Source of the DNA: Serinibacter salmoneus
Lineage (GTDB): Bacteria > Actinomycetota > Actinomycetes > Actinomycetales > Beutenbergiaceae
Length of the DNA: 64,000 nucleotides
Assembly (NCBI RefSeq): GCF_002563925.1
Contig: NZ_PDJD01000001.1
Location: 1,866,973 to 1,930,972 of the forward strand
Direction: 5' to 3'
Made by a program: the position numbers and the translations under genes. The notes beneath the pieces were generated by a model. It was given only the letters and a program-made list of their open reading frames with translations. It made no database searches and had not been told where the DNA came from. Positions 1 through 64,000 of the stretch are shown one piece after another. Numbering within the stretch: position 1 is the stretch's first letter; each line of letters begins with the position of its first letter.

Positions 1-2898
1 GCCGTTGCCGCCCCGGGAGGAACGACGACGACCACCACGCGAACGCCCGGACTCCTCCGGGGCGCTTTCCTCGGTCTCCACGTGCGCGTGCGGCTCGGAG
101 GAGGTGATGAACCCCCGGCCCTTGCAGTGCTCACAGGGGGTGGAGAAGGCCTCCACGAGACCCTGCCCCACCCGCTTGCGGGTCATCTGCACCAGCCCCA
201 GCGAGGTGACCTCGGCCACCTGGTGGCGGGTGCGGTCCCGGGCGAGGCACTCGATCAGGCGGCGCAGCACCAGGTCGCGGTTGGACTCCAGGACCATGTC
301 GATGAAGTCGACCACGATGATCCCGCCGATGTCGCGCAGCCGCAGCTGCCGGACGATCTCCTCCGCGGCCTCGAGGTTGTTCTTCGTGACGGTCTCCTCG
401 AGCGTGCCGCCCGAGCCGGTGAACTTGCCGGTGTTGACGTCCACCACGGTCATGGCCTCGGTGCGGTCGATCACCAGCGAGCCGCCGGAGGGCAGGTAGA
501 CCTTGCGGTCCATGCCCTTGGCGAGCTGCTCGTCGATCCGGGTGGAGGCGAACACGTCACCGGGGCCGGCCCACTTGGTCAGGCGCTCGGCGAGGTCGGG
601 AGCCACGGAGCCGAGGTACTCGCTGATCGTGGCCCACGCCTCCTCGCCGGCGACGGTCAGGGAGGCGAAGTCCTCGTTGAAGACGTCGCGCACCACGCGC
701 AGCGCGAGCTCGGGCTCGGACTTCAGCAGCAGCGGCGCCTTCTTTCCCTTGCCGCTCGCCTTCGCCTGGATCGACTCCCACTCGGAGGTGAGACGCTCCA
801 CGTCGCGACGCAGTTCGTCCTCGCTGGCGCCCTCGGCGGCGGTGCGCACGATGACGCCCTGCCCCTCGGGGACGATCTCCTTCAGCAGCTTCTTCAGCCG
901 GGCACGCTCGTTGTCCGGGAGCTTGCGTGAGATGCCGGTCATCGCACCGGAGGGCACGAGCACGAGGTAGCGGCCCGCGAGGGTGATCTGCGAGGTCAGT
1001 CGCGCACCCTTGTGGCCGATCGGGTCCTTGGTGACCTGCACGAGCACCTGGTCGCCGGACTTCAGCGCCTGCTCGATGCGGCGCGGCTGCCCGTCCAGGC
1101 CCGCGGCCTCCCAGTTCACCTCGCCGGCGTACAGCACGGCGTTGCGGCCACGGCCGAGGTCCACGAATGCGGCCTCCATGCTCGGCAGCACGTTCTGCAC
1201 GCGGCCGAGGTACACGTTGCCGACCATGGTGGTCTGCTTGGCCTGCGCCACGTAGTGCTCCACGAGGACGCCGTCCTCGAGCACCGCGATCTGCGTCATG
1301 TTCTCGCGCTGGCGCACCACCATCGAACGCTCCACGCTCTCGCGGCGCGCGAGGAACTCGGCCTCGGTGAGGATGTGGCGGCGACGGCCCGCGTCGCGGC
1401 CCTCGCGGCGGCGCATCCGCTTGGCCTCCAGGCGGGTGGAGCCCTTCAGCGCGGTCACCTCATCGCGTGCGCGGGCGGCCTCGTCGCCCTCCTCGCTGCG
1501 GCGACCGCGGCGACGGCGACGGCGACGGCTGCTGGAGCCCGAGGACTCACCGTCGGTCTCGTCCTTGGTCTCGGCAGAGCCGTCGGTGTCATCGTTCGAA
1601 CCGGCGTCCTCGGATCCCGAGGCCTGGTCGCCCTGCTGGCCACCCTGGGCCTTGCCGCCCTGCTGGTTACCGCCCTGCTGGTTACCGCCCTGGCCGGCGC
1701 CGGAGTCGTCGGCGCTGCCGCCTCCAGAGCCGCCGCGCTTGCGGCCACGGCCACCGCGGCGACGACGGCGCTTGCGCGGCTGGCCGGAGCCCTCGCCATC
1801 GCTGCCCTCGCCATCGCTGGCGTCGCTGTCCGACTCGTCGTCGGAGTCAGCGTCGTCGGAGTCAGCGTCGTCGGAGTCACTGTCCTCGGCGTCGTCGCTC
1901 TCGGAGTCAGCACCCTCGGAGTCGTCGTCCGTGGCCTCGTCGGCGTCCACCGCGGTCTCCTCCTCGGCGGCCTCCGGGGTCACCTCGCCGGTGGACGTGT
2001 CAGCGGCAGCGTCGGCGGCGGTCCCGGTCTGCGCGGCCTGCTCAGACTGCTCGGCCAGGTCAGCCTGCTCGGTCTCGCCGTCGGGCTGCTCCGTGGCCTT
2101 CTTCTTGCCGCGGCCACCCTGACCCTTGCCCTTGGTGCCCTTGCCACCCTCGCCCGCGCCGTCGGACTTCTTACGGGTCGACTTCTTCGCCGCCGCCTTC
2201 TGCTCGCCCTGCTTCTGCTCGCCCTGCGGGGCGTCGGGTGCCTGGCCCTGCGTCGCCTGGGCGGCGTCCGCATCCGAGGAGGCTGCGGCGTCGGGCTTCG
2301 GCTCGACCTTCTTGCGCTTGCGCTTGGCGGGCGCCTGGAAGAGCAACGCGGTGGCGGGCAGGCGGGGATCGTCGGCCTCGCCGTCGTTCACGGGAGCCTT
2401 CTCCGGGGCGCCGGCCTGCTCGGGTGCGGCCGTCGGTTGGGTGGCCTCCACCTTGGGCGCCTGCGCGCTGCGGCTGGCGCGGCGGCGAGGAGCGCGGGTG
2501 GTGGCCGGCTTCTCGGCCGTCTCGGAGGACTGCCCGGAGGTCGACCCCGCGCTCTGCTCGGGCGTTTGCTCGGCAGCCGGCGACTCCTCCTGGGCGACCT
2601 TCGACGTCGACCGCTTCGCAGCAGCCTTCGCGGCCGGCTTGGTGGCCGGCTTCGCCTCGCCCAGACCGAAAGCGGCCAGGACGTCGACCTGCTGCTCCGG
2701 GTCGCGCTCAGGCGTTGCCTGGGGGCGGGAGGAGAAGGTGGTGTGCACCGTGATCTCGTGGGTCGCACCCTCGGCAGACGCGGAGGGGGTGACCACACCG
2801 GTGGTGGCGCGGCGACTCCCTCGGCGGCGTGGGGTGCGCCCGGCGCCCGTGGATTCCTGGGCGCTGCTGGTTTCCTGCGTTGTGCTCTCGTCAGCCAT
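1..2898 (-). CDS. rne: Ribonuclease E/G (C-terminal end outside window)
   Basis: Endoribonuclease of the RNase E/G family, acting in mRNA decay and rRNA/tRNA maturation. 966 residues are visible from ATG at 2898; the 3' end lies beyond position 1. Residues 1 to ~530 are a low-complexity extension, mixing basic Lys/Arg blocks, an acidic Asp/Ser/Glu stretch (repeated DSDDA around 1840-1880) and Gly/Gln repeats (GGNQQ). The S1/RNase H-like/DNase I-like catalytic core begins near residue 534 (MTQIAVLEDG). Metal-binding Asp820 (VDVNTGKF) and Asp864 (VVDFIDM) are present, as is the zinc-link CEHCKGRG, which replaces the usual CPTC. The visible sequence continues into another Arg/Gly/Ser-rich tail. 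Long N-terminal extensions are typical of actinobacterial RNase E. Identification is secure. Confidence 0.96.
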   Translation of the reverse strand, partial: MADESTTQETSSAQESTGAGRTPRRRGSRRATTGVVTPSASAEGATHEITVHTTFSSRPQATPERDPEQQVDVLAAFGLGEAKPATKPAAKAAAKRSTSKVAQEESPAAEQTPEQSAGSTSGQSSETAEKPATTRAPRRRASRSAQAPKVEATQPTAAPEQAGAPEKAPVNDGEADDPRLPATALLFQAPAKRKRKKVEPKPDAAASSDADAAQATQGQAPDAPQGEQKQGEQKAAAKKSTRKKSDGAGEGGKGTKGKGQGGRGKKKATEQPDGETEQADLAEQSEQAAQTGTAADAAADTSTGEVTPEAAEEETAVDADEATDDDSEGADSESDDAEDSDSDDADSDDADSDDESDSDASDGEGSDGEGSGQPRKRRRRRGGRGRKRGGSGGGSADDSGAGQGGNQQGGNQQGGKAQGGQQGDQASGSEDAGSNDDTDGSAETKDETDGESSGSSSRRRRRRRGRRSEEGDEAARARDEVTALKGSTRLEAKRMRRREGRDAGRRRHILTEAEFLARRESVERSMVVRQRENMTQIAVLEDGVLVEHYVAQAKQTTMVGNVYLGRVQNVLPSMEAAFVDLGRGRNAVLYAGEVNWEAAGLDGQPRRIEQALKSGDQVLVQVTKDPIGHKGARLTSQITLAGRYLVLVPSGAMTGISRKLPDNERARLKKLLKEIVPEGQGVIVRTAAEGASEDELRRDVERLTSEWESIQAKASGKGKKAPLLLKSEPELALRVVRDVFNEDFASLTVAGEEAWATISEYLGSVAPDLAERLTKWAGPGDVFASTRIDEQLAKGMDRKVYLPSGGSLVIDRTEAMTVVDVNTGKFTGSGGTLEETVTKNNLEAAEEIVRQLRLRDIGGIIVVDFIDMVLESNRDLVLRRLIECLARDRTRHQVAEVTSLGLVQMTRKRVGQGLVEAFSTPCEHCKGRGFITSSEPHAHVETEESAPEESGRSRGGRRRSSRGGNG

Positions 2899-3487
2899 CG
2901 TGGCTCCATCCGACAGCTCACCCGCCACACCAAACCTCGGGCGCCTGCCGGCCGGTCGTCGATCCTCGGAATTCCCGGGACCGAAAGTTCTCGTGTGCCC
3001 CAACTGGGGCCGGCGCCTCCTGGCCGATCATCCGCGCACGAACGCCGAAGCGGTGCGATGCGGACGAGGAGCCGGAGATCCCGCCGGACCTGCGCGGCGG
3101 TGTGACCCGCGCCAGCCACCATCGAGTATCGCACAGGCGGTGTCACCGGCCCGACTGCCACGCCGCCCGCGCCGATCCGGCCGCCCCGCGCCCCGCGAGC
3201 GAAACCGCGCCCCGCGCCCGCCCGCCCCGCCCGCTAGACAGCACCCCGCGCCCGCCCGCCCCGCCCGCTAGACCCCGCCCCGCGAAACCGTGCCGCGTGC
3301 TCCGAGACCGTGCTCACCGGCCACGTGCTCGGCGCGGAAGTCACGTGTTCGGCGCAGCCCCGCGGCCAGGCCCGATACACCCGGGACCTTGGTCCTTCCT
3401 GACAACACGACAGGACAGTACGTTGGCCGCACCGTACGATCGAAAACGTCCCGCGTCGGCTGCGGGGGTCGACGCGACAGGAGCAGC
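2899..3487. other. Divergent intergenic region between rne and cydA
   Basis: A 589-bp gap between the divergent rne and cydA genes; it must hold both promoters. Visible: a 30-nt GC-rich sequence ending in CCGCTAGAC repeated at 3210-3239 and 3244-3273, and two 14-nt direct repeats CACGTG(C/T)TCGGCGC at 3322 and 3342. No convincing small gene was found. No classical Rex-type site (TGTGA-N6-TCACA) was seen by eye upstream of cydA. Confidence 0.6.
3322..3355 (+). promoter_or_regulatory. Paired direct repeats upstream of cydA
   Basis: CACGTGCTCGGCGC (3322-3335) and CACGTGTTCGGCGC (3342-3355) differ at one base and start 20 bp apart, about two helical turns, ~130 bp upstream of cydA. The geometry suits a dimeric regulator binding on one DNA face. 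The regulator is unknown; the function is inference. Confidence 0.4.
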
Positions 3488-4978
3488 ATGGAAGCCCTAG
3501 AACTGGCCCGGTGGCAGTTCGGAATCACCACCGTCTACCACTTCATCTTCGTCCCACTCACGATCGGGCTCTCCACGATCGTCGCGATCATGCAGACGAT
3601 CTGGCACCGCACCGGCAAGGAGCACTGGCTCCGCATCACCAAGTTCTTCGGGCGCCTGCTCCTGATCAACTTCGCGATCGGCGTGGTCACCGGAATCGTG
3701 CAGGAGTTCCAGTTCGGCATGAACTGGAGCGAGTACTCCCGGTTCGTGGGCGACGTGTTCGGTGCGCCGCTGGCCATGGAGGCCCTCGCGGCCTTCTTCG
3801 TGGAGTCCACCTTCCTCGGCCTGTGGATCTTCGGCTGGGAGCGTCTCTCGCGCCGCGTGCACCTGTTCTGCATCTGGATGGTCGCCTTCTCTACCACGCT
3901 GTCGGCCTACTTCATCCTCGCGGCCAACTCCTTCATGCAGCACCCGGTGGGCGCGGAGTGGAACGAGGAACTCGGGCGCGCCCAGCTCACCGACATCGGT
4001 GCCGTGCTGACGAACCCGACCACCCTGGCCGCCTTCCCGCACGTCATCACCGCCGCGTGGCTCGTGGGTGGCACGTTCGTGGCCGGTATCGCCGGCTGGT
4101 GGATCGTGCGCTCGGTGAAGAAGGGTGACGTGGAGACCGCCAAGACGGTCTACCGCCCCGCCGCCTACGTCGGCCTGATCGCGATCATCGTCGCCGGCAT
4201 CGGCGTGGGCCTGTCCGGCGACCAGCAGGCCAAGGTCATGTATGACCAGCAGCCCGGCAAGATGTCCGCCGCGGAGTCCCTGTGCTACGGCACCGAGGGC
4301 GCCTCCTTCTCGGTGCTGACGATCGGTAACCTCAACGACACCGACAACTGTGACGACGTCCACCACCTCATCGAGATCCCCTACCTGACCTCCTTCCTCG
4401 CGACCGGCCACTTCACCGGCGAGGAGAGTTACGTGCCCGGCACGATCGAGGTGCAGGAGCGCTTCACGCAGGAGTTCGCCGAGGAGTACGGCGAGGACAT
4501 GCAGTACATCCCGAACCTCATGATCAGCTACTGGTCCTTCCGGTTCATGATCGGGTTCGCCGCGTTCTCCGCGATCCTGGCGCTGTGGGGCCTATGGGTG
4601 CTGCGCGGCGGCCGGGTCACGGACAACAAGTGGTTCGGCAGGTTCAGCCTGCTGGCCCTGCCGATGCCGTTCCTCGCGAACTCCTTCGGCTGGATCTTCA
4701 CCGAGATGGGCCGCCAACCGTGGGTGGTGGTACCGAACATCGACGCGACCGGCGACATCGCGATCCACATGCGGACCGCCGACGGCGTCTCCACCGTCGT
4801 CTCCTCCGGCGAGGTGCTGTTCTCGATGGTGGCCTTCACCGTGGTCTACGGGGCGCTGGCCGTGGTCTGGTACAAGCTGCTGAAGAAGGACGTCCTCAAG
4901 GGCGCCGAGCCCGTGCCGGAGCCGGCCACGGCCTCCGACCACGACGACGCCCCCAAGCAACTCGACTTCGCGTACTGA
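3488..4978 (+). CDS. cydA: Cytochrome bd oxidase subunit I
   Basis: Heme-bearing subunit of the cytochrome bd quinol oxidase, a high-affinity terminal oxidase of the cytoplasmic membrane that reduces O2 to water without pumping protons. 496 aa from ATG 3488, chosen because the family N-terminus (MEALELARWQFG) starts there and AGGAG lies 4 nt upstream; an in-frame upstream extension is not conserved-looking. His18 matches the N-terminal heme ligand of the family, and the GRQPW signature sits at residues 408-412 close to a late transmembrane helix. Multiple hydrophobic helices are evident. First gene of cydABDC; cydB follows after 19 bp. Confidence 0.98.
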   Translation: MEALELARWQFGITTVYHFIFVPLTIGLSTIVAIMQTIWHRTGKEHWLRITKFFGRLLLINFAIGVVTGIVQEFQFGMNWSEYSRFVGDVFGAPLAMEALAAFFVESTFLGLWIFGWERLSRRVHLFCIWMVAFSTTLSAYFILAANSFMQHPVGAEWNEELGRAQLTDIGAVLTNPTTLAAFPHVITAAWLVGGTFVAGIAGWWIVRSVKKGDVETAKTVYRPAAYVGLIAIIVAGIGVGLSGDQQAKVMYDQQPGKMSAAESLCYGTEGASFSVLTIGNLNDTDNCDDVHHLIEIPYLTSFLATGHFTGEESYVPGTIEVQERFTQEFAEEYGEDMQYIPNLMISYWSFRFMIGFAAFSAILALWGLWVLRGGRVTDNKWFGRFSLLALPMPFLANSFGWIFTEMGRQPWVVVPNIDATGDIAIHMRTADGVSTVVSSGEVLFSMVAFTVVYGALAVVWYKLLKKDVLKGAEPVPEPATASDHDDAPKQLDFAY

Positions 4979-4997
4979 GCCAGGAAGGACTCTCACC

Positions 4998-6035
4998 ATG
5001 GATCTCGCACTTCTCTGGTTCATTCTCATCGCCGTCCTGTGGACGGGCTACCTGGTCCTGGAGGGCTTCGACTTCGGCGTGGGCATGCTCATGAAGCCCC
5101 TGGCGAAGGACGACACCGACCGCCGGGTGGCGATCAACACCATCGCCCCGGTCTGGGACGGCAACGAGGTGTGGCTGCTGACCGCCGGTGGCGCCACCTT
5201 CGCGGCCTTCCCGCACTGGTACGCCACGATGTTCTCCGGCTTCTACCTGCCGCTGCTGCTGATCCTGCTGGCCCTGATCGTGCGCGGTGTCTCCTTCGAG
5301 TACCGCCACAAGGGCTCCACCCAGGCGTGGCGTAACGGCTGGGACTGGTGCATCGCCATCGGCTCCTGGGTGCCGGCCATCCTGTGGGGTGTCGCCTTCG
5401 CCAACCTGGTGCGCGGCCTGGAGATCGACTCCGAGATGCAGTACGTGGGCGGCTTCTGGGCGCTGCTGAGCCCGTTCGCGCTGCTCGGCGGCCTGGTCAC
5501 CCTGGGCCTGTTCCTCACCCACGGCGCGGTCTTCCTCGCGCTGAAGACCAGCGGGGACTACCAGACGCGCGCCGCGGACCTGGCGATCAAGCTCGCCCTG
5601 CCGAGCGCCGCCGTCGCCGCCGTGTGGGTGATCTGGGCGCAACTGGCCTACTCCCGTAACGCCTGGACGTGGGCGCCGCTGGTCATCGCGGCCCTGGCGC
5701 TGGTGGGCGTGGTCCTGACGACTCGGGCCCGCCGCGAGGGCTGGGCGTTCACCCTGAACGCCGTGGCGATCGCGATGGCCGTGGTGTTCATCTTCGGGTC
5801 CATCTACCCGAATGTGATGCCCGCGAACGACCCGGCGAACTCCCTCACCATCGCGAACTCCTCCTCCAGCGACTACACGCTCATGGTGATGACCTGGGTG
5901 GCGGTGTTCCTGGTGCCGCTCGTGCTGCTGTACCAGGGCTGGAGTTTCCACGTGTTCCGCAAGCGCCTGAGCCGCGAGTCGATCCCGAGCTCGCCGCCGC
6001 CGGCCGCCGAGTCGGAGTCGGTCGGGGCGCACTGA
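4998..6035 (+). CDS. cydB: Cytochrome bd oxidase subunit II
   Basis: Second membrane subunit of the bd oxidase, structurally paired with CydA but without hemes. 345 aa with the family-typical start (MDLALLWFILIAVLW), the GFDFG motif in helix 1 and the conserved WDGNEVWL segment near residue 52. AAGGAC lies about 8 nt before the ATG. It sits 19 bp after cydA, so the two are cotranscribed. The C-terminus ends in a short Ser/Pro/Glu-rich cytoplasmic tail. A strong hairpin follows before cydD. Confidence 0.98.
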   Translation: MDLALLWFILIAVLWTGYLVLEGFDFGVGMLMKPLAKDDTDRRVAINTIAPVWDGNEVWLLTAGGATFAAFPHWYATMFSGFYLPLLLILLALIVRGVSFEYRHKGSTQAWRNGWDWCIAIGSWVPAILWGVAFANLVRGLEIDSEMQYVGGFWALLSPFALLGGLVTLGLFLTHGAVFLALKTSGDYQTRAADLAIKLALPSAAVAAVWVIWAQLAYSRNAWTWAPLVIAALALVGVVLTTRARREGWAFTLNAVAIAMAVVFIFGSIYPNVMPANDPANSLTIANSSSSDYTLMVMTWVAVFLVPLVLLYQGWSFHVFRKRLSRESIPSSPPPAAESESVGAH

Positions 6036-6054
6036 GCGTTCGCCTCGCACCTGC

Positions 6055-6089
6055 GGCGCGCGCCCTCCCCTCGGGGACGGGCGCGCGCC
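6055..6089 (+). terminator. Hairpin between cydB and cydD
   Basis: Perfect 11-bp stem (GGCGCGCGCCC at 6055-6065, GGGCGCGCGCC at 6079-6089) with a further CCCC/GGGG pairing in the loop. No T-tract follows, so it may be a partial terminator, a transcript-stabilising hairpin or a processing site separating cydAB from cydDC expression rather than a full stop. Confidence 0.5.
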
Positions 6090-6148
6090 GTCGTTGTCAT
6101 GGAGTTCCGCGACGATGAATGTCAGTGAGACATGGGAGTCTTGACGCT

Positions 6149-7813
6149 GTGAAGCCACTCGATCCGCGCCTGCTTCGCCAGGCGCGTTCGGCCCGCCGCT
6201 ACGTGATCGTCACCGCGGTGCTCTCGGTGCTGTCCACCCTGTGCGTGATCGTGCAGGCCTTCGCGATCGCCCGTGCCGTCGCCCCCGTGGCGCAGGGCCG
6301 GGCGGGGCTCGCGGACGTCTCCGGGCCGATCCTCGTGCTGGCCGGCGCCGTGCTCGCGCGCACCGCGCTCACCGCGCTGCGGGACCGGATCGGCGCCGCC
6401 AGCGCGGTGGCCACCGTGGGCGACCTGCGCGGCCGTCTGCTGCGCCACACCGCCGCCATGCCGCACCGCTGGCGCCTGGAGCACGCCGACGAGGTCTCCG
6501 TGCTCGCCGCCCGCGGGCTGGACGACCTCGTGCCCTACATCACCGGGTTCCTCCCCCAGCTCCTGCTCACGGCGATCCTCACCCCGATCGCGCTGGTGGT
6601 GGTCCTCTCGCAGGACCTGGTCTCCGGGCTCATCATCGCCGCGACGATCCCCCTGATCCCGCTGTTCATGTGGCTCATCGGGGTCACCACCCGGCAGTTC
6701 TCCGAGAAGCGCCTCGCCGCACTGGAGCAGCAGGGCGCGCAACTGCTCGACCTGCTCGCGGGGCTCACCACGCTGCGCGCCCTCGGCCGCGAGATCGGCC
6801 CGGGCGTGCGGGTGCGCCGGCTCGGCGAGGAGTACAAGCGCACCACCATGTCCACCCTGCGGGTGGCGTTCCTCTCCGGGGCGGTACTGGAACTGCTCGC
6901 CTCGCTCGCGGTGGCGCTGGTGGCCGTGGAGATCGGGATGCGGCTGGTGTACGGCAACATCGACCTGACCACGGGCCTGACGGTGCTGATCCTCGCGCCG
7001 GAGATCTACCTGCCGTTGCGCGCCGTCGGGCAGCAGTTCCACGCCTCCACCGACGGCGTCACCGCGGCCGCGCGCACCTTCGACCTGCTGGAGACCCAGC
7101 CCCCGGCCGACGGCACCCGGGACGTGCCAGCGTGGGAGGCCATCGACCTGGTGGAGGTGGGGGTACTCGCGGGCTCCCGCGGCTACCTCGCCCCGGCCGA
7201 CCTGTCGCTGCGGATCCAGCCCGGGCGGATCCACGCGCTCGCCGGGCCCTCCGGCAGCGGGAAGACCACCACCGCGATGGCGCTGCTGCGCCAACAGGGG
7301 CTGGATCGCGGGCGGATCACGCTGCTGCACGACGGCGCAGCCACCGATCTCGCGGACGTCACCGCGCAGCGGTGGTGGCAGCAGGCCTCCTGGGTGCCCC
7401 AGCGCGTGCTGACGCAGGGCGGGACCCTGGCCGAGCACCTCGACCCAAGCGGGCTGCGCAGCGCGGCGATGCGTGACCAGGCCGCGGCGCGCACCGGGTT
7501 GCTTCAGGTGGTGCAAAGCCTGCCGCAGGGCTGGGACACGCCGCTCGCCGCCGGGGAGGGCGGGCTCAGCTCGGGGCTCTCGGTGGGGCAGACGCAGCGC
7601 CTGGAGCTCACCCGCGCGCTGCTGCGCGGCTCGCGCCTGGTGGTGCTGGACGAGCCGACGGCCCACCTCTCGGCGGCGGACGAGGCCGAGATCCTCACCG
7701 GGTTGCGGGCGGTGGCTGATTCAGGCGCGGCCGTGGTGGTCATCGCGCACCGCGAGGCCACGCTCGCGTTCGCGGACGAGGTTACCCACGTGCACGGGGA
7801 GGTGCTGGTGTGA
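6149..7813 (+). CDS. cydD: ABC transporter CydD (bd oxidase assembly)
   Basis: One half of the heterodimeric CydDC exporter (transmembrane plus nucleotide-binding domain fused), which exports thiols in E. coli and is needed to assemble cytochrome bd. 554 aa from GTG 6149 (MKPLDPRLLRQAR, preceded by GGGAG 10 nt upstream); an in-frame ATG at 6119 would add 10 residues. About six transmembrane helices fill residues 20-300; Walker A GPSGSGKTT is near residue 366; Walker B is LVVLDEPTA. The signature reads LSVGQ where LSGGQ is usual, possibly marking a degenerate site. The stop overlaps the cydC start by 4 bp (GTGA). Confidence 0.93.
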   Translation: MKPLDPRLLRQARSARRYVIVTAVLSVLSTLCVIVQAFAIARAVAPVAQGRAGLADVSGPILVLAGAVLARTALTALRDRIGAASAVATVGDLRGRLLRHTAAMPHRWRLEHADEVSVLAARGLDDLVPYITGFLPQLLLTAILTPIALVVVLSQDLVSGLIIAATIPLIPLFMWLIGVTTRQFSEKRLAALEQQGAQLLDLLAGLTTLRALGREIGPGVRVRRLGEEYKRTTMSTLRVAFLSGAVLELLASLAVALVAVEIGMRLVYGNIDLTTGLTVLILAPEIYLPLRAVGQQFHASTDGVTAAARTFDLLETQPPADGTRDVPAWEAIDLVEVGVLAGSRGYLAPADLSLRIQPGRIHALAGPSGSGKTTTAMALLRQQGLDRGRITLLHDGAATDLADVTAQRWWQQASWVPQRVLTQGGTLAEHLDPSGLRSAAMRDQAAARTGLLQVVQSLPQGWDTPLAAGEGGLSSGLSVGQTQRLELTRALLRGSRLVVLDEPTAHLSAADEAEILTGLRAVADSGAAVVVIAHREATLAFADEVTHVHGEVLV

Positions 7814-9552
7814 ACACGCTGCTCGCCGACCTGCGCGACCTGCGCCCCGTGCTGGGCCTGATGCGCATCCGCCGCGCGATGGTGGCGCGGGCGATCGCGC
7901 TCGGCTCCCTCACCCTAGGCGCATCCGTGGCCCTCTCGGGGGTCTCTGCGTGGCTGATCGTGCGCGCCAGTCAGATGCCCCCGGTGATGTTCCTCAACGT
8001 GGCCGCCGTGGGGGTGCGGTTCTTCGGGATCCTGCGTGGGGTCTCGCGCTACCTGGAGCGTCTCGCCTCGCACGATGTGGCGCTCGAGGGTGTGGTGAAC
8101 CTGCGCACCACCCTGTACGAGCGGCTCGCCACCGGGCGCACCGAGCGGATCGCGGCGCTGCGCCGCGGGGATCTGCTGGCCCGCACCGGGGTGGACGTGG
8201 ACGACGTGGGCGACGTGGTGGTGCGCGGCATCGTGCCGGCCGCCGCGGCCGTGGTGGTGAGCCTCGGCTCGGTGATCGCGGTCGCGTTCTTCAACCCCCT
8301 CTCCGCGCTGATCCTGTTGGTGATGCTCGCCGTGAGCGCCCTGGTGGTGCCGGTCCTGGCCGCCCGCGCCGACACGGAGGCGGAACAGGCGCGGGTGGCG
8401 GAGCGCACCGCGGTGGGCACCGCCACCGAGACCCTCATCACCCGTGCCGCGGACCTCGCGCTCTCCGGCCGCACCGAGACCGAACTCGCGCGGCTGGAGG
8501 CGGCCCACCGGCGCAGCGCCGCGGTGGAGAACCGGGCCGCGCGCCCGCTCGCCGCCTCGGCGGCGATCGCGGTCCTCACCACGGGGCTCTCGGTGATCGG
8601 GGCGCTGCTGGTCGCGATCCCGGCACACGTCTCGGGTGCCCTGACCGCCACCGAGCTCGGTGTGGTGGTGCTGCTCCCGCTCGCGGCATTCGAGGCCACG
8701 ACGGCGCTGCCGGCCGCGGCGAGTCAGGTGCACCGCTCGGCGGCTGCGGCGCGGCGGATCGCCGACCTGCTCGGGCCGGAGGGCATGGCGGCCTCACCCG
8801 AGGAGGCCACCGCCCCCGGGGCGGATGACTGCGCAACCCCGGCTGCGCCGTCGGGCAGCCCTCTTGGCGATGGCCTGCGGGCGGAGGCCCTGCGCTACGG
8901 CTGGCCCGGCCACGCCCCGCTCGGCGAGGTCACCCTGGAGGTCGGCCCGGGGCGGAGCCTGGCGATCGTGGGCCCCTCCGGGGTCGGCAAGACCACCCTG
9001 CTGCTCACCCTCGCCGGCATGTTGCCCGCCGCCGGGGGCAGTGTGCGGCTGGACGGGCTGGACCCCTACGGCCTGCGCGGCGCGGAGCGCACCCGGCACG
9101 TGGCGCTGACCGCCGAGGACGCGCACGTGTTCACCACCACCGTGCTGGAGAACCTGCGCGCGGCCCGCGGCGACGTCACCACCCAGGAGGCCTGGGAGGC
9201 GCTGCACCGCGCCGGCCTGGAGGAGTGGGTCTCCGCCCTGCCCGCGGGACTGGACGAGCCGATCGGGCCGGAGACGGTCTCCGGTGGCGAGCGTCGCCGG
9301 CTGTTGATTGCCCGTGCCCTGGTCTCCCGCGCGCCGCTGCTGCTGCTGGACGAACCGGCGGAACACCTCTCGGCCGAGGTGGCCCATGCGCTCATGACCG
9401 ACCTGCTCGGCCTGACGAGCGAGGGCCTCGCGGTCGTGGTGGTGACGCACCACACCTCCGCGCTCGAGCACGCCGATGAGATCCTCACCCTCACGCCCGG
9501 CACTGCGGGCGAGACCCCCCGGCCCGATCCCACCCTGGAGACCACCCCATGA
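7810..9552 (+). CDS. cydC: ABC transporter CydC (bd oxidase assembly)
   Basis: Partner half-transporter of CydD, 580 aa from GTG 7810 inside the GTGA overlap. N-terminal six-helix exporter domain, then an NBD with Walker A GPSGVGKTTLL, canonical signature VSGGERRRL and Walker B LLLLDEPAEHLS. A Pro/Ala/Gly-rich linker (about residues 325-350) joins the domains. CydC has the consensus signature while CydD does not, suggesting asymmetric ATP sites. The stop overlaps the following histidine kinase start by 4 bp (ATGA), so the kinase is translationally coupled to the oxidase operon. Confidence 0.94.
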   Translation: MNTLLADLRDLRPVLGLMRIRRAMVARAIALGSLTLGASVALSGVSAWLIVRASQMPPVMFLNVAAVGVRFFGILRGVSRYLERLASHDVALEGVVNLRTTLYERLATGRTERIAALRRGDLLARTGVDVDDVGDVVVRGIVPAAAAVVVSLGSVIAVAFFNPLSALILLVMLAVSALVVPVLAARADTEAEQARVAERTAVGTATETLITRAADLALSGRTETELARLEAAHRRSAAVENRAARPLAASAAIAVLTTGLSVIGALLVAIPAHVSGALTATELGVVVLLPLAAFEATTALPAAASQVHRSAAAARRIADLLGPEGMAASPEEATAPGADDCATPAAPSGSPLGDGLRAEALRYGWPGHAPLGEVTLEVGPGRSLAIVGPSGVGKTTLLLTLAGMLPAAGGSVRLDGLDPYGLRGAERTRHVALTAEDAHVFTTTVLENLRAARGDVTTQEAWEALHRAGLEEWVSALPAGLDEPIGPETVSGGERRRLLIARALVSRAPLLLLDEPAEHLSAEVAHALMTDLLGLTSEGLAVVVVTHHTSALEHADEILTLTPGTAGETPRPDPTLETTP

Positions 9553-11228
9553 GCCTGCCCGTCTCCCCCAGCCTGCTCACCCGTCTGCTGCGGCTCGCGG
9601 GGCACCTGGATGCCGCGCAGGCACTGGCCGAACTTGTCAGCGCCGCCGCGGATCACACCGGCGCCAAGTACGCCGCGATCGCCTCCATCGACGCGTTCGG
9701 CGAGACCACGGAGTTCCATCAGCGCGGCATCGACGAGGAGACCGCCGCCGTGCTGGGGCGCCCGCCCCGGGGGCACGGCGTGCTCGGCGCCCTCCCCGAC
9801 GACGGCGTGTTGCTGCTGGAGGATCTCACCGCGCACCCGGACTTCGGGGGCTTCCCGCCCGGTCACCCGCCGATGCACGCCTTCCTCGGGGTGAACGTGA
9901 CGCTCGGCGGTGAGGTGCTCGGGCGGCTGTACCTCGCGGAGAAGGACGGCGGCTTCACCGATCAGGATGTCGAGACGGTGCAACTGTTGGCGGCGGCGGC
10001 CGCCGTCGCCATCGACAACGCGCAGTTGTACGACCAGGCGCAGCGCCGCGAGAAGTGGCTGGAGGCATCCCAGGAGATCACCACGATGCTGCTGGAGGGC
10101 TCGGAGGAGGAGGACGTGCTGCAACTCGTGGCGCGCCGCACCCGCGAGGCCGCCGACGCCGACGCGGCCGTGATCGTGCTGCCCTCCGTGGAGGACTGGG
10201 TGGTGGAGATCGTGGAGGGCGCCGGGGCGGCGTCCCTGCTCGGCCAGCAACTGCCCACGCGCGGGCCGGCGATCCAGACCGTGCGATCCGGGGTGGGGCG
10301 GATCGTGGAGTCCATCTCGCGCCAGGCCGCCTCGTTCGTACCACCGGCACGGCGGTTCGAGCGCGCCCTGTACGCGCCGCTGCGCGCCCGCGGCTCGCAG
10401 GAGTCGACCACGACCGTGGGCATCCTCATCCTGTTCCGCAATCCCGGCCGGGTGCCGTTCACGCAGGAGGACCTCGAGATCGCGCACGACTTCGGCTCCC
10501 AGGCGGCGCTGGCGCTGCGGCTCGCGGCGGCCCGCCACGCCGAGGACGTCGCCTCCCTGCTGTCCGAGCGCAACCGGATCGCCCGCGACCTGCACGATCT
10601 GGCGATCCAGCAGCTCTTCGCCACCGGGATGCGCCTGGAGCGGGCACGCTCGATGCTGGCGAGCAGCGCCACGGCCGTGGTGCACCCCACCGCGGCGCAG
10701 GTGCACGACGAGATCGAGGAGGCGATCGACGGCGTGGACGAGGCCGTGCGCCAGATCCGCGGCATCGTGCGCTCCCTGCGCGATCGCGACGAGCAGCTGC
10801 CGGTGGTGGAGCGCCTGGTGCGGGAGGCCTCACTCGCGCGCGCGAGCCTGGGCTATGCCCCCTCCATGCTGCTCACCTTGGACGGTCGGGACGTGTCCCA
10901 GGTGGACGCGGGCGACGAGGACGCCACCGAGATCGATGCGCGCCTGGGCGAACAGCTCGGCGACGACGTGGTGGCGGTGGTCCGCGAGGGACTGTCCAAC
11001 GTGGCGCGCCACGCGGCGGCGACGAGCGCCCGCGTGGAGGTGCAGATCGAGACCCGCACGGTGCAGGTGATCGTCACCGACGACGGCCGCGGGCCCGACC
11101 CCGAGGTGGACCGCCGCAGCGGGCTGGCCAACCTGGTCGCCCGGGCCGAGGAGCACGACGGCGCAGCCCGCCTCTCCCCCGTGCCCGAGGGTGGTTCGCG
11201 GCTGGTGTGGGAGGCCTGGATCGGCTGA
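9549..11228 (+). CDS. GAF-domain sensor histidine kinase, DevS/DosT-like
   Basis: 559-aa soluble sensor kinase: GAF domain 1 (about residues 25-160), GAF domain 2 (about 180-325), HisKA_3 dimerisation domain with H-box RDLHD (phospho-acceptor His349), and a HATPase_c domain (N-box around Asn484, DDGRG). This is the DevS/DosT architecture, whose GAF-A binds heme and senses O2, NO, CO or redox state in mycobacteria. GAF-1 keeps the HPPM motif (residues 106-109) in the region that in DevS-like proteins holds the heme ligand; heme binding here is inference. The start lies within the cydC stop. The nearest candidate partner is the regulator at 12353-12985. Confidence 0.9.
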   Translation: MSLPVSPSLLTRLLRLAGHLDAAQALAELVSAAADHTGAKYAAIASIDAFGETTEFHQRGIDEETAAVLGRPPRGHGVLGALPDDGVLLLEDLTAHPDFGGFPPGHPPMHAFLGVNVTLGGEVLGRLYLAEKDGGFTDQDVETVQLLAAAAAVAIDNAQLYDQAQRREKWLEASQEITTMLLEGSEEEDVLQLVARRTREAADADAAVIVLPSVEDWVVEIVEGAGAASLLGQQLPTRGPAIQTVRSGVGRIVESISRQAASFVPPARRFERALYAPLRARGSQESTTTVGILILFRNPGRVPFTQEDLEIAHDFGSQAALALRLAAARHAEDVASLLSERNRIARDLHDLAIQQLFATGMRLERARSMLASSATAVVHPTAAQVHDEIEEAIDGVDEAVRQIRGIVRSLRDRDEQLPVVERLVREASLARASLGYAPSMLLTLDGRDVSQVDAGDEDATEIDARLGEQLGDDVVAVVREGLSNVARHAAATSARVEVQIETRTVQVIVTDDGRGPDPEVDRRSGLANLVARAEEHDGAARLSPVPEGGSRLVWEAWIG

Positions 11229-11285
11229 GCCGCCCGCCCGGCGCGCCACCCCCGCGCAACCACCCGCTCGGTGCCCCATACCCCG

Positions 11286-11351
11286 CTCGCCGAGCGATGG
11301 GTTACGCAGCATTTCCACGCGCCACCCCTGCACAACCCCACGCTCGGCGAA
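11286..11351 (+). repeat. 66-nt inverted-end repeat, copy 1
   Basis: Starts with CTCGCCGAGCG and ends in CGCTCGGCGA plus one mismatch, giving near-perfect 11-bp terminal inverted repeats around a conserved core (GATGGGTTACGCAGCATTTCC, positions 11295 onward). Too short to encode anything; REP/MITE-like. Confidence 0.75.
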
Positions 11352-11358
11352 CCACCCA

Positions 11359-11424
11359 CTCGCCGAGCGATGGGTTACGCAGCATTTCCGCGCGCCACCC
11401 CTGCACAACCACACGCTCGGCGTG
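11359..11424 (+). repeat. 66-nt inverted-end repeat, copy 2
   Basis: Same element, 73 bp downstream of copy 1 in the same orientation; the right end reads CGCTCGGCGTG, differing from the ideal at one position. The core is nearly identical to copy 1 (one A to G change near the centre). Confidence 0.75.
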
Positions 11425-11497
11425 GGTGGGGTCGGCGCAAGGGCACGTTCGGCGAGGCACAGGGCGTCCCGGCCACAGGGCGATCCCGGCGCGCCCG

Positions 11498-12166
11498 TCA
11501 TCGGGTGAAGCAGATCTCCCCGAGGTCCACGAGCGCGAGGTCCTCCTCGTTCTGCTCCGTCGAGACCGCGACGGCGACCGCGGCGGCCGCGCAGAGTTCG
11601 ACCCCCTCGCGGCCGCTCGCGCGCCCCTCGACGGCGAGTTCGGCGTTGGACTGGTGCTGCTCGAAGGCGCTCCCAGGCCCGTCCATCGTGGTCCGGACCG
11701 CCGCTGGGCCCTTGCTGCACGCCGGAGCATAGGCCGCCGCGTCGCCGTCAGCCGGATCGTGCCCGTCTCCCTCGGCGTGAGCCTCCTCCAGCCGCCACTC
11801 CCCCACGCACTCAGCACCCGCGAAGGCCGAGGCGATCGTCACCTGGGCGACGTCGAGAGCCCCCTCGCCGTCGCACCCGGTGGTGGAGACCTCGACCACG
11901 GGCTCCCGGATACGTAACTCGCTCAGCAACTCACGCTCACGGTCCAGCACGTCTGCGATGCGGACGTAGTGCACCGCCACCGTGCCGCTCATCGTCACCT
12001 CGGCGCAGCCACCCACGCCCTCCAACGGCGTCGACGCCGTCTGCGAGAACTCCCGCGTGCGCTCCCCGCCCTCCAGCACCCGCGGGCCCATGGCGTACGC
12101 CACGCCCACCCCGCCGAGCACCACCAGGGCGATCGACGCCGTCGTCACGCTCACCCACTTCTTCAT
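11498..12166 (-). CDS. Secreted or membrane-anchored hypothetical protein
   Basis: 222 aa from ATG 12166, chosen because GGGGGAG lies directly upstream and the protein then opens with a clean MKKW plus ~20-residue hydrophobic segment (signal peptide or anchor). The rest is acidic, Ala/Glu-rich, with several Cys residues, and ends GEICFTR. No family recognised. It lies between the histidine kinase (convergent) and the response regulator gene (same strand, upstream), with the 66-nt repeats on both sides. A role with the two-component pair cannot be excluded but nothing shows it. Confidence 0.6.
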   Translation of the reverse strand: MKKWVSVTTASIALVVLGGVGVAYAMGPRVLEGGERTREFSQTASTPLEGVGGCAEVTMSGTVAVHYVRIADVLDRERELLSELRIREPVVEVSTTGCDGEGALDVAQVTIASAFAGAECVGEWRLEEAHAEGDGHDPADGDAAAYAPACSKGPAAVRTTMDGPGSAFEQHQSNAELAVEGRASGREGVELCAAAAVAVAVSTEQNEEDLALVDLGEICFTR

Positions 12167-12230
12167 GGCTCCCCCAGTGCGCCAGTGATCGTGAGCGGAA
12201 TCTACTGCGCGGACCCCCCGCCGACAAGCA

Positions 12231-12296
12231 CTCGCCGAGCGATGGGTTACGCCGCGTTTCCACGCGCCGCCCCTGCCCAACCACCCGCTCGGCGAG
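12231..12296 (+). repeat. 66-nt inverted-end repeat, copy 3
   Basis: Perfect 11-bp ends CTCGCCGAGCG (12231-12241) and CGCTCGGCGAG (12286-12296) around the same core, with a few substitutions. It lies between the response regulator 3' end and the start of the secreted protein, where a folded transcript copy could act as a terminator or RNA-stability hairpin. Confidence 0.75.
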
Positions 12297-12352
12297 AGGT
12301 GGTGCCGCACCGCGGGACACAATCTCGCGCGGTGAGGGCGAGCGCCCGCGCC

Positions 12353-12985
12353 TCAGCGCCAGGAGGTGGTGTGCTGGCTCGCCACCCAGGCGATCACCTG
12401 GGTGCGGCGGGACAGCCCGAGCTTTGCGAGCATGGAGGTCACGTGGTTCTTCACGGTCTTCTCCGCGAGCCCGAGCTCCTCGGCGATGTCGCGGTTGGTC
12501 ATGCCCTTGGCCACGAGGTCCAGCACCTTGGTCTCGCTCGCCGTCAGAGAGGCGGTGGGATCCGGGTGCGCCTGGCGGCGGCGGGTGAGGGTGCGGTCGT
12601 CCAGAAGGATGCGGCCGGCGGCCACCGCGCGCACCACGTCCACGATCTCTGCCCCGCGCACCGTCTTGAGCACGTACGCGCGGGCGCCGCACTCCACGGC
12701 TGCGGCCACCGCGTCGTCGTCGTCGAAGGAGGTGAGCACGATCGTGCGGGTCTCGGGGCTGGTCTGCGCGAGGTCGCGGATCACGTCGATACCGGTGCCG
12801 TCCGGCAACTGCAGGTCGATCAGGGCGACGTTCGGCTTGAGCAGCGCCCCGCGGCGCATCGCGTCGGCCGCGGTGCCGGCCTCGGCCACCACCTCAAGGC
12901 CCACGGCGGCGGCCACCACGTCAGCGATCCCCCGGCGCACCACCTCGTGGTCGTCCACGATCATCACACTCGTCGCATCAGTCAC
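12353..12985 (-). CDS. NarL/DevR-family response regulator
   Basis: 210 aa with an N-terminal receiver domain (Asp11, Asp12, phospho-acceptor Asp57 in ALIDLQLPDG, the conserved Thr/Ser and Lys in VLTSF and VLKTV) and a C-terminal LuxR-type HTH (about residues 145-205, TASETKVLDLVAKGMTNRDIAEEL). It resembles DevR/DosR, the partner of DevS-type kinases. The kinase at 9549-11228 is the natural candidate partner, though the two are on opposite strands and separated by a hypothetical gene. A DosR-type palindrome was not seen by eye upstream of cydA. Confidence 0.9.
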   Translation of the reverse strand: MTDATSVMIVDDHEVVRRGIADVVAAAVGLEVVAEAGTAADAMRRGALLKPNVALIDLQLPDGTGIDVIRDLAQTSPETRTIVLTSFDDDDAVAAAVECGARAYVLKTVRGAEIVDVVRAVAAGRILLDDRTLTRRRQAHPDPTASLTASETKVLDLVAKGMTNRDIAEELGLAEKTVKNHVTSMLAKLGLSRRTQVIAWVASQHTTSWR

Positions 12986-13039
12986 CCCGACAGACTAGCG
13001 CCCGGCACTCCTGCCGCCACGGCGCACACCCCGGCTCAG

Positions 13040-13165
13040 CGCCGCTGGCAGCGCGGGCACAGGTGCGAGGAGCGGTTCGCGAAGGACTGCCGCACCACGA
13101 GCGTGCCGCACCGCGGGCACGGCCGACCGCCCTGCCCATACACCGCGAGGCGGCGGTCGAAGTAC
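13040..13165 (-). pseudogene. Duplicated 3' end of mutM (zinc finger only)
   Basis: 126 bp encoding the last ~42 residues of MutM, including the CPRCGTLVV...CPRCQRR zinc finger and a stop codon. It matches the real mutM at 16185-16310 with 5 substitutions, no indels, and the same orientation. Four of the five changes are synonymous, so both copies probably diverged inside functional mutM genes before being brought together. This copy lacks the rest of the gene. It marks the distal boundary of the 3-kb island inserted at mutM. Confidence 0.88.
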
Positions 13166-13508
13166 GCAACATCCCACTGAAACGTTGACGTCTGCCGTGT
13201 CGAAGGAGCCAGCATTGGACGACCCACCTCTTCGCCGAGCGATTCATCGCCGACACAGTCGACCCGGGCACGCTGCAGGTCCGGCTCACCATGGGGTACA
13301 TGCGGCCCTGATCGTGCCCGCAGCGTCACCGATCATGGGCGAGGAGGTGCTGGGGCTGCACCAGGAGCGGTGCCGACCGCCCCACCGAACCTCGTCGCCT
13401 CACCCAAGGTGCCGTTGATCCGGGGCATCACACCGGCAGGCGTGATTGGTCGTACGGCCCGTGGACGACCGTCATTCGCTTCGCGATCCCGACCGGAGTC
13501 GTTGCGGA
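13166..13508. other. Island edge without a recognisable gene
   Basis: 343 bp between the mutM fragment and the GmrSD gene. A short plus-strand open frame at about 13189-13308 reads [18 protein letters not shown]... and ends GYMRP-stop; it has no start codon or RBS and may be the tail of a decayed gene. Base composition is visibly less GC-rich than the flanks. No integrase or inverted repeats were found. Confidence 0.45.
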
Positions 13509-15617
13509 CTACCGATTTCGCGGACCGCTTGCCATGACCTCCGCCAAGGGCGCGAGGCCGCCGTCCTGCTCGAGCGCCCAGAACTCAAATCCGCTGACGT
13601 TCGTCACCTCCAGGTAACGAGCAGCATCATCCAAAGAATCGAACTCGTGGATGCCGTCGATCTGGATCGTGCCGTCATCGGTGACCACCGCGTCGACGAC
13701 CCACTCCGGATCGACCGGATCCAGCTGATCACCCGGGAGAAGGTAGCCCTCGCCGACCAAGGCAGAAAGGCTTGCTTCGTCCGTTGCCGCCTCCTGCGGG
13801 ACGTCCATTGGAAGCGCAGGTTGGACGTGACCGTCCCGAGACAGGCGCTCGAACGCATCGCGGGTAACAGCTGCGATCAGTTTCCGCCGGTGCGCGAGAA
13901 ACTCGTCGTAAGGCAGCAGGTGCCAGTCCTCCGGAAGGGCGTGCCAATAGCGCTGCTTGTCCAACCAAGCGGCGTCGCCGCCCCGCTCGACAACGAGTTC
14001 AGGCCAGTAGTCGGCTGGCGCTCGGTCGGAGATCTGGAGGTTGGTGTGCCAGTCGGTCGGTGCGAAGTTCGCGACCTGGTTGATGCGCTTCGTGTCGGCG
14101 ATGCCGAGGACTGACTCCTGGTAGTGCCGGGGAAACAGGTGGTGTCCCTCAAGGCCCTTGACCGCGGGAAGCGCAGGGTCCATCCACTCGCGCACCTTCA
14201 TCTTCAGCATGAACATGTCGGCGTCGAGGTAGTTCAGCGCGGCGAGGTAGCACTGGTACACTGGCGAGAGCTTGTAGCTCGACGACACCAACGACTGCGG
14301 AGCGTTGAACTCCCAGAAGTCGTTTGTGACCGTGACAGCGAGCGTGCTGTCCACAAGGTTCGCGAACTCGTCCGCGTCACCCACCCCGATCCCGGCGAAC
14401 ATGTCGAGGTCCTTCTGGATCTGCGACTCGCTCGAACCGGTGTACCGACCCGTCAACTGCGCCATGAAGAACCAGCGGGCGACCAGGCTCCGCAGCCGCG
14501 TGAGTTCCACCGAGTAGCGGGTCCGGCCGAGCAGGAAGATCACATAGCTCGCGACGACGTTCATGTTCGAGGTGATGCCAGTGTGCGACCGGAAGCCCGC
14601 AGTCTGGATCGACCGGATGAACTCGGTCCAGTTGACGCGGTCGGTGACAATCGGGAGCGCCTTGCGCAGCTTCTCGAGCTCGCGCTCCTGCTTCTCGCCG
14701 TCGACCTGACCGGTCGTCCGGTCCTTTGCTTGGAGATTCGCGTACGCGTCGATGAGCTTGGCCCGGTTCTGCCCCACTGCCACCATGGCGCGCACCACAT
14801 GGCCAGTCTCCACCGCCAGATAGGGGTTCTTCGGAGTCCAGTCCACCTTCTGGCCCACGACCTCGGACGCACGCTCAGGGGTCATCCGCGACGCGCGAGC
14901 GAAGTGCTCGATCCGGTCTCGACCCTCGGGCCAGAAAACGCTCAGCCACGTGAGGATGTAGTCGTACGCCTTGAGGTTCATGCCTTCGGAGTTGATGCGG
15001 ACGAAGATGTCGGCGACCAACTTCTTCTCCACGTCCTTCTGGATGTGGACGACCTCAAACTTGTACCTCGTGAGGTCCCTGAGTTTGTTGAAGACATCCC
15101 TCAACTCGCGATTCTGTTCCCGGGTGAGGTCGCGACCCGCGTCCTCGAGCGCGTCGAAGAAGCCATCCTGAGCGTCGTAGGGAGCGCGGAACACCTCGGA
15201 GATGTCATCGATCCACTCAGGCGAGCGCGCAGTCGCTGCCGTGGCGACCTCGAATCGCTCGGTCAATGGGTGGAACGCGATCTTGATCGACTTCGGCCGG
15301 TAGGTGTCGTCCTGGACGGTAAGCCCCTTCATCGCGGCATAGAGACTCGTGAGGCGCTGCTGACCGTCCACGATCTGATGCGCGGCAGTGATCTCGGCTG
15401 TCCCTGAGATCGCGCGGCTGGAGTCCTCCTCGGCGACGTCCCAGAACATCAAGGTGCCGACCGGGTAGCCGCGGTACATCGAGTCGAACAGGTCGCGCAC
15501 CTTCGTCGCCGGCCACACGAACGGCCGCTGCAGGTCAGGGAGGCTGATGCTCCCCTGCTGTACGCCAGCGACGAGCTGCTCGACTTCCCACTCGACAGTC
15601 TTGAAAATGACGGGCAC
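13509..15617 (-). CDS. GmrSD-like (DUF262/DUF1524) restriction endonuclease
   Basis: 702 aa from GTG 15617 (GAGGAG upstream). The N-terminal DUF262 (GmrS-like) domain carries the hallmark DGQQRLTSL motif near residue 87; the C-terminal part carries an HNH-like DUF1524 (GmrD) motif GHHLFPRHYQ followed by a conserved Asn (RINQVANFA). Fused GmrSD proteins are type IV enzymes that cut modified (glucosylated hydroxymethylcytosine) phage DNA using NTP; substrate preference here is unknown. A ~100-residue C-terminal extension follows the nuclease. It lies between duplicated mutM ends beside a broken helicase, a defence-island setting. The gene is noticeably less GC-rich than its neighbours, consistent with transfer. 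Confidence 0.9.
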   Translation of the reverse strand: MPVIFKTVEWEVEQLVAGVQQGSISLPDLQRPFVWPATKVRDLFDSMYRGYPVGTLMFWDVAEEDSSRAISGTAEITAAHQIVDGQQRLTSLYAAMKGLTVQDDTYRPKSIKIAFHPLTERFEVATAATARSPEWIDDISEVFRAPYDAQDGFFDALEDAGRDLTREQNRELRDVFNKLRDLTRYKFEVVHIQKDVEKKLVADIFVRINSEGMNLKAYDYILTWLSVFWPEGRDRIEHFARASRMTPERASEVVGQKVDWTPKNPYLAVETGHVVRAMVAVGQNRAKLIDAYANLQAKDRTTGQVDGEKQERELEKLRKALPIVTDRVNWTEFIRSIQTAGFRSHTGITSNMNVVASYVIFLLGRTRYSVELTRLRSLVARWFFMAQLTGRYTGSSESQIQKDLDMFAGIGVGDADEFANLVDSTLAVTVTNDFWEFNAPQSLVSSSYKLSPVYQCYLAALNYLDADMFMLKMKVREWMDPALPAVKGLEGHHLFPRHYQESVLGIADTKRINQVANFAPTDWHTNLQISDRAPADYWPELVVERGGDAAWLDKQRYWHALPEDWHLLPYDEFLAHRRKLIAAVTRDAFERLSRDGHVQPALPMDVPQEAATDEASLSALVGEGYLLPGDQLDPVDPEWVVDAVVTDDGTIQIDGIHEFDSLDDAARYLEVTNVSGFEFWALEQDGGLAPLAEVMASGPRNR

Positions 15618-15660
15618 AGGACTCCTCGATCTCTGGCTGGACCGTGCCAGCCCTCAATAA

Positions 15661-15666
15661 ATTGTA
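15661..15666 (-). promoter_or_regulatory. Possible -10 element for the GmrSD gene
   Basis: TACAAT on the minus strand in a locally AT-rich patch (15650-15670), about 44 nt before the GTG start of the GmrSD gene. No good -35 hexamer is visible at 16-18 bp. Confidence 0.3.
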
Positions 15667-15689
15667 TCGATTCGGGCGACAGTACGATC

Positions 15690-16070
15690 CGTTCAGCGTC
15701 GGCAGTGCCACGTACGGGTTCTCCTGGCTGGCGTCCCGCCAGTCCTGCACGTCTGCTCGTCCTCGTACGTCCAGTTGAAGATCTGGTCCTGGTCGAACGC
15801 GCCCGACCGCAGCGCCTTGAACGGCGTGCCCGACAGCCGCAGCGTCCACTTCCACTTGATCTGATCGAAGGCGACATCAGTCTTGGTGGTGTCGATGCCC
15901 TCGTGGGTCTCGTCGATCACCAGCAGATCCCAGTCGAACTGGGCGGTGCGCTTGAGCCTGTCGTAGCTGGCGCCGAAGTACTGTGAGCCCTTGAGGTCCT
16001 GCAGCGAGAGGAACTCCACGATGCGCGGATCCTCGTCCGGGTGGCAGCGGGTGAATACTGGCATCGGCAT
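15690..16070 (-). pseudogene. Superfamily 2 helicase remnant
   Basis: Fragment of a DEAD/DEAH-type helicase from a restriction-type system. Motif II (LLVIDETHEG, a DEAH variant) and motif III (LSGTPF) are intact, as is the family stretch IFNWTYEDEQ. The frame then breaks near 15750: the continuation QDWRDASQENPYVALPTLN is readable only in another frame. The 5' end is also missing (in-frame stop just upstream of 16070), so Walker A and the second RecA lobe are absent. It is a decayed relic that once lay beside the GmrSD gene or was carried with it. Confidence 0.75.
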
Positions 16071-16168
16071 GGTCCGGGGTCAGCCCGCGCTGGGCATCGT
16101 CCAAGACTGCTCTCACGACGTCCGAACTCGCCAGCCTCGGCCCACTGGCGGCCACAGCTAACCCAACG

Positions 16169-17080
16169 TCACCTCGAGCGCGGCCGCCGCTGGCAGCGCG
16201 GGCACAGGTGCGAGGAACGATTCGCGAAGGACTGCCGCACCACCAGCGTGCCGCACCGCGGGCACGGCCGACCGCCCTGCCCGTACACCGCGAGGCTGCG
16301 GTCGAAGTACCCCGAGGCGCCGTTCACGTTGACGTAGAGCTCATCGAAGGACGTGCCGCCCTGCGCGAGTGCCTCGGTCATCACCTCGGCGGCGCACCCC
16401 AGCACGCGGGTGACGGCGCGGGCGGAGAGTTCATCGCAGGCCCGCTCCGGGTGCACGCGGGCGCGCCAGAGCGCCTCGTCGGCGTAGATGTTCCCGACGC
16501 CGGAGACCACGGTCTGGTCCAACAGCGCCCGCTTGATCGCGGTGCGCTTGGTGCAGATCCGGCGGCTCACGGCCGCCCTGTCGAGCGCCGGGTCCAGCAG
16601 GTCGCGCGCGATGTGCGCGACCGGCGCGGGCACCCCGGCCACGTCGCTGCCCAATCCGCCGGGGGCGCCGTCCGGCGTAGGCACGAGGGGCTCGAGGGTA
16701 AGGTACCCGAAGGTGCGCTGGTCCACGAAGTCCAGGGCGCCGCCGTCGTCGAACTCCAGGCGGGCACGCAGGTGGCGGGCCGCGGCACCGACCTCATCGC
16801 GTACGAGCAGTTGCCCGCTCATGCCGAGGTGGACGAGCAGTGCTGGTGCGCTGGTGCCATCGGCGTCACCAGACCCGGCGAGGGTGAGCCAGAGGTACTT
16901 GCCGCGCCGCACCGCGGCGTCGAACCGGTGACCCTGCAGGGCATCGCCAAGGGCACGCCGACCACCGATGAACCGGCGCGAGGTGCGCTCGGAGAGCACA
17001 GCAGCCCGGGAGATGGTGCGGTTCAGGGCGTGGCGCGCCACGCCGTCGCGCACGGTCTCGACCTCGGGAAGTTCAGGCAT
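16169..17080 (-). CDS. mutM: Formamidopyrimidine-DNA glycosylase
   Basis: Base-excision repair enzyme (Fpg) that removes 8-oxoguanine and formamidopyrimidines and nicks the abasic site. 303 aa from ATG 17080, giving the mature MPELPEVETVRDG N-terminus with catalytic Pro2 and Glu3. The H2TH region includes VSGVGNIYADEALW, and the C-terminal zinc finger CPRC...CPRC contains the NRSSHLC segment typical of the family. The start overlaps the rnc stop by 8 bp. The last 126 bp are duplicated at 13040-13165, and this copy ends PRSR beyond the finger whereas the other ends directly after QRR; this end was likely supplied by the island. Confidence 0.97.
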   Translation of the reverse strand: MPELPEVETVRDGVARHALNRTISRAAVLSERTSRRFIGGRRALGDALQGHRFDAAVRRGKYLWLTLAGSGDADGTSAPALLVHLGMSGQLLVRDEVGAAARHLRARLEFDDGGALDFVDQRTFGYLTLEPLVPTPDGAPGGLGSDVAGVPAPVAHIARDLLDPALDRAAVSRRICTKRTAIKRALLDQTVVSGVGNIYADEALWRARVHPERACDELSARAVTRVLGCAAEVMTEALAQGGTSFDELYVNVNGASGYFDRSLAVYGQGGRPCPRCGTLVVRQSFANRSSHLCPRCQRRPRSR

Positions 17081-17792
17081 CCTCACCGGCGAGCGAGGCG
17101 AACGCCTCTTCCGCGGCGCGCTGCTCCGCGTGCTTCTTGGCGGTGCCGACCCCGTGGCCACGCACCACATCGGCCACGATCACCTGCGCGGTGAACTCCC
17201 GCGCGTGATCGGGGCCGGTGTAGGAGACCTCGTACCAGGGCACGCCGAGGCCGAGCTCGGCGGAGCGCTCCTGCAGGGAGGTCTTCCAGTCCAGGGCGGC
17301 GCCCGCCTTCGCGGCGTTGCGCAGGCTGGCGTCCAGGAGCTGCAGCACGGTCACGCGGGTGCGTTCGAGCCCCACGGAGAGGTAGGACGCGCCGAGCAAC
17401 GCCTCCAGCGTGTCGGACAGGATCGAGTCCTTGTCCGCGCCGCCGGAGTTCGTCTCCCCGCGCCCGAGCAGCACGGCAGCGCCGAGGTTCAACTCGCGGG
17501 CGACCACCGCCAGGGCGCGCTGCGACACACAGGCCGCGCGCATCTTGGCGAGGCTTCCCTCGGGAACCTCGGCGTGCTCGGCGTACAGGTACTCCGTCAC
17601 GATCAGCCCGAGAACGGAATCGCCCAGGAACTCCAGGCGCTCGTTCGTCGGGACTCCCCCCGCCTCGTGGGCGTAGGAGCGGTGCGTCAGGGCGAGCTGC
17701 AGCAACTCGCGATCCACCTCGGGATCGAAGCGTGCAGCGAGCACCTCCAGGTCGGCCTCGCGTGAGGACTCCTGGGACACCGCCTCGGCCAT
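17073..17792 (-). CDS. rnc: Ribonuclease III
   Basis: Double-strand-specific endoribonuclease for rRNA precursor processing. 239 aa from ATG 17792 ([10 protein letters not shown]). RNase III domain with signature NERLEFLGDSVLG (about residues 47-59) and the second metal-site segment DTLEALLGA; C-terminal dsRNA-binding domain ending in the AKKHAEQRAAEEA helix. The start overlaps the rpmF stop by one base (TGATG) and the end overlaps mutM by 8 bp, so rpmF-rnc-mutM are translationally coupled, a common actinobacterial order. Confidence 0.97.
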   Translation of the reverse strand: MAEAVSQESSREADLEVLAARFDPEVDRELLQLALTHRSYAHEAGGVPTNERLEFLGDSVLGLIVTEYLYAEHAEVPEGSLAKMRAACVSQRALAVVARELNLGAAVLLGRGETNSGGADKDSILSDTLEALLGASYLSVGLERTRVTVLQLLDASLRNAAKAGAALDWKTSLQERSAELGLGVPWYEVSYTGPDHAREFTAQVIVADVVRGHGVGTAKKHAEQRAAEEAFASLAGEDA

Positions 17793-17980
17793 CAGGCTTC
17801 GGAGCGGATGGCCTCGGAGTAGGTGCGACCGTCGTACGCACCGCAGGAACGGCATGCCTGGTGCGACAGTCGCGGAGCCTTGCACTGAGGGCAGGAGCTC
17901 AGGGTCGCCGGCGTCGCCTTCCACTGCGAACGGCGCGCACGGGTGTTGCTGCGCGACATCTTGCGCTTGGGAACAGCCAC
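17792..17980 (-). CDS. rpmF: 50S ribosomal protein L32
   Basis: 62-aa protein with the L32 start [17 protein letters not shown] and paired cysteines CPQC...CRSC, the zinc-binding (C+) form. It lies 52 bp after the DUF177 gene and directly before rnc. The DUF177-rpmF pair is widely conserved in bacteria. Confidence 0.97.
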
Positions 17981-18032
17981 GGGTCTTCCTCTTTCGTCGT
18001 TGTCTAAACCGCAGGTGATTCTACGGCACGTC

Positions 18033-18620
18033 CTACTGGGTCGCCGAACCCCCGCCCGCGGACCCCGGATCGGGCTCCTCGGACTCCTCGGTGTTCAGCG
18101 CATCCACGAGCGCGGCCCATCGGATATCGATGTTGTCGTGCTCGTGCGGGTCGGCGTTGCGGTCCTTCCCGCACTGCGGGCACAGGCCCTGGCAGTCCGG
18201 CCGGCACAGCGGCTGGAACGGCAGTTCGAGCCCGACGGCGTCACGCACCGTCTGCTCGAGGTCGATCTGTTCGCCGATCACCTCGAGGATGTCCTCGGCC
18301 TCCTCGTCCTGCGGGTCCCGTTCCACGGCACCCGGGTAGGCGAAGAGTTCGCTGAACTCCGCGGTGATCTCGTGGGCGACGGGGCCCAGGCATCGCACGC
18401 ACTCTCCGCGCAGGTGGGCCGTGATGGTGCCGCTGGCCAGCACGCCCTCGATGACCGAGTCCAACCGTCCGGTCAGCCGCATGGGTTCACCCGTGGGCAC
18501 GCCGACGACCTCGTTGGTCAGATCGGCGGGTGCCGGGACCTCGAGGTCGATTTCGCGCATCGTGCCGGGACGCCGCGACAGGTCGTGGATCCCGAGAACG
18601 AGCGTGGGACGCGCAGTCAC
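18033..18620 (-). CDS. YceD/DUF177 family protein
   Basis: 195 aa from GTG 18620, supported by AAGGAG 7 nt upstream. DUF177 proteins act in 23S rRNA/L32-linked ribosome biogenesis. The family core CVRCLGP (about residue 75) and the Cys-rich motif [13 protein letters not shown] (about residues 144-156) are clear, followed by an acidic C-terminus. First gene of the DUF177-rpmF-rnc-mutM run; the upstream neighbour is 92 bp away on the same strand. Confidence 0.92.
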
Positions 18621-18712
18621 GCGTGAGCTCCTTCGGATGGGGTGCGGGCCCGAGTGGACCAACGAAGAACTCTACCAGGAGCCTGACCAGCGGGCCACTT
18701 GGAGAGGCTGGG

Positions 18713-19204
18713 CTACTTGGTGCCCAGCCGCCCCGCCAAGCGCGCCCGTCCGGCGCGCACCTGGTTCAGCGCGGCGTCCAGGTCCGACTCCATCTCGGCC
18801 AGCCGCTGGTCGGCGTAGCGGTCGGAGTCGGCGCGCAGGCCCGTGGCCTCCTCCTCCGCGGCGGCCACGATCTCCGCGGCGCGCACCGTGGCGTCGGCCA
18901 CGATGGCGTGCTCGGCCACGAGGTCGGCGGCCTTGGCGTGCGCCTCGGCCACGATCTGCTCACCCTCCGCGGTGGCGCGGGCGTGCACGGCCTCCGCCTC
19001 GGCCACGATCCGGTCGGCTGCGGCCACCTGGTCGGGCACCGCCTCACGGGCGGCGGCCACGAGGTCGAGCAGCTCGGCGCGGTTGATCATCGCGGAGGCA
19101 CTCATCGGCACGGCGCGGGCATGCTGCACCTGACGGGTGATGTCGTCGAGGATCGCGAGCAGCGCCTCGCCTTGATCGGCGCCACTGGGGGCATTCTCAG
19201 CCAC
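18713..19204 (-). CDS. Coiled-coil protein, DivIVA/ATP-synthase-B-like
   Basis: 163 aa from GTG 19204, chosen because AGGAG lies 6-7 nt upstream. After a short N-terminus it is an almost uninterrupted Ala/Glu/Arg-rich helix (about residues 40-150) with repeated AEAEAVHARATAEGEQI-type heptads, like the coiled-coil cell-pole or septum-associated proteins encoded beside coaD in actinobacteria. No enzymatic motif. No transmembrane segment was seen. Confidence 0.7.
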   Translation of the reverse strand: MAENAPSGADQGEALLAILDDITRQVQHARAVPMSASAMINRAELLDLVAAAREAVPDQVAAADRIVAEAEAVHARATAEGEQIVAEAHAKAADLVAEHAIVADATVRAAEIVAAAEEEATGLRADSDRYADQRLAEMESDLDAALNQVRAGRARLAGRLGTK

Positions 19205-19258
19205 GGGTATCTCCTGTCGTCTCGCCACCATTGTGGCCCACATCACCCGACCGGCCGG

Positions 19259-19750
19259 TCATCGGCTGCCCGATCGTTCGGCGAGCCGCTCCCGCACGAG
19301 GGGGGCGACGCCGTCGGGCACCAGGTCCTCGATCTCGCCGCCGTGCCGGGCGACATCGCGCACCATGGAGCTCGCGACGTGGGCGAGGGCGGGATCTCCG
19401 ATCACGAAGACGGTCTCCACGCCCGTCAGGTGCCGGTTCATCAGGGCCATCGGGGACTCGGCGTCGAAGTCCGCTCCCCCGCGCAGACCCTTGACCACGG
19501 CCACGGCGCCGACCTCGCGGCAGAAGTCCACCAGCAGGCCCGGCGCGATCGCCACCCGCACCCCGGGCAGGTCCGCCACGGCCTGCGCGAACAGGTCCCG
19601 GCGCTCGGCGGCCGAGAGCAGCGGCGACTTGGCGGCGTTGACCGCTACGGCCACCACGACCTCGTCGAACAGGCCGGCCGCGCGGCGCACCACATCCACG
19701 TGCCCGAGGGTGACCGGATCGAAGGTGCCGGGAACGACCGCTGTTCTCAC
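19259..19750 (-). CDS. coaD: Phosphopantetheine adenylyltransferase
   Basis: Penultimate step of coenzyme A synthesis: ATP plus 4'-phosphopantetheine to dephospho-CoA. 163 aa, GTG start; nucleotidyltransferase motif PGTFDPVTLGHVDVV at residues 8-22 with the (T/H)xGH signature, and VVKGLRGGADFDAE typical of PPAT. Only 9 bp separate it from rsmD upstream, the conserved rsmD-coaD pair. Confidence 0.97.
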   Translation of the reverse strand: MRTAVVPGTFDPVTLGHVDVVRRAAGLFDEVVVAVAVNAAKSPLLSAAERRDLFAQAVADLPGVRVAIAPGLLVDFCREVGAVAVVKGLRGGADFDAESPMALMNRHLTGVETVFVIGDPALAHVASSMVRDVARHGGEIEDLVPDGVAPLVRERLAERSGSR

Positions 19751-19759
19751 GCCGTCAGC

Positions 19760-20323
19760 CTAACCATCGCCGGCCTCATCATCAGTGTGGTCGAGGTAGT
19801 GCAGGGCTGTCTCCCCGTACTTCTTGGTCTGCGCGGCGACCAGCCCCAGCGGCAGCGTGGGTTCGGGGCTGCGGGAGGAGCGTTCGACCACCACGAGGGC
19901 ATCCGGCGCGAGGTGGGGCACCAGGCGCTCCAGCACCACCGCGAGCGCCGGTTCGGCCAGGTCGTAGGGCGGGTCGAGGAACACCAGGTCCGCACGCGCA
20001 TCACTCGGTTCGGTGAGGTAGGTCTCGACCTTCTGGTGGCGCACGGTGGCGGGCAGGCCGAGCGCGGCGACGTTCTCGCGGCACACCCGAGCGGCCCGGT
20101 GATCCGCCTCCACGAGCACGGCGGCCTGGGCCCCGCGGCTCAATGCCTCGAGCCCGAGCGCGCCGGAGCCCGCGTACAGGTCGAGCACCTGGGCGCCCTC
20201 GATCACGCCCCAGGCGGCGAGGCGGCCGAACAGGGCCTCGCGGACCCGGTCGGAGGTGGGGCGGGTGCCGCGCGGTGGCACCGCGATGGTGCGCCCGCCG
20301 GCGCTTCCTGCGACGATCCTCAC
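19760..20323 (-). CDS. rsmD: 16S rRNA (guanine966-N2)-methyltransferase
   Basis: 187 aa, GTG start in a GTGA overlap with the upstream membrane-protein gene. RsmD family start MRIVAGSAGGR, TRPTSDRVREALFG motif, SAM-binding VLDLYAGSGALGLEAL and catalytic LDPPYD. Methylates G966 of 16S rRNA during 30S assembly. Confidence 0.96.
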   Translation of the reverse strand: MRIVAGSAGGRTIAVPPRGTRPTSDRVREALFGRLAAWGVIEGAQVLDLYAGSGALGLEALSRGAQAAVLVEADHRAARVCRENVAALGLPATVRHQKVETYLTEPSDARADLVFLDPPYDLAEPALAVVLERLVPHLAPDALVVVERSSRSPEPTLPLGLVAAQTKKYGETALHYLDHTDDEAGDG

Positions 20324-21855
20324 TTCTTCAGGCTACCCACGTGCGCCGCGACCGCCACGAGGATCCCGGAGACGATCAGCTGGGCGAGCAGCAACACGGG
20401 CTGCGGGCCGACGGCGAAGGCCACCAGGGCGGGCAGGGTCGCCACGAGGTTGAGCACCGGTCCCAGGGTGAGGGAGGTGATCACCCCGGGCGGGTAGGCG
20501 ATGCCGCCGGGGGCGACGACGAGTTGGCCGCCCCAGTCCGGCGGCTTGCGGTAGGCGGCCTTGACCGCGGCGGCCGCCAACCCGATCGCCAGCAGCACGG
20601 CCATCGGCAGCCACACGATCAGCGTCACGCCCAGTCCGGTGGTCGCGGCGCCGATCACGGCGCCGGAGCCGAGGGAGTCGCGCAGCACGATCGTGACCAG
20701 GACCCACACCAGCAGCACCGCGCTGGGGAGCACGAGCCGAGCGGCCCGGGTGGCACGCGCGGACATCCCCAGCGCGCGGTCCAGCGCCGGGGCGTCCTCG
20801 GCGGCGCGGGCCCCCACCCCCACGGCGGTGGCGGCGAGGTAGGCACCCACCACGAGGCCGCCGAGCACCAGGGGCAGGGAGCCGCCGGCCACCTCCATCG
20901 CGAACGGGATGCCGAGGCTGGTGGCGAGCATCGCGAGCTGGCGGGGTGAGCGGGTCAGGAGCAGCCAGTCGGCGGCGACCATCGCGGTGACCGGGCCGCG
21001 CACGCCGCCCAACCGCGCCAGCCGGCGGCGGGAGTCGCGGCCGGTGTCGGTCAGCACGCGGCCGAGTTCGCGCAGGTCGAGGGAGACGATGGCGAAGCTC
21101 GCGCGCCCCGTGCGGGCGCCGCGCTCGCGCAGGTCGATCCCGGAGATCCCGCCGAGCCGGGCGGCCGCGGCAACCGCGAGCACGACGCCGAGAATCACCA
21201 ATGCCGCTGCCGTGGCCACCGCCGGGGTGGCCGGCGGGATCGTCCCGGTCTCGGTGAGCGCGATCCAGGCGATGACCGCGAACGCGGTGAGCAGGTCACC
21301 CACCAGCGCCAGGCGCCTGCCCCGGATGGCGTGATTGCCGGGAAGCACCTGGGAGAGTGCCGCGGCGGCCGCGAGCGCCACGCCCGCCCCCGCGCCGCCG
21401 AGTGCCGCCACACCGACCGTGCCGAGTGGGGCACCCACCAGCGCGGCGACGGCGGCGCCGATCACGGCCCCGATCACCCCGGTCGCGGCGAGCCACCCCG
21501 CCAGCACGGGGCGCAGCAGGCCGGGCCGGTCCGCGGGGGTGGTGAGCCACCACAGCGCCCCGGGGGCGCCCACGCCCACGGGGCCGAGTCTCGCCAGGAG
21601 GCCGAGCAGCAGACCCAGCGCGGCGAGGGAGCCGACCCACCACAGCCACGCGACGCCGGCGCTCGCCTCGGGGGTGGTGGTGTCCAGTTCGGCACCGAGC
21701 ACCCCGGCGCCGCTGACCGCCATGGCCACGGCCACCACCGCCGTCAGCAGGTAGGTGTAGGCGTCGCCGACGAGCGAGCCCAGGCCGGCGCCACCGTGAC
21801 CGCGGCGCGCCTTGGCGGTGAGGGCGCGCAGGGCGGCGCCGCTCATCGGTTCCAT
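20320..21855 (-). CDS. DUF6297-like polytopic membrane protein (ABC partner)
   Basis: 511 aa with at least ten hydrophobic segments of Ala/Val/Leu/Gly character and few charged loops. It follows the ABC ATPase gene with no gap (TAG then ATG) and overlaps rsmD by 4 bp. The position between an ABC ATPase plus recG and rsmD matches actinobacterial DUF6297 proteins; family assignment is from memory of context. It is likely the membrane component of an ABC exporter with the ATPase at 21856-22551. Substrate unknown. Confidence 0.65.
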   Translation of the reverse strand: MEPMSGAALRALTAKARRGHGGAGLGSLVGDAYTYLLTAVVAVAMAVSGAGVLGAELDTTTPEASAGVAWLWWVGSLAALGLLLGLLARLGPVGVGAPGALWWLTTPADRPGLLRPVLAGWLAATGVIGAVIGAAVAALVGAPLGTVGVAALGGAGAGVALAAAAALSQVLPGNHAIRGRRLALVGDLLTAFAVIAWIALTETGTIPPATPAVATAAALVILGVVLAVAAAARLGGISGIDLRERGARTGRASFAIVSLDLRELGRVLTDTGRDSRRRLARLGGVRGPVTAMVAADWLLLTRSPRQLAMLATSLGIPFAMEVAGGSLPLVLGGLVVGAYLAATAVGVGARAAEDAPALDRALGMSARATRAARLVLPSAVLLVWVLVTIVLRDSLGSGAVIGAATTGLGVTLIVWLPMAVLLAIGLAAAAVKAAYRKPPDWGGQLVVAPGGIAYPPGVITSLTLGPVLNLVATLPALVAFAVGPQPVLLLAQLIVSGILVAVAAHVGSLKK

Positions 21856-22551
21856 CTACAGGTCCTCGATCGCGCGGACGGCCTGCGCGGGGGTGGTGCG
21901 CTCCACCGAGTCCGGCTTGATGACCAGGGCGTGGCTGGCGACCTCCCCCACCAGCTTGGGGTCGTGGGTGGCCATGACGATCGCGACGCCGTCGTTCCGC
22001 TCGTCGTTGAGCCGCTGCGCGAGGCGGTCGCGCATGCCGGCATCCAGCCGCTGCTCGGGTTCGTCCAGGAGCAGCACCTTGCGTGGCCGCACGAACGCGG
22101 CGGCCAGCAGCATGCGGCGCCGCTGCCCGGAGGACAGCGCGGTGGGCATGGCGCGTTCCCGGTCGGTGAGGCCGAACTCCGCGACGAGGTCGGTCACCAG
22201 GTCGCTCGCCTGCATCACGCCGTGCCCGCGGGCGAGCAGGAGCAGGTGCTCGCGCACCGTGAGGGAGGGGAAGGAGGCGTCCTCGTCCATCACGGTGCTG
22301 ACGGCAGCGCGGAAGGTGGCCTCGCGTTCGTCGACCTCGGTGCCGAGCACATCCACCCGGCCGGCCAGGGGCGCGAGCACCCCGGCGACGGCGCGCAGCA
22401 GCGTGGACTTCCCGGTGCCGTTGGCGCCCACGACGGCCAGGGCGCGGCCGGCGGGGAGCTGGAAGGAAATGGGCGGGCAGACCGCGGAGTCGGTGGACTC
22501 CCCGTACCCGACGAGCAGGTCGGTCGCCTTCACGGCGGGGGTGGCAGACAC
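21856..22551 (-). CDS. ABC transporter ATP-binding protein
   Basis: 231 aa, GTG start. Walker A GANGTGKSTLL (about residues 41-51), Q-loop region, signature LSSGQRRRM (a variant of LSGGQ), Walker B KVLLLDEPEQRLD and switch ATHD. Single NBD without a membrane domain; partner is the adjacent polytopic protein. It follows recG by 27 bp on the same strand, so recG-ABC-membrane protein-rsmD-coaD form one transcription unit. Confidence 0.9.
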   Translation of the reverse strand: MSATPAVKATDLLVGYGESTDSAVCPPISFQLPAGRALAVVGANGTGKSTLLRAVAGVLAPLAGRVDVLGTEVDEREATFRAAVSTVMDEDASFPSLTVREHLLLLARGHGVMQASDLVTDLVAEFGLTDRERAMPTALSSGQRRRMLLAAAFVRPRKVLLLDEPEQRLDAGMRDRLAQRLNDERNDGVAIVMATHDPKLVGEVASHALVIKPDSVERTTPAQAVRAIEDL

Positions 22552-22578
22552 GGCGTCGAGCCTACGCCGCGCGCCTTC

Positions 22579-24849
22579 CTAGCTCCGCTCGAGGTACTCC
22601 TGCGCCTCGGCGTCCAGGGCACGCTCGATCGCGGCGGCCAGTTCGGCATGGTCGGTGAGGGTGGGGTCCTGCGCGATCACGGCGCGGGCGTCGGCGCGGG
22701 CCTGGTCGATGATCTCGGCGTGGCTCACCACGCGCAGCAGCCGCAGGGAGTTGGTGCGCCCGGACTGGTTGGCGCCGAGCACGTCGCCCTCGCGGCGCTG
22801 TTTGAGGTCCTCATCGGCGAGCACGAAACCATCGCGGGTGCCGGCGAACACGGTCAACCGGGCCCACGCGGGGGTCACGGCGCCCTCCGGGGTCTCGGGC
22901 GGCACGGCGGTGTGCGCGAGACACACCCCCGGCAGGCTGCCGCGCCCGATCCGGCCGCGGAGCTGGTGCAGCTGCGAGAGGCCGAAGCGGTCGGCGTCCA
23001 GGATCGCCATCACGCTCGCCTGGGGCACGTCCACGCCCACCTCGATGACCGTGGTGGCCACGAGCACGGGTACCTCCCCGGAGGCGAAGGCGGCCATGGC
23101 GGCGTCCTTCTCCTCGGCGCTCATCCGCCCGTGGAGCATCCCGATCGGGATGCCCGCGAGGGCGGGCTCCTCGCGCAGTTGCTCCACGACGTCCTCCACC
23201 GCGGAGAGCTCTCGGGGTGCGGACGTGGTGGAGCCACCGGCGCCCTCGATGCCCCTGGCGCCCCCACCGGCGCCCTCGGGGTCGGGCGGCAGCAGCTCCT
23301 CCCCCGCCTCGCCCGTGGTGGAGGTGATCCGCGGGCACACCACATAGGCCCGCCGGCCCTGCGCGACCTCCTCCGCGATGCGGGTCCACATCCGCTGCAC
23401 CCAGGCGAGGTTGCCCGCCTGGACGAGGTGCGTGGTGATCTCGGCGCGTCCCGCCGGCACCTCGCGCAGGGTGGAGACCTCCAGGTCGCCGAAGATCGTC
23501 ATGGCCACGGTGCGCGGGATCGGGGTGGCGGTCATCACGAGCAGGTGGGGACTGGTGCGGCCCTTGGCACGCAGGGCGTCGCGCTGTTCCACCCCGAAGC
23601 GGTGCTGCTCGTCCACGACCACGAGTCCCAGGTCGGCGAACTGCACGTGCTCCTGGATGAGGGCGTGCGTCCCGACCACGATGCCAGCGCTGCCTGAGGC
23701 GGCCTCGGCGAGCGCGGCGCGACGTTGCGCGGTGGACATGGAGCCGGTGAGCAGCACCACCCGGGTGGCCTCGTCGCCCGACCCCAGCATGCCGCCCTCG
23801 GCGAGCGGCCCGAGGAGGGCGCGCAGGGAGCGTTCGTGCTGGGCGGCCAGTACCTCTGTGGGCGCCAGCAGCGCGGCCTGCCCTCCGCCGTCGACCACCT
23901 GCAGCATGGCGCGCAGCGCCACCACGGTCTTCCCGGAGCCCACCTCGCCCTGCAGCAGCCGCTGCATCGGGACCCCGCCCGCGAGTTCCTCCGCGAGGGT
24001 GTCGCCGACGGCGCGCTGCCCCTCGGTCAGGGCAAAGGGCAGGCGGGCGTCGAACGCCTCGAGGAGCCCACCGGGTCGGCGGGGAAACGGGGTGCTGGGC
24101 TCCGCGGCGGCCTCGGCGCGGCGCTTGGCCATGGCGGCCTGCAGCACGAACGCCTCCTCGTAGCGCAGTGCGTCCTGCGCGGCCAGGTACTCCCCCATCG
24201 ACTCGGGGCGGTGCATGCCGCGGATGGCGTGGGCGTGGTCCATCTGGCGGTGCTCGCGACGCACGGCCGGCGGCACGGGGTCGGGGAGGTCAGCGTCGTC
24301 CAGGGCGTCGAGTTCGCTCTTGATGAGCGTGGCGATGGACTTGGAGTCCACCCCGGCGGTCTGGGGGTAGGTCAGCCGGGGGTGCTTGGCGCGCTCGGCG
24401 AGCTCCTCCTCGCTGAAGTCGGAGTCGACCTCCTCGATGGTGGGGTGCACCACCTGCGGGCGGCCGGAGCGGTACTTGATCTTGCCCTCCACCACCACCC
24501 GACGACCCGGCACGAGCCGCTGCTCGAGGTAGGTCACCCGGCCGCGGTGGGGGGCGAAGTAGATCGCCGGGAGGGTGCTGACGCCGTCGGTCACGGTGAC
24601 CTCGACCAGGAACCCGCGGCGGTTGCGCATCGGCCGCGCCGTGAGGGAGGCGATGTCCACGGCCATCATCACCTCCTGCCCCTCCGGGAGGCGGGCGATC
24701 TCGGCCAGGTCGGTGGGGCGGCCTGGGTCGAAGGCGCGGCGCGGGTAGTGCGTCAGCAGGTCCCGCACGGTGGTGATTCCGAGCTTCTCGAACTTCTTGG
24801 CCTTGCGCGCGTCGTACTTCAGGCGCAGTTGCCGGTCGAGGTCGCTCAC
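22579..24849 (-). CDS. recG: ATP-dependent DNA helicase RecG
   Basis: 756-aa branch-migrating helicase that rescues stalled forks and Holliday junctions. The N-terminal wedge/OB domain (about residues 1-200) precedes the SF2 helicase core with motif I GEVGSGKTVVAL, motif II VVDEQHRFG (RecG-specific DEQH), TATPIPRT (motif III) and the C-terminal RGRIGRG (motif VI) and TRAD-type tail (LTVFAGTRDGF). A Gly/Ala/Pro-rich insert near residues 525-545 is a low-complexity loop. Start GTG 24849. Confidence 0.97.
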   Translation of the reverse strand: MSDLDRQLRLKYDARKAKKFEKLGITTVRDLLTHYPRRAFDPGRPTDLAEIARLPEGQEVMMAVDIASLTARPMRNRRGFLVEVTVTDGVSTLPAIYFAPHRGRVTYLEQRLVPGRRVVVEGKIKYRSGRPQVVHPTIEEVDSDFSEEELAERAKHPRLTYPQTAGVDSKSIATLIKSELDALDDADLPDPVPPAVRREHRQMDHAHAIRGMHRPESMGEYLAAQDALRYEEAFVLQAAMAKRRAEAAAEPSTPFPRRPGGLLEAFDARLPFALTEGQRAVGDTLAEELAGGVPMQRLLQGEVGSGKTVVALRAMLQVVDGGGQAALLAPTEVLAAQHERSLRALLGPLAEGGMLGSGDEATRVVLLTGSMSTAQRRAALAEAASGSAGIVVGTHALIQEHVQFADLGLVVVDEQHRFGVEQRDALRAKGRTSPHLLVMTATPIPRTVAMTIFGDLEVSTLREVPAGRAEITTHLVQAGNLAWVQRMWTRIAEEVAQGRRAYVVCPRITSTTGEAGEELLPPDPEGAGGGARGIEGAGGSTTSAPRELSAVEDVVEQLREEPALAGIPIGMLHGRMSAEEKDAAMAAFASGEVPVLVATTVIEVGVDVPQASVMAILDADRFGLSQLHQLRGRIGRGSLPGVCLAHTAVPPETPEGAVTPAWARLTVFAGTRDGFVLADEDLKQRREGDVLGANQSGRTNSLRLLRVVSHAEIIDQARADARAVIAQDPTLTDHAELAAAIERALDAEAQEYLERS

Positions 24850-25163
24850 GGGGGCAGCCTATGCGGCGGGTGCGACATCGCGCGCGGACGCCGTGCGGGT
24901 GTGGACCGCGTGCGGGTGTGGACCACGTGCTTGGGTAGACGCGTACGCGGTTCGCTAGGCTGCCGGGCATTGCCGCCGGAGCCGACGCCGCAACAATCGC
25001 CCACGCGATCACCAGGCGCGGCAGCCGATTGGGCGCACTCCCCCGTGTGGGGTACGCTATTGCGGTTGCGTTGCGACGAGTGACCGTGGTGCCCCGCGCC
25101 CGATCGCCGACAACGCGCCGGACCATTCGCCGCCTCGAGCGGCTCACGATGAGGAGAACGACC
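24850..25163. other. Divergent region between recG and rpmB
   Basis: 314 bp containing both promoters. A short tandem repeat CGTGCGGGTGTGGACC occurs twice at about 24890-24925. A plausible rpmB promoter lies at 25029-25058 (listed separately). No additional gene seen. Confidence 0.55.
25029..25058 (+). promoter_or_regulatory. Candidate rpmB promoter
   Basis: TTGGGC (25029-25034), 18-bp spacer, TACGCT (25053-25058), ~100 bp upstream of the rpmB start. Matches the housekeeping sigma consensus moderately. Confidence 0.45.
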
Positions 25164-25355
25164 GTGGCTTCGACCTGCGACGTGTGCGCCAAGCACCCGA
25201 GCTTCGGCAAGAGCGTCTCGCACTCGCACGTGCGGACCTCGCGCCGTTGGAACCCCAACATCCAGAAGGTGCGCACCGTGATCAACGGCACGCCCAAGCG
25301 GATGAACGTCTGCACCTCCTGCCTCAAGGCGGGCAAGGTGACGCGCGCTCTGTGA
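25164..25355 (+). CDS. rpmB: 50S ribosomal protein L28
   Basis: 63 aa from GTG 25164 (GAGGAG 8 nt upstream; an in-frame upstream extension is not L28-like). Family sequence ASTCDVCAKHPSFGKSVSHS, with CDVC and CTSC pairs forming the zinc-binding variant. Followed by a strong terminator. This zinc-containing L28 paralogue type is often single-gene transcribed. Confidence 0.96.
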   Translation: MASTCDVCAKHPSFGKSVSHSHVRTSRRWNPNIQKVRTVINGTPKRMNVCTSCLKAGKVTRAL

Positions 25356-25372
25356 GCCGCTCCTGACGCAGT

Positions 25373-25410
25373 ACGACGGCCGCTCTCCCTGATGGGAGGG
25401 CGGCCGTCGT
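25373..25410 (+). terminator. Terminator after rpmB
   Basis: Arms ACGACGGCCGC (25373-25383) and GCGGCCGTCGT (25400-25410) form a perfect 11-bp stem, followed by CGTTC; the loop itself contains CTCCC/GGGAG pairing. Confidence 0.8.
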
Positions 25411-25541
25411 CGTTCAACACGCGGCATGTGTCTCCCGCCGCGCCGCACATGTCGCCCGCCGCACTGCGATCCGTCGACCCCGCGCCCCCACCCGTCGCAC
25501 CCATGCCCCACTCGGCTGGCGGCCTCCCCTACCCTCGGAGC

Positions 25542-26021
25542 ATGACGTACGGGGTGAGGTGGGCGCACAGCGATGAGGCCTCGAGTGTCGCGGACCTGCT
25601 GTCCGCGTTCCATCGCGAGTTCGACGCACCCACGCCGGAGCACGCGGTGTTGACGGACCGCGTCACGCAGTTGCTGCGGCAGGACACCACGTGGGCCCTG
25701 GTGGCGGGCAAGCCCGCCTGCGCCCTCGCGCTGGTCACGGTCCGCACGAACGTGTGGCACCCGGGCGGCGTGGCACTCCTGGACGAGTTGTACGTGGCAC
25801 CGGACCGGCGAGGGCAGGGCATCGGGTCCGCCATGATGACCGAGCTCGCGCGCCGGGTGCGGGCCGAGGGCATCGGCCTGCTGGAGGTCAACGTCGACGA
25901 ACCCGACGTCGACGCGATCCGTTTCTACGAGCGCCACTGCTTCCTGGCCTCGGAGCCGGGATCGTCCGACCGCGCGTTCTACCTGTGGCAGGAGTTCTGC
26001 GCAGGCAGAATGCGACCATGA
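25542..26021 (+). CDS. GNAT-family N-acetyltransferase
   Basis: 159 aa from ATG 25542 (MTYGVRWAHSDEA), preceded by CGGAG. Acetyl-CoA binding motif A is clear: LDELYVAPDRRGQGIGSAMM (about residues 88-107), with motif B DVDAIRFYERHCF near the end. Substrate unknown. It overlaps the glycosyltransferase-like gene by 4 bp (ATGA), so the two products probably work on the same compound or polymer. Confidence 0.88.
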   Translation: MTYGVRWAHSDEASSVADLLSAFHREFDAPTPEHAVLTDRVTQLLRQDTTWALVAGKPACALALVTVRTNVWHPGGVALLDELYVAPDRRGQGIGSAMMTELARRVRAEGIGLLEVNVDEPDVDAIRFYERHCFLASEPGSSDRAFYLWQEFCAGRMRP

Positions 26022-26974
26022 GCATCACCATCGTGTCGGGACACTCCAACCCGGCCACGCCGGCCCCCCTGAACCACCGCGCCTACGCCCAGCGGCACGG
26101 GTACGCCTATGTGTTCGACGCGACGCCATACCCCTTGGAGACCGTCTGGGACCAGAAGTTACTCGCCATTCTCCAGGTCATGAAGGACCCAGAGACCGAG
26201 TGGATCTTCTGGATCGACGACGATGCGATCTTCACCCAGCTCGATGTCCCGCTCACCCAGTTGCGTGGCAAGGACGTCGACGCGCCATGGGGGCCAGCGG
26301 CGGACACTGACCGTCGAGACATTCCACTCCTCGAGCGCCCTGAGTCGTTCCACGTCTGCCGCAGCCCCGTGAACCCGTTCGGGGAGTGGTCGGCGATCAA
26401 CGCCGGCCTTATGATCATCCGCAATACGGCGACGATGCGTGACTTCATCGCGACCATCCTGCACACCCCCATGGAGTCGGTTGCGGCGTGGTGGGATCCA
26501 GAGGTCAACGGCAACCTCTACGCCGACGACGGCGATCAGGAGCGCATGCAGTACCTCATCGCCACGCGGGGGCTGGCCGAGCAGGTGGGCTTGCACGATC
26601 CCCTCGCCTTCAACTCCCGCACCTACCACCTGGCAGAGCGCCTAGATGAACTGTTCGTGTGCCACCTAGCGAACTACCGGGACAAGGTGCAGGGGTATCG
26701 GGAACTGCGGGAACGGTTCGGCCTGAGTGAGTATCTGCTACCACCGGACGAACTGGACCACGAGTTGTACCGGCACTCGATGTTCTTCCACCGCCCCGCA
26801 CTGCTGCCCCAATGCGGGGCCGACCCCGCGTCCGAGTCCGAGTCCGAGCCGGCGCCCACCACCCGTCCCCTGCCACCGCTCACCTCTCGCGGTGCGCGGA
26901 TCGTGGGCGATCTCGAATGGCAGGGCCGGCGCCTCGCGCGCTGGACCATCACGAGGTTGCGCGGTGGAGGGTAG
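26018..26974 (+). CDS. GT34-like (GMA12/MNN10) glycosyltransferase
   Basis: 318 aa from ATG 26018 inside the ATGA overlap. Family features: N-terminal ITIVSGHSNP, the NHRAYAQRHGYAYVFD segment, the WIDDDAIF (DxD, metal/nucleotide-sugar) motif near residue 67, and a INAGLMIIRNT segment. This matches galactosyl/xylosyl transferases of the GMA12/MNN10 type, better known from eukaryotes, although bacterial members exist. No signal peptide or membrane segment; a Ser/Glu/Pro-rich linker precedes a basic C-terminus. Acceptor unknown. The only candidate helper in view is the coupled GNAT. Confidence 0.75.
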   Translation: MSITIVSGHSNPATPAPLNHRAYAQRHGYAYVFDATPYPLETVWDQKLLAILQVMKDPETEWIFWIDDDAIFTQLDVPLTQLRGKDVDAPWGPAADTDRRDIPLLERPESFHVCRSPVNPFGEWSAINAGLMIIRNTATMRDFIATILHTPMESVAAWWDPEVNGNLYADDGDQERMQYLIATRGLAEQVGLHDPLAFNSRTYHLAERLDELFVCHLANYRDKVQGYRELRERFGLSEYLLPPDELDHELYRHSMFFHRPALLPQCGADPASESESEPAPTTRPLPPLTSRGARIVGDLEWQGRRLARWTITRLRGGG

Positions 26975-26995
26975 GGAGCCAGAATCCACGGCCGG

Positions 26996-27970
26996 TCAAC
27001 CGGAGAAGTGGTCCCATCCGACGCGCACCGAGGGCGGTTCCCCGTCTATCGTCACGGCGTGCCCGACTGCGTCGCGGACCCTGCCGATCCGCCGGAACTC
27101 CGCCGGCAGCGCCGCCGAGGCAGGGAACGTCGCGAGCAGCCCGTGGTCCTCTCCCCCGCCGAGCACCCAGTCCATCTCGGCGATCCCGGCGATCTCGGCG
27201 GCCTCCTGCAGTGCCTCGGCCTCGGGCCCCAGCAGCCGCGAGGAGAGCTCGATCCCCACCCCGCTCGCGCGGGCGACCCGGCCGGCGTCCCGCAGCAGGC
27301 CGTCACTCAGGTCAAGCATCGCCGTCGCCCCTGATCGGGCGGCGTCCACGCCGGCGCCGAGCGGCGGCGTCGGCCGGCGGAATGCCCCCACCAGCCCCTT
27401 CACGGAGTCCGGCAACACCACCCCGGAGTCCGCCAGTTCCAGCAGCGCGAATCCGGCGGCGGCCCGCCCGAGCGTCCCAGCGCAGGCCACCTGATCCCCC
27501 GCCCGGGCGCCGGAGCGCAGCACGGGGGCCACGCCGTCGAGCTCCCCGAGGGCCGTGACGCTGACCATCACGCTCGGCCCCGCCGAGAGGTCCCCGCCGA
27601 CCACGCCGACCTCATGCGGCGCGCAGGCCTGGGCGAGCCCGTCGGCCAGGTCGATCACCCAATCCACCGGCAGGTCGGGCGGCATCACGAGGGAGACCAC
27701 GAGGCTTCGGGGTACGGCGCCCATCGCGGCGACGTCGGCGAGGTTCTGCATGGCGGCGCGCCACCCGACGTCGGCCCCGCTGCTCCAGCGGCGGCGGAAG
27801 TGGTGGTCCTCCACGAGCACATCGGTGGTGACCACGGCGTCGCCGCGGTCGAAGCGCAGCACGGCGGCGTCGTCGCCGGTGCCGACGGGTGTGCGCACGC
27901 CGCGCGGCAGTCGGGGGGCGAAACGGGCGATCAGCTCGGTCTCGTCGAGCTCGGCAACGGTGAGGGGCAC
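26996..27970 (-). CDS. thiL: Thiamine-monophosphate kinase
   Basis: 324 aa from GTG 27970 (VPLTVAELDETELIARF). Phosphorylates thiamine monophosphate to the cofactor thiamine diphosphate. PurM-like fold with GTGDDAAVL (Mg/ATP), TTDVLVEDHHFRR, the VVGGDLSAGP loop, MLDLSDGLLRDAGR and LGGGEDHGLL. Convergent with the glycosyltransferase gene (21-bp gap) and divergent from the DUF3515 gene. Confidence 0.95.
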   Translation of the reverse strand: MPLTVAELDETELIARFAPRLPRGVRTPVGTGDDAAVLRFDRGDAVVTTDVLVEDHHFRRRWSSGADVGWRAAMQNLADVAAMGAVPRSLVVSLVMPPDLPVDWVIDLADGLAQACAPHEVGVVGGDLSAGPSVMVSVTALGELDGVAPVLRSGARAGDQVACAGTLGRAAAGFALLELADSGVVLPDSVKGLVGAFRRPTPPLGAGVDAARSGATAMLDLSDGLLRDAGRVARASGVGIELSSRLLGPEAEALQEAAEIAGIAEMDWVLGGGEDHGLLATFPASAALPAEFRRIGRVRDAVGHAVTIDGEPPSVRVGWDHFSG

Positions 27971-28056
27971 CCGGCCAGCGTAGGCGGCGCCCTGCGCCAC
28001 GGCCGAGCACAACCGGGCCCGACGGCGCCGCCCACCCGAGCGGATACCGTGAGCGG

Positions 28057-28560
28057 GTGCACCTCACCCGCCCCCGCTCCGCCGTCCTGCCCGCTCTCGC
28101 CCTGACCGCCGCCGGACTGCTGACGGCCTGCGGATCCGATGCGGTGACCGTGGAGCCGGCGCCCAGCGCCTCGGACCCGATCTGCGGCATCGTGCTGCAG
28201 AACGCCCCGCAGGTGCTCGCGGATGCGGACCGCCGGGCCACCACCTCGCAGTCCTCCCTCGCGTGGGGCGATCCGGCGATCACGCTGCGGTGCGGGCTGG
28301 AGCCCCTGGAGCCGACGACCGACCGCTGCATCACGGTGACCGGACAGGGCAGCGAGAGCGTGGACTGGGTGGTGAAGGAGAACGACGACGTGGCCGGGGA
28401 GGACACCGAGCGGGGGCGGTTCGTGTTCACTACCTACGGACGCGTGCCGACCGTGGAGGTCATCGTGCCGGTCGAGTACGCGGGCACGGATGCGACGGCC
28501 GTGCTGCTGGATCTGGCGGGTGCGATCGCCCCCACTACGGCGTTCGCGCAGTGTGCGTGA
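28057..28560 (+). CDS. DUF3515 lipoprotein
   Basis: 167 aa, GTG start. Lipobox LLTAC with Cys25 as lipidation site, then a small domain with conserved CGIVLQNAP, WGDPAITLRCGL and a final Cys (FAQCA). DUF3515 proteins are actinobacterial envelope proteins of unknown role often found beside ddl/thiL; ddl is 2.4 kb away here. Confidence 0.82.
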   Translation: MHLTRPRSAVLPALALTAAGLLTACGSDAVTVEPAPSASDPICGIVLQNAPQVLADADRRATTSQSSLAWGDPAITLRCGLEPLEPTTDRCITVTGQGSESVDWVVKENDDVAGEDTERGRFVFTTYGRVPTVEVIVPVEYAGTDATAVLLDLAGAIAPTTAFAQCA

Positions 28561-28678
28561 CGTCACACCTCTAGGACCCCCATCGCGATGGTCAAGCACC
28601 CCTCCCGCAGGGGCCAAGAACGTTGCAATTCCGCGGGAAAGTGAGGCACAGATCACGGCCGAAGGTCCTAGCCGAACG

Positions 28679-28696
28679 TGTTACAGACACGTAACA
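28679..28696 (+). promoter_or_regulatory. Inverted repeat upstream of 57-aa gene
   Basis: TGTTAC-AGACAC-GTAACA: perfect 6-bp arms with a 6-bp spacer, 48 bp upstream of the small gene. It looks like an operator for a dimeric regulator. The surrounding 183-bp gap holds no other gene. Confidence 0.45.
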
Positions 28697-28743
28697 TTGA
28701 GGGTGTTCACAGCCCACAAGGCATCACGAGAGAAAGCACCCCG

Positions 28744-28917
28744 ATGAGCACCGCGACCGTTCCCACCACCGACGTCCACGACGAGGCCATTGCTCTGGTT
28801 CGCGAGGCCGTGAACGCCTACCTTCCCGTTGCCCGCGCCCGCCGCGGCGCCATGGACACCACGACCTGGACCCAGGTCGTCAACGAGGTGCGCGACGTCG
28901 TCGCCGCCACCAACTGA
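28744..28917 (+). CDS. 57-residue conserved-looking hypothetical protein
   Basis: 57 aa from ATG 28744 (MSTATVPTTDVHDEA). Predicted two amphipathic helices (AIALVREAVNAYLPVARARR and VVNEVRDVVAAT), no cysteine, no membrane segment. It has its own inverted-repeat upstream region and its own terminator, so it is a stand-alone unit and probably real. GAGAGAAAG serves as a weak RBS. Function unknown. Confidence 0.6.
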   Translation: MSTATVPTTDVHDEAIALVREAVNAYLPVARARRGAMDTTTWTQVVNEVRDVVAATN

Positions 28918-29013
28918 GCCCCACCACAGACTGCCGTCGACGGCGCTGACACACCAGTCGCGCCTGTCCGGCACCGTTCGCCCGGCCGACGACCTCGGCC
29001 AGCGGCGAACCAC

Positions 29014-29041
29014 GGCGCCCTCCCACACCAGGGAGGGCGCC
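29014..29041 (+). terminator. Terminator after 57-aa gene
   Basis: Perfect 11-bp stem GGCGCCCTCCC / GGGAGGGCGCC with a 6-nt loop, followed by GTTCTCTTT. A good intrinsic terminator about 95 bp past the small gene. Confidence 0.82.
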
Positions 29042-29098
29042 GTTCTCTTTCCCGCGCGGTCTTTGGACTCGCTCAGGCGGGATGCCCGACGGCGCAGC

Positions 29099-29722
29099 TC
29101 AGCTGGTCTCGGACAGCAGCACTGCCGTGGTGCCCGGCTCGAGCGCCTCGAACAGGTGGGGCTCATCGCCCGGGTAACTGAGGTAGTCACCCGGGCCGAG
29201 CTCGACGGGCGCCTCCAGCGGGCCGGCGAGGGCGCGCCCCGACGCGAGCACCAGGTGCTCCTGGGCGCCGTACACGTGCGGTTCAGAGCGGCGCGGCACA
29301 CCGGGCTCGGCGGTGATGCGGTAGAGGTCGCGCCGCGCCATGGGCGGGCACGCGGCCAGCAGCGTCGCCTCGTATGTCGCGTCCCCGGCGGGCACCCGCG
29401 GACCCTCGCCCGCGCGGATCACCTGCACGCGCGCGCTCGGGCGCTCCACGAGCGCCGAGAACGGCACCCCCAGCGCGTCACTCAGCGCCCACAGGGTCTC
29501 GACCCCGGGGTTGCCCTGGGCCGACTCGAGCGCCGAGAGGGTGGACTTGGCGATCCCGGCGCGGCGCGCGACCTCGGAGAGACTCAGGCCGCTGCGCGCG
29601 CGGGCGGTGCGCAGACCCTGGGCGACCAGCGCGCGCACGTCCGGGCGGCCGCCCTGCTCGGTCGGCGCGCCCGGGACTGCTGGGGCAGCCGGAGGAGTGG
29701 TCGACGGCGTAGGCTCGGACAT
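29099..29722 (-). CDS. XRE-family regulator with C-terminal cupin
   Basis: 207 aa: HTH (about residues 30-88, SLSEVARRAGIAKSTLSALE) plus a cupin domain (about 120-200, EPHVYGAQEHLVLASG, GDYLSYPGDEPH). Such regulators sense a small ligand through the cupin. It is divergent from azlCD with an 86-bp gap carrying a palindrome on the azlC promoter, so local repression of azlCD is likely, as for other HTH-cupin/AzlCD pairs. Confidence 0.9.
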   Translation of the reverse strand: MSEPTPSTTPPAAPAVPGAPTEQGGRPDVRALVAQGLRTARARSGLSLSEVARRAGIAKSTLSALESAQGNPGVETLWALSDALGVPFSALVERPSARVQVIRAGEGPRVPAGDATYEATLLAACPPMARRDLYRITAEPGVPRRSEPHVYGAQEHLVLASGRALAGPLEAPVELGPGDYLSYPGDEPHLFEALEPGTTAVLLSETS

Positions 29723-29773
29723 GCGTTCAGCCTACCGGCCGATCGTTCACCACGCCGCCCGATTCGTTCTGCT

Positions 29774-29802
29774 TGACGAACGATCGTTCGCCAGGTCAGT
29801 AT
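29774..29802 (+). promoter_or_regulatory. azlCD promoter with overlapping operator
   Basis: TTGACG (29774-29779), 17-bp spacer, CAGTAT (29797-29802). The spacer holds a perfect 14-bp palindrome CGAACGATCGTTCG (29777-29790); a half-site CGATCGTTC recurs at 29742. The predicted transcript start coincides with the azlC ATG at 29809, implying a leaderless mRNA. Confidence 0.65.
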
Positions 29803-29808
29803 CCCGGC

Positions 29809-30567
29809 ATGGCTTCGCTCTGGACGTCCGTCCCCGCCGAACTGCGCCGCGCGGTGCTCCTGGTCACCCTCGCCGTCGCCCTGGTGGGTGTCGCCTACGG
29901 CGTCACCGCCACCGCCAACCAGTTCGCCGTCTGGCAGATCCTCGTTCTCGCGGTGCTCGTGCTCGCCGGGTCCGCGGAACTGCTGTTCGTGGGGCTCATC
30001 GGCGCCGGTGCCAGCCCATGGCTCGCCCTCGGCGCCTCCTTGCTGTTGAACCTGCGCAACGTGGTCTACGGCATGGCGTGCTCGCCCCTGCTGCCCGCCG
30101 GATGGCGCCGGTGGGCCGGGGCGCACCTCGTGAACGACGAGACCGTGGCCCTTGCCGCCGCGCCGAGCGGCGACCGCCCCGCCGAGTTGCCGCCACGCAC
30201 CCTCGCGCAGCGATGGGCCACCTTCCTCGTCTCGGGGATCGGCGTCGCGGTGGGCTGGCCGTTCGGCGCCCTCATCGGTGCGACCCTCGGGCAGGTGGTG
30301 CCCGAGCCCGAGCTCTGGGGCCTGGACGCCGTGCTTCCCGCTCTGCTGGGGGCGCTGGCGATGCCGGCGGTGCGCAACGGCAGCACGTTCGCGGTGGCGG
30401 TGCTCGCCGCAGCGATCGCGCTGGTGGTCACGCCCGTCGTGCCGCTGGGGGTGGCACCGATCGCGGGGCTGGCGGCGCTCGTGGTCCTGCTCCTCGCGCG
30501 CCGCCCCGGCGGCGGGGATCAGCAGGGCGGGGATCAGCAGGGCGGGATCGCGGGGGCGGGCGCATGA
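29809..30567 (+). CDS. azlC: Branched-chain amino acid exporter, large subunit
   Basis: AzlC-family permease, 252 aa from ATG 29809; no RBS is visible, which agrees with leaderless initiation. About seven to eight hydrophobic helices; the conserved segment VLAGSAELLFVGLI matches the AzlC GSAQF-type region and LLLNLRNVVYGMACS the NLRHxLY-type region. The C-terminus carries Gly/Gln repeats (GGDQQGGDQQGG). With AzlD it exports branched-chain amino acids or analogues in characterised members. Confidence 0.9.
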   Translation: MASLWTSVPAELRRAVLLVTLAVALVGVAYGVTATANQFAVWQILVLAVLVLAGSAELLFVGLIGAGASPWLALGASLLLNLRNVVYGMACSPLLPAGWRRWAGAHLVNDETVALAAAPSGDRPAELPPRTLAQRWATFLVSGIGVAVGWPFGALIGATLGQVVPEPELWGLDAVLPALLGALAMPAVRNGSTFAVAVLAAAIALVVTPVVPLGVAPIAGLAALVVLLLARRPGGGDQQGGDQQGGIAGAGA

Positions 30568-30887
30568 CCGAGGTGATGATCGCCGTCGTGCTGCTCGGCC
30601 TCGGCACGTACTCGACGCGGCGCGCGGGTGTGGCCCTCGGCGGCAGCGTGACGACCGGCCCTCGCGCGGCCTTGGCGGAGTGGGTGCTCGACCACGCCGT
30701 GATCGCCCTGCTCGTTGCGGTGGCGCTCAGCACCGCGGTGTTCGACGGCCACCAGTTCGGCGGCTGGGCGCGGCCCCTCGGCGTGGCGTGCGCGCTGACC
30801 GCCGCGTGGCTGCGCGCACCGCTGGTGCTCAGCGTGCTGCTGGGCGCGGGTGTGACGGCGCTGGCGCGACTCGCGGGGCTCACTTGA
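30564..30887 (+). CDS. azlD: Branched-chain amino acid exporter, small subunit
   Basis: 107 aa from ATG 30564, 4-bp ATGA overlap with azlC. Small four-helix AzlD protein with the typical N-terminal region GLGTYSTRRAGVALGG. It requires AzlC for function. Convergent with ddl 40 bp away. Confidence 0.9.
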   Translation: MTEVMIAVVLLGLGTYSTRRAGVALGGSVTTGPRAALAEWVLDHAVIALLVAVALSTAVFDGHQFGGWARPLGVACALTAAWLRAPLVLSVLLGAGVTALARLAGLT

Positions 30888-30927
30888 GCCGGGCCACGTC
30901 GCTCCCCACACGGAGCGGGCGAGCCCT

Positions 30928-32043
30928 CTACCTCAGCCCGGTCGGGCGCTCCAGCGCCAGGTCGATGAGCTCGGTGATCAGCTCGGAGTAGCTCATCCCC
31001 TCGTGCTGCCACAGCATCGGGAACATCGAGAACGGCGTGAAGCCGGGCATCGTGTTCACCTCGTTGATGCTGAGCTTGGTGCCCGCGAGGAACATGTCCA
31101 CCCGCGCCAGCCCCTCGCAGTCCAGCACCTCGAACGCCCGCGCGGCCATGGCGCGCGCCTCGCGCTGCGCCTCGTCGGACACCGAGGCCGGAACCTGCAG
31201 CGAGGTGGTGGAGGTGTCGGTGTACTTCGCCTCGAAGTCGTAGAAGGTGTGCTCCCCGCTGACCACGATCTCGCCGGGCGCGGTGGTGCGCGGCGGGTTG
31301 GTGCCGCGCCCCTCCAGCACCGCCACCTCGATCTCGCGACCGTCCACGGCCGCCTCCACGATCACGCGCGGATCGTGCCGCCGCGCCTCCTCGATCGCGG
31401 CGATCAGGGCGGCCTCGCCGTCGGCGAGCACCACGCGCTGCACCCCCATGCTGGATCCGGCGCGCGAGGGCTTGACGAACACCACCGGGCCGAGCGGCCA
31501 CACCGCATCCAGGCACGCAGCGCGGTCCCGCTCCCACTCCCGTCGGCCGATCAGGGTGAAGCGACCCACCGGCAGACCCGCACCGGCCAGCATCATCTTC
31601 ATCGCGTACTTGTCCATGCCGGCCGCCGAGGCCAGCACACCGGAGCCGACGTAGGGCAGATCCGCGAGTTCGAGCATGCCCTGCAGCGTGCCGTCCTCCC
31701 CGAACGGACCGTGCAGCAGCGGCAGGACCACGTCCACGCCGCCGAGCACGCGCTGCGCCTCGGTACCCGAGGCGACCATCACCTGGCCGGACTGCGGGCC
31801 GAAGCCGAGCATCGCCGTCGGGCGCTCCTGATCGGTGACCTCCGGCAGGTAGCCGGGGGCGAGTTTGAGGGACTCGGTGTCCTCCGGGCCGATCACCCAG
31901 GCGCCGCTACGGGCGATGCCGATCGGCACCACCTCGAAGCGGTCGCTGTCGATCGCGGACATCACGCCGGCGGCTGTCGCGCAGGAGATGGCGTGCTCGC
32001 TGCTGCGGCCGCCGAAGATGATCGCTACCCGGGTCCGACTCAT
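30928..32043 (-). CDS. ddl: D-alanine--D-alanine ligase
   Basis: 371 aa ATP-grasp ligase forming D-Ala-D-Ala for peptidoglycan. N-terminal VAIIFGGRSSEHAISC, LLHGPFGEDGTLQGMLEL, the ATP-binding KPSRAGSSMGV, and C-terminal RVDMFLAG...INEVNTMPGFTPFSMFP. Standard length and motifs. Confidence 0.97.
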   Translation of the reverse strand: MSRTRVAIIFGGRSSEHAISCATAAGVMSAIDSDRFEVVPIGIARSGAWVIGPEDTESLKLAPGYLPEVTDQERPTAMLGFGPQSGQVMVASGTEAQRVLGGVDVVLPLLHGPFGEDGTLQGMLELADLPYVGSGVLASAAGMDKYAMKMMLAGAGLPVGRFTLIGRREWERDRAACLDAVWPLGPVVFVKPSRAGSSMGVQRVVLADGEAALIAAIEEARRHDPRVIVEAAVDGREIEVAVLEGRGTNPPRTTAPGEIVVSGEHTFYDFEAKYTDTSTTSLQVPASVSDEAQREARAMAARAFEVLDCEGLARVDMFLAGTKLSINEVNTMPGFTPFSMFPMLWQHEGMSYSELITELIDLALERPTGLR

Positions 32044-32104
32044 GGGGCGAGACTACGCGGACGCACTGACACCGCGCGGGATCGGCACGCGTAGGGTCGA
32101 GAGC

Positions 32105-33253
32105 ATGAACCTGCGCCCCGCAACCGTGGTGGTGGAGTCGGGTCGGCCCGACCGCACCCCCGGCGCCCCCGTGAACCCCCCGATCGTCATGTCCTCCACC
32201 TACGTGGGCCACGAGCAGCCCGCCCCCGAGGACCTCGTGTACGCCCGCATCGGCACCGAGACCTGGGAGCCCTTCGAGATCGCGCTCGGCGAACTGGAGC
32301 GCGCGGACCGGCCCGGTCTGCTGTTCGGCTCCGGGATGGCCGCGATCTCCGCGGCCCTGTCCCTCACGCCTCCCGGCGGCGTGATCGTCGCCCCGCAGCA
32401 CGCCTATCACGAGGCCCTCGTGGGCGTGCGGTGGCTCGGCGAACGCTCCGGGATCAGCGCGCGGCTCGTGGACATCACCGACGCCGAGGCCGTGGCCGCG
32501 GCCATCCGCGGCGGCGACGGCGAGGCGCCCGCGGACCTGGTGTGGCTGGAGACCCCGACGAACCCGATGCTCGAGGTCGCCGACATCGCCGCGATCTCGG
32601 CGGTCGCGCACGAGGTCGGGGCCCTGGTGGCGGTGGACAACACCTTCGCGACCCCGCTACTGCAGCGTCCGCTCGAACTCGGCGCCGATGTGGTGGTGCA
32701 CTCGGTGACGAAGTACCTCGCCGGGCACTCCGACGTGGTGCTCGGCGCCGTGGTCACCTCCGACGACGCACTCTTCGCGAAGTTGCGCCAGCGACGCATC
32801 ACCGACGGCGGAGTCGCCGGTCCGTTCGAGGCATGGCTCGCGGTGCGCGGCCTGCGGACCCTCGCCCTGCGCGTGGAGCGGGCGCAGGCCAACGCCCTGG
32901 AGCTGGCCACGCGCCTGCAGTCCCACCCGGCCGTGGCCGCGGTGGCCTACCCGGGCCTGCCCGACCACCCGCAGCACGACCTCGCGGCCCGGCAGATGGA
33001 CGGGTTCGGCGCGATCCTCACGCTACGCGTGCGCGGCGGCGCCCAGGCCGCGGCGAGGCTGACGGAGGCGGTCCAGGTCTGGCTGCCGGCCACCTCCCTG
33101 GGCGGGGTGGAATCGATGCTGGAGCGACGCCGTCGTTGGCCGAACGAGGCCCCGACCGTGCCGGAGGACCTGCTGCGGGTCTCCGTGGGGATCGAGGACG
33201 TCGAGGACCTCTGGGAGGACCTGGACCAAGCGCTGCGCGCCTCGCAGGAGTAG
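32105..33253 (+). CDS. Cys/Met-metabolism PLP enzyme (trans-sulfuration family)
   Basis: 382 aa from ATG 32105 (MNLRPATVVVESGRP). Fold type I PLP enzyme: FGSGMAAISAAL, LETPTNPMLEVADI, DNTFATPLLQRPLELGADVV and the Schiff-base lysine in HSVTKYLAGHSD. Could be cystathionine gamma-synthase, gamma-lyase or a homocysteine-forming member; motifs alone do not separate these. Convergent with gpsA. No SAM or T-box type leader was seen upstream. Confidence 0.88.
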   Translation: MNLRPATVVVESGRPDRTPGAPVNPPIVMSSTYVGHEQPAPEDLVYARIGTETWEPFEIALGELERADRPGLLFGSGMAAISAALSLTPPGGVIVAPQHAYHEALVGVRWLGERSGISARLVDITDAEAVAAAIRGGDGEAPADLVWLETPTNPMLEVADIAAISAVAHEVGALVAVDNTFATPLLQRPLELGADVVVHSVTKYLAGHSDVVLGAVVTSDDALFAKLRQRRITDGGVAGPFEAWLAVRGLRTLALRVERAQANALELATRLQSHPAVAAVAYPGLPDHPQHDLAARQMDGFGAILTLRVRGGAQAAARLTEAVQVWLPATSLGGVESMLERRRRWPNEAPTVPEDLLRVSVGIEDVEDLWEDLDQALRASQE

Positions 33254-33299
33254 GCGCGGACGACACCCGGCGTGGGGTCTACGCCGAGTTGTCGCTACG

Positions 33300-33362
33300 G
33301 GCGGTCTGCCCCTCGCGGAGGGCGGCCTGCCCCTCGCGGAGGGCGATGAACCCCTCGCTGAG
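33300..33362 (+). repeat. Three tandem 21-bp repeats
   Basis: Units 33300-33320, 33321-33341 and 33342-33362, consensus GGCGGYCTGCCCCTCGCGGAG; the third is more diverged (GGCGATGAACCCCTCGCTGAG). Each unit contains an internal short palindrome around CTCGCGGAG. Confidence 0.8.
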
Positions 33363-33475
33363 GGAGGAAGCACCGCTCTCGGTTCTCACCCCATGGAAGT
33401 GTCGGTGCAGGTCACAGCGATGCGACGGCAACGCCGGCGCGGAGAACTGGTGAGTGCACCTCCCTCAGCGAGGGG
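33351..33475. repeat. 17-bp perfect inverted repeat
   Basis: CCCCTCGCTGAGGGAGG (33351-33367) and its exact reverse complement (33459-33475), with 91 bp between. It could fold into a long hairpin in transcripts from either convergent gene. Confidence 0.75.
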
Positions 33476-33562
33476 TCCACCGCCCTGAGCGAGGAACTCG
33501 GCGCCGCGTCGACTCACCCCGCCGCCGCACCCGGTTCAGCCGCACCCTCAGTCCGCGCCGAC

Positions 33563-34558
33563 TCAGTCCTCCGCGCGCGGAGGCCGCTCCACCAGCCGGG
33601 AGACCATCTCCGGGACGGGGAGCCCGTCGTAGAGCACCGCGACCACGGCGGCCGTGATGGACACCCGGATCCCGCGTTGCTGCGCCAGGTCCAGGATGGC
33701 CCGGCAGGACTTGGCACCCTCCGCCGTCGTGCCGATCTCGGCGACCGCCTGCTGCAGCGAGTACCCCTTCCCCACCAACGAGCCGAGGCGGTGGTTGCGG
33801 GAGAGCGGCGAGGAGCAGGTGGCGATCAGATCGCCCATCCCCGCGAGTCCCGCGAAGGTCTCCGCCTGCGCGCCGAGGGAGACGCCGATCCTGGAGGCCT
33901 CCGAGAGTCCGCGGGTCATGATCGAGGCCATGGTGTTGTCGCCGTAGCCCACGCCCTGCGCGATCCCGACGGCGAGCGCGATGACGTTCTTCACCGCTCC
34001 CCCGACCTCCGCGCCGATCACGTCGGTGGTGGTGAACACCCGGAAGTACGGCGTGGCGCACGCGCCCGCGACACGCAGCGCCACCTGCTCGTCGGTGCAC
34101 GCAACCACCGAGGTGGTGGGCTGGCGCCGGATGATCTCACCGGCCAGGTTCGGCCCGGACAACACCGCCATGCGCTGCGCGGGGATGTCCCAGATCTCGC
34201 TCAACACCTGCGACATGAACGTGTCGGTGCCGTGCTCCACGCCCTTCATCAGGGAGACCACGATCGCACTGCGGGGCACGCTGGAGGCGTGGTCGGCCAG
34301 GACACGGCGCACGACGTCGGAGGGCAGGGCCACGACGACGAGCTCGGCTCCCTGCAGCGCAGCCGCCATGTCCGTGGTGGCGGTGATCCGGTCGCTCAGC
34401 ACCGCCTCGGGGAGGTAGCGCAGGTTGGTGTGGCGGTCGGTGATCTCTTCCGCGCGGGACTCCACGTGGGTCCACAGCACGACCGGGTTCCCGGCGTCCG
34501 CGAGGATCTGAGCGAACGTGGTCCCCCAGTTGCCCGCGCCGATCACGGTGCACCGCAT
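33563..34558 (-). CDS. gpsA: Glycerol-3-phosphate dehydrogenase [NAD(P)+]
   Basis: 331 aa; reduces dihydroxyacetone phosphate to sn-glycerol-3-phosphate for phospholipids. N-terminal VIGAGNWGTTFAQILADAG dinucleotide motif, catalytic Lys in GGAVKNVIALAVG, LAGMGDLIATCSSPLSRN. It starts two bases after the stop of the acyltransferase gene, so substrate synthesis and its acylation are coupled. Confidence 0.97.
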   Translation of the reverse strand: MRCTVIGAGNWGTTFAQILADAGNPVVLWTHVESRAEEITDRHTNLRYLPEAVLSDRITATTDMAAALQGAELVVVALPSDVVRRVLADHASSVPRSAIVVSLMKGVEHGTDTFMSQVLSEIWDIPAQRMAVLSGPNLAGEIIRRQPTTSVVACTDEQVALRVAGACATPYFRVFTTTDVIGAEVGGAVKNVIALAVGIAQGVGYGDNTMASIMTRGLSEASRIGVSLGAQAETFAGLAGMGDLIATCSSPLSRNHRLGSLVGKGYSLQQAVAEIGTTAEGAKSCRAILDLAQQRGIRVSITAAVVAVLYDGLPVPEMVSRLVERPPRAED

Positions 34559-34560
34559 GG

Positions 34561-35475
34561 CTATCGCCCTTCCTCGGCCTCGGTGGCCGCTCCCGGGGAG
34601 GCGTCGGGACCGGGGCGGGCTGCGCCGTCGGGTGCCTCGCTCGCCTCAGGACTCGCCTGTGCGGCGGCGGCCTCGGCGACCTCGCCGGCGGTGGTCTCCC
34701 CGGCCGATGCCGCCAGGGCGTTGCCCTCGGCAGGCGAGCCGTCGGTGTGCGTCCAGCCGGAACGCGTGTCGCTGCGGCGCGGGTCGAACGGCTGCGCGGG
34801 CGGCTCCTCGCCGCGCAGTTCGGCGACACCCGCGGTGATCGCGGCCATGATCCGCTGGGTGGCCTCGTGGAGCACCGAACCGGTGAGCGGCTTCTCGCGC
34901 AGGTCCTCAAGGTCCACCGCGGGGCCCACGACGGCGCGCATGGTGCGGCGCGGGAAGAGCTTCGGTAGGGCGCTGCCCTTGGGGAGCACGTAGATCGCGC
35001 CCCACTGGCTCAGCGGGATCACGGGCTTGCCGCTGGTGAGGGCAAGCCGCGCAACTCCGGTGTGCCCCATCATCGGCCAGGAGTCCGGGTCCTGCGTGAG
35101 CGTGCCCTCGGGGAAGATCAGCACCACCTGGCCGGAGTCCAGCGCCTCACGGGCGGCCACGAGGGAATCCCCGGCGCGGCGCGAGCCGCGCACCACGGGG
35201 ATCATCTCGAGCTTGCGCAGGAACCAGCCGAGCACCGGCACCTTCCAGAGCGAGTCCTTCGCCATGATCTTCGGCGCGGCGCCGTTGTTGTAGAGCACGT
35301 GGGCCGTGGTGACCGGGTCCAACTGGGAGACGTGGTTGGCCGCCACGATGAAGCCGTCGGTGCGGCGCAGGTTCTCCGTGCCGCGCCACTCCTTGCTGAG
35401 GAAGACCCACAGGAAGGGCTTGATCAGCCCGGCGAGGAAGCGGTAGGCGGCGGGATATCGCTTGGCGGTGCTCAC
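34561..35475 (-). CDS. plsC: 1-acyl-sn-glycerol-3-phosphate acyltransferase
   Basis: 304 aa from GTG 35475 (STAKRYPAAYRFLAG). PlsC domain with motif I NHVSQLDP (HX4D), motif III FPEGTLTQD, and an N-terminal hydrophobic anchor FLAGLIKPFLWVFL. The last ~75 residues form an Ala/Glu/Pro-rich disordered tail not part of the enzyme. It transfers acyl groups to lysophosphatidate; gpsA directly follows. Confidence 0.92.
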   Translation of the reverse strand: MSTAKRYPAAYRFLAGLIKPFLWVFLSKEWRGTENLRRTDGFIVAANHVSQLDPVTTAHVLYNNGAAPKIMAKDSLWKVPVLGWFLRKLEMIPVVRGSRRAGDSLVAAREALDSGQVVLIFPEGTLTQDPDSWPMMGHTGVARLALTSGKPVIPLSQWGAIYVLPKGSALPKLFPRRTMRAVVGPAVDLEDLREKPLTGSVLHEATQRIMAAITAGVAELRGEEPPAQPFDPRRSDTRSGWTHTDGSPAEGNALAASAGETTAGEVAEAAAAQASPEASEAPDGAARPGPDASPGAATEAEEGR

Positions 35476-35606
35476 GCCCGGTGAGTCTACTGGGGGGTGC
35501 CTGCGGCGGCGCTCCGCACTTCGGGGGCCTTCCGCGACGGGCGTCAAGAGCGTAAAGTGGGAGGGGCCCAGAGCGGTCAGTTGGGGAAGACGAGGAGGCG
35601 CCAACG

Positions 35607-36110
35607 ATGCCGACACGCGAGCAGGAGTACGTCGAGTCCGTCCTGACCCACGTGCGGGAGGGCCTCTCCCGCGCCCACCTCGACCTCTCCCAGAGCGCCG
35701 AGCAGACGGCGAACGCGATGGTCGCTGCCCTCCCGACTCACCATGCCTACGACGAGTTGATCGGTCCGTTCCTCAGCTCGCAAGGTGCCCGCACGCTGCT
35801 CGGACTCGAGAGCCGCCAGGCCCTGCAGCACCGGGTTGACGTGGGCAGCGTGCTGCGAGCCCGCACCGACGACGGCATCAACGTCTACCCCGCGTTCCAG
35901 TTCGACGGCGGGCGAGTGCATCCGGCGCTCCTGCCCGTCCTGGGCGCGCTTCGCGATATCGACGGCTGGACGGCTGCCCTCTGGCTTTGCCTCCCCAACG
36001 ATGAACTCGACGGGCTGGAACCGCGGACCTGGCTGCTCGACCCCGAGCGCGACGGCGAACGGGTGGTCGGCCTCGCTCGGGAGGCTGCCGCCTCGTGGAC
36101 CCGGAGATGA
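35607..36110 (+). CDS. Xre/MbcA/ParS-type antitoxin
   Basis: 167 aa. The C-terminal half fits the antitoxin toxin-binding (DUF2384/MbcA-ParS) domain: YPAFQFDGGRVHPALLPVLG, followed by WTAALWLCLPNDELDGLEPRTWLLDPERDGERVV. The N-terminal half is helical and probably DNA-binding. Overlaps the RES-domain gene by 4 bp (ATGA), the classical antitoxin-first order. Confidence 0.85.
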   Translation: MPTREQEYVESVLTHVREGLSRAHLDLSQSAEQTANAMVAALPTHHAYDELIGPFLSSQGARTLLGLESRQALQHRVDVGSVLRARTDDGINVYPAFQFDGGRVHPALLPVLGALRDIDGWTAALWLCLPNDELDGLEPRTWLLDPERDGERVVGLAREAAASWTRR

Positions 36111-36730
36111 TTAGAGCGCGAGTAGCGCAGCGACTCCCCACCGGCGACGTGATGGGGTTCCCGCACGTCCGCGTTCCGCATGGCGCGATGTGGTTCCGCG
36201 AGCACGGGCCGCTGGGGCCTTGGTGGTTCGCCTCCGGCACAGGAGGGCGATTCAACCTCGACGAGCCTCGCGGGAGCCTCTACCTCGCGTCCAGCGCAGA
36301 GGCCGCGGCGCGGGAACGTATCGGCGGCCCGCTTGCCCAGGCGGGTGTCGTCCCCGCCACGCTCGTCGAGGACCGGGCGGTCTCCGCTATCGCGCTCGAT
36401 GCCTCGGTCGAGGCGGCGGACCTGACGGCTCGGGACGCCCTGCGCCACGGCGTCGTGTGTCACGAGCTGTGCACGATGACCCCGTACGACGTGCCGCGGG
36501 CGTGGGCGGCCGCCTTCGACGCCGCAGGCTTCGGCGGGATCGTCGGGACGATCCGGTTCTCTCCTCCGACCGAACGCGCACTGACCGTGTTCGGCGGCGC
36601 AGGGGCACGGGATTGGGAGATGCCGGCCGACGCCGTAGCCCTACGCGCTGTGCTGGAGGGACTCGACGTCAGGGTCATCGAGCCGCCGTCCTCGCGGTCG
36701 TTGACGTTCGTGGATCCGCCCGGGCTCTGA
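36107..36730 (+). CDS. RES-domain toxin (NAD+ phosphorylase type)
   Basis: 207 aa from ATG 36107 in the antitoxin stop; an in-frame GTG at 36095 would add four residues. RES-domain features: a conserved Arg/Trp region WWFASGTGGRFNLDEPRGSLYLASS, then the Glu of SSAEAAARERIG, and later VCHELCTMTPYDVPRAWAAAF. Characterised members (MbcT, Res) degrade NAD+ and cause growth arrest unless bound by the MbcA/Xre antitoxin. Length is typical. Confidence 0.85.
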   Translation: MIRARVAQRLPTGDVMGFPHVRVPHGAMWFREHGPLGPWWFASGTGGRFNLDEPRGSLYLASSAEAAARERIGGPLAQAGVVPATLVEDRAVSAIALDASVEAADLTARDALRHGVVCHELCTMTPYDVPRAWAAAFDAAGFGGIVGTIRFSPPTERALTVFGGAGARDWEMPADAVALRAVLEGLDVRVIEPPSSRSLTFVDPPGL

Positions 36731-36891
36731 GGCGCCGACGGCGTGGTGCGTCCCTCTCGGCGCCACCGCGACACTCCTCACCCCGTCGCGTCCCGCTCCG
36801 AAGGGCGAGTGGTAGTTTCAAAGAGTTGAATGATGAACCACACTCGACGAGGAGTGAGAGATCCCCCCACCGGGAATATGGAGGATCGACC

Positions 36892-37545
36892 ATGAGACAC
36901 CCGAACCCCATCGCCTTGTCCTCAATGGCGCTCGTCGTCTTGACGGCGTGCGCCCCGGCGTCCCCGGACCCAGCTGCGAACTCGACCCCGTCATCCTCCG
37001 TAGCCTCGACTCCCGATGCCTCAGTCAGCCTCGGCGCCGAAGAAGCACAGTGGCTAGAGGAGCTGCGTGAGAACCGGTCCGAGGTCGGGGCACAGCAGGA
37101 ACGCGAGAGGGCGGAGGCCGAGGCGCTCCTCCCTCTCCCGGCGGGCGCCGAATGGAGCACCTTCGAGCGGTTTGCCGAGCTGGATGAGCAGATCGAACGC
37201 TTGGAGGGTGGTAGCGGACTGTCGTCGGGCCAGACGCACCCGATGCCTCTGCGGTACGAGGACGGGTTCTTTGCGTCCCTGATGGCAATCGATTGGCAGT
37301 GCGCCTGGTTGTCAGAAGCCGTCAGTCAGTACGACGCCGGAAATCTCACTGCTGCGCAGGACGCCGTCGAGACCCTTCGCTCGTTCACGGAGAAACCGCT
37401 CGCTGCCGCTTTCCCTGACTATTCGTCATACCTTGAAGCGTTCGTGGAGCCACTAGGCCCCGAGGACACCGACGCCGCGACGCCCACGCTGCTCCCCTGC
37501 GCACCGGAGTCTCTCGTTCCCGCCTACAGGGAGACCGTCGAGTAG
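36892..37545 (+). CDS. Hypothetical lipoprotein
   Basis: 217 aa from ATG 36892, with GGAGGA ~7 nt upstream. Signal peptide and lipobox VVLTAC (Cys20), a Ser/Pro/Thr linker, then a helical, Glu-rich domain containing two further cysteines. No family recognised. Stand-alone gene behind the RES toxin; a gap of 161 bp with a less GC-rich patch (36810-36830) probably carries its promoter. Confidence 0.65.
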   Translation: MRHPNPIALSSMALVVLTACAPASPDPAANSTPSSSVASTPDASVSLGAEEAQWLEELRENRSEVGAQQERERAEAEALLPLPAGAEWSTFERFAELDEQIERLEGGSGLSSGQTHPMPLRYEDGFFASLMAIDWQCAWLSEAVSQYDAGNLTAAQDAVETLRSFTEKPLAAAFPDYSSYLEAFVEPLGPEDTDAATPTLLPCAPESLVPAYRETVE

Positions 37546-37555
37546 GCCGCCGGAT

Positions 37556-38422
37556 TCAGGCACTACCGGGTTCGCACCGCCGTGCACGCACGGAGATGCC
37601 GGGACTGCTCGCGGCCTCGTGAGCTGCGGCTGCGGCCGCGCTGTCGGCGTACTGGGCCCACATGCCCACATAGAGGCCCCACTCGTCCTCGGCCATACGC
37701 ACCGATACCGCCTCGGGCGCAGTGAGGTCCACCAACTGCGCCACCTCTGGCGCCGAGGAGAGGCGGTACTCGTTCATCGTGGAGCTGAACTCTCCTCTGA
37801 AACACTCCTCCTCCAGGGACACCCCCACGTTCACCGACGCCACCGCGCTCGGCTTCGCCAACCAGACCAAATCCTGCGCCGCACGAGCGACCGCCTCGGG
37901 CGTCTCTGGTTCCACCGTCACCGTGGGCCGCGACCACATCAAGATATCGACAGTGAACGCCTGCATCGTCGAGTGAACCACCTCGTCAGCCACCTCGACG
38001 AGCCCCGACACCTCCTCACTAGCGTCGGGGAACACACCCAGTGCCACCCGGCCTCGCCCCTGAATCACCTCCAGCGTCGGCACCCCATCATCCAGTGGAT
38101 CATCAACTGCGCTGATGACCCTGATCGCCTCCTGCGTCACACTCTCGACTTTGTCGGCATCCCACGCCCCTCGCATGTGAAGGGTCCACTCACCTGGATC
38201 CGTGGTCTCCACAAACGGCTGAGTGTGAACCCAGAACGATGCCTCCTCCACCCCCTCGATCTCATCCAGATGCGACTCCAGAGAGGGCGGCTTGCCGATA
38301 CCGAGAAAGAAGTACCCGAACCAGGCAGCGAGGCCCAGGACCAGAACGAAGGCACTCAGCGGCGGCAGCCACAGCATCCACCGCAGTCGAATAGCCGTAT
38401 CCACCCGCATCGGCCTGTCCAC
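37556..38422 (-). CDS. Hypothetical membrane-anchored protein
   Basis: 288 aa. One transmembrane segment near residues 17-42 (LWLPPLSAFVLVLGLAAWFG), then an extracytoplasmic domain with two repeated-looking beta/alpha halves (about residues 50-160 and 165-270), acidic. Convergent with the lipoprotein gene, 10 bp apart. No family recognised. Confidence 0.65.
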   Translation of the reverse strand: MDRPMRVDTAIRLRWMLWLPPLSAFVLVLGLAAWFGYFFLGIGKPPSLESHLDEIEGVEEASFWVHTQPFVETTDPGEWTLHMRGAWDADKVESVTQEAIRVISAVDDPLDDGVPTLEVIQGRGRVALGVFPDASEEVSGLVEVADEVVHSTMQAFTVDILMWSRPTVTVEPETPEAVARAAQDLVWLAKPSAVASVNVGVSLEEECFRGEFSSTMNEYRLSSAPEVAQLVDLTAPEAVSVRMAEDEWGLYVGMWAQYADSAAAAAAHEAASSPGISVRARRCEPGSA

Positions 38423-38540
38423 ACCATCACCCTAGGCGCCACCCCACCGCCCAAACCCGGCCAGACGTGAGAGATCCGTGAGGGGACCGTGACGACGTCC
38501 GTCGTCGTGGTTGACACCCGCCGGTCGCGTCGAACATTAT

Positions 38541-38569
38541 CGTTATCGAGAATATCGAGGTCGATAACG
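38541..38569 (+). promoter_or_regulatory. Perfect inverted repeat upstream of DUF2975 gene
   Basis: CGTTATCGA (38541-38549) and TCGATAACG (38561-38569) are exact reverse complements across an 11-nt spacer that itself contains another TATCGA. It lies 19 bp before the GTG of the DUF2975 gene in a locally AT-rich patch. A likely operator for the HTH protein encoded two genes down. Confidence 0.7.
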
Positions 38570-38588
38570 CCCGAAGGGTAGTGACGCC

Positions 38589-39248
38589 GTGCAGCACCAT
38601 GGTCCGCAGAGCGCAGACGACACCGGCAGCCCGGGAGACTCGAGCACCGAGCGCTCTGCCTTCTCCCTCCGGCTCGCGCGAGCCACCCTAGGCCTCCTCG
38701 CGCTGGCGGCCTCGCTGCAGGCGCTCGGCAGCCTCTGGTGTCTGGCGACCGGCCGGTTCCTCTTTGCGCTCGGCGGAGCCGAGCCACGCCTGGACTACCT
38801 CGACCTCCCGCAGGTCCTGCGGGCCCAGTCACGAGACGGTGAGGTCGCCTACCTCGTGGACCTGGACTTCTGGGTCCGCCTGGTCGGGTACACACCGGCG
38901 GTGCTCACCGGAGTCGTGATGGCACTCGGAGCTGCCTGGGGAGTCGCGGTGCTAGGCACCATCGGCCGCGGGCGACCGTTCGACCCCGCGGTACTCCGTG
39001 GAATGCGTCGCATCGGGTTCGTGCTGAGCCTCGGCGGTGTTGTCGCTGGCGCCCTCGACGTCGCGGCGAACTGGATGCTCGCCAACCAGCTCGACGACCT
39101 CTTCACCCACGGCCCGTACGAGGGCCTGGTCTACGACGGAGGTTCCTGGCCCGTGGCCGTGATCGTCATCGGCGTCGTCGTCCTCGCCACGGGTGCAGCG
39201 TTTCGCGAGGGCGCCCGCATGACCGAGGAACTCACCCATGTCGTCTGA
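38589..39248 (+). CDS. DUF2975 membrane protein
   Basis: 219 aa, GTG start. Four hydrophobic segments, with the typical IGRGRPFDPAVLRGMRRIG region between helices 2 and 3. DUF2975 proteins are nearly always paired with a small YozG-like HTH protein, as here, with an 11-bp overlap. Function unknown in the family; transport, sensing or antitoxin-like roles are all open. Confidence 0.85.
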   Translation: MQHHGPQSADDTGSPGDSSTERSAFSLRLARATLGLLALAASLQALGSLWCLATGRFLFALGGAEPRLDYLDLPQVLRAQSRDGEVAYLVDLDFWVRLVGYTPAVLTGVVMALGAAWGVAVLGTIGRGRPFDPAVLRGMRRIGFVLSLGGVVAGALDVAANWMLANQLDDLFTHGPYEGLVYDGGSWPVAVIVIGVVVLATGAAFREGARMTEELTHVV

Positions 39249-39486
39249 CGACGACGGGGTGCACGGACACATCGAGTGCCGCCTCGGTGCGTTGCTCGCC
39301 GAGCGCGACATGACGATGACCGAGCTCTCCCGTCGAACCGGCATCACGATGGCGAACCTGTCGATCCTCAAGAACAACCACGCCAAGGCCGTGCGCATGC
39401 ACACGCTCGTGCTGATATGCGAGGCGCTCAAGGTGACGCCGGGCGAGATCCTGGTGCTGAAACCAGGCGCACAGGCTGACCAGTAG
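39238..39486 (+). CDS. YozG-like XRE-family HTH regulator
   Basis: 82 aa, ATG 39238. Compact Cro/CI helix-turn-helix: LGALLAERDMTMTELSRRTGITMANLSILKNN. Overlaps the DUF2975 gene, and probably binds the inverted repeat at 38541-38569 to autoregulate the pair. Confidence 0.88.
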   Translation: MSSDDDGVHGHIECRLGALLAERDMTMTELSRRTGITMANLSILKNNHAKAVRMHTLVLICEALKVTPGEILVLKPGAQADQ

Positions 39487-39556
39487 GTGCGGCACTCACT
39501 TACGCAGTGCACACGATCGCACGAGCCACGACCTCGTCAGTACCCGACGAGCCGTG

Positions 39557-39982
39557 CTACACCTCGACCTGCACGGTCGCTTCCATTGGACCGCCGCACG
39601 CCTCCGTCCCGCCCACGCGAACCCACTCAGGATCGATCGCCACTCGCTTCATGACGGAGCCTTGGTGGTCCTCGATCTCCACTGAGAGGTCGCCATAGAA
39701 CACGGTGAAGGTCCACGATTCACCGTCTCCGGTCGGCCCGCCCCAACCCGGCCGAGACGAATCGCCGTACGCGCGGGTCTCTCCCGGTTCCAGACTGCAG
39801 AACCTTTGGTCGCAGAGGCGAAGCTCGCCCACGGACTCCGGGTCGCCGATCACTTCCACCGTCAAGGTGGAGGAACACCCGATCGTGGAGCACGTCACCC
39901 CGAATGGCCCGTCGCTGCACGAGGCGAGACCCAAACTCAGCAGGAGTGCCCCGCTGTACCGCCGTCGTCGGCCCGTGCTCAT
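39557..39982 (-). CDS. Small cysteine-rich lipoprotein
   Basis: 141 aa. Arg-rich N-region, short hydrophobic stretch and lipobox LGLASC (Cys22), then several cysteines (CSTIGC, LCDQRFC, EACGG) likely disulfide-bonded outside the cell; beta-rich small domain. No family recognised. Immediately upstream of its start are the 22-bp tandem repeats. Confidence 0.6.
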   Translation of the reverse strand: MSTGRRRRYSGALLLSLGLASCSDGPFGVTCSTIGCSSTLTVEVIGDPESVGELRLCDQRFCSLEPGETRAYGDSSRPGWGGPTGDGESWTFTVFYGDLSVEIEDHQGSVMKRVAIDPEWVRVGGTEACGGPMEATVQVEV

Positions 39983-40005
39983 GGATCGAGCCTACGACGC
40001 ACCCT

Positions 40006-40088
40006 GCAGAACCACCTCGCGGTACCCGCAGAACCACCTCGCGATACCTGCAGAACCACCTCGCGGTGCCTGCAGAACTGCCTCGCGG
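40006..40088 (+). repeat. 22-bp tandem repeats (3.8 copies)
   Basis: Units starting at 40006, 40028, 40050 and 40072, consensus GCAGAACCACCTCGCGRTRCCY. They lie between the divergent lipoprotein start and the 3' end of the peroxidase-like gene. No spacers, so this is not a CRISPR array. Confidence 0.85.
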
Positions 40089-40097
40089 AGGTGGGGG

Positions 40098-40724
40098 TCA
40101 GGGGACAGAGGGGACGGAGGGCTCGCCGAGGGAGAGCATGAGGCGGTTGGCCCAGGAGAAGAACCCTGCGGAGGAGATCAGGTCCACGAGGGCGGCGTCA
40201 TCCAGGCCCACCTCGCGCAGCTCCGCCACGTGCTCGGGACCGAACGCGATCGGGGTGCGGGTGAGCGCCTCCGCGGCCCGCACGATCGCCGACCACCGCG
40301 CCGAGAGCGAACCCTCGAGCAGCGCGGTGTGCACGCCCTGCGCGAGCAGCGCGTCCACCTCCTCGGGCCGGTGGCCCAGGGTGGCGGCGAACCGCGCGTG
40401 GACGCTGGCGCAGAACACGCACCCATTGGTCCGCGAGGTGGCCGTGGCCGCCAGTTCCCGCTCGGCGCGCGGCAGCCCGGAGCCGTCCCGCGCGCCGGTG
40501 TGGAAGATGTCCAGGTCCGCGCGGGTGCGGGCCTCGAGAACGGCCGGGTCCAGGGCGAGGAGGCGGAAGTAGGGGTTCTCGGCCCGCTTCGGCTCCACGA
40601 GCCCGGCGATCTGCTCGGGCGTCAGGTCCTGCGCGCGCGGTGGCTCGAGCCACGCCAGCCAGTCCAGCTGCTCGCGGGTGAAGTGCTCCGGCGGCGTCAC
40701 CCGCGCGGTGGTCGTCGTGCTCAT
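40098..40724 (-). CDS. AhpD-like protein (peroxidase-related, Avi_7169-type)
   Basis: 208 aa from ATG 40724 in the ATGA overlap. AhpD/carboxymuconolactone-decarboxylase fold with redox-active Cys102-X2-Cys105 and His109 (GCVFCASVH). Matches the alkylhydroperoxidase-domain subfamily that co-occurs with a KPN_01858-type luciferase-like monooxygenase and a peptide-type ABC transporter (recalled as TIGR04030). Likely handles a peroxide or thiol intermediate from the monooxygenase. Last gene of the seven-gene operon. Confidence 0.82.
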   Translation of the reverse strand: MSTTTTARVTPPEHFTREQLDWLAWLEPPRAQDLTPEQIAGLVEPKRAENPYFRLLALDPAVLEARTRADLDIFHTGARDGSGLPRAERELAATATSRTNGCVFCASVHARFAATLGHRPEEVDALLAQGVHTALLEGSLSARWSAIVRAAEALTRTPIAFGPEHVAELREVGLDDAALVDLISSAGFFSWANRLMLSLGEPSVPSVP

Positions 40725-41419
40725 GTGTGCGTCTCCTTCGAGGAGGTCTCCTGCAGGACGGTGAGCCCGGCGACGATCCGCACCTGGTAGGTCAGGAACG
40801 ACACGAGCTGGGAGAGGGTGACGATCGCGGTGGTGTCCCATCCGGCGCCGGTCAGGCGCGCGAGGTCCGCGGGTGCGGCCTCCCGCGGTCGCAGCACGAG
40901 CAGCGCGGCATGGTCGATCGCCGCCGCCAGCGGCGCGCCGAGTTGCTCGGTCAGCCCGGCGTCCTGGCTGCGGAAGACCTCCCCCGGCTCGTTCTCGCCC
41001 TGGAGCCCGACCTCGGCGTACACACCGTAGGGGCCCGGCCGGCTCGCGGCGGCGACGGCGGCCTCCACCGCGGCGATCAGGTCGCCGTCCGCGGCCGCGA
41101 GCGCCTCGCGGTGCGCGGCGGCGAGGGGCTCCCCCGCCGTGCCGTGCAGGCCGAGCACGAACAGGGCGACGGCGTGGCGCACCCGAGCGCTCACCGAACC
41201 CTTCTCGTCGCCCGAGTGCTCGCCCGAGGGCTGCGGCGCGAAGAGCGCCTCGTGGGCCGCCTGGCTCTGCTCGCGCGCCGTGGCCCGGCCGCGGCGCACC
41301 GCGTCCAGGGCGTCGCCGGCGCGGATCCCGACCGCCGCATCGATCACATCGGCCTCGGTCACATCCACATCGGTCACTTCCACACCACTCACCTCAGTCT
41401 CACTCACCTCGGCGCTCAT
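40721..41419 (-). CDS. CMD-domain protein (Avi_7170-type)
   Basis: 232 aa from ATG 41419. CMD/AhpD-like helical protein; unlike its neighbour it lacks a CxxC motif, the equivalent region being AAIDHAALLVLRPREA. The N-terminal ~30 residues are a Val/Asp/Glu low-complexity stretch (VSGVEVTDVDVTEADV). Subfamily recalled as TIGR04029. Possibly a non-redox partner of the CxxC protein. Overlaps both neighbours by 4 bp. Confidence 0.8.
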   Translation of the reverse strand: MSAEVSETEVSGVEVTDVDVTEADVIDAAVGIRAGDALDAVRRGRATAREQSQAAHEALFAPQPSGEHSGDEKGSVSARVRHAVALFVLGLHGTAGEPLAAAHREALAAADGDLIAAVEAAVAAASRPGPYGVYAEVGLQGENEPGEVFRSQDAGLTEQLGAPLAAAIDHAALLVLRPREAAPADLARLTGAGWDTTAIVTLSQLVSFLTYQVRIVAGLTVLQETSSKETHT

Positions 41420-42492
41420 GCCGTCACCTCCTCGAGTGCGCGCTCCTGCGACGCCGCCGAGCCAACAGCAGGAACCGAACTAGCACCCTCGGCAAGCGCG
41501 ATCCCGAGCTCCGGCGCCACCTGCGTGGCCAGCAGCTCCAGGGACCGCAGGGTCAGGTCGTGCACGGGGTCGACCGAGTGCACCTGCACCAGCAGGTCGG
41601 TGGCGTGCGTCAGCACGGTGTCGCGGCGCAGCTCCTCGACCACGCGCTCCGGGGTACCGACGACCGTGTCCGATCGGCGCACCAGCTCCTCCACGGAGCC
41701 CTGCGGGTCCAGGCCCCACAGGCCGCCGGCGCGCGCCACGGCGCGCAGGCCGCGGTCGGCCTCCCGGCGCCAGACGTCCTCGGAATCGGCCACGAACACG
41801 CTGCGCGAGGCCGCGATGCGCGGCTCCACCCCGCCCGGCAGGGCGTCGAGGTAGGCGTCCACGACTTCCTCCTGGATCTCCCAGATCCTCAGGTCCGGCT
41901 GCCCCTCCGGGCGCGGCTGGCTGCGCGACAGCATGAGGCCGTGTCCGGCGGCGCCGATGCGGGCGGCGCCGGCGGCGGAGAAGGTGGCCTCCCACACCCG
42001 GCCGCTCAGCGTCGGCGCCTGCGGGTAGAGCTGGTTCTCCTCGGTCCCCAGGTCCCCGCCGCCCCAGGCATCGAGCACCTCCGCGAGGGCGTGGGCGTAG
42101 ATCGCGCGGCGGTCGGCGGACTCCTTGCCGAAGGCGAGGAAGGAGGACGGCGTGCCCCCGGTCCCGAAGCCCGGCTCCACCCGGCCGCCGGAGAGCTCAT
42201 CCAGCACGGCGAGGTCCTCGGCCACGCGCAGCGGCTGCTCCAGCGGGAGGGTGATGATGCCGGTGGCGAGGCGGATCCGGGAGGTCTGCGCGGCGATCCA
42301 GCCCAGGAGCACGGCGGGTGAGGGCAGCCCGCCCTCGGCGGCGTGGAAGTGGTGCTGCGCGACCCAGGCGGAGTGCAGGCCGAGCTGCTCGGCGCGCACC
42401 ACGAGGTCGCCGGCGTTGCGGTAGCGCTGGGCGGGTGAGGTCTCGTCCAGCAGCCGGGTGAAGACGCCGAGGCGGAGGTGGTCGGTGGTCAT
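41416..42492 (-). CDS. FMN-dependent luciferase-like monooxygenase (KPN_01858-type)
   Basis: 358 aa TIM-barrel luciferase-like enzyme (RLGVFTRLLDE start; AWVAQHHFHAAEGGLPSP; LATGIITLPLEQPLRVAEDLAVLDELSGGRVEPGFG). Such enzymes use FMNH2 and O2 to oxidise and often cleave C-S or C-N bonds. In an operon with an ABC importer and two AhpD-like proteins it is likely the first catabolic step on an imported compound. Subfamily recalled as TIGR04027. Flavin is probably supplied by a reductase encoded elsewhere, as none is in this operon. Confidence 0.85.
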   Translation of the reverse strand: MTTDHLRLGVFTRLLDETSPAQRYRNAGDLVVRAEQLGLHSAWVAQHHFHAAEGGLPSPAVLLGWIAAQTSRIRLATGIITLPLEQPLRVAEDLAVLDELSGGRVEPGFGTGGTPSSFLAFGKESADRRAIYAHALAEVLDAWGGGDLGTEENQLYPQAPTLSGRVWEATFSAAGAARIGAAGHGLMLSRSQPRPEGQPDLRIWEIQEEVVDAYLDALPGGVEPRIAASRSVFVADSEDVWRREADRGLRAVARAGGLWGLDPQGSVEELVRRSDTVVGTPERVVEELRRDTVLTHATDLLVQVHSVDPVHDLTLRSLELLATQVAPELGIALAEGASSVPAVGSAASQERALEEVTA

Positions 42493-44138
42493 GCGTTACT
42501 CCTCGCAGGGACGGAAGCAGGGACGGAAGCGGTGACGGTAGCGCTGGGCAGCGCGGCGCCGGGGATGGCGGCGATGAGGTCGCGGGTGTAGTCCTCGCGC
42601 GGGGTCTCGAAGATCTCCCGCACGCTCCCGGCCTCCACCGCGTGACCACCGCGCAGCACGGTGATGGTGTCGGCGATCTGCCGCACGACCGCGAGGTCGT
42701 GGGAGATCACCAGGTAGGTGGTGTCCAGGTCGTTCTGCAGGTCGGCGAGCAGCCGCAGGATCCCGGCCTGCACGGTGACGTCCAGGGCGCTGGTGGCCTC
42801 GTCCAGGATCAGCAGGTCGGGGTCGAGCACCAGGGCCCGCGCGATGGCGGCCCGCTGCCGCTGCCCGCCGGAGAGCTCCCGGGGGCGCCGGGCGTGCAGC
42901 GCGGGGTCGAGCGCCACCCGCTCGAGCACCTCGGCTGCCCGACGGCGTTGCTCGGCCGGGGTGCCGAGGGAGAAGTTGCGCAGGGGTTCCGTCACGGCCT
43001 GCAGCACCGTGTGCCGTGGATCCAGCGACCGGTCGGGGTTCTGGTAGACCAGCTGCACGCTGCGGCGCAGCTCCCGTCGCCCGGCAGAACCGAGGCTGGC
43101 GACCTCGCGGCCCAGCAATTGCACGGAGCCGCTGGTGATCGACTGGAAGGCGGCGACGGCGCGGGCCGTGGTGGTCTTCCCCGACCCGGACTCCCCCACG
43201 ATCGCGTGCGTGGTGCCCTGGGGGATGTCGAAGCTCACGCCGTCGACGGCGGTGAAGGCGTGCCGGCGGCGCCCGAAGGTGACGGTGAGGTCCCGCACCC
43301 GCAGCGCCGACCCGGCCTCAGCCACCCGCGGCTTCCGGGTGATCGGCGTGGCGAGCGTGGGGGCGTCGGCCAGCAGTCGCCGGGTGTAGGGCGCGGAAGG
43401 GTCGCGCAGCACCGCATCCGCCGGTCCGCTCTCCTGCACGCGGCCCTCGCGCAGCACCACCACGCGGTCGGCGTGGTCGGCGGCGAGCGCGAGGTCGTGG
43501 GTGACCAGCAGGATCCCGGTGCCGGTGCTGCGGCGCAGCTCGTCCAGCAGGTCCAGGACCCGGCGCTGTACCGTGACGTCCAGGGCGCTGGTGGGCTCAT
43601 CGGCCACGATCACGCTGGGGTCCAGGGCGATCGCGCCGGCGATGAGCACGCGCTGACGCATCCCGCCGGAGAGCTCGTGCGGGTACTGCCGGGCGCGGCG
43701 GCGCGGGTCGTCGATCCCCACCCGCTCCAGCAGGTCCACCACCCGCTCGGCCAGCACCCGGCGGGGTGCGGCGCGGTGGATGCGGAAGGCCGCGGCGATG
43801 GAGTCCCCGATCCGGGTGGTGGGGTCCAGGGAGGCTCCCGGGTCCTGCGGCACCAGCGCGATGCGCCGCCCGCGGGCACACCGCCAGGTGGCGGCCGAGG
43901 CGTCGGTGAGGTCCTCACCCGCCACCGCGATGCGCCCGCTCAGCACCCGACCGGTGGTGGGCAGCAGGTTCAGGGCGGCCTGCGCCGTCGTGCTCTTGCC
44001 GGATCCGGACTCCCCCACCAGGGCGACCAGTTCGCCCGGCGCCACCGAGACGGAGACGGCGTGGGTGACCTGGTGGACGCCCTCGGGGGTGTCGTAGCCG
44101 ACGGAGAGGTCGCGCAGGTCCAGGGCGGGGGCGGTCAT
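42489..44138 (-). CDS. Fused double ATPase of peptide/nickel-type ABC importer
   Basis: 549 aa from ATG 44138: two complete DppD/DppF-like ATPase domains in one chain. NBD1 has GESGSGKSTTA, LSGGMRQRVLIA and VADEPTSALD; NBD2 has GESGSGKTTTA, LSGGQRQRAAIA and LILDEATSALD. It energises the two permeases encoded just upstream. 4-bp overlaps on both sides. Confidence 0.95.
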   Translation of the reverse strand: MTAPALDLRDLSVGYDTPEGVHQVTHAVSVSVAPGELVALVGESGSGKSTTAQAALNLLPTTGRVLSGRIAVAGEDLTDASAATWRCARGRRIALVPQDPGASLDPTTRIGDSIAAAFRIHRAAPRRVLAERVVDLLERVGIDDPRRRARQYPHELSGGMRQRVLIAGAIALDPSVIVADEPTSALDVTVQRRVLDLLDELRRSTGTGILLVTHDLALAADHADRVVVLREGRVQESGPADAVLRDPSAPYTRRLLADAPTLATPITRKPRVAEAGSALRVRDLTVTFGRRRHAFTAVDGVSFDIPQGTTHAIVGESGSGKTTTARAVAAFQSITSGSVQLLGREVASLGSAGRRELRRSVQLVYQNPDRSLDPRHTVLQAVTEPLRNFSLGTPAEQRRRAAEVLERVALDPALHARRPRELSGGQRQRAAIARALVLDPDLLILDEATSALDVTVQAGILRLLADLQNDLDTTYLVISHDLAVVRQIADTITVLRGGHAVEAGSVREIFETPREDYTRDLIAAIPGAALPSATVTASVPASVPARSNA

Positions 44139-45040
44139 CGGGCACCTCGGATCAGGGAGGAGAGGCGGTTGGCGGAGAGCACCACGGCCACGACCACGAG
44201 GCCGGGCAGGGTGGTCAGCCACCAGGAGGTCGCGAGGTGGCCGCGGCCCTCGGAGATCAGCAGCCCCCACTCCGGGGTGGGCGGCGGGGCGCCGTAGCCG
44301 AGGAACCCGAGGGTGGAGATCGCGAGGATCGCGGTGCCGAACTGCAGCGCGGCGAGCGCCAGCACGGGGGTGAGGGAGTTGGGCAGCACGTGCCGCCACA
44401 GCACCGCCAGGGTGCGCCCGCCGCTGCCGAACGCGGCCTCCACGTATTCCAGACGTCGCACCCGCACCACCTCGGAGCGCGAGAGGCGGGCGAAGGCCGC
44501 CACGGCCGTGACGCCCACCGCGATCGCGGCGTTGGTGGTGCCGAAGCCGAGCAGGATGATCACCGAGAGGCTCAGCAGCAGCCCGGGGATGGACAGCAGC
44601 ACGTCGGTGACGCGCATGAGGATCTCGTCCACCAGGCGGCCCAGGGAGCCGGCGGCCACGCCGATCGCGGTGCCAGCCACGAGGCCCACGGTCACCGCGA
44701 CCACGCCCCCGGTCAGGGAGTAGCGGGCGCCGTAGACCACCCGGGTGAACAGGTCGCGCCCGGTGGGGTCGGTGCCGAACCAGTGCGCCGCGCTCGGCGG
44801 TTGCAGCGCCTCGCTGGGTTCGCCCACGTAGGGGTCGGCTGTGGTGAACAGGGCGGGGGCCAGGGCCCACGCGAGCACGAGCAGGAGCACCGCGGCGGAC
44901 AGGATCACGCCGGGGGTCAGGCCCCGTGCCCGACGGCGCAGCGTGCGCCGGGGGCGCGGCGCGCCCGGGTCGGTGGCCGGCTCGGGCGCGGGGGTCTCCT
45001 GCAGCGTGCGGCGCTGCAGTTCGCTGATCTCGAGAGTCAT
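44135..45040 (-). CDS. ABC permease, DppC-like
   Basis: 301 aa from ATG 45040 (GGAGG about 8 nt upstream). Long cytoplasmic N-terminus, about six helices and the EAA-type loop EYVEAAFGSGGRTLAVLWRHVLPNSL. Contains the family segment HWFGTDPTGRDLFTRVVYGARYSL. Second permease of the importer; overlaps the ATPase gene by 4 bp. Confidence 0.94.
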   Translation of the reverse strand: MTLEISELQRRTLQETPAPEPATDPGAPRPRRTLRRRARGLTPGVILSAAVLLLVLAWALAPALFTTADPYVGEPSEALQPPSAAHWFGTDPTGRDLFTRVVYGARYSLTGGVVAVTVGLVAGTAIGVAAGSLGRLVDEILMRVTDVLLSIPGLLLSLSVIILLGFGTTNAAIAVGVTAVAAFARLSRSEVVRVRRLEYVEAAFGSGGRTLAVLWRHVLPNSLTPVLALAALQFGTAILAISTLGFLGYGAPPPTPEWGLLISEGRGHLATSWWLTTLPGLVVVAVVLSANRLSSLIRGAR

Positions 45041-45059
45041 GTCGGTCCTCCGGCGGCAA

Positions 45060-46001
45060 TCACGCGGCAACCCGGCGGCGCAGCCGGGGGTCGATGGCGG
45101 GGGCCAGCAGGTCGACCACCAGGTTCACCACCACGAACGCGGCGGCGGCGACCACCACGATCGCCATGAGCACGGGGGTGTCCTGGGTGGCGAGGGCATC
45201 GGCGGTGAGGCGGCCGATGCCGAAGCGGGCGAAGACGGTCTCGGTGACCACCGCTCCCCCGATGAGTTCGCCGAGCAGCACCCCGGCGATGGTGAGGGCG
45301 GGCAGGGCGGCGTTGCGCAGGATCGCGTGGATCAGCACCCAGCCCTGCCCGGCGCCCTTGGAGCGCACGACGGCGACGAACGGCTGTGCGGCGACATCGT
45401 CCATGGCCCGCACCAGTACCTGCGCGATCGGGGCGCTGATCGGGATGGCGAGGGTGAGCACCGGCAGGATCAGTGCCTCCACGGGGCCGGGGCGGATCAC
45501 CGAGATCCACCCGAGCCGGAAGGAGAACACCTGGATGAGCACGATGCCGAGCCAGAAGACCGGCACGGAGACGAACAGGGAGGGCAGGCCGCGTAGGAAA
45601 CCCGCGAGGCGGCCCGAGGGGCTGAGGATCGCGCCGAAGGCGAGCAGCGAGGCGAGGATCAGCGCCGCGAGGAAGCCCAGCCCCGCGAGCAGGAAGGTGG
45701 AGGGCAGCGCGGCCCCGAGCAGCGTGGTGATCGCGGCACCGGAGGCCACGGAGTACCCGAAGTCACCGCGCAGCGCCGCCGTCAGCGTGCTCCAGTACTG
45801 CTGCAGCAGCGGTGTCTCGGTGCCGTAGGCGGCCCGGACCTCGGCGATCTGCGCCTCGGTGAGCCCGAGCTCGGGGTCCTCGAAGCGGATCATCACGGCG
45901 TCCCCGGGCAGGGCCTGCAGCATCAGGAACGCGACGGTGAAGGCGGCGAGGAGCACGCCGGCCGCGGTGGCGATGCGGCCGGCGAGGTAGCCCCACTCCA
46001 C
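45060..46001 (-). CDS. ABC permease, DppB-like
   Basis: 313 aa with six helices and the DppB pattern: N-terminal helix, LPGDAVMIRFEDPELG, later AQPFVAVVRSKGAGQGWVLIHAILRNAALP (EAA loop) and GGAVVTETVFARFGIGRL. First permease of the importer; the next base after the stop of the binding-protein gene begins this gene's start region (ATG 46001, directly abutting). Confidence 0.94.
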   Translation of the reverse strand: MEWGYLAGRIATAAGVLLAAFTVAFLMLQALPGDAVMIRFEDPELGLTEAQIAEVRAAYGTETPLLQQYWSTLTAALRGDFGYSVASGAAITTLLGAALPSTFLLAGLGFLAALILASLLAFGAILSPSGRLAGFLRGLPSLFVSVPVFWLGIVLIQVFSFRLGWISVIRPGPVEALILPVLTLAIPISAPIAQVLVRAMDDVAAQPFVAVVRSKGAGQGWVLIHAILRNAALPALTIAGVLLGELIGGAVVTETVFARFGIGRLTADALATQDTPVLMAIVVVAAAAFVVVNLVVDLLAPAIDPRLRRRVAA

Positions 46002-47648
46002 TTAGTTCTCCAGCCAGGTGTCGTAGAAGACCGGGCGGGCGATGGAGTCCCAACCGAAGCCCTGCACGTAGGGCTGGGCGCCGTAGACCTGCGGCTCCTC
46101 GAACAGTGGCACCACGTAGGCCTGCTCGACCAGGTAGCGCTGCGCCTCCTCGGTGGCCGCCAGTCGCTCCTCCTCATCCGCGGTGGAGGCCACGGCGTCC
46201 AGCAGCGCGTCCAGTTCCGCGTCCTGCGACAGCAGCGCGTCGCGGTTGGCGGAGTGGAACTGGCTCTTGATGACGTCCAGGTCGGTGCGCCCCACCATCG
46301 AGTGGTAGGCCTGCACCTGGTCGGCGTCCAGGATCGCCTCGGCGTAGGTGCCGGAGTCGGCGGCGAGGATCTGCAGGTCCACGCCGATCTCGGCGAGCTG
46401 CTGGGAGATCAGGGTGAGGGTGTCGCGCGACAGCGGCTGCGGGGCGGCCTCGTTGACCACGAGCTCCAGGCGCTGACCGTCCTTCACGCGGATCCCGTCG
46501 TCACCGGGCTCCCACCCCGCGCCGTCCAGCAGCTCGGCGGCCGCCTCGGGGTCGTAGGCCAGGTCGTCGGAGAGGTCCACGTAGCCGAGCGCGGTGCTGG
46601 AGAGCACGCCGGTGGCGGCCGGGTAGTTCTCGGTGAACACGGTGTCCACCACCTCCTGCGCATCCACACCCGCCACGATGGCGCGGCGCACGTCGATGTC
46701 GGAGAGGATCTCGTTGCTCGGCCGCAGCGAGAGGCTGTTGTTCACGCCCTGGGTCTGCGGGGCGAACAGCTGCAGCCCGGCGGCCTCCACCTGCTCCTCG
46801 TCGTAGGCCTGCACGTAGCGGATCACGTCGGCCTGCCCGGAGGTCAGGGCACCGACGCGCACGCTGTCCTCCGGGGTGACCACGAGCCGCACGCCGTCGA
46901 GGTAGGCCCGGCCCTGGTGCTCGGACTCCTGCGGCGCCCAGTCGTAGTCCTCCCGGGCCTCCAGCAGGATCTCGGTGCCGACCGTCTCCTCGGCGATCAC
47001 GAACGGACCGGAGCCGATGACCTCGGTGGCGTTCCCGGGGGCGAAGAAGTCGGCGTCGCCCTCGAGGGTCTCCGGGGAGAGCAGCCCGGCGCCGTTGGCG
47101 CTCGTGGCCTGCAGGAACCCGGGAGAGGGGGCGGAGAAGGTGAAGGTGACCTGCTCGCCGTCGACCTGCGATCCCACGTAGTTGTTGATCTGCTCGGAGA
47201 CGGGGAAGCCCTTGGCGGCGTCCCCGAGGCCGTAGGCGTCGATGTTCGCGGCCACCGCCTCGGCGTCCAGCGGGGTGCCGTCGGAGAAGGTGACGCCCTC
47301 GCGGATGGTGAAGGTGTAGGACGTGGCGTCCTCGTTCACCTCCCACGCGCTGGCCACCCAGGGCGAGAACTCCAGGGTCTCGGGGTCCTGGTAGACGAGG
47401 CGGTCGGTGATGTTCGCGATGAGCGCGCCGTTGGGGTAGAAGCCCGACTGCGGCGGGTAGAGCGTGGTGTAGGGCTGGTACTCCAGGTACAGCAGCTCCC
47501 CGCCGGTCCGGGCATCGCCGGCCGCCTCGGCGCTCGCGGCGCCGTCGGAGGAGGCGCCAGCGTCGCTGCCACCACAGGCCGCGAGCAGGGCGGTCGCGGC
47601 CACGGCGGCTGCGGTGGTGATCAGTGCTCGGGGGGTTCGGCGTGTCAT
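46002..47648 (-). CDS. Substrate-binding lipoprotein (family 5, KPN_01854-type)
   Basis: 548 aa from ATG 47648 (AAGGAG 7 nt upstream). Lipobox LLAAC (Cys25), then a family 5 solute-binding fold: ITDRLVYQDPETLEFSPWVASAWE, YTFTIREGVTFSDGTPLDAEAVAANI, DVRRAIVAGVD. Distinct from ordinary peptide-binding proteins and recalled as the TIGR04028 subfamily tied to the luciferase-like enzyme. First gene of the operon, so the promoter lies within 47649-47754. Confidence 0.88.
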   Translation of the reverse strand: MTRRTPRALITTAAAVAATALLAACGGSDAGASSDGAASAEAAGDARTGGELLYLEYQPYTTLYPPQSGFYPNGALIANITDRLVYQDPETLEFSPWVASAWEVNEDATSYTFTIREGVTFSDGTPLDAEAVAANIDAYGLGDAAKGFPVSEQINNYVGSQVDGEQVTFTFSAPSPGFLQATSANGAGLLSPETLEGDADFFAPGNATEVIGSGPFVIAEETVGTEILLEAREDYDWAPQESEHQGRAYLDGVRLVVTPEDSVRVGALTSGQADVIRYVQAYDEEQVEAAGLQLFAPQTQGVNNSLSLRPSNEILSDIDVRRAIVAGVDAQEVVDTVFTENYPAATGVLSSTALGYVDLSDDLAYDPEAAAELLDGAGWEPGDDGIRVKDGQRLELVVNEAAPQPLSRDTLTLISQQLAEIGVDLQILAADSGTYAEAILDADQVQAYHSMVGRTDLDVIKSQFHSANRDALLSQDAELDALLDAVASTADEEERLAATEEAQRYLVEQAYVVPLFEEPQVYGAQPYVQGFGWDSIARPVFYDTWLEN

Positions 47649-47754
47649 CAAGGGGCTCCTTGCCGTCTCGTGTGGTGACGACCCGACGGTAGGTCGGTTG
47701 TCACTTCACTTGCTGAGACAACTGAAAACGCCCACATCGTGGACAACGCGCGAG

Positions 47755-47787
47755 GAGGGCCGCCGTCGGTCTCCGACGGCGGCCCTC
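47755..47787 (-). terminator. Terminator after MMPL gene
   Basis: 15-bp perfect stem (GAGGGCCGCCGTCGG at 47755-47769, loop TCT, complement at 47773-47787). It lies 67 bp past the MMPL stop on the minus strand and separates it from the importer operon. Confidence 0.8.
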
Positions 47788-47800
47788 GATCGCCCTGCTC

Positions 47801-47848
47801 GTGGCCACGCGGCCTCGTGGCCACGCGGCCTCGCGGCCACGCGGCCGC
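47801..47848. repeat. Three tandem 16-bp repeats
   Basis: GTGGCCACGCGGCCTC at 47801-47816 and 47817-47832, and a diverged third unit (GCGGCCACGCGGCCGC) at 47833-47848. They sit between the MMPL stop codon and its terminator, and contain self-complementary GGCCACGCGGCC stretches. Confidence 0.75.
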
Positions 47849-47853
47849 AGGCC

Positions 47854-49932
47854 TCAGGCGGCGGTGACGGTCTGCACCGTCTTGCGCGGCCACCAGAAGG
47901 CGTCGCCGAGCACGAGCGCCAGCGCCGGCACGAGCATGGTGCGCACCAGCAGGGTGTCCAGCAGCACGCCGATGCACACCACCACGCCGAGCTGGGCGAG
48001 CACCACCAGAGGCAGCACACCCAGGGTGGCGAACACGGCCGCGAGCAGGATGCCGGCGCTGGTGATCACGCCACCGGTGGCGCCCAGGGCGCGCAGCATG
48101 CCGTCGCGCGTGCCGTACCCGACGGCCTCCTCCCGCGCCCGCGTGACGAGGAAGATGTTGTAGTCCACGCCGAGCGCCACGAGGAACAGGAACGCGTACA
48201 GGGGCACCGTCTCGGCGAGCCCCTCGAAACCGAGCACCCCGGTGAACAGCCACCAGGAGACCCCGAGGCTGGCGAAGTAGGTGCCCACCACGGTCGCCAC
48301 CAGCAGGATGGGTGCCACGATCGCGCGCAGCAGGGCCGCGAGGGAGACCAGCACCAGCACGAGGATGAGCGGCACGATGAGGAAGCGGTCGCGGTTGGCG
48401 GCATCGGTGGCGTCGCGGGTCTCGGCCTCGGGTCCGGAGACGTAGGTCTCCTCGTACCCTGCGGTGACCTCGCGCAGCCCGTCGATCGCCGCCACCGCCT
48501 CGGGTGACCCCTCGGCGCCGGTGAGCACCACCTGCACCTGGGAGACCCCGTTCCCGGAGGCCGAAGGCATCACGGAGGCCACGCCGTCGACCTGCTCGAT
48601 CTCGCCTGCGAGCGCCTCGGCGTCCCCCGTCGTGGTCACCAGCGTGGGGCTGGCGGTGCCGGCCGGGTAGGACTCGGCGATCCGCTCGGCCGCGGTGATC
48701 GCCTCGGGCGTGGACAGGAACTGGTCGGAGGTGTCCAGGCCGAGCTTGATCCCGGCGTTCCCGACGGCGAAGGCGGCCAGGAGCACCACCACACCGCTGC
48801 CCACGATGACCGGGCGCTTGGCCACGACCCCGCCGATGCGGCGCCACACGGAGGGCGCCTCGGCTGCCGTGATGTCGCCGACCCGGGGGCGCTTGGGCCA
48901 GAAGATGCCGCGCGGGAACAGCACGAGCACGCTCGGCAGGCACACGAGCACGTAGAACGCCGCCACCGTCACCCCGACGGCGCAGGCGAGCCCGAGCCCG
49001 CGGGTGGTGGGGGTGAGGGAGAGCAACAGGGTCAGCACACCGGCCACCACGGTGCCGGCCGAGAGCAGCACGGGCTCGGCGGTGCGGCGGGCCGCGACCC
49101 GCATCGCCTCGTAGCGGTTGTCGTAGATCTTCAGCTCGTCCCGGTAGCGCGAGATGAGCAGCAGGGCGTAGTTCGTGCCCGCTCCGAACACGAGCACGGA
49201 CAGGATGCCGATCGTGGACTCGTTCCACGGGATGTCGAACGCCTTCAGCACCCAGGTGGCGCTCACGGCGGCGGCCTGATCGGCCACGCCGACCACGAGC
49301 AGCGGCAGGATCCACAGCACCGGCGAGCGGTAGGTGATGATCAGCAGCACCGCGACCACGCTCGCGGTGACGGCCAGGAGGCGGAAGTTCGCCCCCTCGA
49401 ACACCGAGGCGAGGTCGGCCTCCACCCCGGCGGGGCCGGTGACCTGGGCGGTCACGCCGTCGGGAGTGTCCTCCTCGAGGTTCGCGCGCAGCTCGGTGAC
49501 CTGCTCGCTGACCTCGCTGGCGCTGGCGGAGTCGATCGAGAGGATGCCGAGGGCGGCGGTGCCGTCCTCGGAGGGGATCAGCACCGGCTCGCCCTCGCTG
49601 TAGGAGCCCATGAGGGCGCCGAGTTCGCCGATCTGGGCCTGGTCGAGCTCGCCCTCGTCGGCCGCGAAGACGATGACGGCGCTGGAGCCGTCACTCTCGG
49701 GGAGTTCCTGCGCCAGGGCGATGCCCTCGGTGGAGTCCATGCCGGCCGGCAGTTGGTCCAGCGGGGTGCGCTCCCAGGTGGCCTGACCGAGGCCGCCGAT
49801 GAGGCCGAGACCGACCAGCAGGGGGACCACCGCCACGATCCAGGCGGTCCGGGGAGCGAGGGCGAAGGCCTGCCACCCACGCGTGGGCGCATCCTGCGCC
49901 TCGGATTGGTGGTCCTGCGACGTGTCGATCAC
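47854..49932 (-). CDS. MMPL/RND-family transporter
   Basis: 692 aa, GTG start. Two RND-like halves, each a transmembrane helix, a large extracytoplasmic domain and a cluster of five helices. Motif FGAGTNYALLLISRYRDEL in the first half and LGVDYNIFLVTRAREEA in the second match MMPL exporters of lipids or drugs. Divergent from a MarR regulator with a 59-bp gap, suggesting MarR-controlled efflux. Confidence 0.93.
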   Translation of the reverse strand: MIDTSQDHQSEAQDAPTRGWQAFALAPRTAWIVAVVPLLVGLGLIGGLGQATWERTPLDQLPAGMDSTEGIALAQELPESDGSSAVIVFAADEGELDQAQIGELGALMGSYSEGEPVLIPSEDGTAALGILSIDSASASEVSEQVTELRANLEEDTPDGVTAQVTGPAGVEADLASVFEGANFRLLAVTASVVAVLLIITYRSPVLWILPLLVVGVADQAAAVSATWVLKAFDIPWNESTIGILSVLVFGAGTNYALLLISRYRDELKIYDNRYEAMRVAARRTAEPVLLSAGTVVAGVLTLLLSLTPTTRGLGLACAVGVTVAAFYVLVCLPSVLVLFPRGIFWPKRPRVGDITAAEAPSVWRRIGGVVAKRPVIVGSGVVVLLAAFAVGNAGIKLGLDTSDQFLSTPEAITAAERIAESYPAGTASPTLVTTTGDAEALAGEIEQVDGVASVMPSASGNGVSQVQVVLTGAEGSPEAVAAIDGLREVTAGYEETYVSGPEAETRDATDAANRDRFLIVPLILVLVLVSLAALLRAIVAPILLVATVVGTYFASLGVSWWLFTGVLGFEGLAETVPLYAFLFLVALGVDYNIFLVTRAREEAVGYGTRDGMLRALGATGGVITSAGILLAAVFATLGVLPLVVLAQLGVVVCIGVLLDTLLVRTMLVPALALVLGDAFWWPRKTVQTVTAA

Positions 49933-49966
49933 CGGATCCTCCTCATGTCGGGTATTATCTCAGCAT

Positions 49967-49979
49967 CCTAGTCACTAAG
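49967..49979. promoter_or_regulatory. Candidate MarR operator
   Basis: CCTAGTCACTAAG: a near-palindrome (ideal CTTAGT-n-ACTAAG, one mismatch) in the divergent MMPL/marR gap. The minus-strand sequence ATAAT just beyond it could be the MMPL -10, placing the operator over that promoter. Confidence 0.5.
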
Positions 49980-49991
49980 TAGGTGAACTAT

Positions 49992-50507
49992 ATGACGGAA
50001 CCGGTCGAGGATGCGAACCCGGCACGCAACGCCTCGCCCGGCGCGCAGCGCTGGCACGAGTCCGAGTCCCTCACGCTCCTGCGTGAGGTGATGGGCGTAG
50101 CTCGAGAGATGACGCACGCCCTCGCGGCGCGCGTGAACGTGAGCGAGCTGGAGTTCCAGGCGCTCGAGCACCTGCAGCGCTCCCCCATCGGCCCCGCGGA
50201 GATCGCGCGCCTGCTGGACGTCTCCACGGCCGCCTCCACCGGCATCGTGGATCGCCTCGTGGCCAAGGGACATGCGGAGCGCCAGCCACACCCGCAGGAC
50301 CGGCGCCGCACCCGCGTGGTCGTCACGCCCTCGGCTCAGGCCGAGGTCAGGGCCCACATGGGCCCGATGTTCCAGCGGCTGGCCGCGATGGACGCCGCGC
50401 TGTCGCAGGAGGACCGCGCCGTGGTGGTGCGCTATCTGCGCGGGGCGCTGGACGCCGTCGCGGCGGTCATGGAGGCCGAGCCCGACTCCGAGGAAGAGAC
50501 CGGCTAG
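49992..50507 (+). CDS. MarR-family transcriptional regulator
   Basis: 171 aa from ATG 49992 (AGTAGG upstream; an in-frame GTG at 49983 is less supported). Winged HTH with LEHLQRSPIGPAEIARLLDVSTAASTGIVDRLVAKGHAERQPHPQDRR, the DRR wing motif conserved in MarR. Convergent with mazF and divergent from the MMPL gene, its likely target. Confidence 0.93.
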   Translation: MTEPVEDANPARNASPGAQRWHESESLTLLREVMGVAREMTHALAARVNVSELEFQALEHLQRSPIGPAEIARLLDVSTAASTGIVDRLVAKGHAERQPHPQDRRRTRVVVTPSAQAEVRAHMGPMFQRLAAMDAALSQEDRAVVVRYLRGALDAVAAVMEAEPDSEEETG

Positions 50508-50517
50508 CGGCGAGGCG

Positions 50518-50856
50518 TCAACCCTCGAGGAAGTAGCCCAGCCAGCGGCGCACCTGCGCCAGGCAACTCGGGGCGACGAGACCGGCCGACCGGCTCACCC
50601 TCGACCTGGCCATCGTGCGCAGTTGCTCGGTCATCACCCAGGAGGGCCGACCGAGACTGCCCCCTCGCACCGGGACATGGTTGGGCCACCCGCGATCAAC
50701 GCTCGTCACCGGAACGACCATGACCAACGTCGTGACCACCTGGAGGTAGGCGGGCGAAGCGACGACGAGGACGGGACGCCGTCCGCCCTGCTCTCGCCCG
50801 AGCACGGGGTCGAGCTCGGCCCAGACGAGGGCACCCGGAACCAGGTCGTCCGCCAC
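50518..50856 (-). CDS. MazF/PemK-family toxin
   Basis: 112 aa, GTG start. PemK/MazF fold: GALVWAELDPVLGREQGGRRPVLVVAS, VVPVTSVDRGWPNHVPV, and C-terminal SWVMTEQLRTMARSRVSR. These are sequence-specific mRNA interferases. The antitoxin gene ends 12 bp upstream on the same strand. Confidence 0.9.
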   Translation of the reverse strand: MADDLVPGALVWAELDPVLGREQGGRRPVLVVASPAYLQVVTTLVMVVPVTSVDRGWPNHVPVRGGSLGRPSWVMTEQLRTMARSRVSRSAGLVAPSCLAQVRRWLGYFLEG

Positions 50857-50868
50857 GGTCGAGCGCCG

Positions 50869-51114
50869 CTACCGCGAGCCGCCGTCCAGGTCCTCGGCCT
50901 CCACCCGCTCCCAGATCGCCGTCTCGCGTGCATACTCCTCCATCACCTCCGGAGGGGTCGCCGCAATCGCCGCAGCCAGGTTCGCCATGCTCTCGTCCCG
51001 ATCGGCGCGATCCGCCAGCGCCGCAAGATGCCCACCCAGAGTCAGTCCCGCGCGAGCCGCTTGGCCCTTGAGCCGGTCCCGGAGTTCGTTGCTCACCTTG
51101 ATGGTGGTGGTCAT
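50869..51114 (-). CDS. Antitoxin of the MazF pair
   Basis: 81 aa. N-terminal ribbon-helix-helix-like segment TTTIKVSNELRDRLKGQAARAGLTLGGHLAAL and an acidic C-terminus (EEYARETAIWERVEAEDLDGG) that would wrap around the toxin. Antitoxin-first order. AT-rich TATACTCAAAGTATG precedes the start and probably contains the promoter. Confidence 0.85.
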   Translation of the reverse strand: MTTTIKVSNELRDRLKGQAARAGLTLGGHLAALADRADRDESMANLAAAIAATPPEVMEEYARETAIWERVEAEDLDGGSR

Positions 51115-51227
51115 ACTTTGAGTATACCGACCGCGTTGCCGCCGGTGGGCTCGACCTCCACAGGACCCGCAAGATTCCCGACCGTGGGATGCACGTCTCC
51201 TGGACGTCGCGGGTCTAGCGTGTTGCC

Positions 51228-52172
51228 ATGAGCAACGGTGCGCCCGCCCTGGAGGCGGTCTCCCTGCGTCGCTCCTTCCGCAGTTTCGTCGCGGTGGACG
51301 ACGCCAGCCTGACCCTCGAGGCGGGCAAGGTCACGGCCCTGATCGGACCCAACGGCGCGGGGAAGACCACGCTGATGCTGATGCTCGCGGGGCTGCTGCG
51401 CCCCGATGCGGGCTCGATCCGGGTGCGCGGCCACGACCCCGTCACTCAGGGCGCCCTCGCCAGGCGCGAACTGGGGTGGATGCCGGACGCCTTCGGGATG
51501 TGGGACTCCCTCACCGCCACGGAGGTGCTCACCACGATGGCCGCGGCCTACCGGTTGCCGAAGGCTGCCGGGGCCGCACGCGCCGCGCAGCTCCTGGAGC
51601 AGGTGGGCCTCACCGCTTTCGCCCACACCCAGGCGCACGTGCTCTCCCGCGGTCAGAAGCAGCGCCTGGGGTTGGCGCGGGCGCTCGTGCACTCCCCCAG
51701 CGTGCTGCTGTTGGACGAACCGACCTCCGGGATGGACCCCGGCGCCCGCATCGAGGCGCGCACCATGCTGCGCGACCTCGCCGCCTCCGGCGTCGCGATC
51801 CTCGTCTCCTCCCACATCCTGGTGGAGTTGGAGGGGATGGTCGACGACGCGGTCTTCCTCTCCCAGGGCCGCACCACCGCGCCCCCCGAGATCCGCACCG
51901 ACATCCAGCCCTGGCGCCTGGTGTGCCTGGACGGCGACGCCTTCGCCACCTGGGCGGCGAGCATGGGCCTCCCGATCCACCCCGACCCCGCGCCCGGGGC
52001 CGGCGGTGTACCGGAGGGGGGCTGCGCCGTCGGGCTCCACCTCGCTGACCAGGCGCAGGCCGCCACCGTGTTGCGGGACGCCATCACCGCCGGGCTGCCG
52101 ATCGCGGCCCTCGCGCCCGCGCCCCGCGGCCTGGAGCACACCTACCTCGAGATGCAGCTGGAGACGCGATGA
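51228..52172 (+). CDS. ABC transporter ATP-binding protein (DrrA/CcmA type)
   Basis: 314 aa. Walker A GPNGAGKTTLML, signature VLSRGQKQRLGLARAL (LSRGQ variant), Walker B VLLLDEPTSGMDP and switch SSHI, then a ~95-residue C-terminal regulatory extension. Typical of exporters or multidrug systems. Overlaps the permease gene by 4 bp. The promoter is shared with none; the mazE gene diverges 113 bp upstream. Confidence 0.92.
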   Translation: MSNGAPALEAVSLRRSFRSFVAVDDASLTLEAGKVTALIGPNGAGKTTLMLMLAGLLRPDAGSIRVRGHDPVTQGALARRELGWMPDAFGMWDSLTATEVLTTMAAAYRLPKAAGAARAAQLLEQVGLTAFAHTQAHVLSRGQKQRLGLARALVHSPSVLLLDEPTSGMDPGARIEARTMLRDLAASGVAILVSSHILVELEGMVDDAVFLSQGRTTAPPEIRTDIQPWRLVCLDGDAFATWAASMGLPIHPDPAPGAGGVPEGGCAVGLHLADQAQAATVLRDAITAGLPIAALAPAPRGLEHTYLEMQLETR

Positions 52173-53317
52173 CCACCACCTCACCGGCCACCGCCGGCAC
52201 GCCCTCCACGCCGCCGCCCCCCGGGCGCGGACCCTCTGGGCACGGCATCCGCACCGTGACGGCCCTCGACCTGCGCCAGCGGGTCCGCTCCACACGCTGG
52301 CAGGCGGCGCTGGCGGTCTGGTTCGTGATCGTCGGGGTCATCACCTGGCTGGTGACCGCGGCCGCCGGGTGGGTCACCGGCGAGGGCGGCTTCACCGAGG
52401 CGCAGGAGGCCGCCGGGCGCACCGTGTTCGGGTTGATCCTCATGTTCGTGCTGCTGCTGGGCCTGCTGATCACGCCGACCATGTCGGCCTCCTCGATCAA
52501 CGGCGATCGGCAGAACGGCACGCTGGCGATCCTGCAGGCGACCACGCTGAGCTCCTGGGACCTCACCCTGGGGAAGCTGCTGGCGGCCTGGGCCACGAGC
52601 CTGGCGTTCCTCGCGATCTCGCTGCCATTCCTCGCCTTCGGGCTCTCGCGCGGCGGCACGTCCGTGGGCGCCGGTGTGGTGGCCATCGGGATCGTCGCGC
52701 TGATCCTCCTGGTGGTCTGTGGGATCGGGCTGGGCTGCAGCGCCCTGACCTCCCGCCCCGCGGGCTCGGCGGTGCTGACCTATCTCATCGTGGCGGGCCT
52801 CGCGATCGGCACCCCGATCGCCTTCGGCCTCTCGGCGGTTTTCGTCGGCACCGAGGAGGAGGTGCGGGTGCGCGACTTCCCCGAGGAGTTCTGGGAGACC
52901 TACGACTGGAACGAAGGCGACCCGGATGCCTCCGACATGCAGGAGTGTGTGTGGCGAACCGAGACCCAGCCTGTGCAGCACCTCGAGCGCACCGCGTGGT
53001 TGCTGGGGTTGAACCCGTTCGTGATCGTCGCGGATGCCGCCACCATCGGGCAGAGCGTGAGCTCGGCCGCCCCCGACCCGCTGAGCGGGTTGAGCTACCT
53101 GGTCCGCGCCGCCCAGCAGCCGCCGCAGACCGAGTTCGACTACTGCGAGGGCTATGGCGTCATGCTCTACGAGCCGGAGGAGATCGACCCAGGTGCGCCG
53201 ATCTGGCCCTGGGGCATGGGGGCGCTGCTGGTGCTCGGCGCCGCCGGCACCTGGGCCGCGCAGCGCCGCCTGCGCACCCCGGCGGGCGTGCTGCCGAAGG
53301 GCGTGCGGATCGCCTGA
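52169..53317 (+). CDS. ABC-2-type permease
   Basis: 382 aa. Pro-rich N-terminus, six hydrophobic segments, and the ABC-2 pattern SSINGDRQNGTLAILQATTLSSWDLTLGKLLAAW. An extracytoplasmic acidic loop (about residues 230-275) contains a pair of cysteines. Partner of the upstream ATPase; substrate unknown. Confidence 0.85.
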   Translation: MTTTSPATAGTPSTPPPPGRGPSGHGIRTVTALDLRQRVRSTRWQAALAVWFVIVGVITWLVTAAAGWVTGEGGFTEAQEAAGRTVFGLILMFVLLLGLLITPTMSASSINGDRQNGTLAILQATTLSSWDLTLGKLLAAWATSLAFLAISLPFLAFGLSRGGTSVGAGVVAIGIVALILLVVCGIGLGCSALTSRPAGSAVLTYLIVAGLAIGTPIAFGLSAVFVGTEEEVRVRDFPEEFWETYDWNEGDPDASDMQECVWRTETQPVQHLERTAWLLGLNPFVIVADAATIGQSVSSAAPDPLSGLSYLVRAAQQPPQTEFDYCEGYGVMLYEPEEIDPGAPIWPWGMGALLVLGAAGTWAAQRRLRTPAGVLPKGVRIA

Positions 53318-53367
53318 GCCGCCGCCGTGAGAGGTCGATGTCGGTGGGCACCGCTAGCGTGCCGACC

Positions 53368-54216
53368 ATGAGATACGGATTCGTGGGATCCTTCGGCACC
53401 GTCGCCGAGCAGGTGGCGCTCGCGCGCGAGGTGGAGGCCGCGGGCTGGGACGGCTACTTCACGTGGGACGCCATCTCCCTGGGCACCGATGCCACCTGGG
53501 ACCCGTTCGCGCTGCTGGGCGCGGTGGCCGCGAGTACCGAGCGCATCACGCTCGGGGCGCTGGTCTTCGCCGTCCCTCGCCGCAGCCCCTGGGAACTGGC
53601 GCGCCAGGCACTGACGGTGGATCACCTCTCCGGCGGCCGCCTGGTGCTGCCCATGGGCGTGGGCGTGACCGAGGACCGCGCGGTCGCCGGCGTGAGCGGT
53701 CGGGGCGCCACGCCGCACGGCCTGCGTGAGCGCGCCGCCCTCCTGGACGAGACCCTGGCGATCCTCGACGCCGCCGCCGGCGGCGAGCCGTTCAGCCATG
53801 CCGGGGAGCACTACCAGGTGCAGGACATGTTGATCGCGCCGCGACCGGTGGCCCGGCCCCGGGTGCCGATCTGGCCGGTCGGGGTGTGGCCGGCGCCGAA
53901 GTCGATGGCGCGCGCCGCCCGCTGGGACGGGATCGTGGTGCAGTTGCGGGGCGAGCGGGCCATGGAGGAGCCCACGCCCGACGACGTGGCGGCCCTGGTC
54001 GCGCACCTCACCGAGGTGCGGGGCGGCCCGGAGGCGATGGCCGGGTTCGAGGTGGTGCTGCAGGGGCAGTTCGCCGAGCAGCCCGATGCCGCGGAGCGGG
54101 CCGCCGCCTACGAGGCGGCGGGCGCCACCTGGTGGATCGACGGCCGCTGGCAGGGGCCGGACGCCCAGCCGGATCGGCAGCGTGCGCTGGTGGCGTCCGG
54201 GCCGCCGCGAACGTAG
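53368..54216 (+). CDS. Luciferase-like (LLM class) oxidoreductase
   Basis: 282 aa from ATG 53368 (MRYGFVGSFGTVAEQVALA); an in-frame ATG at 53338 is less family-like. TIM barrel with LGALVFAVPRRSPWELARQALTVDHLSGGRLVLPMGVG; probably F420- or FMN-dependent. Not closely similar to the luciferase-like protein at 41416-42492. Convergent with the acyltransferase gene. Confidence 0.86.
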   Translation: MRYGFVGSFGTVAEQVALAREVEAAGWDGYFTWDAISLGTDATWDPFALLGAVAASTERITLGALVFAVPRRSPWELARQALTVDHLSGGRLVLPMGVGVTEDRAVAGVSGRGATPHGLRERAALLDETLAILDAAAGGEPFSHAGEHYQVQDMLIAPRPVARPRVPIWPVGVWPAPKSMARAARWDGIVVQLRGERAMEEPTPDDVAALVAHLTEVRGGPEAMAGFEVVLQGQFAEQPDAAERAAAYEAAGATWWIDGRWQGPDAQPDRQRALVASGPPRT

Positions 54217-54218
54217 CG

Positions 54219-54236
54219 GGGTCCGCGGGCGGACCC
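54219..54236. terminator. Bidirectional hairpin between convergent genes
   Basis: GGGTCCGC/GCGGACCC, 8-bp self-complementary arms with a 2-nt centre (effective loop 4 nt), lying just after the luciferase-like stop and before the acyltransferase stop. No T-tract. Confidence 0.45.
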
Positions 54237-54253
54237 GATGAGCACCGCGACGC

Positions 54254-56287
54254 TCAGGGCTGGATCGCCTCCCAGATCAGGTCGGCGTACTGGTCGGTCC
54301 CGGTGCCCTCCCGCGGGTGGAAGTGGTCCTCGTAGAACCACTCCGGGTGCGCATCGGACAGCGCGAACCAGTCGATGAGGTGGGCATTGCCGTACTCCGG
54401 CACGATCTGCGCGAGACGCTCGTTGTCCTCCGCCTCGTAGACGATCGGGCTGCGCACCGTGACCAGGAAGACCCGGCGGTCCGGCAGCCCCTCGATCAGG
54501 CGGCGCAGGTCGCGTTCGCCGATCGGCCCGTTCGTCCCCCCGTGCACCACCACCGTGTGTCCCAGGGTGCCGGCGTCGCGGCTGGCGAACACCGCGTTGA
54601 CCACGTCCGCGAACTGGCGTCCCACCTCCCAATCGACCGAGGCGACGCCCCGCTCGATGAGTTCCGGGGCCGCGATACCGGCCACCGAGTCCCCGACCAC
54701 GCTGACCGTGCCGAGTTGCTCGGCGGGCTCCTGCGCGGACTCTGTGCTTGCTTCGGGGCTGCGCTCGACTGTGGGTTCCGGGCTGGGCTCGGCGGTGGGT
54801 TCCGGGCTGGGCTCCGGGCTCGGCCGGGCGCTGGCGGTCGACTCGGCCTCCCCCGCCGCCTCGGCCGGGGACGCCTGCTCCTGGCCGGGCTGCGCCGTCG
54901 GACCACCCGGGGCCGCGGCCGCGGTGACGACCCCGGAACCCGCCGCCAGCCGCTCGTTGCTCTCCAGCGCCGTCGCCCGGTCGGGTGTGAGCGCCAGCCC
55001 GGCGGCGAGGGCCACGCCGAGGACCGTGGCCGAGGCCACCGCGATCGTCGTCCCCCGCGCCGCCGGTGCGAGGGCCCCCGAGGTGCGCACCGCCGTCCAC
55101 CAGCGGCCCAGCGCGCCCCGGCGGATCGGCGTCTCCACGTAGCGCCAGGAGGCCTCCGCGAGCAGGCCGGTGGCCAGCAGTTGCACGGCGATCACCGCCG
55201 GGAGCGGCCAGAACACATCGATGCCGGGTCGGGTGAGCATGAGCACCGGCCAGTGCCACAGGTAGATCCCGTAGGAGCGGGTGCCGATCCAGCGCAGCGG
55301 CTGGCGTTCCAGTATCCGGCCGACGGCGGACCCGGGGTGGACCACCGTGGTCACCAGGGCGAGGCACACCAAGGCGATGGCGGCATAGCCGCCCAGGTAC
55401 AGAGCACGGGAGGAGTCCTGCACGAGGAATGCCAGCAGAAGGAAGGCCGCGAGAGCGACCACGGCCACGACGTCGCTGGTGCGAGCCGAACGGCGCGCCC
55501 GCTCCCCGGTGTGCAGCCAGGGGCGCCACACGCAGGCGGCAGCGGCACCCAGCACGATCGGGAACAGGTGGGTATCGGTCCCCACGTAGACGCGGGTCGG
55601 GTCGGTCCCCGGCACTCCGGAGGCGAACGAGATCAGCACCATCAGCACCGCGGAGACGCCTGCGGTGATCAACAGCGCCTTGCCGAGCGTGCGTCGTCCC
55701 CAGCGCAGCGCCACCCAGGCGAGCAGCGGCGCCACGAGGTAGAACTGCATCTCGACCGCGAGGGTCCACAGGTGACGCAGCAGCGAGGGCCGCTCCGAGG
55801 CATCGAAGTAGGACTGGGACGCGAGGATCTGGAACCAGTTGGAGACGTACGCGATCGCCGCCGGGATCGCGCCGCGCAGGTGGTCCAGCTGCTCACGCAG
55901 GAGCAGCTGGGCGGCCGCGACGGCGGCCAGTACAAGGTACAGCGCCGGCAGCAGTCGCCGCGCGCGCCGCAGGTAGAAGGTGCCGACCGCGAACCGGCCC
56001 GTGCGGGTGACCTCCACCAGGATGAGGGTGGTGATGAGGTAGCCCGAGATGACGAAGAAGAGGTCGACGCCCAGGAACCCCCCGGTCAGGCCGAGGATCT
56101 CCGCGTGATAGCCGAACACCGCGAGGACCGCGAGGGCACGCAGTCCGTCGAGACCCTGCAGGTGCGGGGCACCCGCATGAGGGCGCACCGAGTCCGAGTC
56201 GGGGCGCGGGAGGACCCCCGGGGCGCTGACGTCGCTCGGGGGGCCTCCCGCCGTCCGGCTGCCCGGACGACTGGAGAGTGACGTCAC
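54254..56287 (-). CDS. OatA-type acyltransferase (acyltransferase 3 plus SGNH)
   Basis: 677 aa from GTG 56287 (TTG 56293 possible). N-terminal acyltransferase-3 domain with ~10-11 helices (LDGLRALAVLAVFGYHAEIL, LFFVISGYLITTLILVEV, YGIYLWHWPVLM), a Pro/Glu/Ser repeat linker (SPEPSPEPTAEPSPEPT-like), and an extracytoplasmic SGNH-like domain: VVGDSVAG (Ser block I), VHGGTNG and EDHFHP (His block V). This is the OatA layout, acetylating peptidoglycan or cell-wall glycans. No RBS; a TTGAAT/AACACT promoter ~10 nt upstream suggests a leaderless mRNA. Confidence 0.88.
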   Translation of the reverse strand: MTSLSSRPGSRTAGGPPSDVSAPGVLPRPDSDSVRPHAGAPHLQGLDGLRALAVLAVFGYHAEILGLTGGFLGVDLFFVISGYLITTLILVEVTRTGRFAVGTFYLRRARRLLPALYLVLAAVAAAQLLLREQLDHLRGAIPAAIAYVSNWFQILASQSYFDASERPSLLRHLWTLAVEMQFYLVAPLLAWVALRWGRRTLGKALLITAGVSAVLMVLISFASGVPGTDPTRVYVGTDTHLFPIVLGAAAACVWRPWLHTGERARRSARTSDVVAVVALAAFLLLAFLVQDSSRALYLGGYAAIALVCLALVTTVVHPGSAVGRILERQPLRWIGTRSYGIYLWHWPVLMLTRPGIDVFWPLPAVIAVQLLATGLLAEASWRYVETPIRRGALGRWWTAVRTSGALAPAARGTTIAVASATVLGVALAAGLALTPDRATALESNERLAAGSGVVTAAAAPGGPTAQPGQEQASPAEAAGEAESTASARPSPEPSPEPTAEPSPEPTVERSPEASTESAQEPAEQLGTVSVVGDSVAGIAAPELIERGVASVDWEVGRQFADVVNAVFASRDAGTLGHTVVVHGGTNGPIGERDLRRLIEGLPDRRVFLVTVRSPIVYEAEDNERLAQIVPEYGNAHLIDWFALSDAHPEWFYEDHFHPREGTGTDQYADLIWEAIQP

Positions 56288-56426
56288 GGCCAAAGTGTTC
56301 CACGCGTTGACGCGGATTCAAGCAAGCACGCGCCGAGGGAACGGCGAGATCCCGCCGTCTGTGCGCCGTCGCGGTGCGCACGCAAGCGGTGGCGGGGTCG
56401 ACGACCCCGCCACCGCCCGGTCCGGG

Positions 56427-57065
56427 CTACTCCCCCGAGCGGGCCGCCACGATCGGCTGCGTCGGCAGGTGCTTGGCCGGCAGGGTCTTGGGCCGCCAGG
56501 AGTCGCGGGTGGCCTCGAAGGCGGTGATGTCCTCCTCGTGCTGCAGGGTGAGGCTGATGTCGTCCAGCCCCTCCATGAGGCGCCAGCGGGTGTAGTCGTC
56601 GATCTCGAACGGCACGGTCACCTCGCCGCCCGTCACGGTGCGGCTGGCCAGGTCCACCGTGAGCTCCATGCCCGGGTTGGCCTCGAGGATCTTCCACAGC
56701 AGCTCGATGTCCTGCTGCGCCACCACGCCCGCGACCAGGCCCTGCTTACCGGAGTTGCCGCGGAAGATGTCCGCGAACCGGGAGGCGAGGACCACCCGGA
56801 AGCCGTAGTCCTTCAGCGCCCACACCGCGTGCTCGCGGGAGGAACCGGTGCCGAAGTCCGGGCCGGCCACCAGCACCGAGCCGTTGCGGTAGGCGTCCTG
56901 GTTCAGCACGAACGTCTCGTTGCCGCGCCAGGCGGCGAACAGGGCGTCCTCGAAGCCGGTCCTGGTGACCCGCTTGAGGTACACGGCCGGGATGATCTGG
57001 TCGGTGTCCACGTTGCTGCGGCGCAGCGGGACGCCGATGCCGGTGTGGGTGACGATCTTCTCCAT
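56427..57065 (-). CDS. leuD: 3-isopropylmalate dehydratase, small subunit
   Basis: 212 aa; swivelling domain of isopropylmalate isomerase (leucine synthesis). [37 protein letters not shown], with catalytic loop residues present. Follows leuC after 29 bp. Confidence 0.97.
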
Positions 57066-57094
57066 GATTGCTTTCCTCCCGTGCTACCGGCGGA

Positions 57095-58576
57095 TCAGAC
57101 CTGCACCAGCAGGTTCGGGTCGAGGGGGCTCAGCGGGGAGCCGTCGAAGGTGGTGAGGTCCACGTCCTCACCGAGGTCCAGGTCGGACAGCGAGGACAGG
57201 GTGCCGCGGATCGCGGTGGCGGCGGCCACCAGCGGGGAGACCAGGTGGGTGCGGCCACCCTTGCCCTGACGTCCCTCGAAGTTGCGGTTGGACGTGGACG
57301 CGGCGCGTTCCCCCGGCTGCAGCTGGTCGGGGTTCATCCCCAGGCACATCGAGCAGCCGGCGTTGCGCCACTCGGCCCCGAAGTCGGTGAAGATCTCGTC
57401 CAGGCCCTCGGCCTCGGCCTGCAGACGCACCCGGGCGGAGGCCGGCACGACCAGCACGCGCACGTCGTCGGCCTTCTTGCGGCCCTTGATGACCTTGGCG
57501 ATGGAGCGCAGGTCCTCGATGCGGCCGTTGGTGCACGAGCCCATGAAGACCGTGTCGACCTTCACCTCGCGCAGCGGCTGCCCGGGCTCCAGGCCCATGT
57601 ACTCCAGGGCGCGCTCGGCGGCCACCCGCTCACCCTCGTCGGCGATCTCCTCCGGCACGGGCACGTTCGCCGAGATCGGCAGGCCCTGGCCGGGGTTGGT
57701 GCCCCAGGTGACGAACGGCTCCAGGTCGCTCGCGCTCAGTTCCACTTCGACGTCGAAGGTGGCGTCCTCATCGGTGACCAGCGTCTTCCAGTACTCCACC
57801 GCGGCGTCCCAGTCCTCGCCCTCGGGGGCGTGCGGGCGGCCCTGCACGTAGTCGAAGGTGGTCTGGTCCGGGGCGATCATGCCGGCGCGGGCGCCCGCCT
57901 CGATGGACATGTTGCAGATCGTCATGCGGGCCTCCATCGAGAGCTTCTCGATGGCCTCACCGCGGTACTCCAGCACGTAGCCGGCGCCGCCGCCGGTACC
58001 GATCTTGGCGATGATCGCCAGGATGATGTCCTTGCTGGTGGTGCCCGGGGGCAGGTCGCCGACGACGTTGATCGCCATGGTCTTGAACGGCTTCAGCGGG
58101 AGGGTCTGCGTGGCCAGGACGTGCTCGACCTCGCTGGTCCCGATCCCGAACGCCAGACCACCGAAGGCGCCGTGCGTGGAGGTGTGGGAGTCGCCGCACA
58201 CCACGGTCATCCCCGGCATCGTCAGCCCGAGCTGCGGGCCGACCTGGTGCACGATCCCCTGGTCGGCGTCGCCCAGGGAGTGGATGCGGATGCCGAACTC
58301 GGCGGCGTTGTTGCGCAGCGTCTGGATCTGCGTGCGGGAGGTGAGGTCCGCGATCGGCAGGTCGATGTCCAGCGTGGGGGTGTTGTGGTCCTCGGTGGCC
58401 ATCGTGAGGTCCGGGCGGCGCACCGGGCGGCCGGCGAGACGCAGGCCCTCGAAGGCCTGCGGGCTGGTCACCTCGTGGCAGAGGTGAAGGTCGATGTAGA
58501 GCAGGTCGGGCGCGCCGTCCTCACCGCGCCGCACCACGTGCGCGTCCCACACCTTCTCCGCCAGGGTCTTGCCCAT
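57095..58576 (-). CDS. leuC: 3-isopropylmalate dehydratase, large subunit
   Basis: 493 aa from ATG 58576 ([15 protein letters not shown]). Aconitase-like protein with 4Fe-4S cysteines in GSCTNGR and [31 protein letters not shown]. Divergent from the IclR gene, its probable regulator. Confidence 0.98.
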
Positions 58577-58682
58577 ATCGCCACCTTCGTCCGGTTCTGG
58601 ATCGAGCACGCGGCGGGGTGTGCCCACGCGCCCGGTTGTTGCCGTCTCATTGTCGCGGCACCGGCGCTGCGACGAACTTGCG

Positions 58683-58692
58683 TCTCATGAGA
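58683..58692. promoter_or_regulatory. Palindrome in the leuC/ndgR divergent gap
   Basis: TCTCATGAGA, a perfect 10-bp palindrome, followed by a tandem GATGAGATGAC; ATTGTC and GACAAT motifs flank it. Located ~30 bp before the regulator ATG and ~110 bp before leuC, suiting autoregulation and leuCD control by the IclR protein. Confidence 0.55.
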
Positions 58693-58712
58693 TGAGATGA
58701 CAATATCGAGGC

Positions 58713-59432
58713 ATGGACACTTCTGGGGTTGGCGTTCTCGACAAGGCCGCGACGGTGCTCGGCGCGCTGGAGTCCGGTCCCGCTACGCTCGCGCAGTTGG
58801 TCGCCTCCACCCATCTTGCGCGCCCGACGGCGCACCGGCTCGCGGTGGCGCTGGAGCACCACCGCCTGGTGGCGCGCGACCTGCAGGGCCGGTTCGTGCT
58901 CGGCCCGCGCCTGGCCGAACTCGCGGCCGCCGCCGGCGAGGACCGTCTGCTGGCCGCCGCCGGCCCCGTGCTCGCCGCGCTGCGCGACCACACCGGTGAG
59001 AGCGCCCAACTCTTCCGCCGCCAGGGCGATCAGCGCATCTGTGTGGCCGCGGCCGAGCGGCCCGTGGGCCTGCGCGACTCGATCCCCGTGGGGGCGCAGC
59101 TCTCGATGCTCGGCGGCAGCGCCGCGCAGGTGCTGCTGGCCTGGGAGGAGCCGGACCGACTGCACCGCGGGCTGCACGGGGCGAAGTTCACCGCCACGGT
59201 GCTGTCCGGGGTGCGACGGCGCGGCTGGGCCCAGTCGGTGGCCGAACGTGAGCCGGGGGTCACCTCGGTCTCCGCGCCGGTCCGCGGGCCCTCGGGGCGC
59301 ATCGTGGCCGCGGTGTCCATCTCGGGCCCGATCGAGCGGATGACCAAGCAGCCCGGGCGCCTGCACGCCGCGGCCGTGGTCTCGGCCGCGAACCGTCTCT
59401 CGGACGTGCTGCGCCGCGCCGACGCCAGCTGA
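58713..59432 (+). CDS. IclR-family regulator, NdgR/LtbR-like
   Basis: 239 aa. Winged HTH at the N-terminus (VLDKAATVLGALESGPATLAQLVASTHLARPTAHRLAVALEHH) and an IclR effector domain (GLRDSIPVGAQLSMLGGSAAQVLLAW, VTSVSAPVRGPSGRIVAAVSISGP). Its position divergent from leuCD is the classic place of NdgR/LtbR, which controls leucine and other amino-acid synthesis in actinobacteria. Confidence 0.9.
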   Translation: MDTSGVGVLDKAATVLGALESGPATLAQLVASTHLARPTAHRLAVALEHHRLVARDLQGRFVLGPRLAELAAAAGEDRLLAAAGPVLAALRDHTGESAQLFRRQGDQRICVAAAERPVGLRDSIPVGAQLSMLGGSAAQVLLAWEEPDRLHRGLHGAKFTATVLSGVRRRGWAQSVAEREPGVTSVSAPVRGPSGRIVAAVSISGPIERMTKQPGRLHAAAVVSAANRLSDVLRRADAS

Positions 59433-59452
59433 GGTCGGCACCACCCGCGAAC

Positions 59453-59536
59453 CCCTGGCACCACCCGCGAGCGTCGTCGATACGCGCGAGATGGTCCGCC
59501 GGGCGTCGTCTCTCGCGCGCTTCGTCGTCTCTCGTG
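59453..59536 (+). repeat. 84-bp direct repeat, copy 1
   Basis: Identical by eye to 59606-59689, offset 153 bp. Rich in CGTCGTC and CTCGCGCG runs; contains TACGCGCGAGATGG. Flanked by shorter partial repeats of GGCACCACCCGCGAGC. Confidence 0.85.
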
Positions 59537-59605
59537 TGCGGGGGCGCGGCCCTCGCGCGTGCGCGAGCCCAGGCACCACCCGCTAGCCCCCGCACCACCC
59601 GCGAG

Positions 59606-59689
59606 CCCTGGCACCACCCGCGAGCGTCGTCGATACGCGCGAGATGGTCCGCCGGGCGTCGTCTCTCGCGCGCTTCGTCGTCTCTCGTG
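59606..59689 (+). repeat. 84-bp direct repeat, copy 2
   Basis: Second copy. Exact identity over 84 bp suggests recent duplication or gene-conversion-like maintenance. Function unknown. Confidence 0.85.
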
Positions 59690-59735
59690 CGTGAGGGGGC
59701 GGCCCGCGCGTGTGGGGGCGCACCCCGGAAATGAC

Positions 59736-59768
59736 GAAGCCCCCGCTCGCGATGCGAGCGGGGGCTTC
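59736..59768 (-). terminator. Terminator of the tRNA operon
   Basis: GAAGCCCCCGCTCGC / GCGAGCGGGGGCTTC, 15-bp perfect stem with a 3-nt loop, just downstream of tRNA-Glu on the minus strand, followed on that strand by GTCATTT. Confidence 0.8.
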
Positions 59769-59774
59769 CAACTG

Positions 59775-59847
59775 TGACCCCAGCGGGATTCGAACCCGCG
59801 TTACCGCCGTGAGAGGGCGGCGTACTAGGCCGCTATACGATGGGGCC
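59775..59847 (-). tRNA. tRNA-Glu (CTC)
   Basis: 73-nt tRNA. Acceptor GGCCCCA pairs TGGGGTC (one G-U), anticodon stem CCGCC/GGCGG with loop CTCTCAC (anticodon CTC), T-arm GCGGG-TTCGAAT-CCCGC. CCA is not encoded. Both tRNAs lie on the minus strand, 91 bp apart, with gltX 3.6 kb away. Confidence 0.95.
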
Positions 59848-59938
59848 GTTGTCACGCTGTCATGCTGTCCGGTTTCCCGGGCCTCGGAGAGCCTACATGA
59901 TCTTCGCCGTGATGCGAAATCCGCGACTTTCCGCTGCG

Positions 59939-60010
59939 CTGGGGTACCAGGACTCGAACCTAGACTAACTGAACCAGAATCAGTCGTGCTGCCAATTACA
60001 CCATACCCCA
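59939..60010 (-). tRNA. tRNA-Gln (CTG)
   Basis: 72-nt tRNA. Acceptor TGGGGTA/TACCCCA, anticodon stem ACTGA/TCAGT with loop TTCTGGT (anticodon CTG), T-loop TTCGAGT. Upstream partner of tRNA-Glu; likely cotranscribed. In actinobacteria Gln-tRNA is made by GluRS plus the GatCAB amidotransferase. Confidence 0.95.
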
Positions 60011-60204
60011 AGGGGGTATCAGGGCCGGTTTCCCGGTCCATCAACCGTCGCAGGACTCTACCTGGTCCGAGCCGATGCTCCAAACCGGCCCCTGCGCCGG
60101 TCCGCGGAACGCGACGCAGATCACACCGCATCGCTCGGGCGGGCCCCCAACACGCCGCCACGCCACCCCTGCGGACACGCGACGGCGCCCCCTAGCCTGG
60201 GAGC

Positions 60205-61263
60205 ATGACGGCCCCCCACGGAGCGCACCGCGCGGCAGCTCCCACGCAGACTCCCCCGCCCGGCACCTACCCCAGCGGCCACGCCGGGTTCGCCCGCGAA
60301 TGGACGGGGGCGCTGTGGTCCGGGCCCAAGCTGCCGGAGCCGAGCGCGCCGGAGCTCCACTCGCCGCGCTCCCTCGGTGCCACCATGCGCCGCGCTCCGT
60401 TCTGGATCGCTGTGGGCGGCCTGCTCATCGGCGCGGTCCTCGCCTGGGTCGGCGGGTCCACGGGAAGCACCCCGAACGAGGTGGTGCTCGGGGTGGCCGG
60501 CCTCTTCGCCGTCGGCGGCCCGATCGTGGCCCTCGTGCTCGGCACCGCGCGTCGGCTGCGCATCGAGGCCTCCGTACCGCGCGTGGCCACGTGGTGGGGC
60601 CTGGCCGCGGGCGTCATCGCCGTGGGCGTGGCGCTCGGCCTGGAGTCGGCGTTCCGCGCGCTCGTCGGATCCGCGAGCGAGCCCGGGTACCTGTTCGCGG
60701 GGCCGGCGGAGGAGTTCGCGAAGCTGCTCGTGCCGCTGATCCTGCTCGCCGTGGGCCTGCCGTGGATCCGCGATCCTCGCGCCGGTGTGTGGGTCGTGGT
60801 GCTGGCAGGCGCGGTGTTCGGGATCTTCGAGGGCATCGAGTTCGCCGTCGGTTCTGGCCTGCACCAGGACAAGGTGCTGGGCGATGTCGACCTCTCGGGC
60901 TTGTCGGAGTCCACCCGCCACGCCCTGCTCACGTTCGCGGGCACCATGGGCCGCGCGTGGGTGGAGCTGCTGCACGTCATGATCACCGCGGGCGCTGCGA
61001 GCGTGATCTGGCTGAACCTCGCCCGCGGCACCAGGAAGGCTGCGGGCCTGATCATCGGGATGTGGCTGGCCGCCGCCGCCCTGCACTCCTTCAACGACGG
61101 CGTGCTCACCCTGCTGCCGGGTGCGGGCCCGCAGTTCGCCTCGATCGTGTTCATCGTGGCGCTCTACACCCTCTGGTACCGGCCGCTGGTGCGGCGCCTG
61201 GTGCCGCCGGACGCGCTGGCCGCGGTGCCGACGCGGTGGATCCCGCCCCTGCCGCGCGGCTGA
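60205..61263 (+). CDS. PrsW-family intramembrane metalloprotease
   Basis: 352 aa. A Pro/Ala-rich cytoplasmic N-terminus, then eight to nine helices. PrsW hallmarks present: EEFAK (EExxK-type, in GPAEEFAKLLVPL), FEGIEFAVG, and HSFND near residue 293; these are the catalytic regions of the ABI/CPBP-like membrane proteases. B. subtilis PrsW cleaves an anti-sigma factor; the target here is unknown. Starts ~195 bp after tRNA-Gln. Confidence 0.88.
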   Translation: MTAPHGAHRAAAPTQTPPPGTYPSGHAGFAREWTGALWSGPKLPEPSAPELHSPRSLGATMRRAPFWIAVGGLLIGAVLAWVGGSTGSTPNEVVLGVAGLFAVGGPIVALVLGTARRLRIEASVPRVATWWGLAAGVIAVGVALGLESAFRALVGSASEPGYLFAGPAEEFAKLLVPLILLAVGLPWIRDPRAGVWVVVLAGAVFGIFEGIEFAVGSGLHQDKVLGDVDLSGLSESTRHALLTFAGTMGRAWVELLHVMITAGAASVIWLNLARGTRKAAGLIIGMWLAAAALHSFNDGVLTLLPGAGPQFASIVFIVALYTLWYRPLVRRLVPPDALAAVPTRWIPPLPRG

Positions 61264-61313
61264 GGTTCCCCGGCATTTCCCGCGCACCCACCGGCGGCGG
61301 CACACTGGTCGCC

Positions 61314-62624
61314 GTGAGTGAACACGTCCCCGCGCCGGTGCGCCGCCGCGCCAGCGCCCCCGTGCGCGAGACCGTGCACCCGGGAACCCCGGTGGCCCGC
61401 GCCCGCACCGAGGAGATCCCGACCACCGAACGCGCCTTCTTCGTGGAGGAGTTCCGCGGCTCCACCGTGGTGGTGGCCCTCCCCGAGGTCGAGGCGGAGG
61501 GCGTGGCGGCCCTGCGCCGCAGCGTGGAGGGCTTCGCGGCCGGGGACACCCGGTTCGTCGTGGTGCTGCCGGATGCCGACGCCGTGGCCGTGCTCCTGGA
61601 CGCCCTGGCGACCACCGCGGTGGGCGTGGAGTCGATGGCGGCCACCTCCTGGGACGAGGCCGCGCTCGCGCGCCTGTGGGTGGCGGCGCAGGACGAGCCG
61701 GTGCTGCTGATCGACGCGAGCACGGCGCCTGCGGTCAAGAACGCGCCTGTACCCGACGGCGCTGGCGTGCCCGACGGCGACGGCGTGCCCGCGAGCGCGG
61801 CCCACCCTGGCGAGCGGGTCGCCGCGGTCTGCGGTCAGGTCGCCGCGGGCCTGCGCGCCTCCAAGGTGATGCTCACCGACCCCGGCGGCGGGCTGGGCGA
61901 CCCGGCTCGCAGTTTCGTGGAACTCGGCCACAGCCGCGCCGCCCTCGAGGCCGACCTCGCCGCCCGCGGCAGCGCCCACCTGCTGCCCGCGGCCGAGCAG
62001 GCCCTGCGCGGCGGGGCGTTCAGCGTGAACCTGTGCCGGGCCGCGGATCTGGAGGTGGAGCTGTTCACCTTCGACGGCGCGGGCACCCTGCTCACCCTCG
62101 GCGGCTACACCGCGCTCTCGCCGCTGCGGGTGGACGATCTGCCGGCGGTGGAGTCCCTGGTGGCCCAGGGTGTGGCCGACGGCATCCTCAAGCCACGCAG
62201 CCGGGAGGCGATCGCGCGGATCGCCGCCACCGGGTTGGGTGCCCGGCTGCGCTCCACGGGCCACCTGGCGGGCGTGGTGGGGCTGGAGACCACCCCCTAC
62301 GCCGCGCAGCGGGTCGGGGAGATCTCCGGGCTGATCACCGTGAGCCAGTTCTCCGGCGCCGGCTCGGGCGGCATGCTGATCGACGGCGTGCTGCAGCTGG
62401 CCGCCGAGCGGGGGCTGCGGGCGGTGTTCGCCGTGACGGTCTCGGACGAGGCCGCGGCCTTCTTCCTGCGCCGCGGCTTCCACGAGGTGCCTCAGTCGCA
62501 GATACCGCCCGCGAAGTGGGAGGGGTACGCCCCCGAACGGCTCGCGCTGGCGCGCTGCTACTGGCGCGAGGTCACTGCGATCACCGACTCCGCCGCTTCG
62601 CCTGCGGCGGATCGGCTTCGCTGA
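61314..62624 (+). CDS. N-acetylglutamate-synthase-like protein (degenerate AAK plus GNAT)
   Basis: 436 aa from GTG 61314. The N-terminal ~250 residues resemble the amino-acid-kinase-like half of ArgA: TTERAFFVEEFRGSTVVVAL at the start and AFSVNLCRAADLEVELFT with FDGAGTLLT near the end, but without an obvious nucleotide-binding motif. The C-terminal ~165 residues are a GNAT domain (GGYTALSPLRVDDL, LKPRSREA, GEISGLITV, AAAFFLRRGFHE). Two-domain NAGS of this kind is not the short S-NAGS often reported in actinobacteria. Other arginine genes are not in view. Confidence 0.65.
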   Translation: MSEHVPAPVRRRASAPVRETVHPGTPVARARTEEIPTTERAFFVEEFRGSTVVVALPEVEAEGVAALRRSVEGFAAGDTRFVVVLPDADAVAVLLDALATTAVGVESMAATSWDEAALARLWVAAQDEPVLLIDASTAPAVKNAPVPDGAGVPDGDGVPASAAHPGERVAAVCGQVAAGLRASKVMLTDPGGGLGDPARSFVELGHSRAALEADLAARGSAHLLPAAEQALRGGAFSVNLCRAADLEVELFTFDGAGTLLTLGGYTALSPLRVDDLPAVESLVAQGVADGILKPRSREAIARIAATGLGARLRSTGHLAGVVGLETTPYAAQRVGEISGLITVSQFSGAGSGGMLIDGVLQLAAERGLRAVFAVTVSDEAAAFFLRRGFHEVPQSQIPPAKWEGYAPERLALARCYWREVTAITDSAASPAADRLR

Positions 62625-62710
62625 CGGCGGATGTGCGAGCCGCCCGCCGGGGCAACCACGCGCTGACCTGCAGCGACGCCGTCTCGCCCACCGAGCGCCG
62701 TCATACAGCC

Positions 62711-62762
62711 GCCGTGCGCGAAGCCGACCCGCCGTGCGCGAAGCCGACCCGCCGTGCGCGAA
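62711..62762 (+). repeat. 20-bp tandem repeats
   Basis: GCCGTGCGCGAAGCCGACCC at 62711-62730 and 62731-62750, then 12 bp of a third unit (62751-62762). In a 215-bp gap with no gene, between the NAGS-like and HAD genes (convergent). Confidence 0.8.
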
Positions 62763-62839
62763 GGATGGCGCTAACGACGCTGACGGCTCCGACGGCTCCG
62801 GACTAAGCCTCGACCACGCGCCCGCTCCTGCTGGCTCCC

Positions 62840-63586
62840 TCAGCGCACGTCCACGCGGCCCAGCACGCCCGGCAGCTCGGTGAGCGAAGAGATCACCGCC
62901 ACGCCGTGCTCCGCTGCCGCGGCGGGGTCCTCCAGGTGTGGTCCGCCGCGCCGGGTGCCGGGCCGGTCCAACCACACCCCGAGTCCCAGGCCCGCGCGCA
63001 GCGCGGCCAGGGCGTCGATGTCGAGCTCGTCGCCCACGTAGGCGGTCTCCCCCGGCGCCGTCCCCAGCCTCGCGCACGCCTGGAGGAACACGCGCGGGTC
63101 GGGCTTGCCGAAGCCGAGGGTGTCGAGCGTGACCAGGAGCGGCACGTCCTCGGCCAGCCCCACCCGCTCGAGTTTGTCTTGCGACAGCGGACCCACGGCA
63201 TTGGTCAGGGCCCCGACGGCGTAGCCCGCCTCCCGCAGCGCCCGCACCGTGGGCAGGGCGTCGGTGTGGGCGCGCCAGCCGGCGCGGAATCCAGTGCGGA
63301 ACACCTCGTCCCACGCGGGGAAGGTCGCCTCGTCCAGCGGCGGTCCGCCGAAGGCGGCATGCACCTCCTGGGCGCGGGCGAGGCGCTGCTGCGCGGCGGT
63401 GAGTTCCCCGCGGGTGTGCCGGCGGTAGTGCCCGGAGGCATCGGCGCGCCACATGGCCACGACCCGTTCGACGTCGACCCCCACCGGCAGGTACACCGCG
63501 GCGACGGCCGCGAGCGCCGCACCGAAGGCGCCGCGGGTGTCCACGAGGGTGTCGTCGATGTCGAGCAGGACGCCCCGGATCGGCAC
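62840..63586 (-). CDS. HAD-family hydrolase
   Basis: 248 aa, GTG start. HAD motif I DIDDTLVDTRGAFG, motif II GALTNA, motif III/IV KPDPRVFLQAC and VGDELDIDALAALRAG; a helical cap of type C1 between. Probably a phosphoglycolate/haloacid-type phosphatase; substrate unknown. It starts 2 bp after gltX and is transcribed with it. Confidence 0.92.
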   Translation of the reverse strand: MPIRGVLLDIDDTLVDTRGAFGAALAAVAAVYLPVGVDVERVVAMWRADASGHYRRHTRGELTAAQQRLARAQEVHAAFGGPPLDEATFPAWDEVFRTGFRAGWRAHTDALPTVRALREAGYAVGALTNAVGPLSQDKLERVGLAEDVPLLVTLDTLGFGKPDPRVFLQACARLGTAPGETAYVGDELDIDALAALRAGLGLGVWLDRPGTRRGGPHLEDPAAAAEHGVAVISSLTELPGVLGRVDVR

Positions 63587-63588
63587 GG

Positions 63589-64000
63589 CTACAGGGTCGC
63601 GCGCAGCGCCCGCAGCCGCGCCAGGGTGGACTCGCGGCCCAGGATCTCCATGGACTCGAATAGCGGCGGGGAGATCCGGCGGCCGGAGACCGCCACGCGC
63701 AGCGGACCGAAGGCCAGGCGCGGCTTGATCTCCAGGCCCTCCACGATGGCCTCCCGCAGCGCCTGCTCGATCTGCGCCGTCGTGAACTCCCTCAGGCCCT
63801 CCAGGGCGCCGATCGCGGCGTCCAGCACCGCGGGCGCGGACTCCTTGAGGGTCTTGGCGGCGTCCTCGGTGATCTGCAGATCGCCGTCGGCGGTGAAGAG
63901 GAAGCCCAGCATGTCGCTCGCCTCGCCCAGCAGGGTGACGCGCTCCTGGATGAGCGGCGCGGCGGCGGTGAGGATCGCCTGCTCGCGCACGGTGAGCTCC
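63589..64000 (-). CDS. gltX: Glutamyl-tRNA synthetase, C-terminal part
   Basis: The visible 136 residues are the C-terminal anticodon-binding helical domain (RLTLLGEASDMLGFLF-like: QERVTLLGEASDMLGFLF; LREFTTAQIEQALREAI; FGPLRVAVSGRRISPPLFESMEILGRE). The 5' part lies beyond position 64000, so the start was not seen. In organisms without GlnRS this enzyme also charges tRNA-Gln, and both tRNAs are encoded nearby. Confidence 0.94.
   Translation of the reverse strand, partial: ELTVREQAILTAAAPLIQERVTLLGEASDMLGFLFTADGDLQITEDAAKTLKESAPAVLDAAIGALEGLREFTTAQIEQALREAIVEGLEIKPRLAFGPLRVAVSGRRISPPLFESMEILGRESTLARLRALRATL

Follow-up and report, generated by a model that had tools for sequence, protein, structure and literature searches.

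A seven-gene operon of Serinibacter salmoneus joining an ABC importer, a luciferase-like monooxygenase and two AhpD-like proteins is very probably a module for organic sulfur scavenging

In the S-alkylcysteine salvage of Bacillus subtilis (Ytm), flavin-dependent C-S cleavage by CmoO/CmoJ yields a sulfenate that needs reduction (PMC10863075), and a low content of cysteine and methionine has been noted in proteins of sulfur starvation (PMC7661421). The NCBIfam families TIGR04027-TIGR04030, known from KPN_01854-01858 of Klebsiella and Avi_7169/7170 of Allorhizobium, are hypoth_equivalog models without assigned function, and no paper on the operon was found in literature searches by family name and by sulfur-starvation topic. 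The sequence-only reading of this locus had named no assigned substrate; this has to be corrected, as a solved relative (PDB 8K74) was the subject of a claim of poly(acrylic acid) (PAA) cleavage in 2024 (PMC11354265).

The window, a stretch of 64,000 nucleotides of the S. salmoneus genome, contains a member of this gene set, with the same gene order and all four marker families. The operon consists of seven consecutive ORFs on the minus strand, from 47648 to 40098:

47755..47787, no strand assigned: perfect hairpin of 15 bp, lying between the operon promoter and the MMPL gene upstream of it
47652..47730, minus strand: promoter region, with the inverted repeat TCGGTTGTC/GACAACTGA at 47694-47702/47717-47725
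46002..47648, minus strand: SBP, family-5 substrate-binding lipoprotein (TIGR04028, SBP_KPN_01854), ATG start, lipobox LLAAC
45060..46001, minus strand: permease B, Opp/Dpp-type, GTG start, from an Opp2B-like profile match and synteny
44135..45070, minus strand: permease C, Opp/Dpp-type, TTG start at 45070, from an Opp2C-like profile match and synteny
42489..44138, minus strand: fused double ATPase, DppD-DppF/GsiA-like, with two ABC stretches, YejF/GsiA-like
41416..42492, minus strand: LLM, FMN-dependent luciferase-like monooxygenase (TIGR04027), from its profile score and the solved relative PDB 8K74
40721..41419, minus strand: CMD protein (TIGR04029), apparently a diverged AhpD fold without CxxC, from its profile score and a structure model
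40098..40724, minus strand: AhpD-like protein (TIGR04030) with CxxCxxxH, from its profile score and a motif check

A seven-gene operon tied together by overlaps had been described from the letters alone, and this description holds: four of the six junctions (permease C/ATPase, ATPase/LLM, LLM/CMD and CMD/AhpD) are 4-bp overlaps, the SBP stop and the permease B start abut with a gap of 0 bp, and the two permease genes overlap by 11 bp with TTG 45070 or are separated by 19 bp with the alternative ATG 45040. The true ATG of the double ATPase is at 44138. An AhpD ORF begun at 40841 was rejected as an over-extension, and the start at 40724 was kept.

The initial assignment to TIGR04027-TIGR04030 was right, as all four proteins score above the curated NCBIfam cut-offs: SBP with 744.5 bits against TIGR04028 (cut-off 468.5), LLM with 453.8 against TIGR04027 (412.9), the CMD protein with 142.7 against TIGR04029 (100.75), and the AhpD protein with 250.8 against TIGR04030 (233.15). 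The permeases matched Opp2B-like (227.9 bits) and Opp2C-like (233.7 bits) profiles, both below cut-off. The proposed sequence of import, flavin-dependent cleavage and handling of a peroxide or thiol would fit these protein families.

The gene set is carried by Actinomycetota and Proteobacteria, and of 90 loci, drawn from about 30 genera, most keep the order SBP-permease-permease-ATPase-LLM-CMD-AhpD, which means that the arrangement is not due to chance. The CMD and AhpD genes are separate in the window but fused in Enterobacterales and apparently also in Miniimonas. In many relatives a VOC (Glyoxalase_3) gene joins the operon, and in some an M20 amidohydrolase gene; the window operon has no VOC gene beside it, the one PF13468 gene of the same genome being about 128 kb off. 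The Opp/Dpp-type architecture of the transporter would suit a general uptake system for peptides or oligopeptides, whose solute has nothing to do with the enzymes; however, this has very little probability, given that the transporter and enzyme genes remain linked across about 30 genera, that the genes overlap translationally in the window, and that TIGR04028 is a distinct subfamily.

The proteins of the operon are strongly depleted in sulfur amino acids. Cysteine and methionine make up 0.52% of the seven window proteins versus 2.26% in 146 genes sampled from the same genome in 14 stretches of 20 kb (p=3.7e-5). Five of the seven proteins are lower than every one of the sampled genes (median 2.13%), and the lowest value among 62 sampled seven-gene runs was 1.33%. 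Individual values are 0.37% for SBP, 0.36% for the ATPase and 0.28% for LLM. The medians in relatives are equally low (CMD 0.0%, SBP 0.19%, ATPase 0.38%, LLM 0.63%).

Promoter matrices were derived from TIGR04027-TIGR04030 operon promoters alone and then used for scanning near ssuA/sfnB/dmoA-type genes. The Streptosporangiales element had 17 matches in 150 kb of sulfur-gene regions versus none in 360 kb of controls (p=9e-10), and the Rhizobiaceae element 12 matches in 172 kb versus two in 398 kb (p=2.7e-5); in these relatives the element lies no more than 400 bp upstream of 15 ssuA/sfnB/dmoA-type genes. The Enterobacterales element aGcgcAATTCCTTnGTTCacc showed no such enrichment, with 5 matches in 134 kb of sulfur-gene regions versus 11 in 287 kb. 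The evidence of shared elements thus comes from relative lineages and not from the window's own genome, where a 10-mer comparison of the ssuA upstream region with the operon promoter gave only GC-rich noise and nothing convincing. The 13-mer GTTGTNNCAGCAA is common to the window promoter region and the operon promoter of Miniimonas arenae; as neither genome has a second copy of it, no regulon can be built there. The comparison with sulfur regulons that had been proposed for this locus was, then, positive in Streptosporangiales and Rhizobiaceae, negative in Enterobacterales, and yielded nothing shared in the genome itself. The two lineage-specific elements offer a way to the regulators of sulfur genes in Streptosporangiales and in Rhizobiaceae.

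Sulfur genes were also found among the genomic neighbors of the operon in relatives. A DmoA-family monooxygenase lies within 15 kb in six of 35 genomes (0.40 expected), and 11 of 36 have a VOC (Glyoxalase_3) gene at no more than 5 kb (0.07 expected). In single loci the neighbors were TauABC with an LLM and acyl-CoA-dehydrogenase-family genes, SsuABC with TauABC, a sulfonate ABC transporter with a DmoA-family LLM, a CysB-type regulator, and, in Paenarthrobacter, a rhodanese with a DmoA-family LLM. In Pantoea dispersa a cluster of MsnO8 LLM, amidohydrolase, LLM, SBP and GNAT genes, resembling S-alkylcysteine salvage, stands back to back with the operon. The loci of Paracoccus, Sinorhizobium americanum and Klebsiella have no obvious sulfur neighbors, and no DmoA-family LLM was found in the window's own genome. 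Among 130 flanking ORFs, taken from a single locus for each genus, few families recurred beyond VOC, DmoA-type LLM and ABC parts; the neighbor argument therefore rests on the targeted counts.

Since the proteins are nearly devoid of cysteine and methionine, and since the promoter elements of relatives recur at sulfur-scavenging genes, the operon very probably serves the import and oxidation of an organic sulfur compound under sulfate shortage. Organosulfur scavenging, at first offered with a "perhaps", now has good support from the depletion, the promoter elements shared in two relative lineages and the neighbors, and we hold a role in sulfur scavenging to be highly probable.

An importer of metallophores, nickel or opines with attached modification enzymes could also be considered, because SBP is nearest to NikA, CntA and opine-binding proteins. 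After TIGR04028, the best characterized NCBIfam match of SBP is NikA (143 bits), and the nearest solved folds of its model (pLDDT 81.5) are of the NikA/NikZ/GsiB(YliB)/AppA type (Z 33-36) and include CntA; two structure predictions were run with plasmid-derived rows left out. However, the NikA score is far under the cut-off of 393, as is that with CntA (93.8 bits, cut-off 800); the score with GsiB, of the glutathione importer, is also below its cut-off (71.6 bits, 594). The fold is common to all family-5 proteins, and the model points to only a normal family-5 binding protein. FhuE adjoins the operon in Pantoea, and KPN_01858 of Klebsiella goes up under iron limitation, together with TauC (PMC7194016), a joint rise that also counts for sulfur scavenging; yet no metallophore synthase recurs among the neighbors and the promoter elements match sulfur genes, so that a metal-related role is left with only a slight probability.

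The solved relative raises another alternative, in which LLM oxidizes carbon chains, such as PAA or its fragments, and the importer takes up oligomers as a carbon source. PCX02514 of Klebsiella sp. PCX (PDB 8K74) is a full-length relative of TIGR04027, scoring 596 bits against the family profile; its Arg10, Arg125, Ser186 and Arg187, matched by motif, are the invariant R13, R128, S189 and R190 of the window LLM, whereas its His253 is not conserved in the window LLM or in Nonomuraea. The paper, which claims a polymer as the substrate and does not discuss the operon, reports NADPH-dependent mass loss of PAA in vitro, sulfur not being involved (PMC11354265). However, the kcat was only 0.002 per s, the activity required NADPH and was absent with FMNH2, unlike in other luciferase-family enzymes, and the gene had been chosen since luciferase acts on a long chain (PMC11354265). 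Moreover, neither the Cys/Met depletion nor the shared promoter elements would be explained. PAA, a synthetic polymer and the sole published LLM substrate, is probably not the natural one, and we regard the carbon-source explanation as most improbable.

The two AhpD-like proteins, one with and one without CxxC, were correctly recognized from the sequence. The AhpD protein has CxxCxxxH as CVFCASVH, and each of the 85 relatives checked has the motif. In the CMD protein there is no cysteine, no internal methionine and no Pfam match; its model (pLDDT 86.5) is that of a diverged AhpD fold lacking CxxC, and the solved structures closest to it belong to the AhpD family. The pair might only guard against leaked peroxide and stand outside the sulfur chemistry, a variant that does not exclude sulfur scavenging: CxxCxxxH is the AhpD redox motif, and Pseudomonas starved of sulfur strongly induces Ohr and the 1-Cys peroxiredoxin LsfA (PMC12581299). 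Such a purely protective pair is possible but rather unlikely, as nearly all full loci retain the CMD partner although it is Cys-free, and Enterobacterales have it joined to AhpD in one protein; this suggests that it has a specific role toward the substrate.

The whole is best explained, in our judgment with good likelihood, as a scavenging module induced by sulfur starvation and combining import, C-S cleavage by LLM and handling by AhpD. Transcription would be switched on by sulfur starvation; the Opp/Dpp-type ABC transporter, presumably working inward, would bring in a small organosulfur solute; LLM, by a putative flavin chemistry with FMNH2 and O2, would oxidatively cleave its C-S bond; and the CxxC AhpD with its Cys-free partner may reduce the sulfenate or thiol product or clear peroxide leaked by the flavin enzyme. 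Oxidative C-S cleavage by LLM, taken by itself, is fairly likely. An anionic thioether, e.g., an N-acyl- or gamma-glutamyl-S-substituted cysteine, is a doubtful guess at the substrate class. Somewhat less doubtful, but still tentative, is a new scavenging pathway in which the Cys-free/CxxC AhpD pair, joined by VOC and at times by M20 proteins, is indispensable to catalysis and processes the sulfur intermediate left by LLM cleavage. We know of no description of the AhpD family in such a role. If true, this would be a previously unassigned sulfur-scavenging pathway spread over Actinomycetota and Proteobacteria. Four curated families without function, together with their VOC partner, can now be assigned to the sulfur-starvation metabolism of two major phyla, so that the substrate question shrinks to a set of growth and binding assays with organosulfur compounds.

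Compared with the known systems, the operon is like the CmoO/CmoJ system in having an importer, a luciferase-family monooxygenase and, presumably, C-S cleavage and a thiol product. However, the latter has a Tcy-type amino-acid importer and two monooxygenases, whereas here the importer is of the Opp type and a single LLM is accompanied by AhpD proteins, and LLM scores below the cut-offs of both the MsnO8/CmoO-type TIGR03558 (92.8 bits, cut-off 166.95) and the NtaA/DmoA-type TIGR03860, the class of CmoJ and DmoA (28.1 bits, cut-off 279.7). The Ssu, Sfn and Dmo systems for sulfonates, sulfones and sulfides differ in their SsuA/NMT1-type importers, in their other LLM subfamilies and in having no AhpD pair, but they likewise employ a luciferase-family enzyme, with an ABC importer in Ssu, and in two lineages their promoter element is common with that of the TIGR04027-TIGR04030 operon.

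All seven genes that a sequence-only reading had assigned to one operon are present on the minus strand, from 47648 to 40098, and encode a family-5 substrate-binding lipoprotein (SBP, TIGR04028), permeases B and C, a double ATPase, a luciferase-like monooxygenase (LLM, TIGR04027), a diverged AhpD-fold protein (CMD, TIGR04029) and AhpD (TIGR04030). The 4-bp overlaps claimed for most junctions were found at the last four of the six; the SBP and permease B genes abut, and the permease genes either share 11 bp (TTG start) or are separated by 19 bp (ATG start). The ATPase and AhpD genes start at 44138 and 40724, respectively, longer ORFs at both places being over-extensions. The four families named in that reading were correct, all scoring above the curated cut-offs, and every criterion tested places the operon in the known TIGR04027-04030 gene set, of which it is a member. 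Membership in CmoO, CmoJ/DmoA, NikA, CntA and GsiB was ruled out by score. As had been read, only one AhpD-like protein carries CxxC: AhpD has CxxCxxxH, kept in all 85 relatives checked, and CMD contains no Cys. CMD has no match in Pfam; AhpD-family structures are the sole confident neighbours of its AlphaFold model (pLDDT 86.5), and their similarity to it is distant (lowest E 5e-3, TM about 0.54-0.60 when scaled to target length).

Low contents of Cys and Met are reported for sulfur-starvation proteins (see the discussion in PMC7661421), and a test suggested by that paper gave the following counts of Cys plus internal Met.

Cys and internal Met in the proteins of the operon (47648-40098, minus strand)
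SBP, substrate-binding lipoprotein: 2 in 548
Permease B: 4 in 313
Permease C: 1
Double ATPase: 2 in 549
LLM, luciferase-like monooxygenase: 1 in 358
CMD, AhpD fold without Cys: 0 in 232
AhpD: 3 in 208

The pooled share is 0.52%, versus 2.26% in a sample of 146 genes that a simple ORF caller and a GC3 filter yielded from 14 stretches of this genome (Mann-Whitney p=3.7e-5). Five of the seven proteins are lower than all 146 sampled genes, and the minimum among 62 runs of seven sampled genes was 1.33%. Other family-5 binding proteins of this genome are less depleted (about 1.1 to 3.6%, for ORFs at those places), and its SsuA-family gene (0.56%) and Glyoxalase_3 (VOC) gene (0.45%; G000:C1:1780315-1780854 in the window's own genome) are also poor. 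The latter lies about 128 kb from the operon, beside unrelated competence genes. The depletion is also seen across relatives.

Upstream regions of the operon in relatives contain conserved, lineage-specific elements. Matrices built solely from these promoters, with sites picked by eye from the alignments, were scanned at several thresholds around SsuA, SfnB and DmoA family genes and, as controls, over other stretches of the same genomes. The Streptosporangiales element naaTTgCCTACtATtTAGGTAGGTTATnnTGG gave 17 matches of at least 15 bits in 150 kb versus none in 360 kb of control (p=9e-10), and the Rhizobiaceae element 12 matches of at least 18 bits in 172 kb versus 2 in 398 kb (p=2.7e-5), the genomes inside each lineage being related and all outside the window's genus. 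By region, the Streptosporangiales element occurs in 13 of 17 sulfur-gene regions versus 0 of 18 controls, and the Rhizobiaceae element in 10 of 20 versus 1 of 20, this sole control being a stretch that continues a sulfur island. The elements stand at most 400 bp upstream of SsuA/SfnB/DmoA-family genes in 8/31 and 7/21 cases, respectively. The strongest copy (49.8 bits, equal to that of the operon itself) precedes a VOC gene that lies apart from the operon, on a different contig of one Nonomuraea genome (locus L158:2186; 1389-2090). A matrix scan of this kind near sulfur genes of Enterobacterales was negative. Microvirga operon promoters (L034, L038, L041, L047 and other loci) have a common GTTCTAAAAAAAGAAC palindrome.

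Gene neighbourhoods point the same way. A DmoA/NtaA-family LLM gene is found no more than 15 kb from the operon in 6/35 genomes (three Agromyces, in each of which it is the only one, Paenarthrobacter, Serratia and Enterobacter) versus 0.40 expected, and a VOC (Glyoxalase_3) gene within 5 kb in 11/36 versus 0.07; both counts treat the genomes as independent, which related ones are not, and counting the former as four independent lineages gives p about 8e-4. In Paenarthrobacter the DmoA-family gene and a rhodanese gene are directly upstream of the operon. Among annotated plasmid loci, that of Allorhizobium contains TauABC and acyl-CoA-dehydrogenase-family genes; that of Rhizobium tumorigenes, SsuABC and TauABC; that of Rhizobium NXC24, genes for a sulfonate importer and a DmoA-type enzyme; that of Variovorax, a CysB-type regulator; and that of Pantoea dispersa, a divergent cluster of MsnO8 LLM, amidohydrolase, LLM, amino-acid SBP and GNAT genes. 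In Pantoea agglomerans and Enterobacter the gene after AhpD encodes an M20 amidohydrolase; it and the VOC gene look like further pathway members.

The same genes and order were found in most of 90 loci from about 30 genera of Actinomycetota, Alpha-, Beta- and Gammaproteobacteria and one Rokubacteria MAG. The closest relative of the window LLM is from Miniimonas arenae (74%). A phylum-wide draw of 296 genomes gave a close match in 3, including the window's own (complete, 3.27 Mb, actinobacterial), and one above the cut-off; the operon is therefore patchy in Actinomycetota. As Variovorax and Bosea have LLM, CMD and AhpD without an adjoining TIGR04028 importer, these three seem to form the catalytic unit. 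In Enterobacterales, CMD and AhpD are fused into a single protein, and in M. arenae they apparently make up one 472-aa frame (L021:11026-12441); in the window they are separate. Nonomuraea typhae has the whole region twice, as identical copies on different contigs (L043, L046). A diverged TIGR04027 paralogue of Nonomuraea sp. NEAU-A123 (G328:C12:822829-823803; 226 bits, below the cut-off) adjoins SfnB-like and DmoA-family genes and perhaps represents a sister subfamily in sulfur metabolism.

Further features of the window were noted. Four 22-bp tandem repeats (ACCCGCAGAACCACCTCGCGGT; 40001-40088) lie directly 3' of the AhpD stop, and the stretch that separates the operon promoter from the MMPL transporter gene upstream contains 16-bp self-complementary repeats (47798-47846). 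A RES-domain gene (PF08808, 36095-36730) overlaps an upstream ORF without family match (35607-36110), possibly as a toxin-antitoxin-like pair. A DUF2975 membrane protein gene is followed by a small Cro/C1-type regulator gene (HTH_26) overlapping its end (38589-39486); a second, unrelated luciferase-family stretch (about 53500-53808) scores 38.7 bits to TIGR04027; and tandem arrays of 73-bp and 153-bp units occupy 11242-11422 and 59438-59714.

No paper on the operon was found in the literature. The LLM profile matches a full-length Klebsiella relative of solved structure, PDB 8K74. According to PMC11354265, this enzyme shortens poly(acrylic acid) in an NADPH-dependent reaction, with kcat 0.002 per s, and is inactive with FMNH2; the gene was chosen there since the substrates of luciferases are long chains, and the paper does not mention the operon. 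We treat this report as a structure with a weak activity claim. KPN_01858, a Klebsiella member of the gene set, is, like TauC, among the proteins up in iron limitation (PMC7194016).

Judging from the protein families, the lipoprotein would capture an organosulfur solute, which the Opp-type permeases and double ATPase would import; LLM, with FMNH2 and O2, would then oxidize it and split its C-S bond. SsuD, SfnG, DmoA and CmoJ oxidize and split C-S bonds. The CxxC-containing AhpD and its Cys-free partner may either reduce a sulfenate product, as needed in the CmoJ pathway (PMC10863075), or remove peroxide, the role that LsfA has in sulfur-starved cells (PMC12581299). The substrate could, as a tentative first guess, be an acylated or gamma-glutamyl S-substituted cysteine, because of the peptide-type importer, the M20 hydrolase, the conserved arginines of LLM and the neighbouring cluster in Pantoea, the gene types of which are similar to those of the Bacillus operon for S-alkylcysteine salvage (PMC10863075). 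Organosulfur scavenging by an importer and a luciferase-family oxygenase is of a known kind; what is new is the placement of the TIGR04027-04030 set in sulfur-starvation metabolism, together with its VOC and M20 partners.
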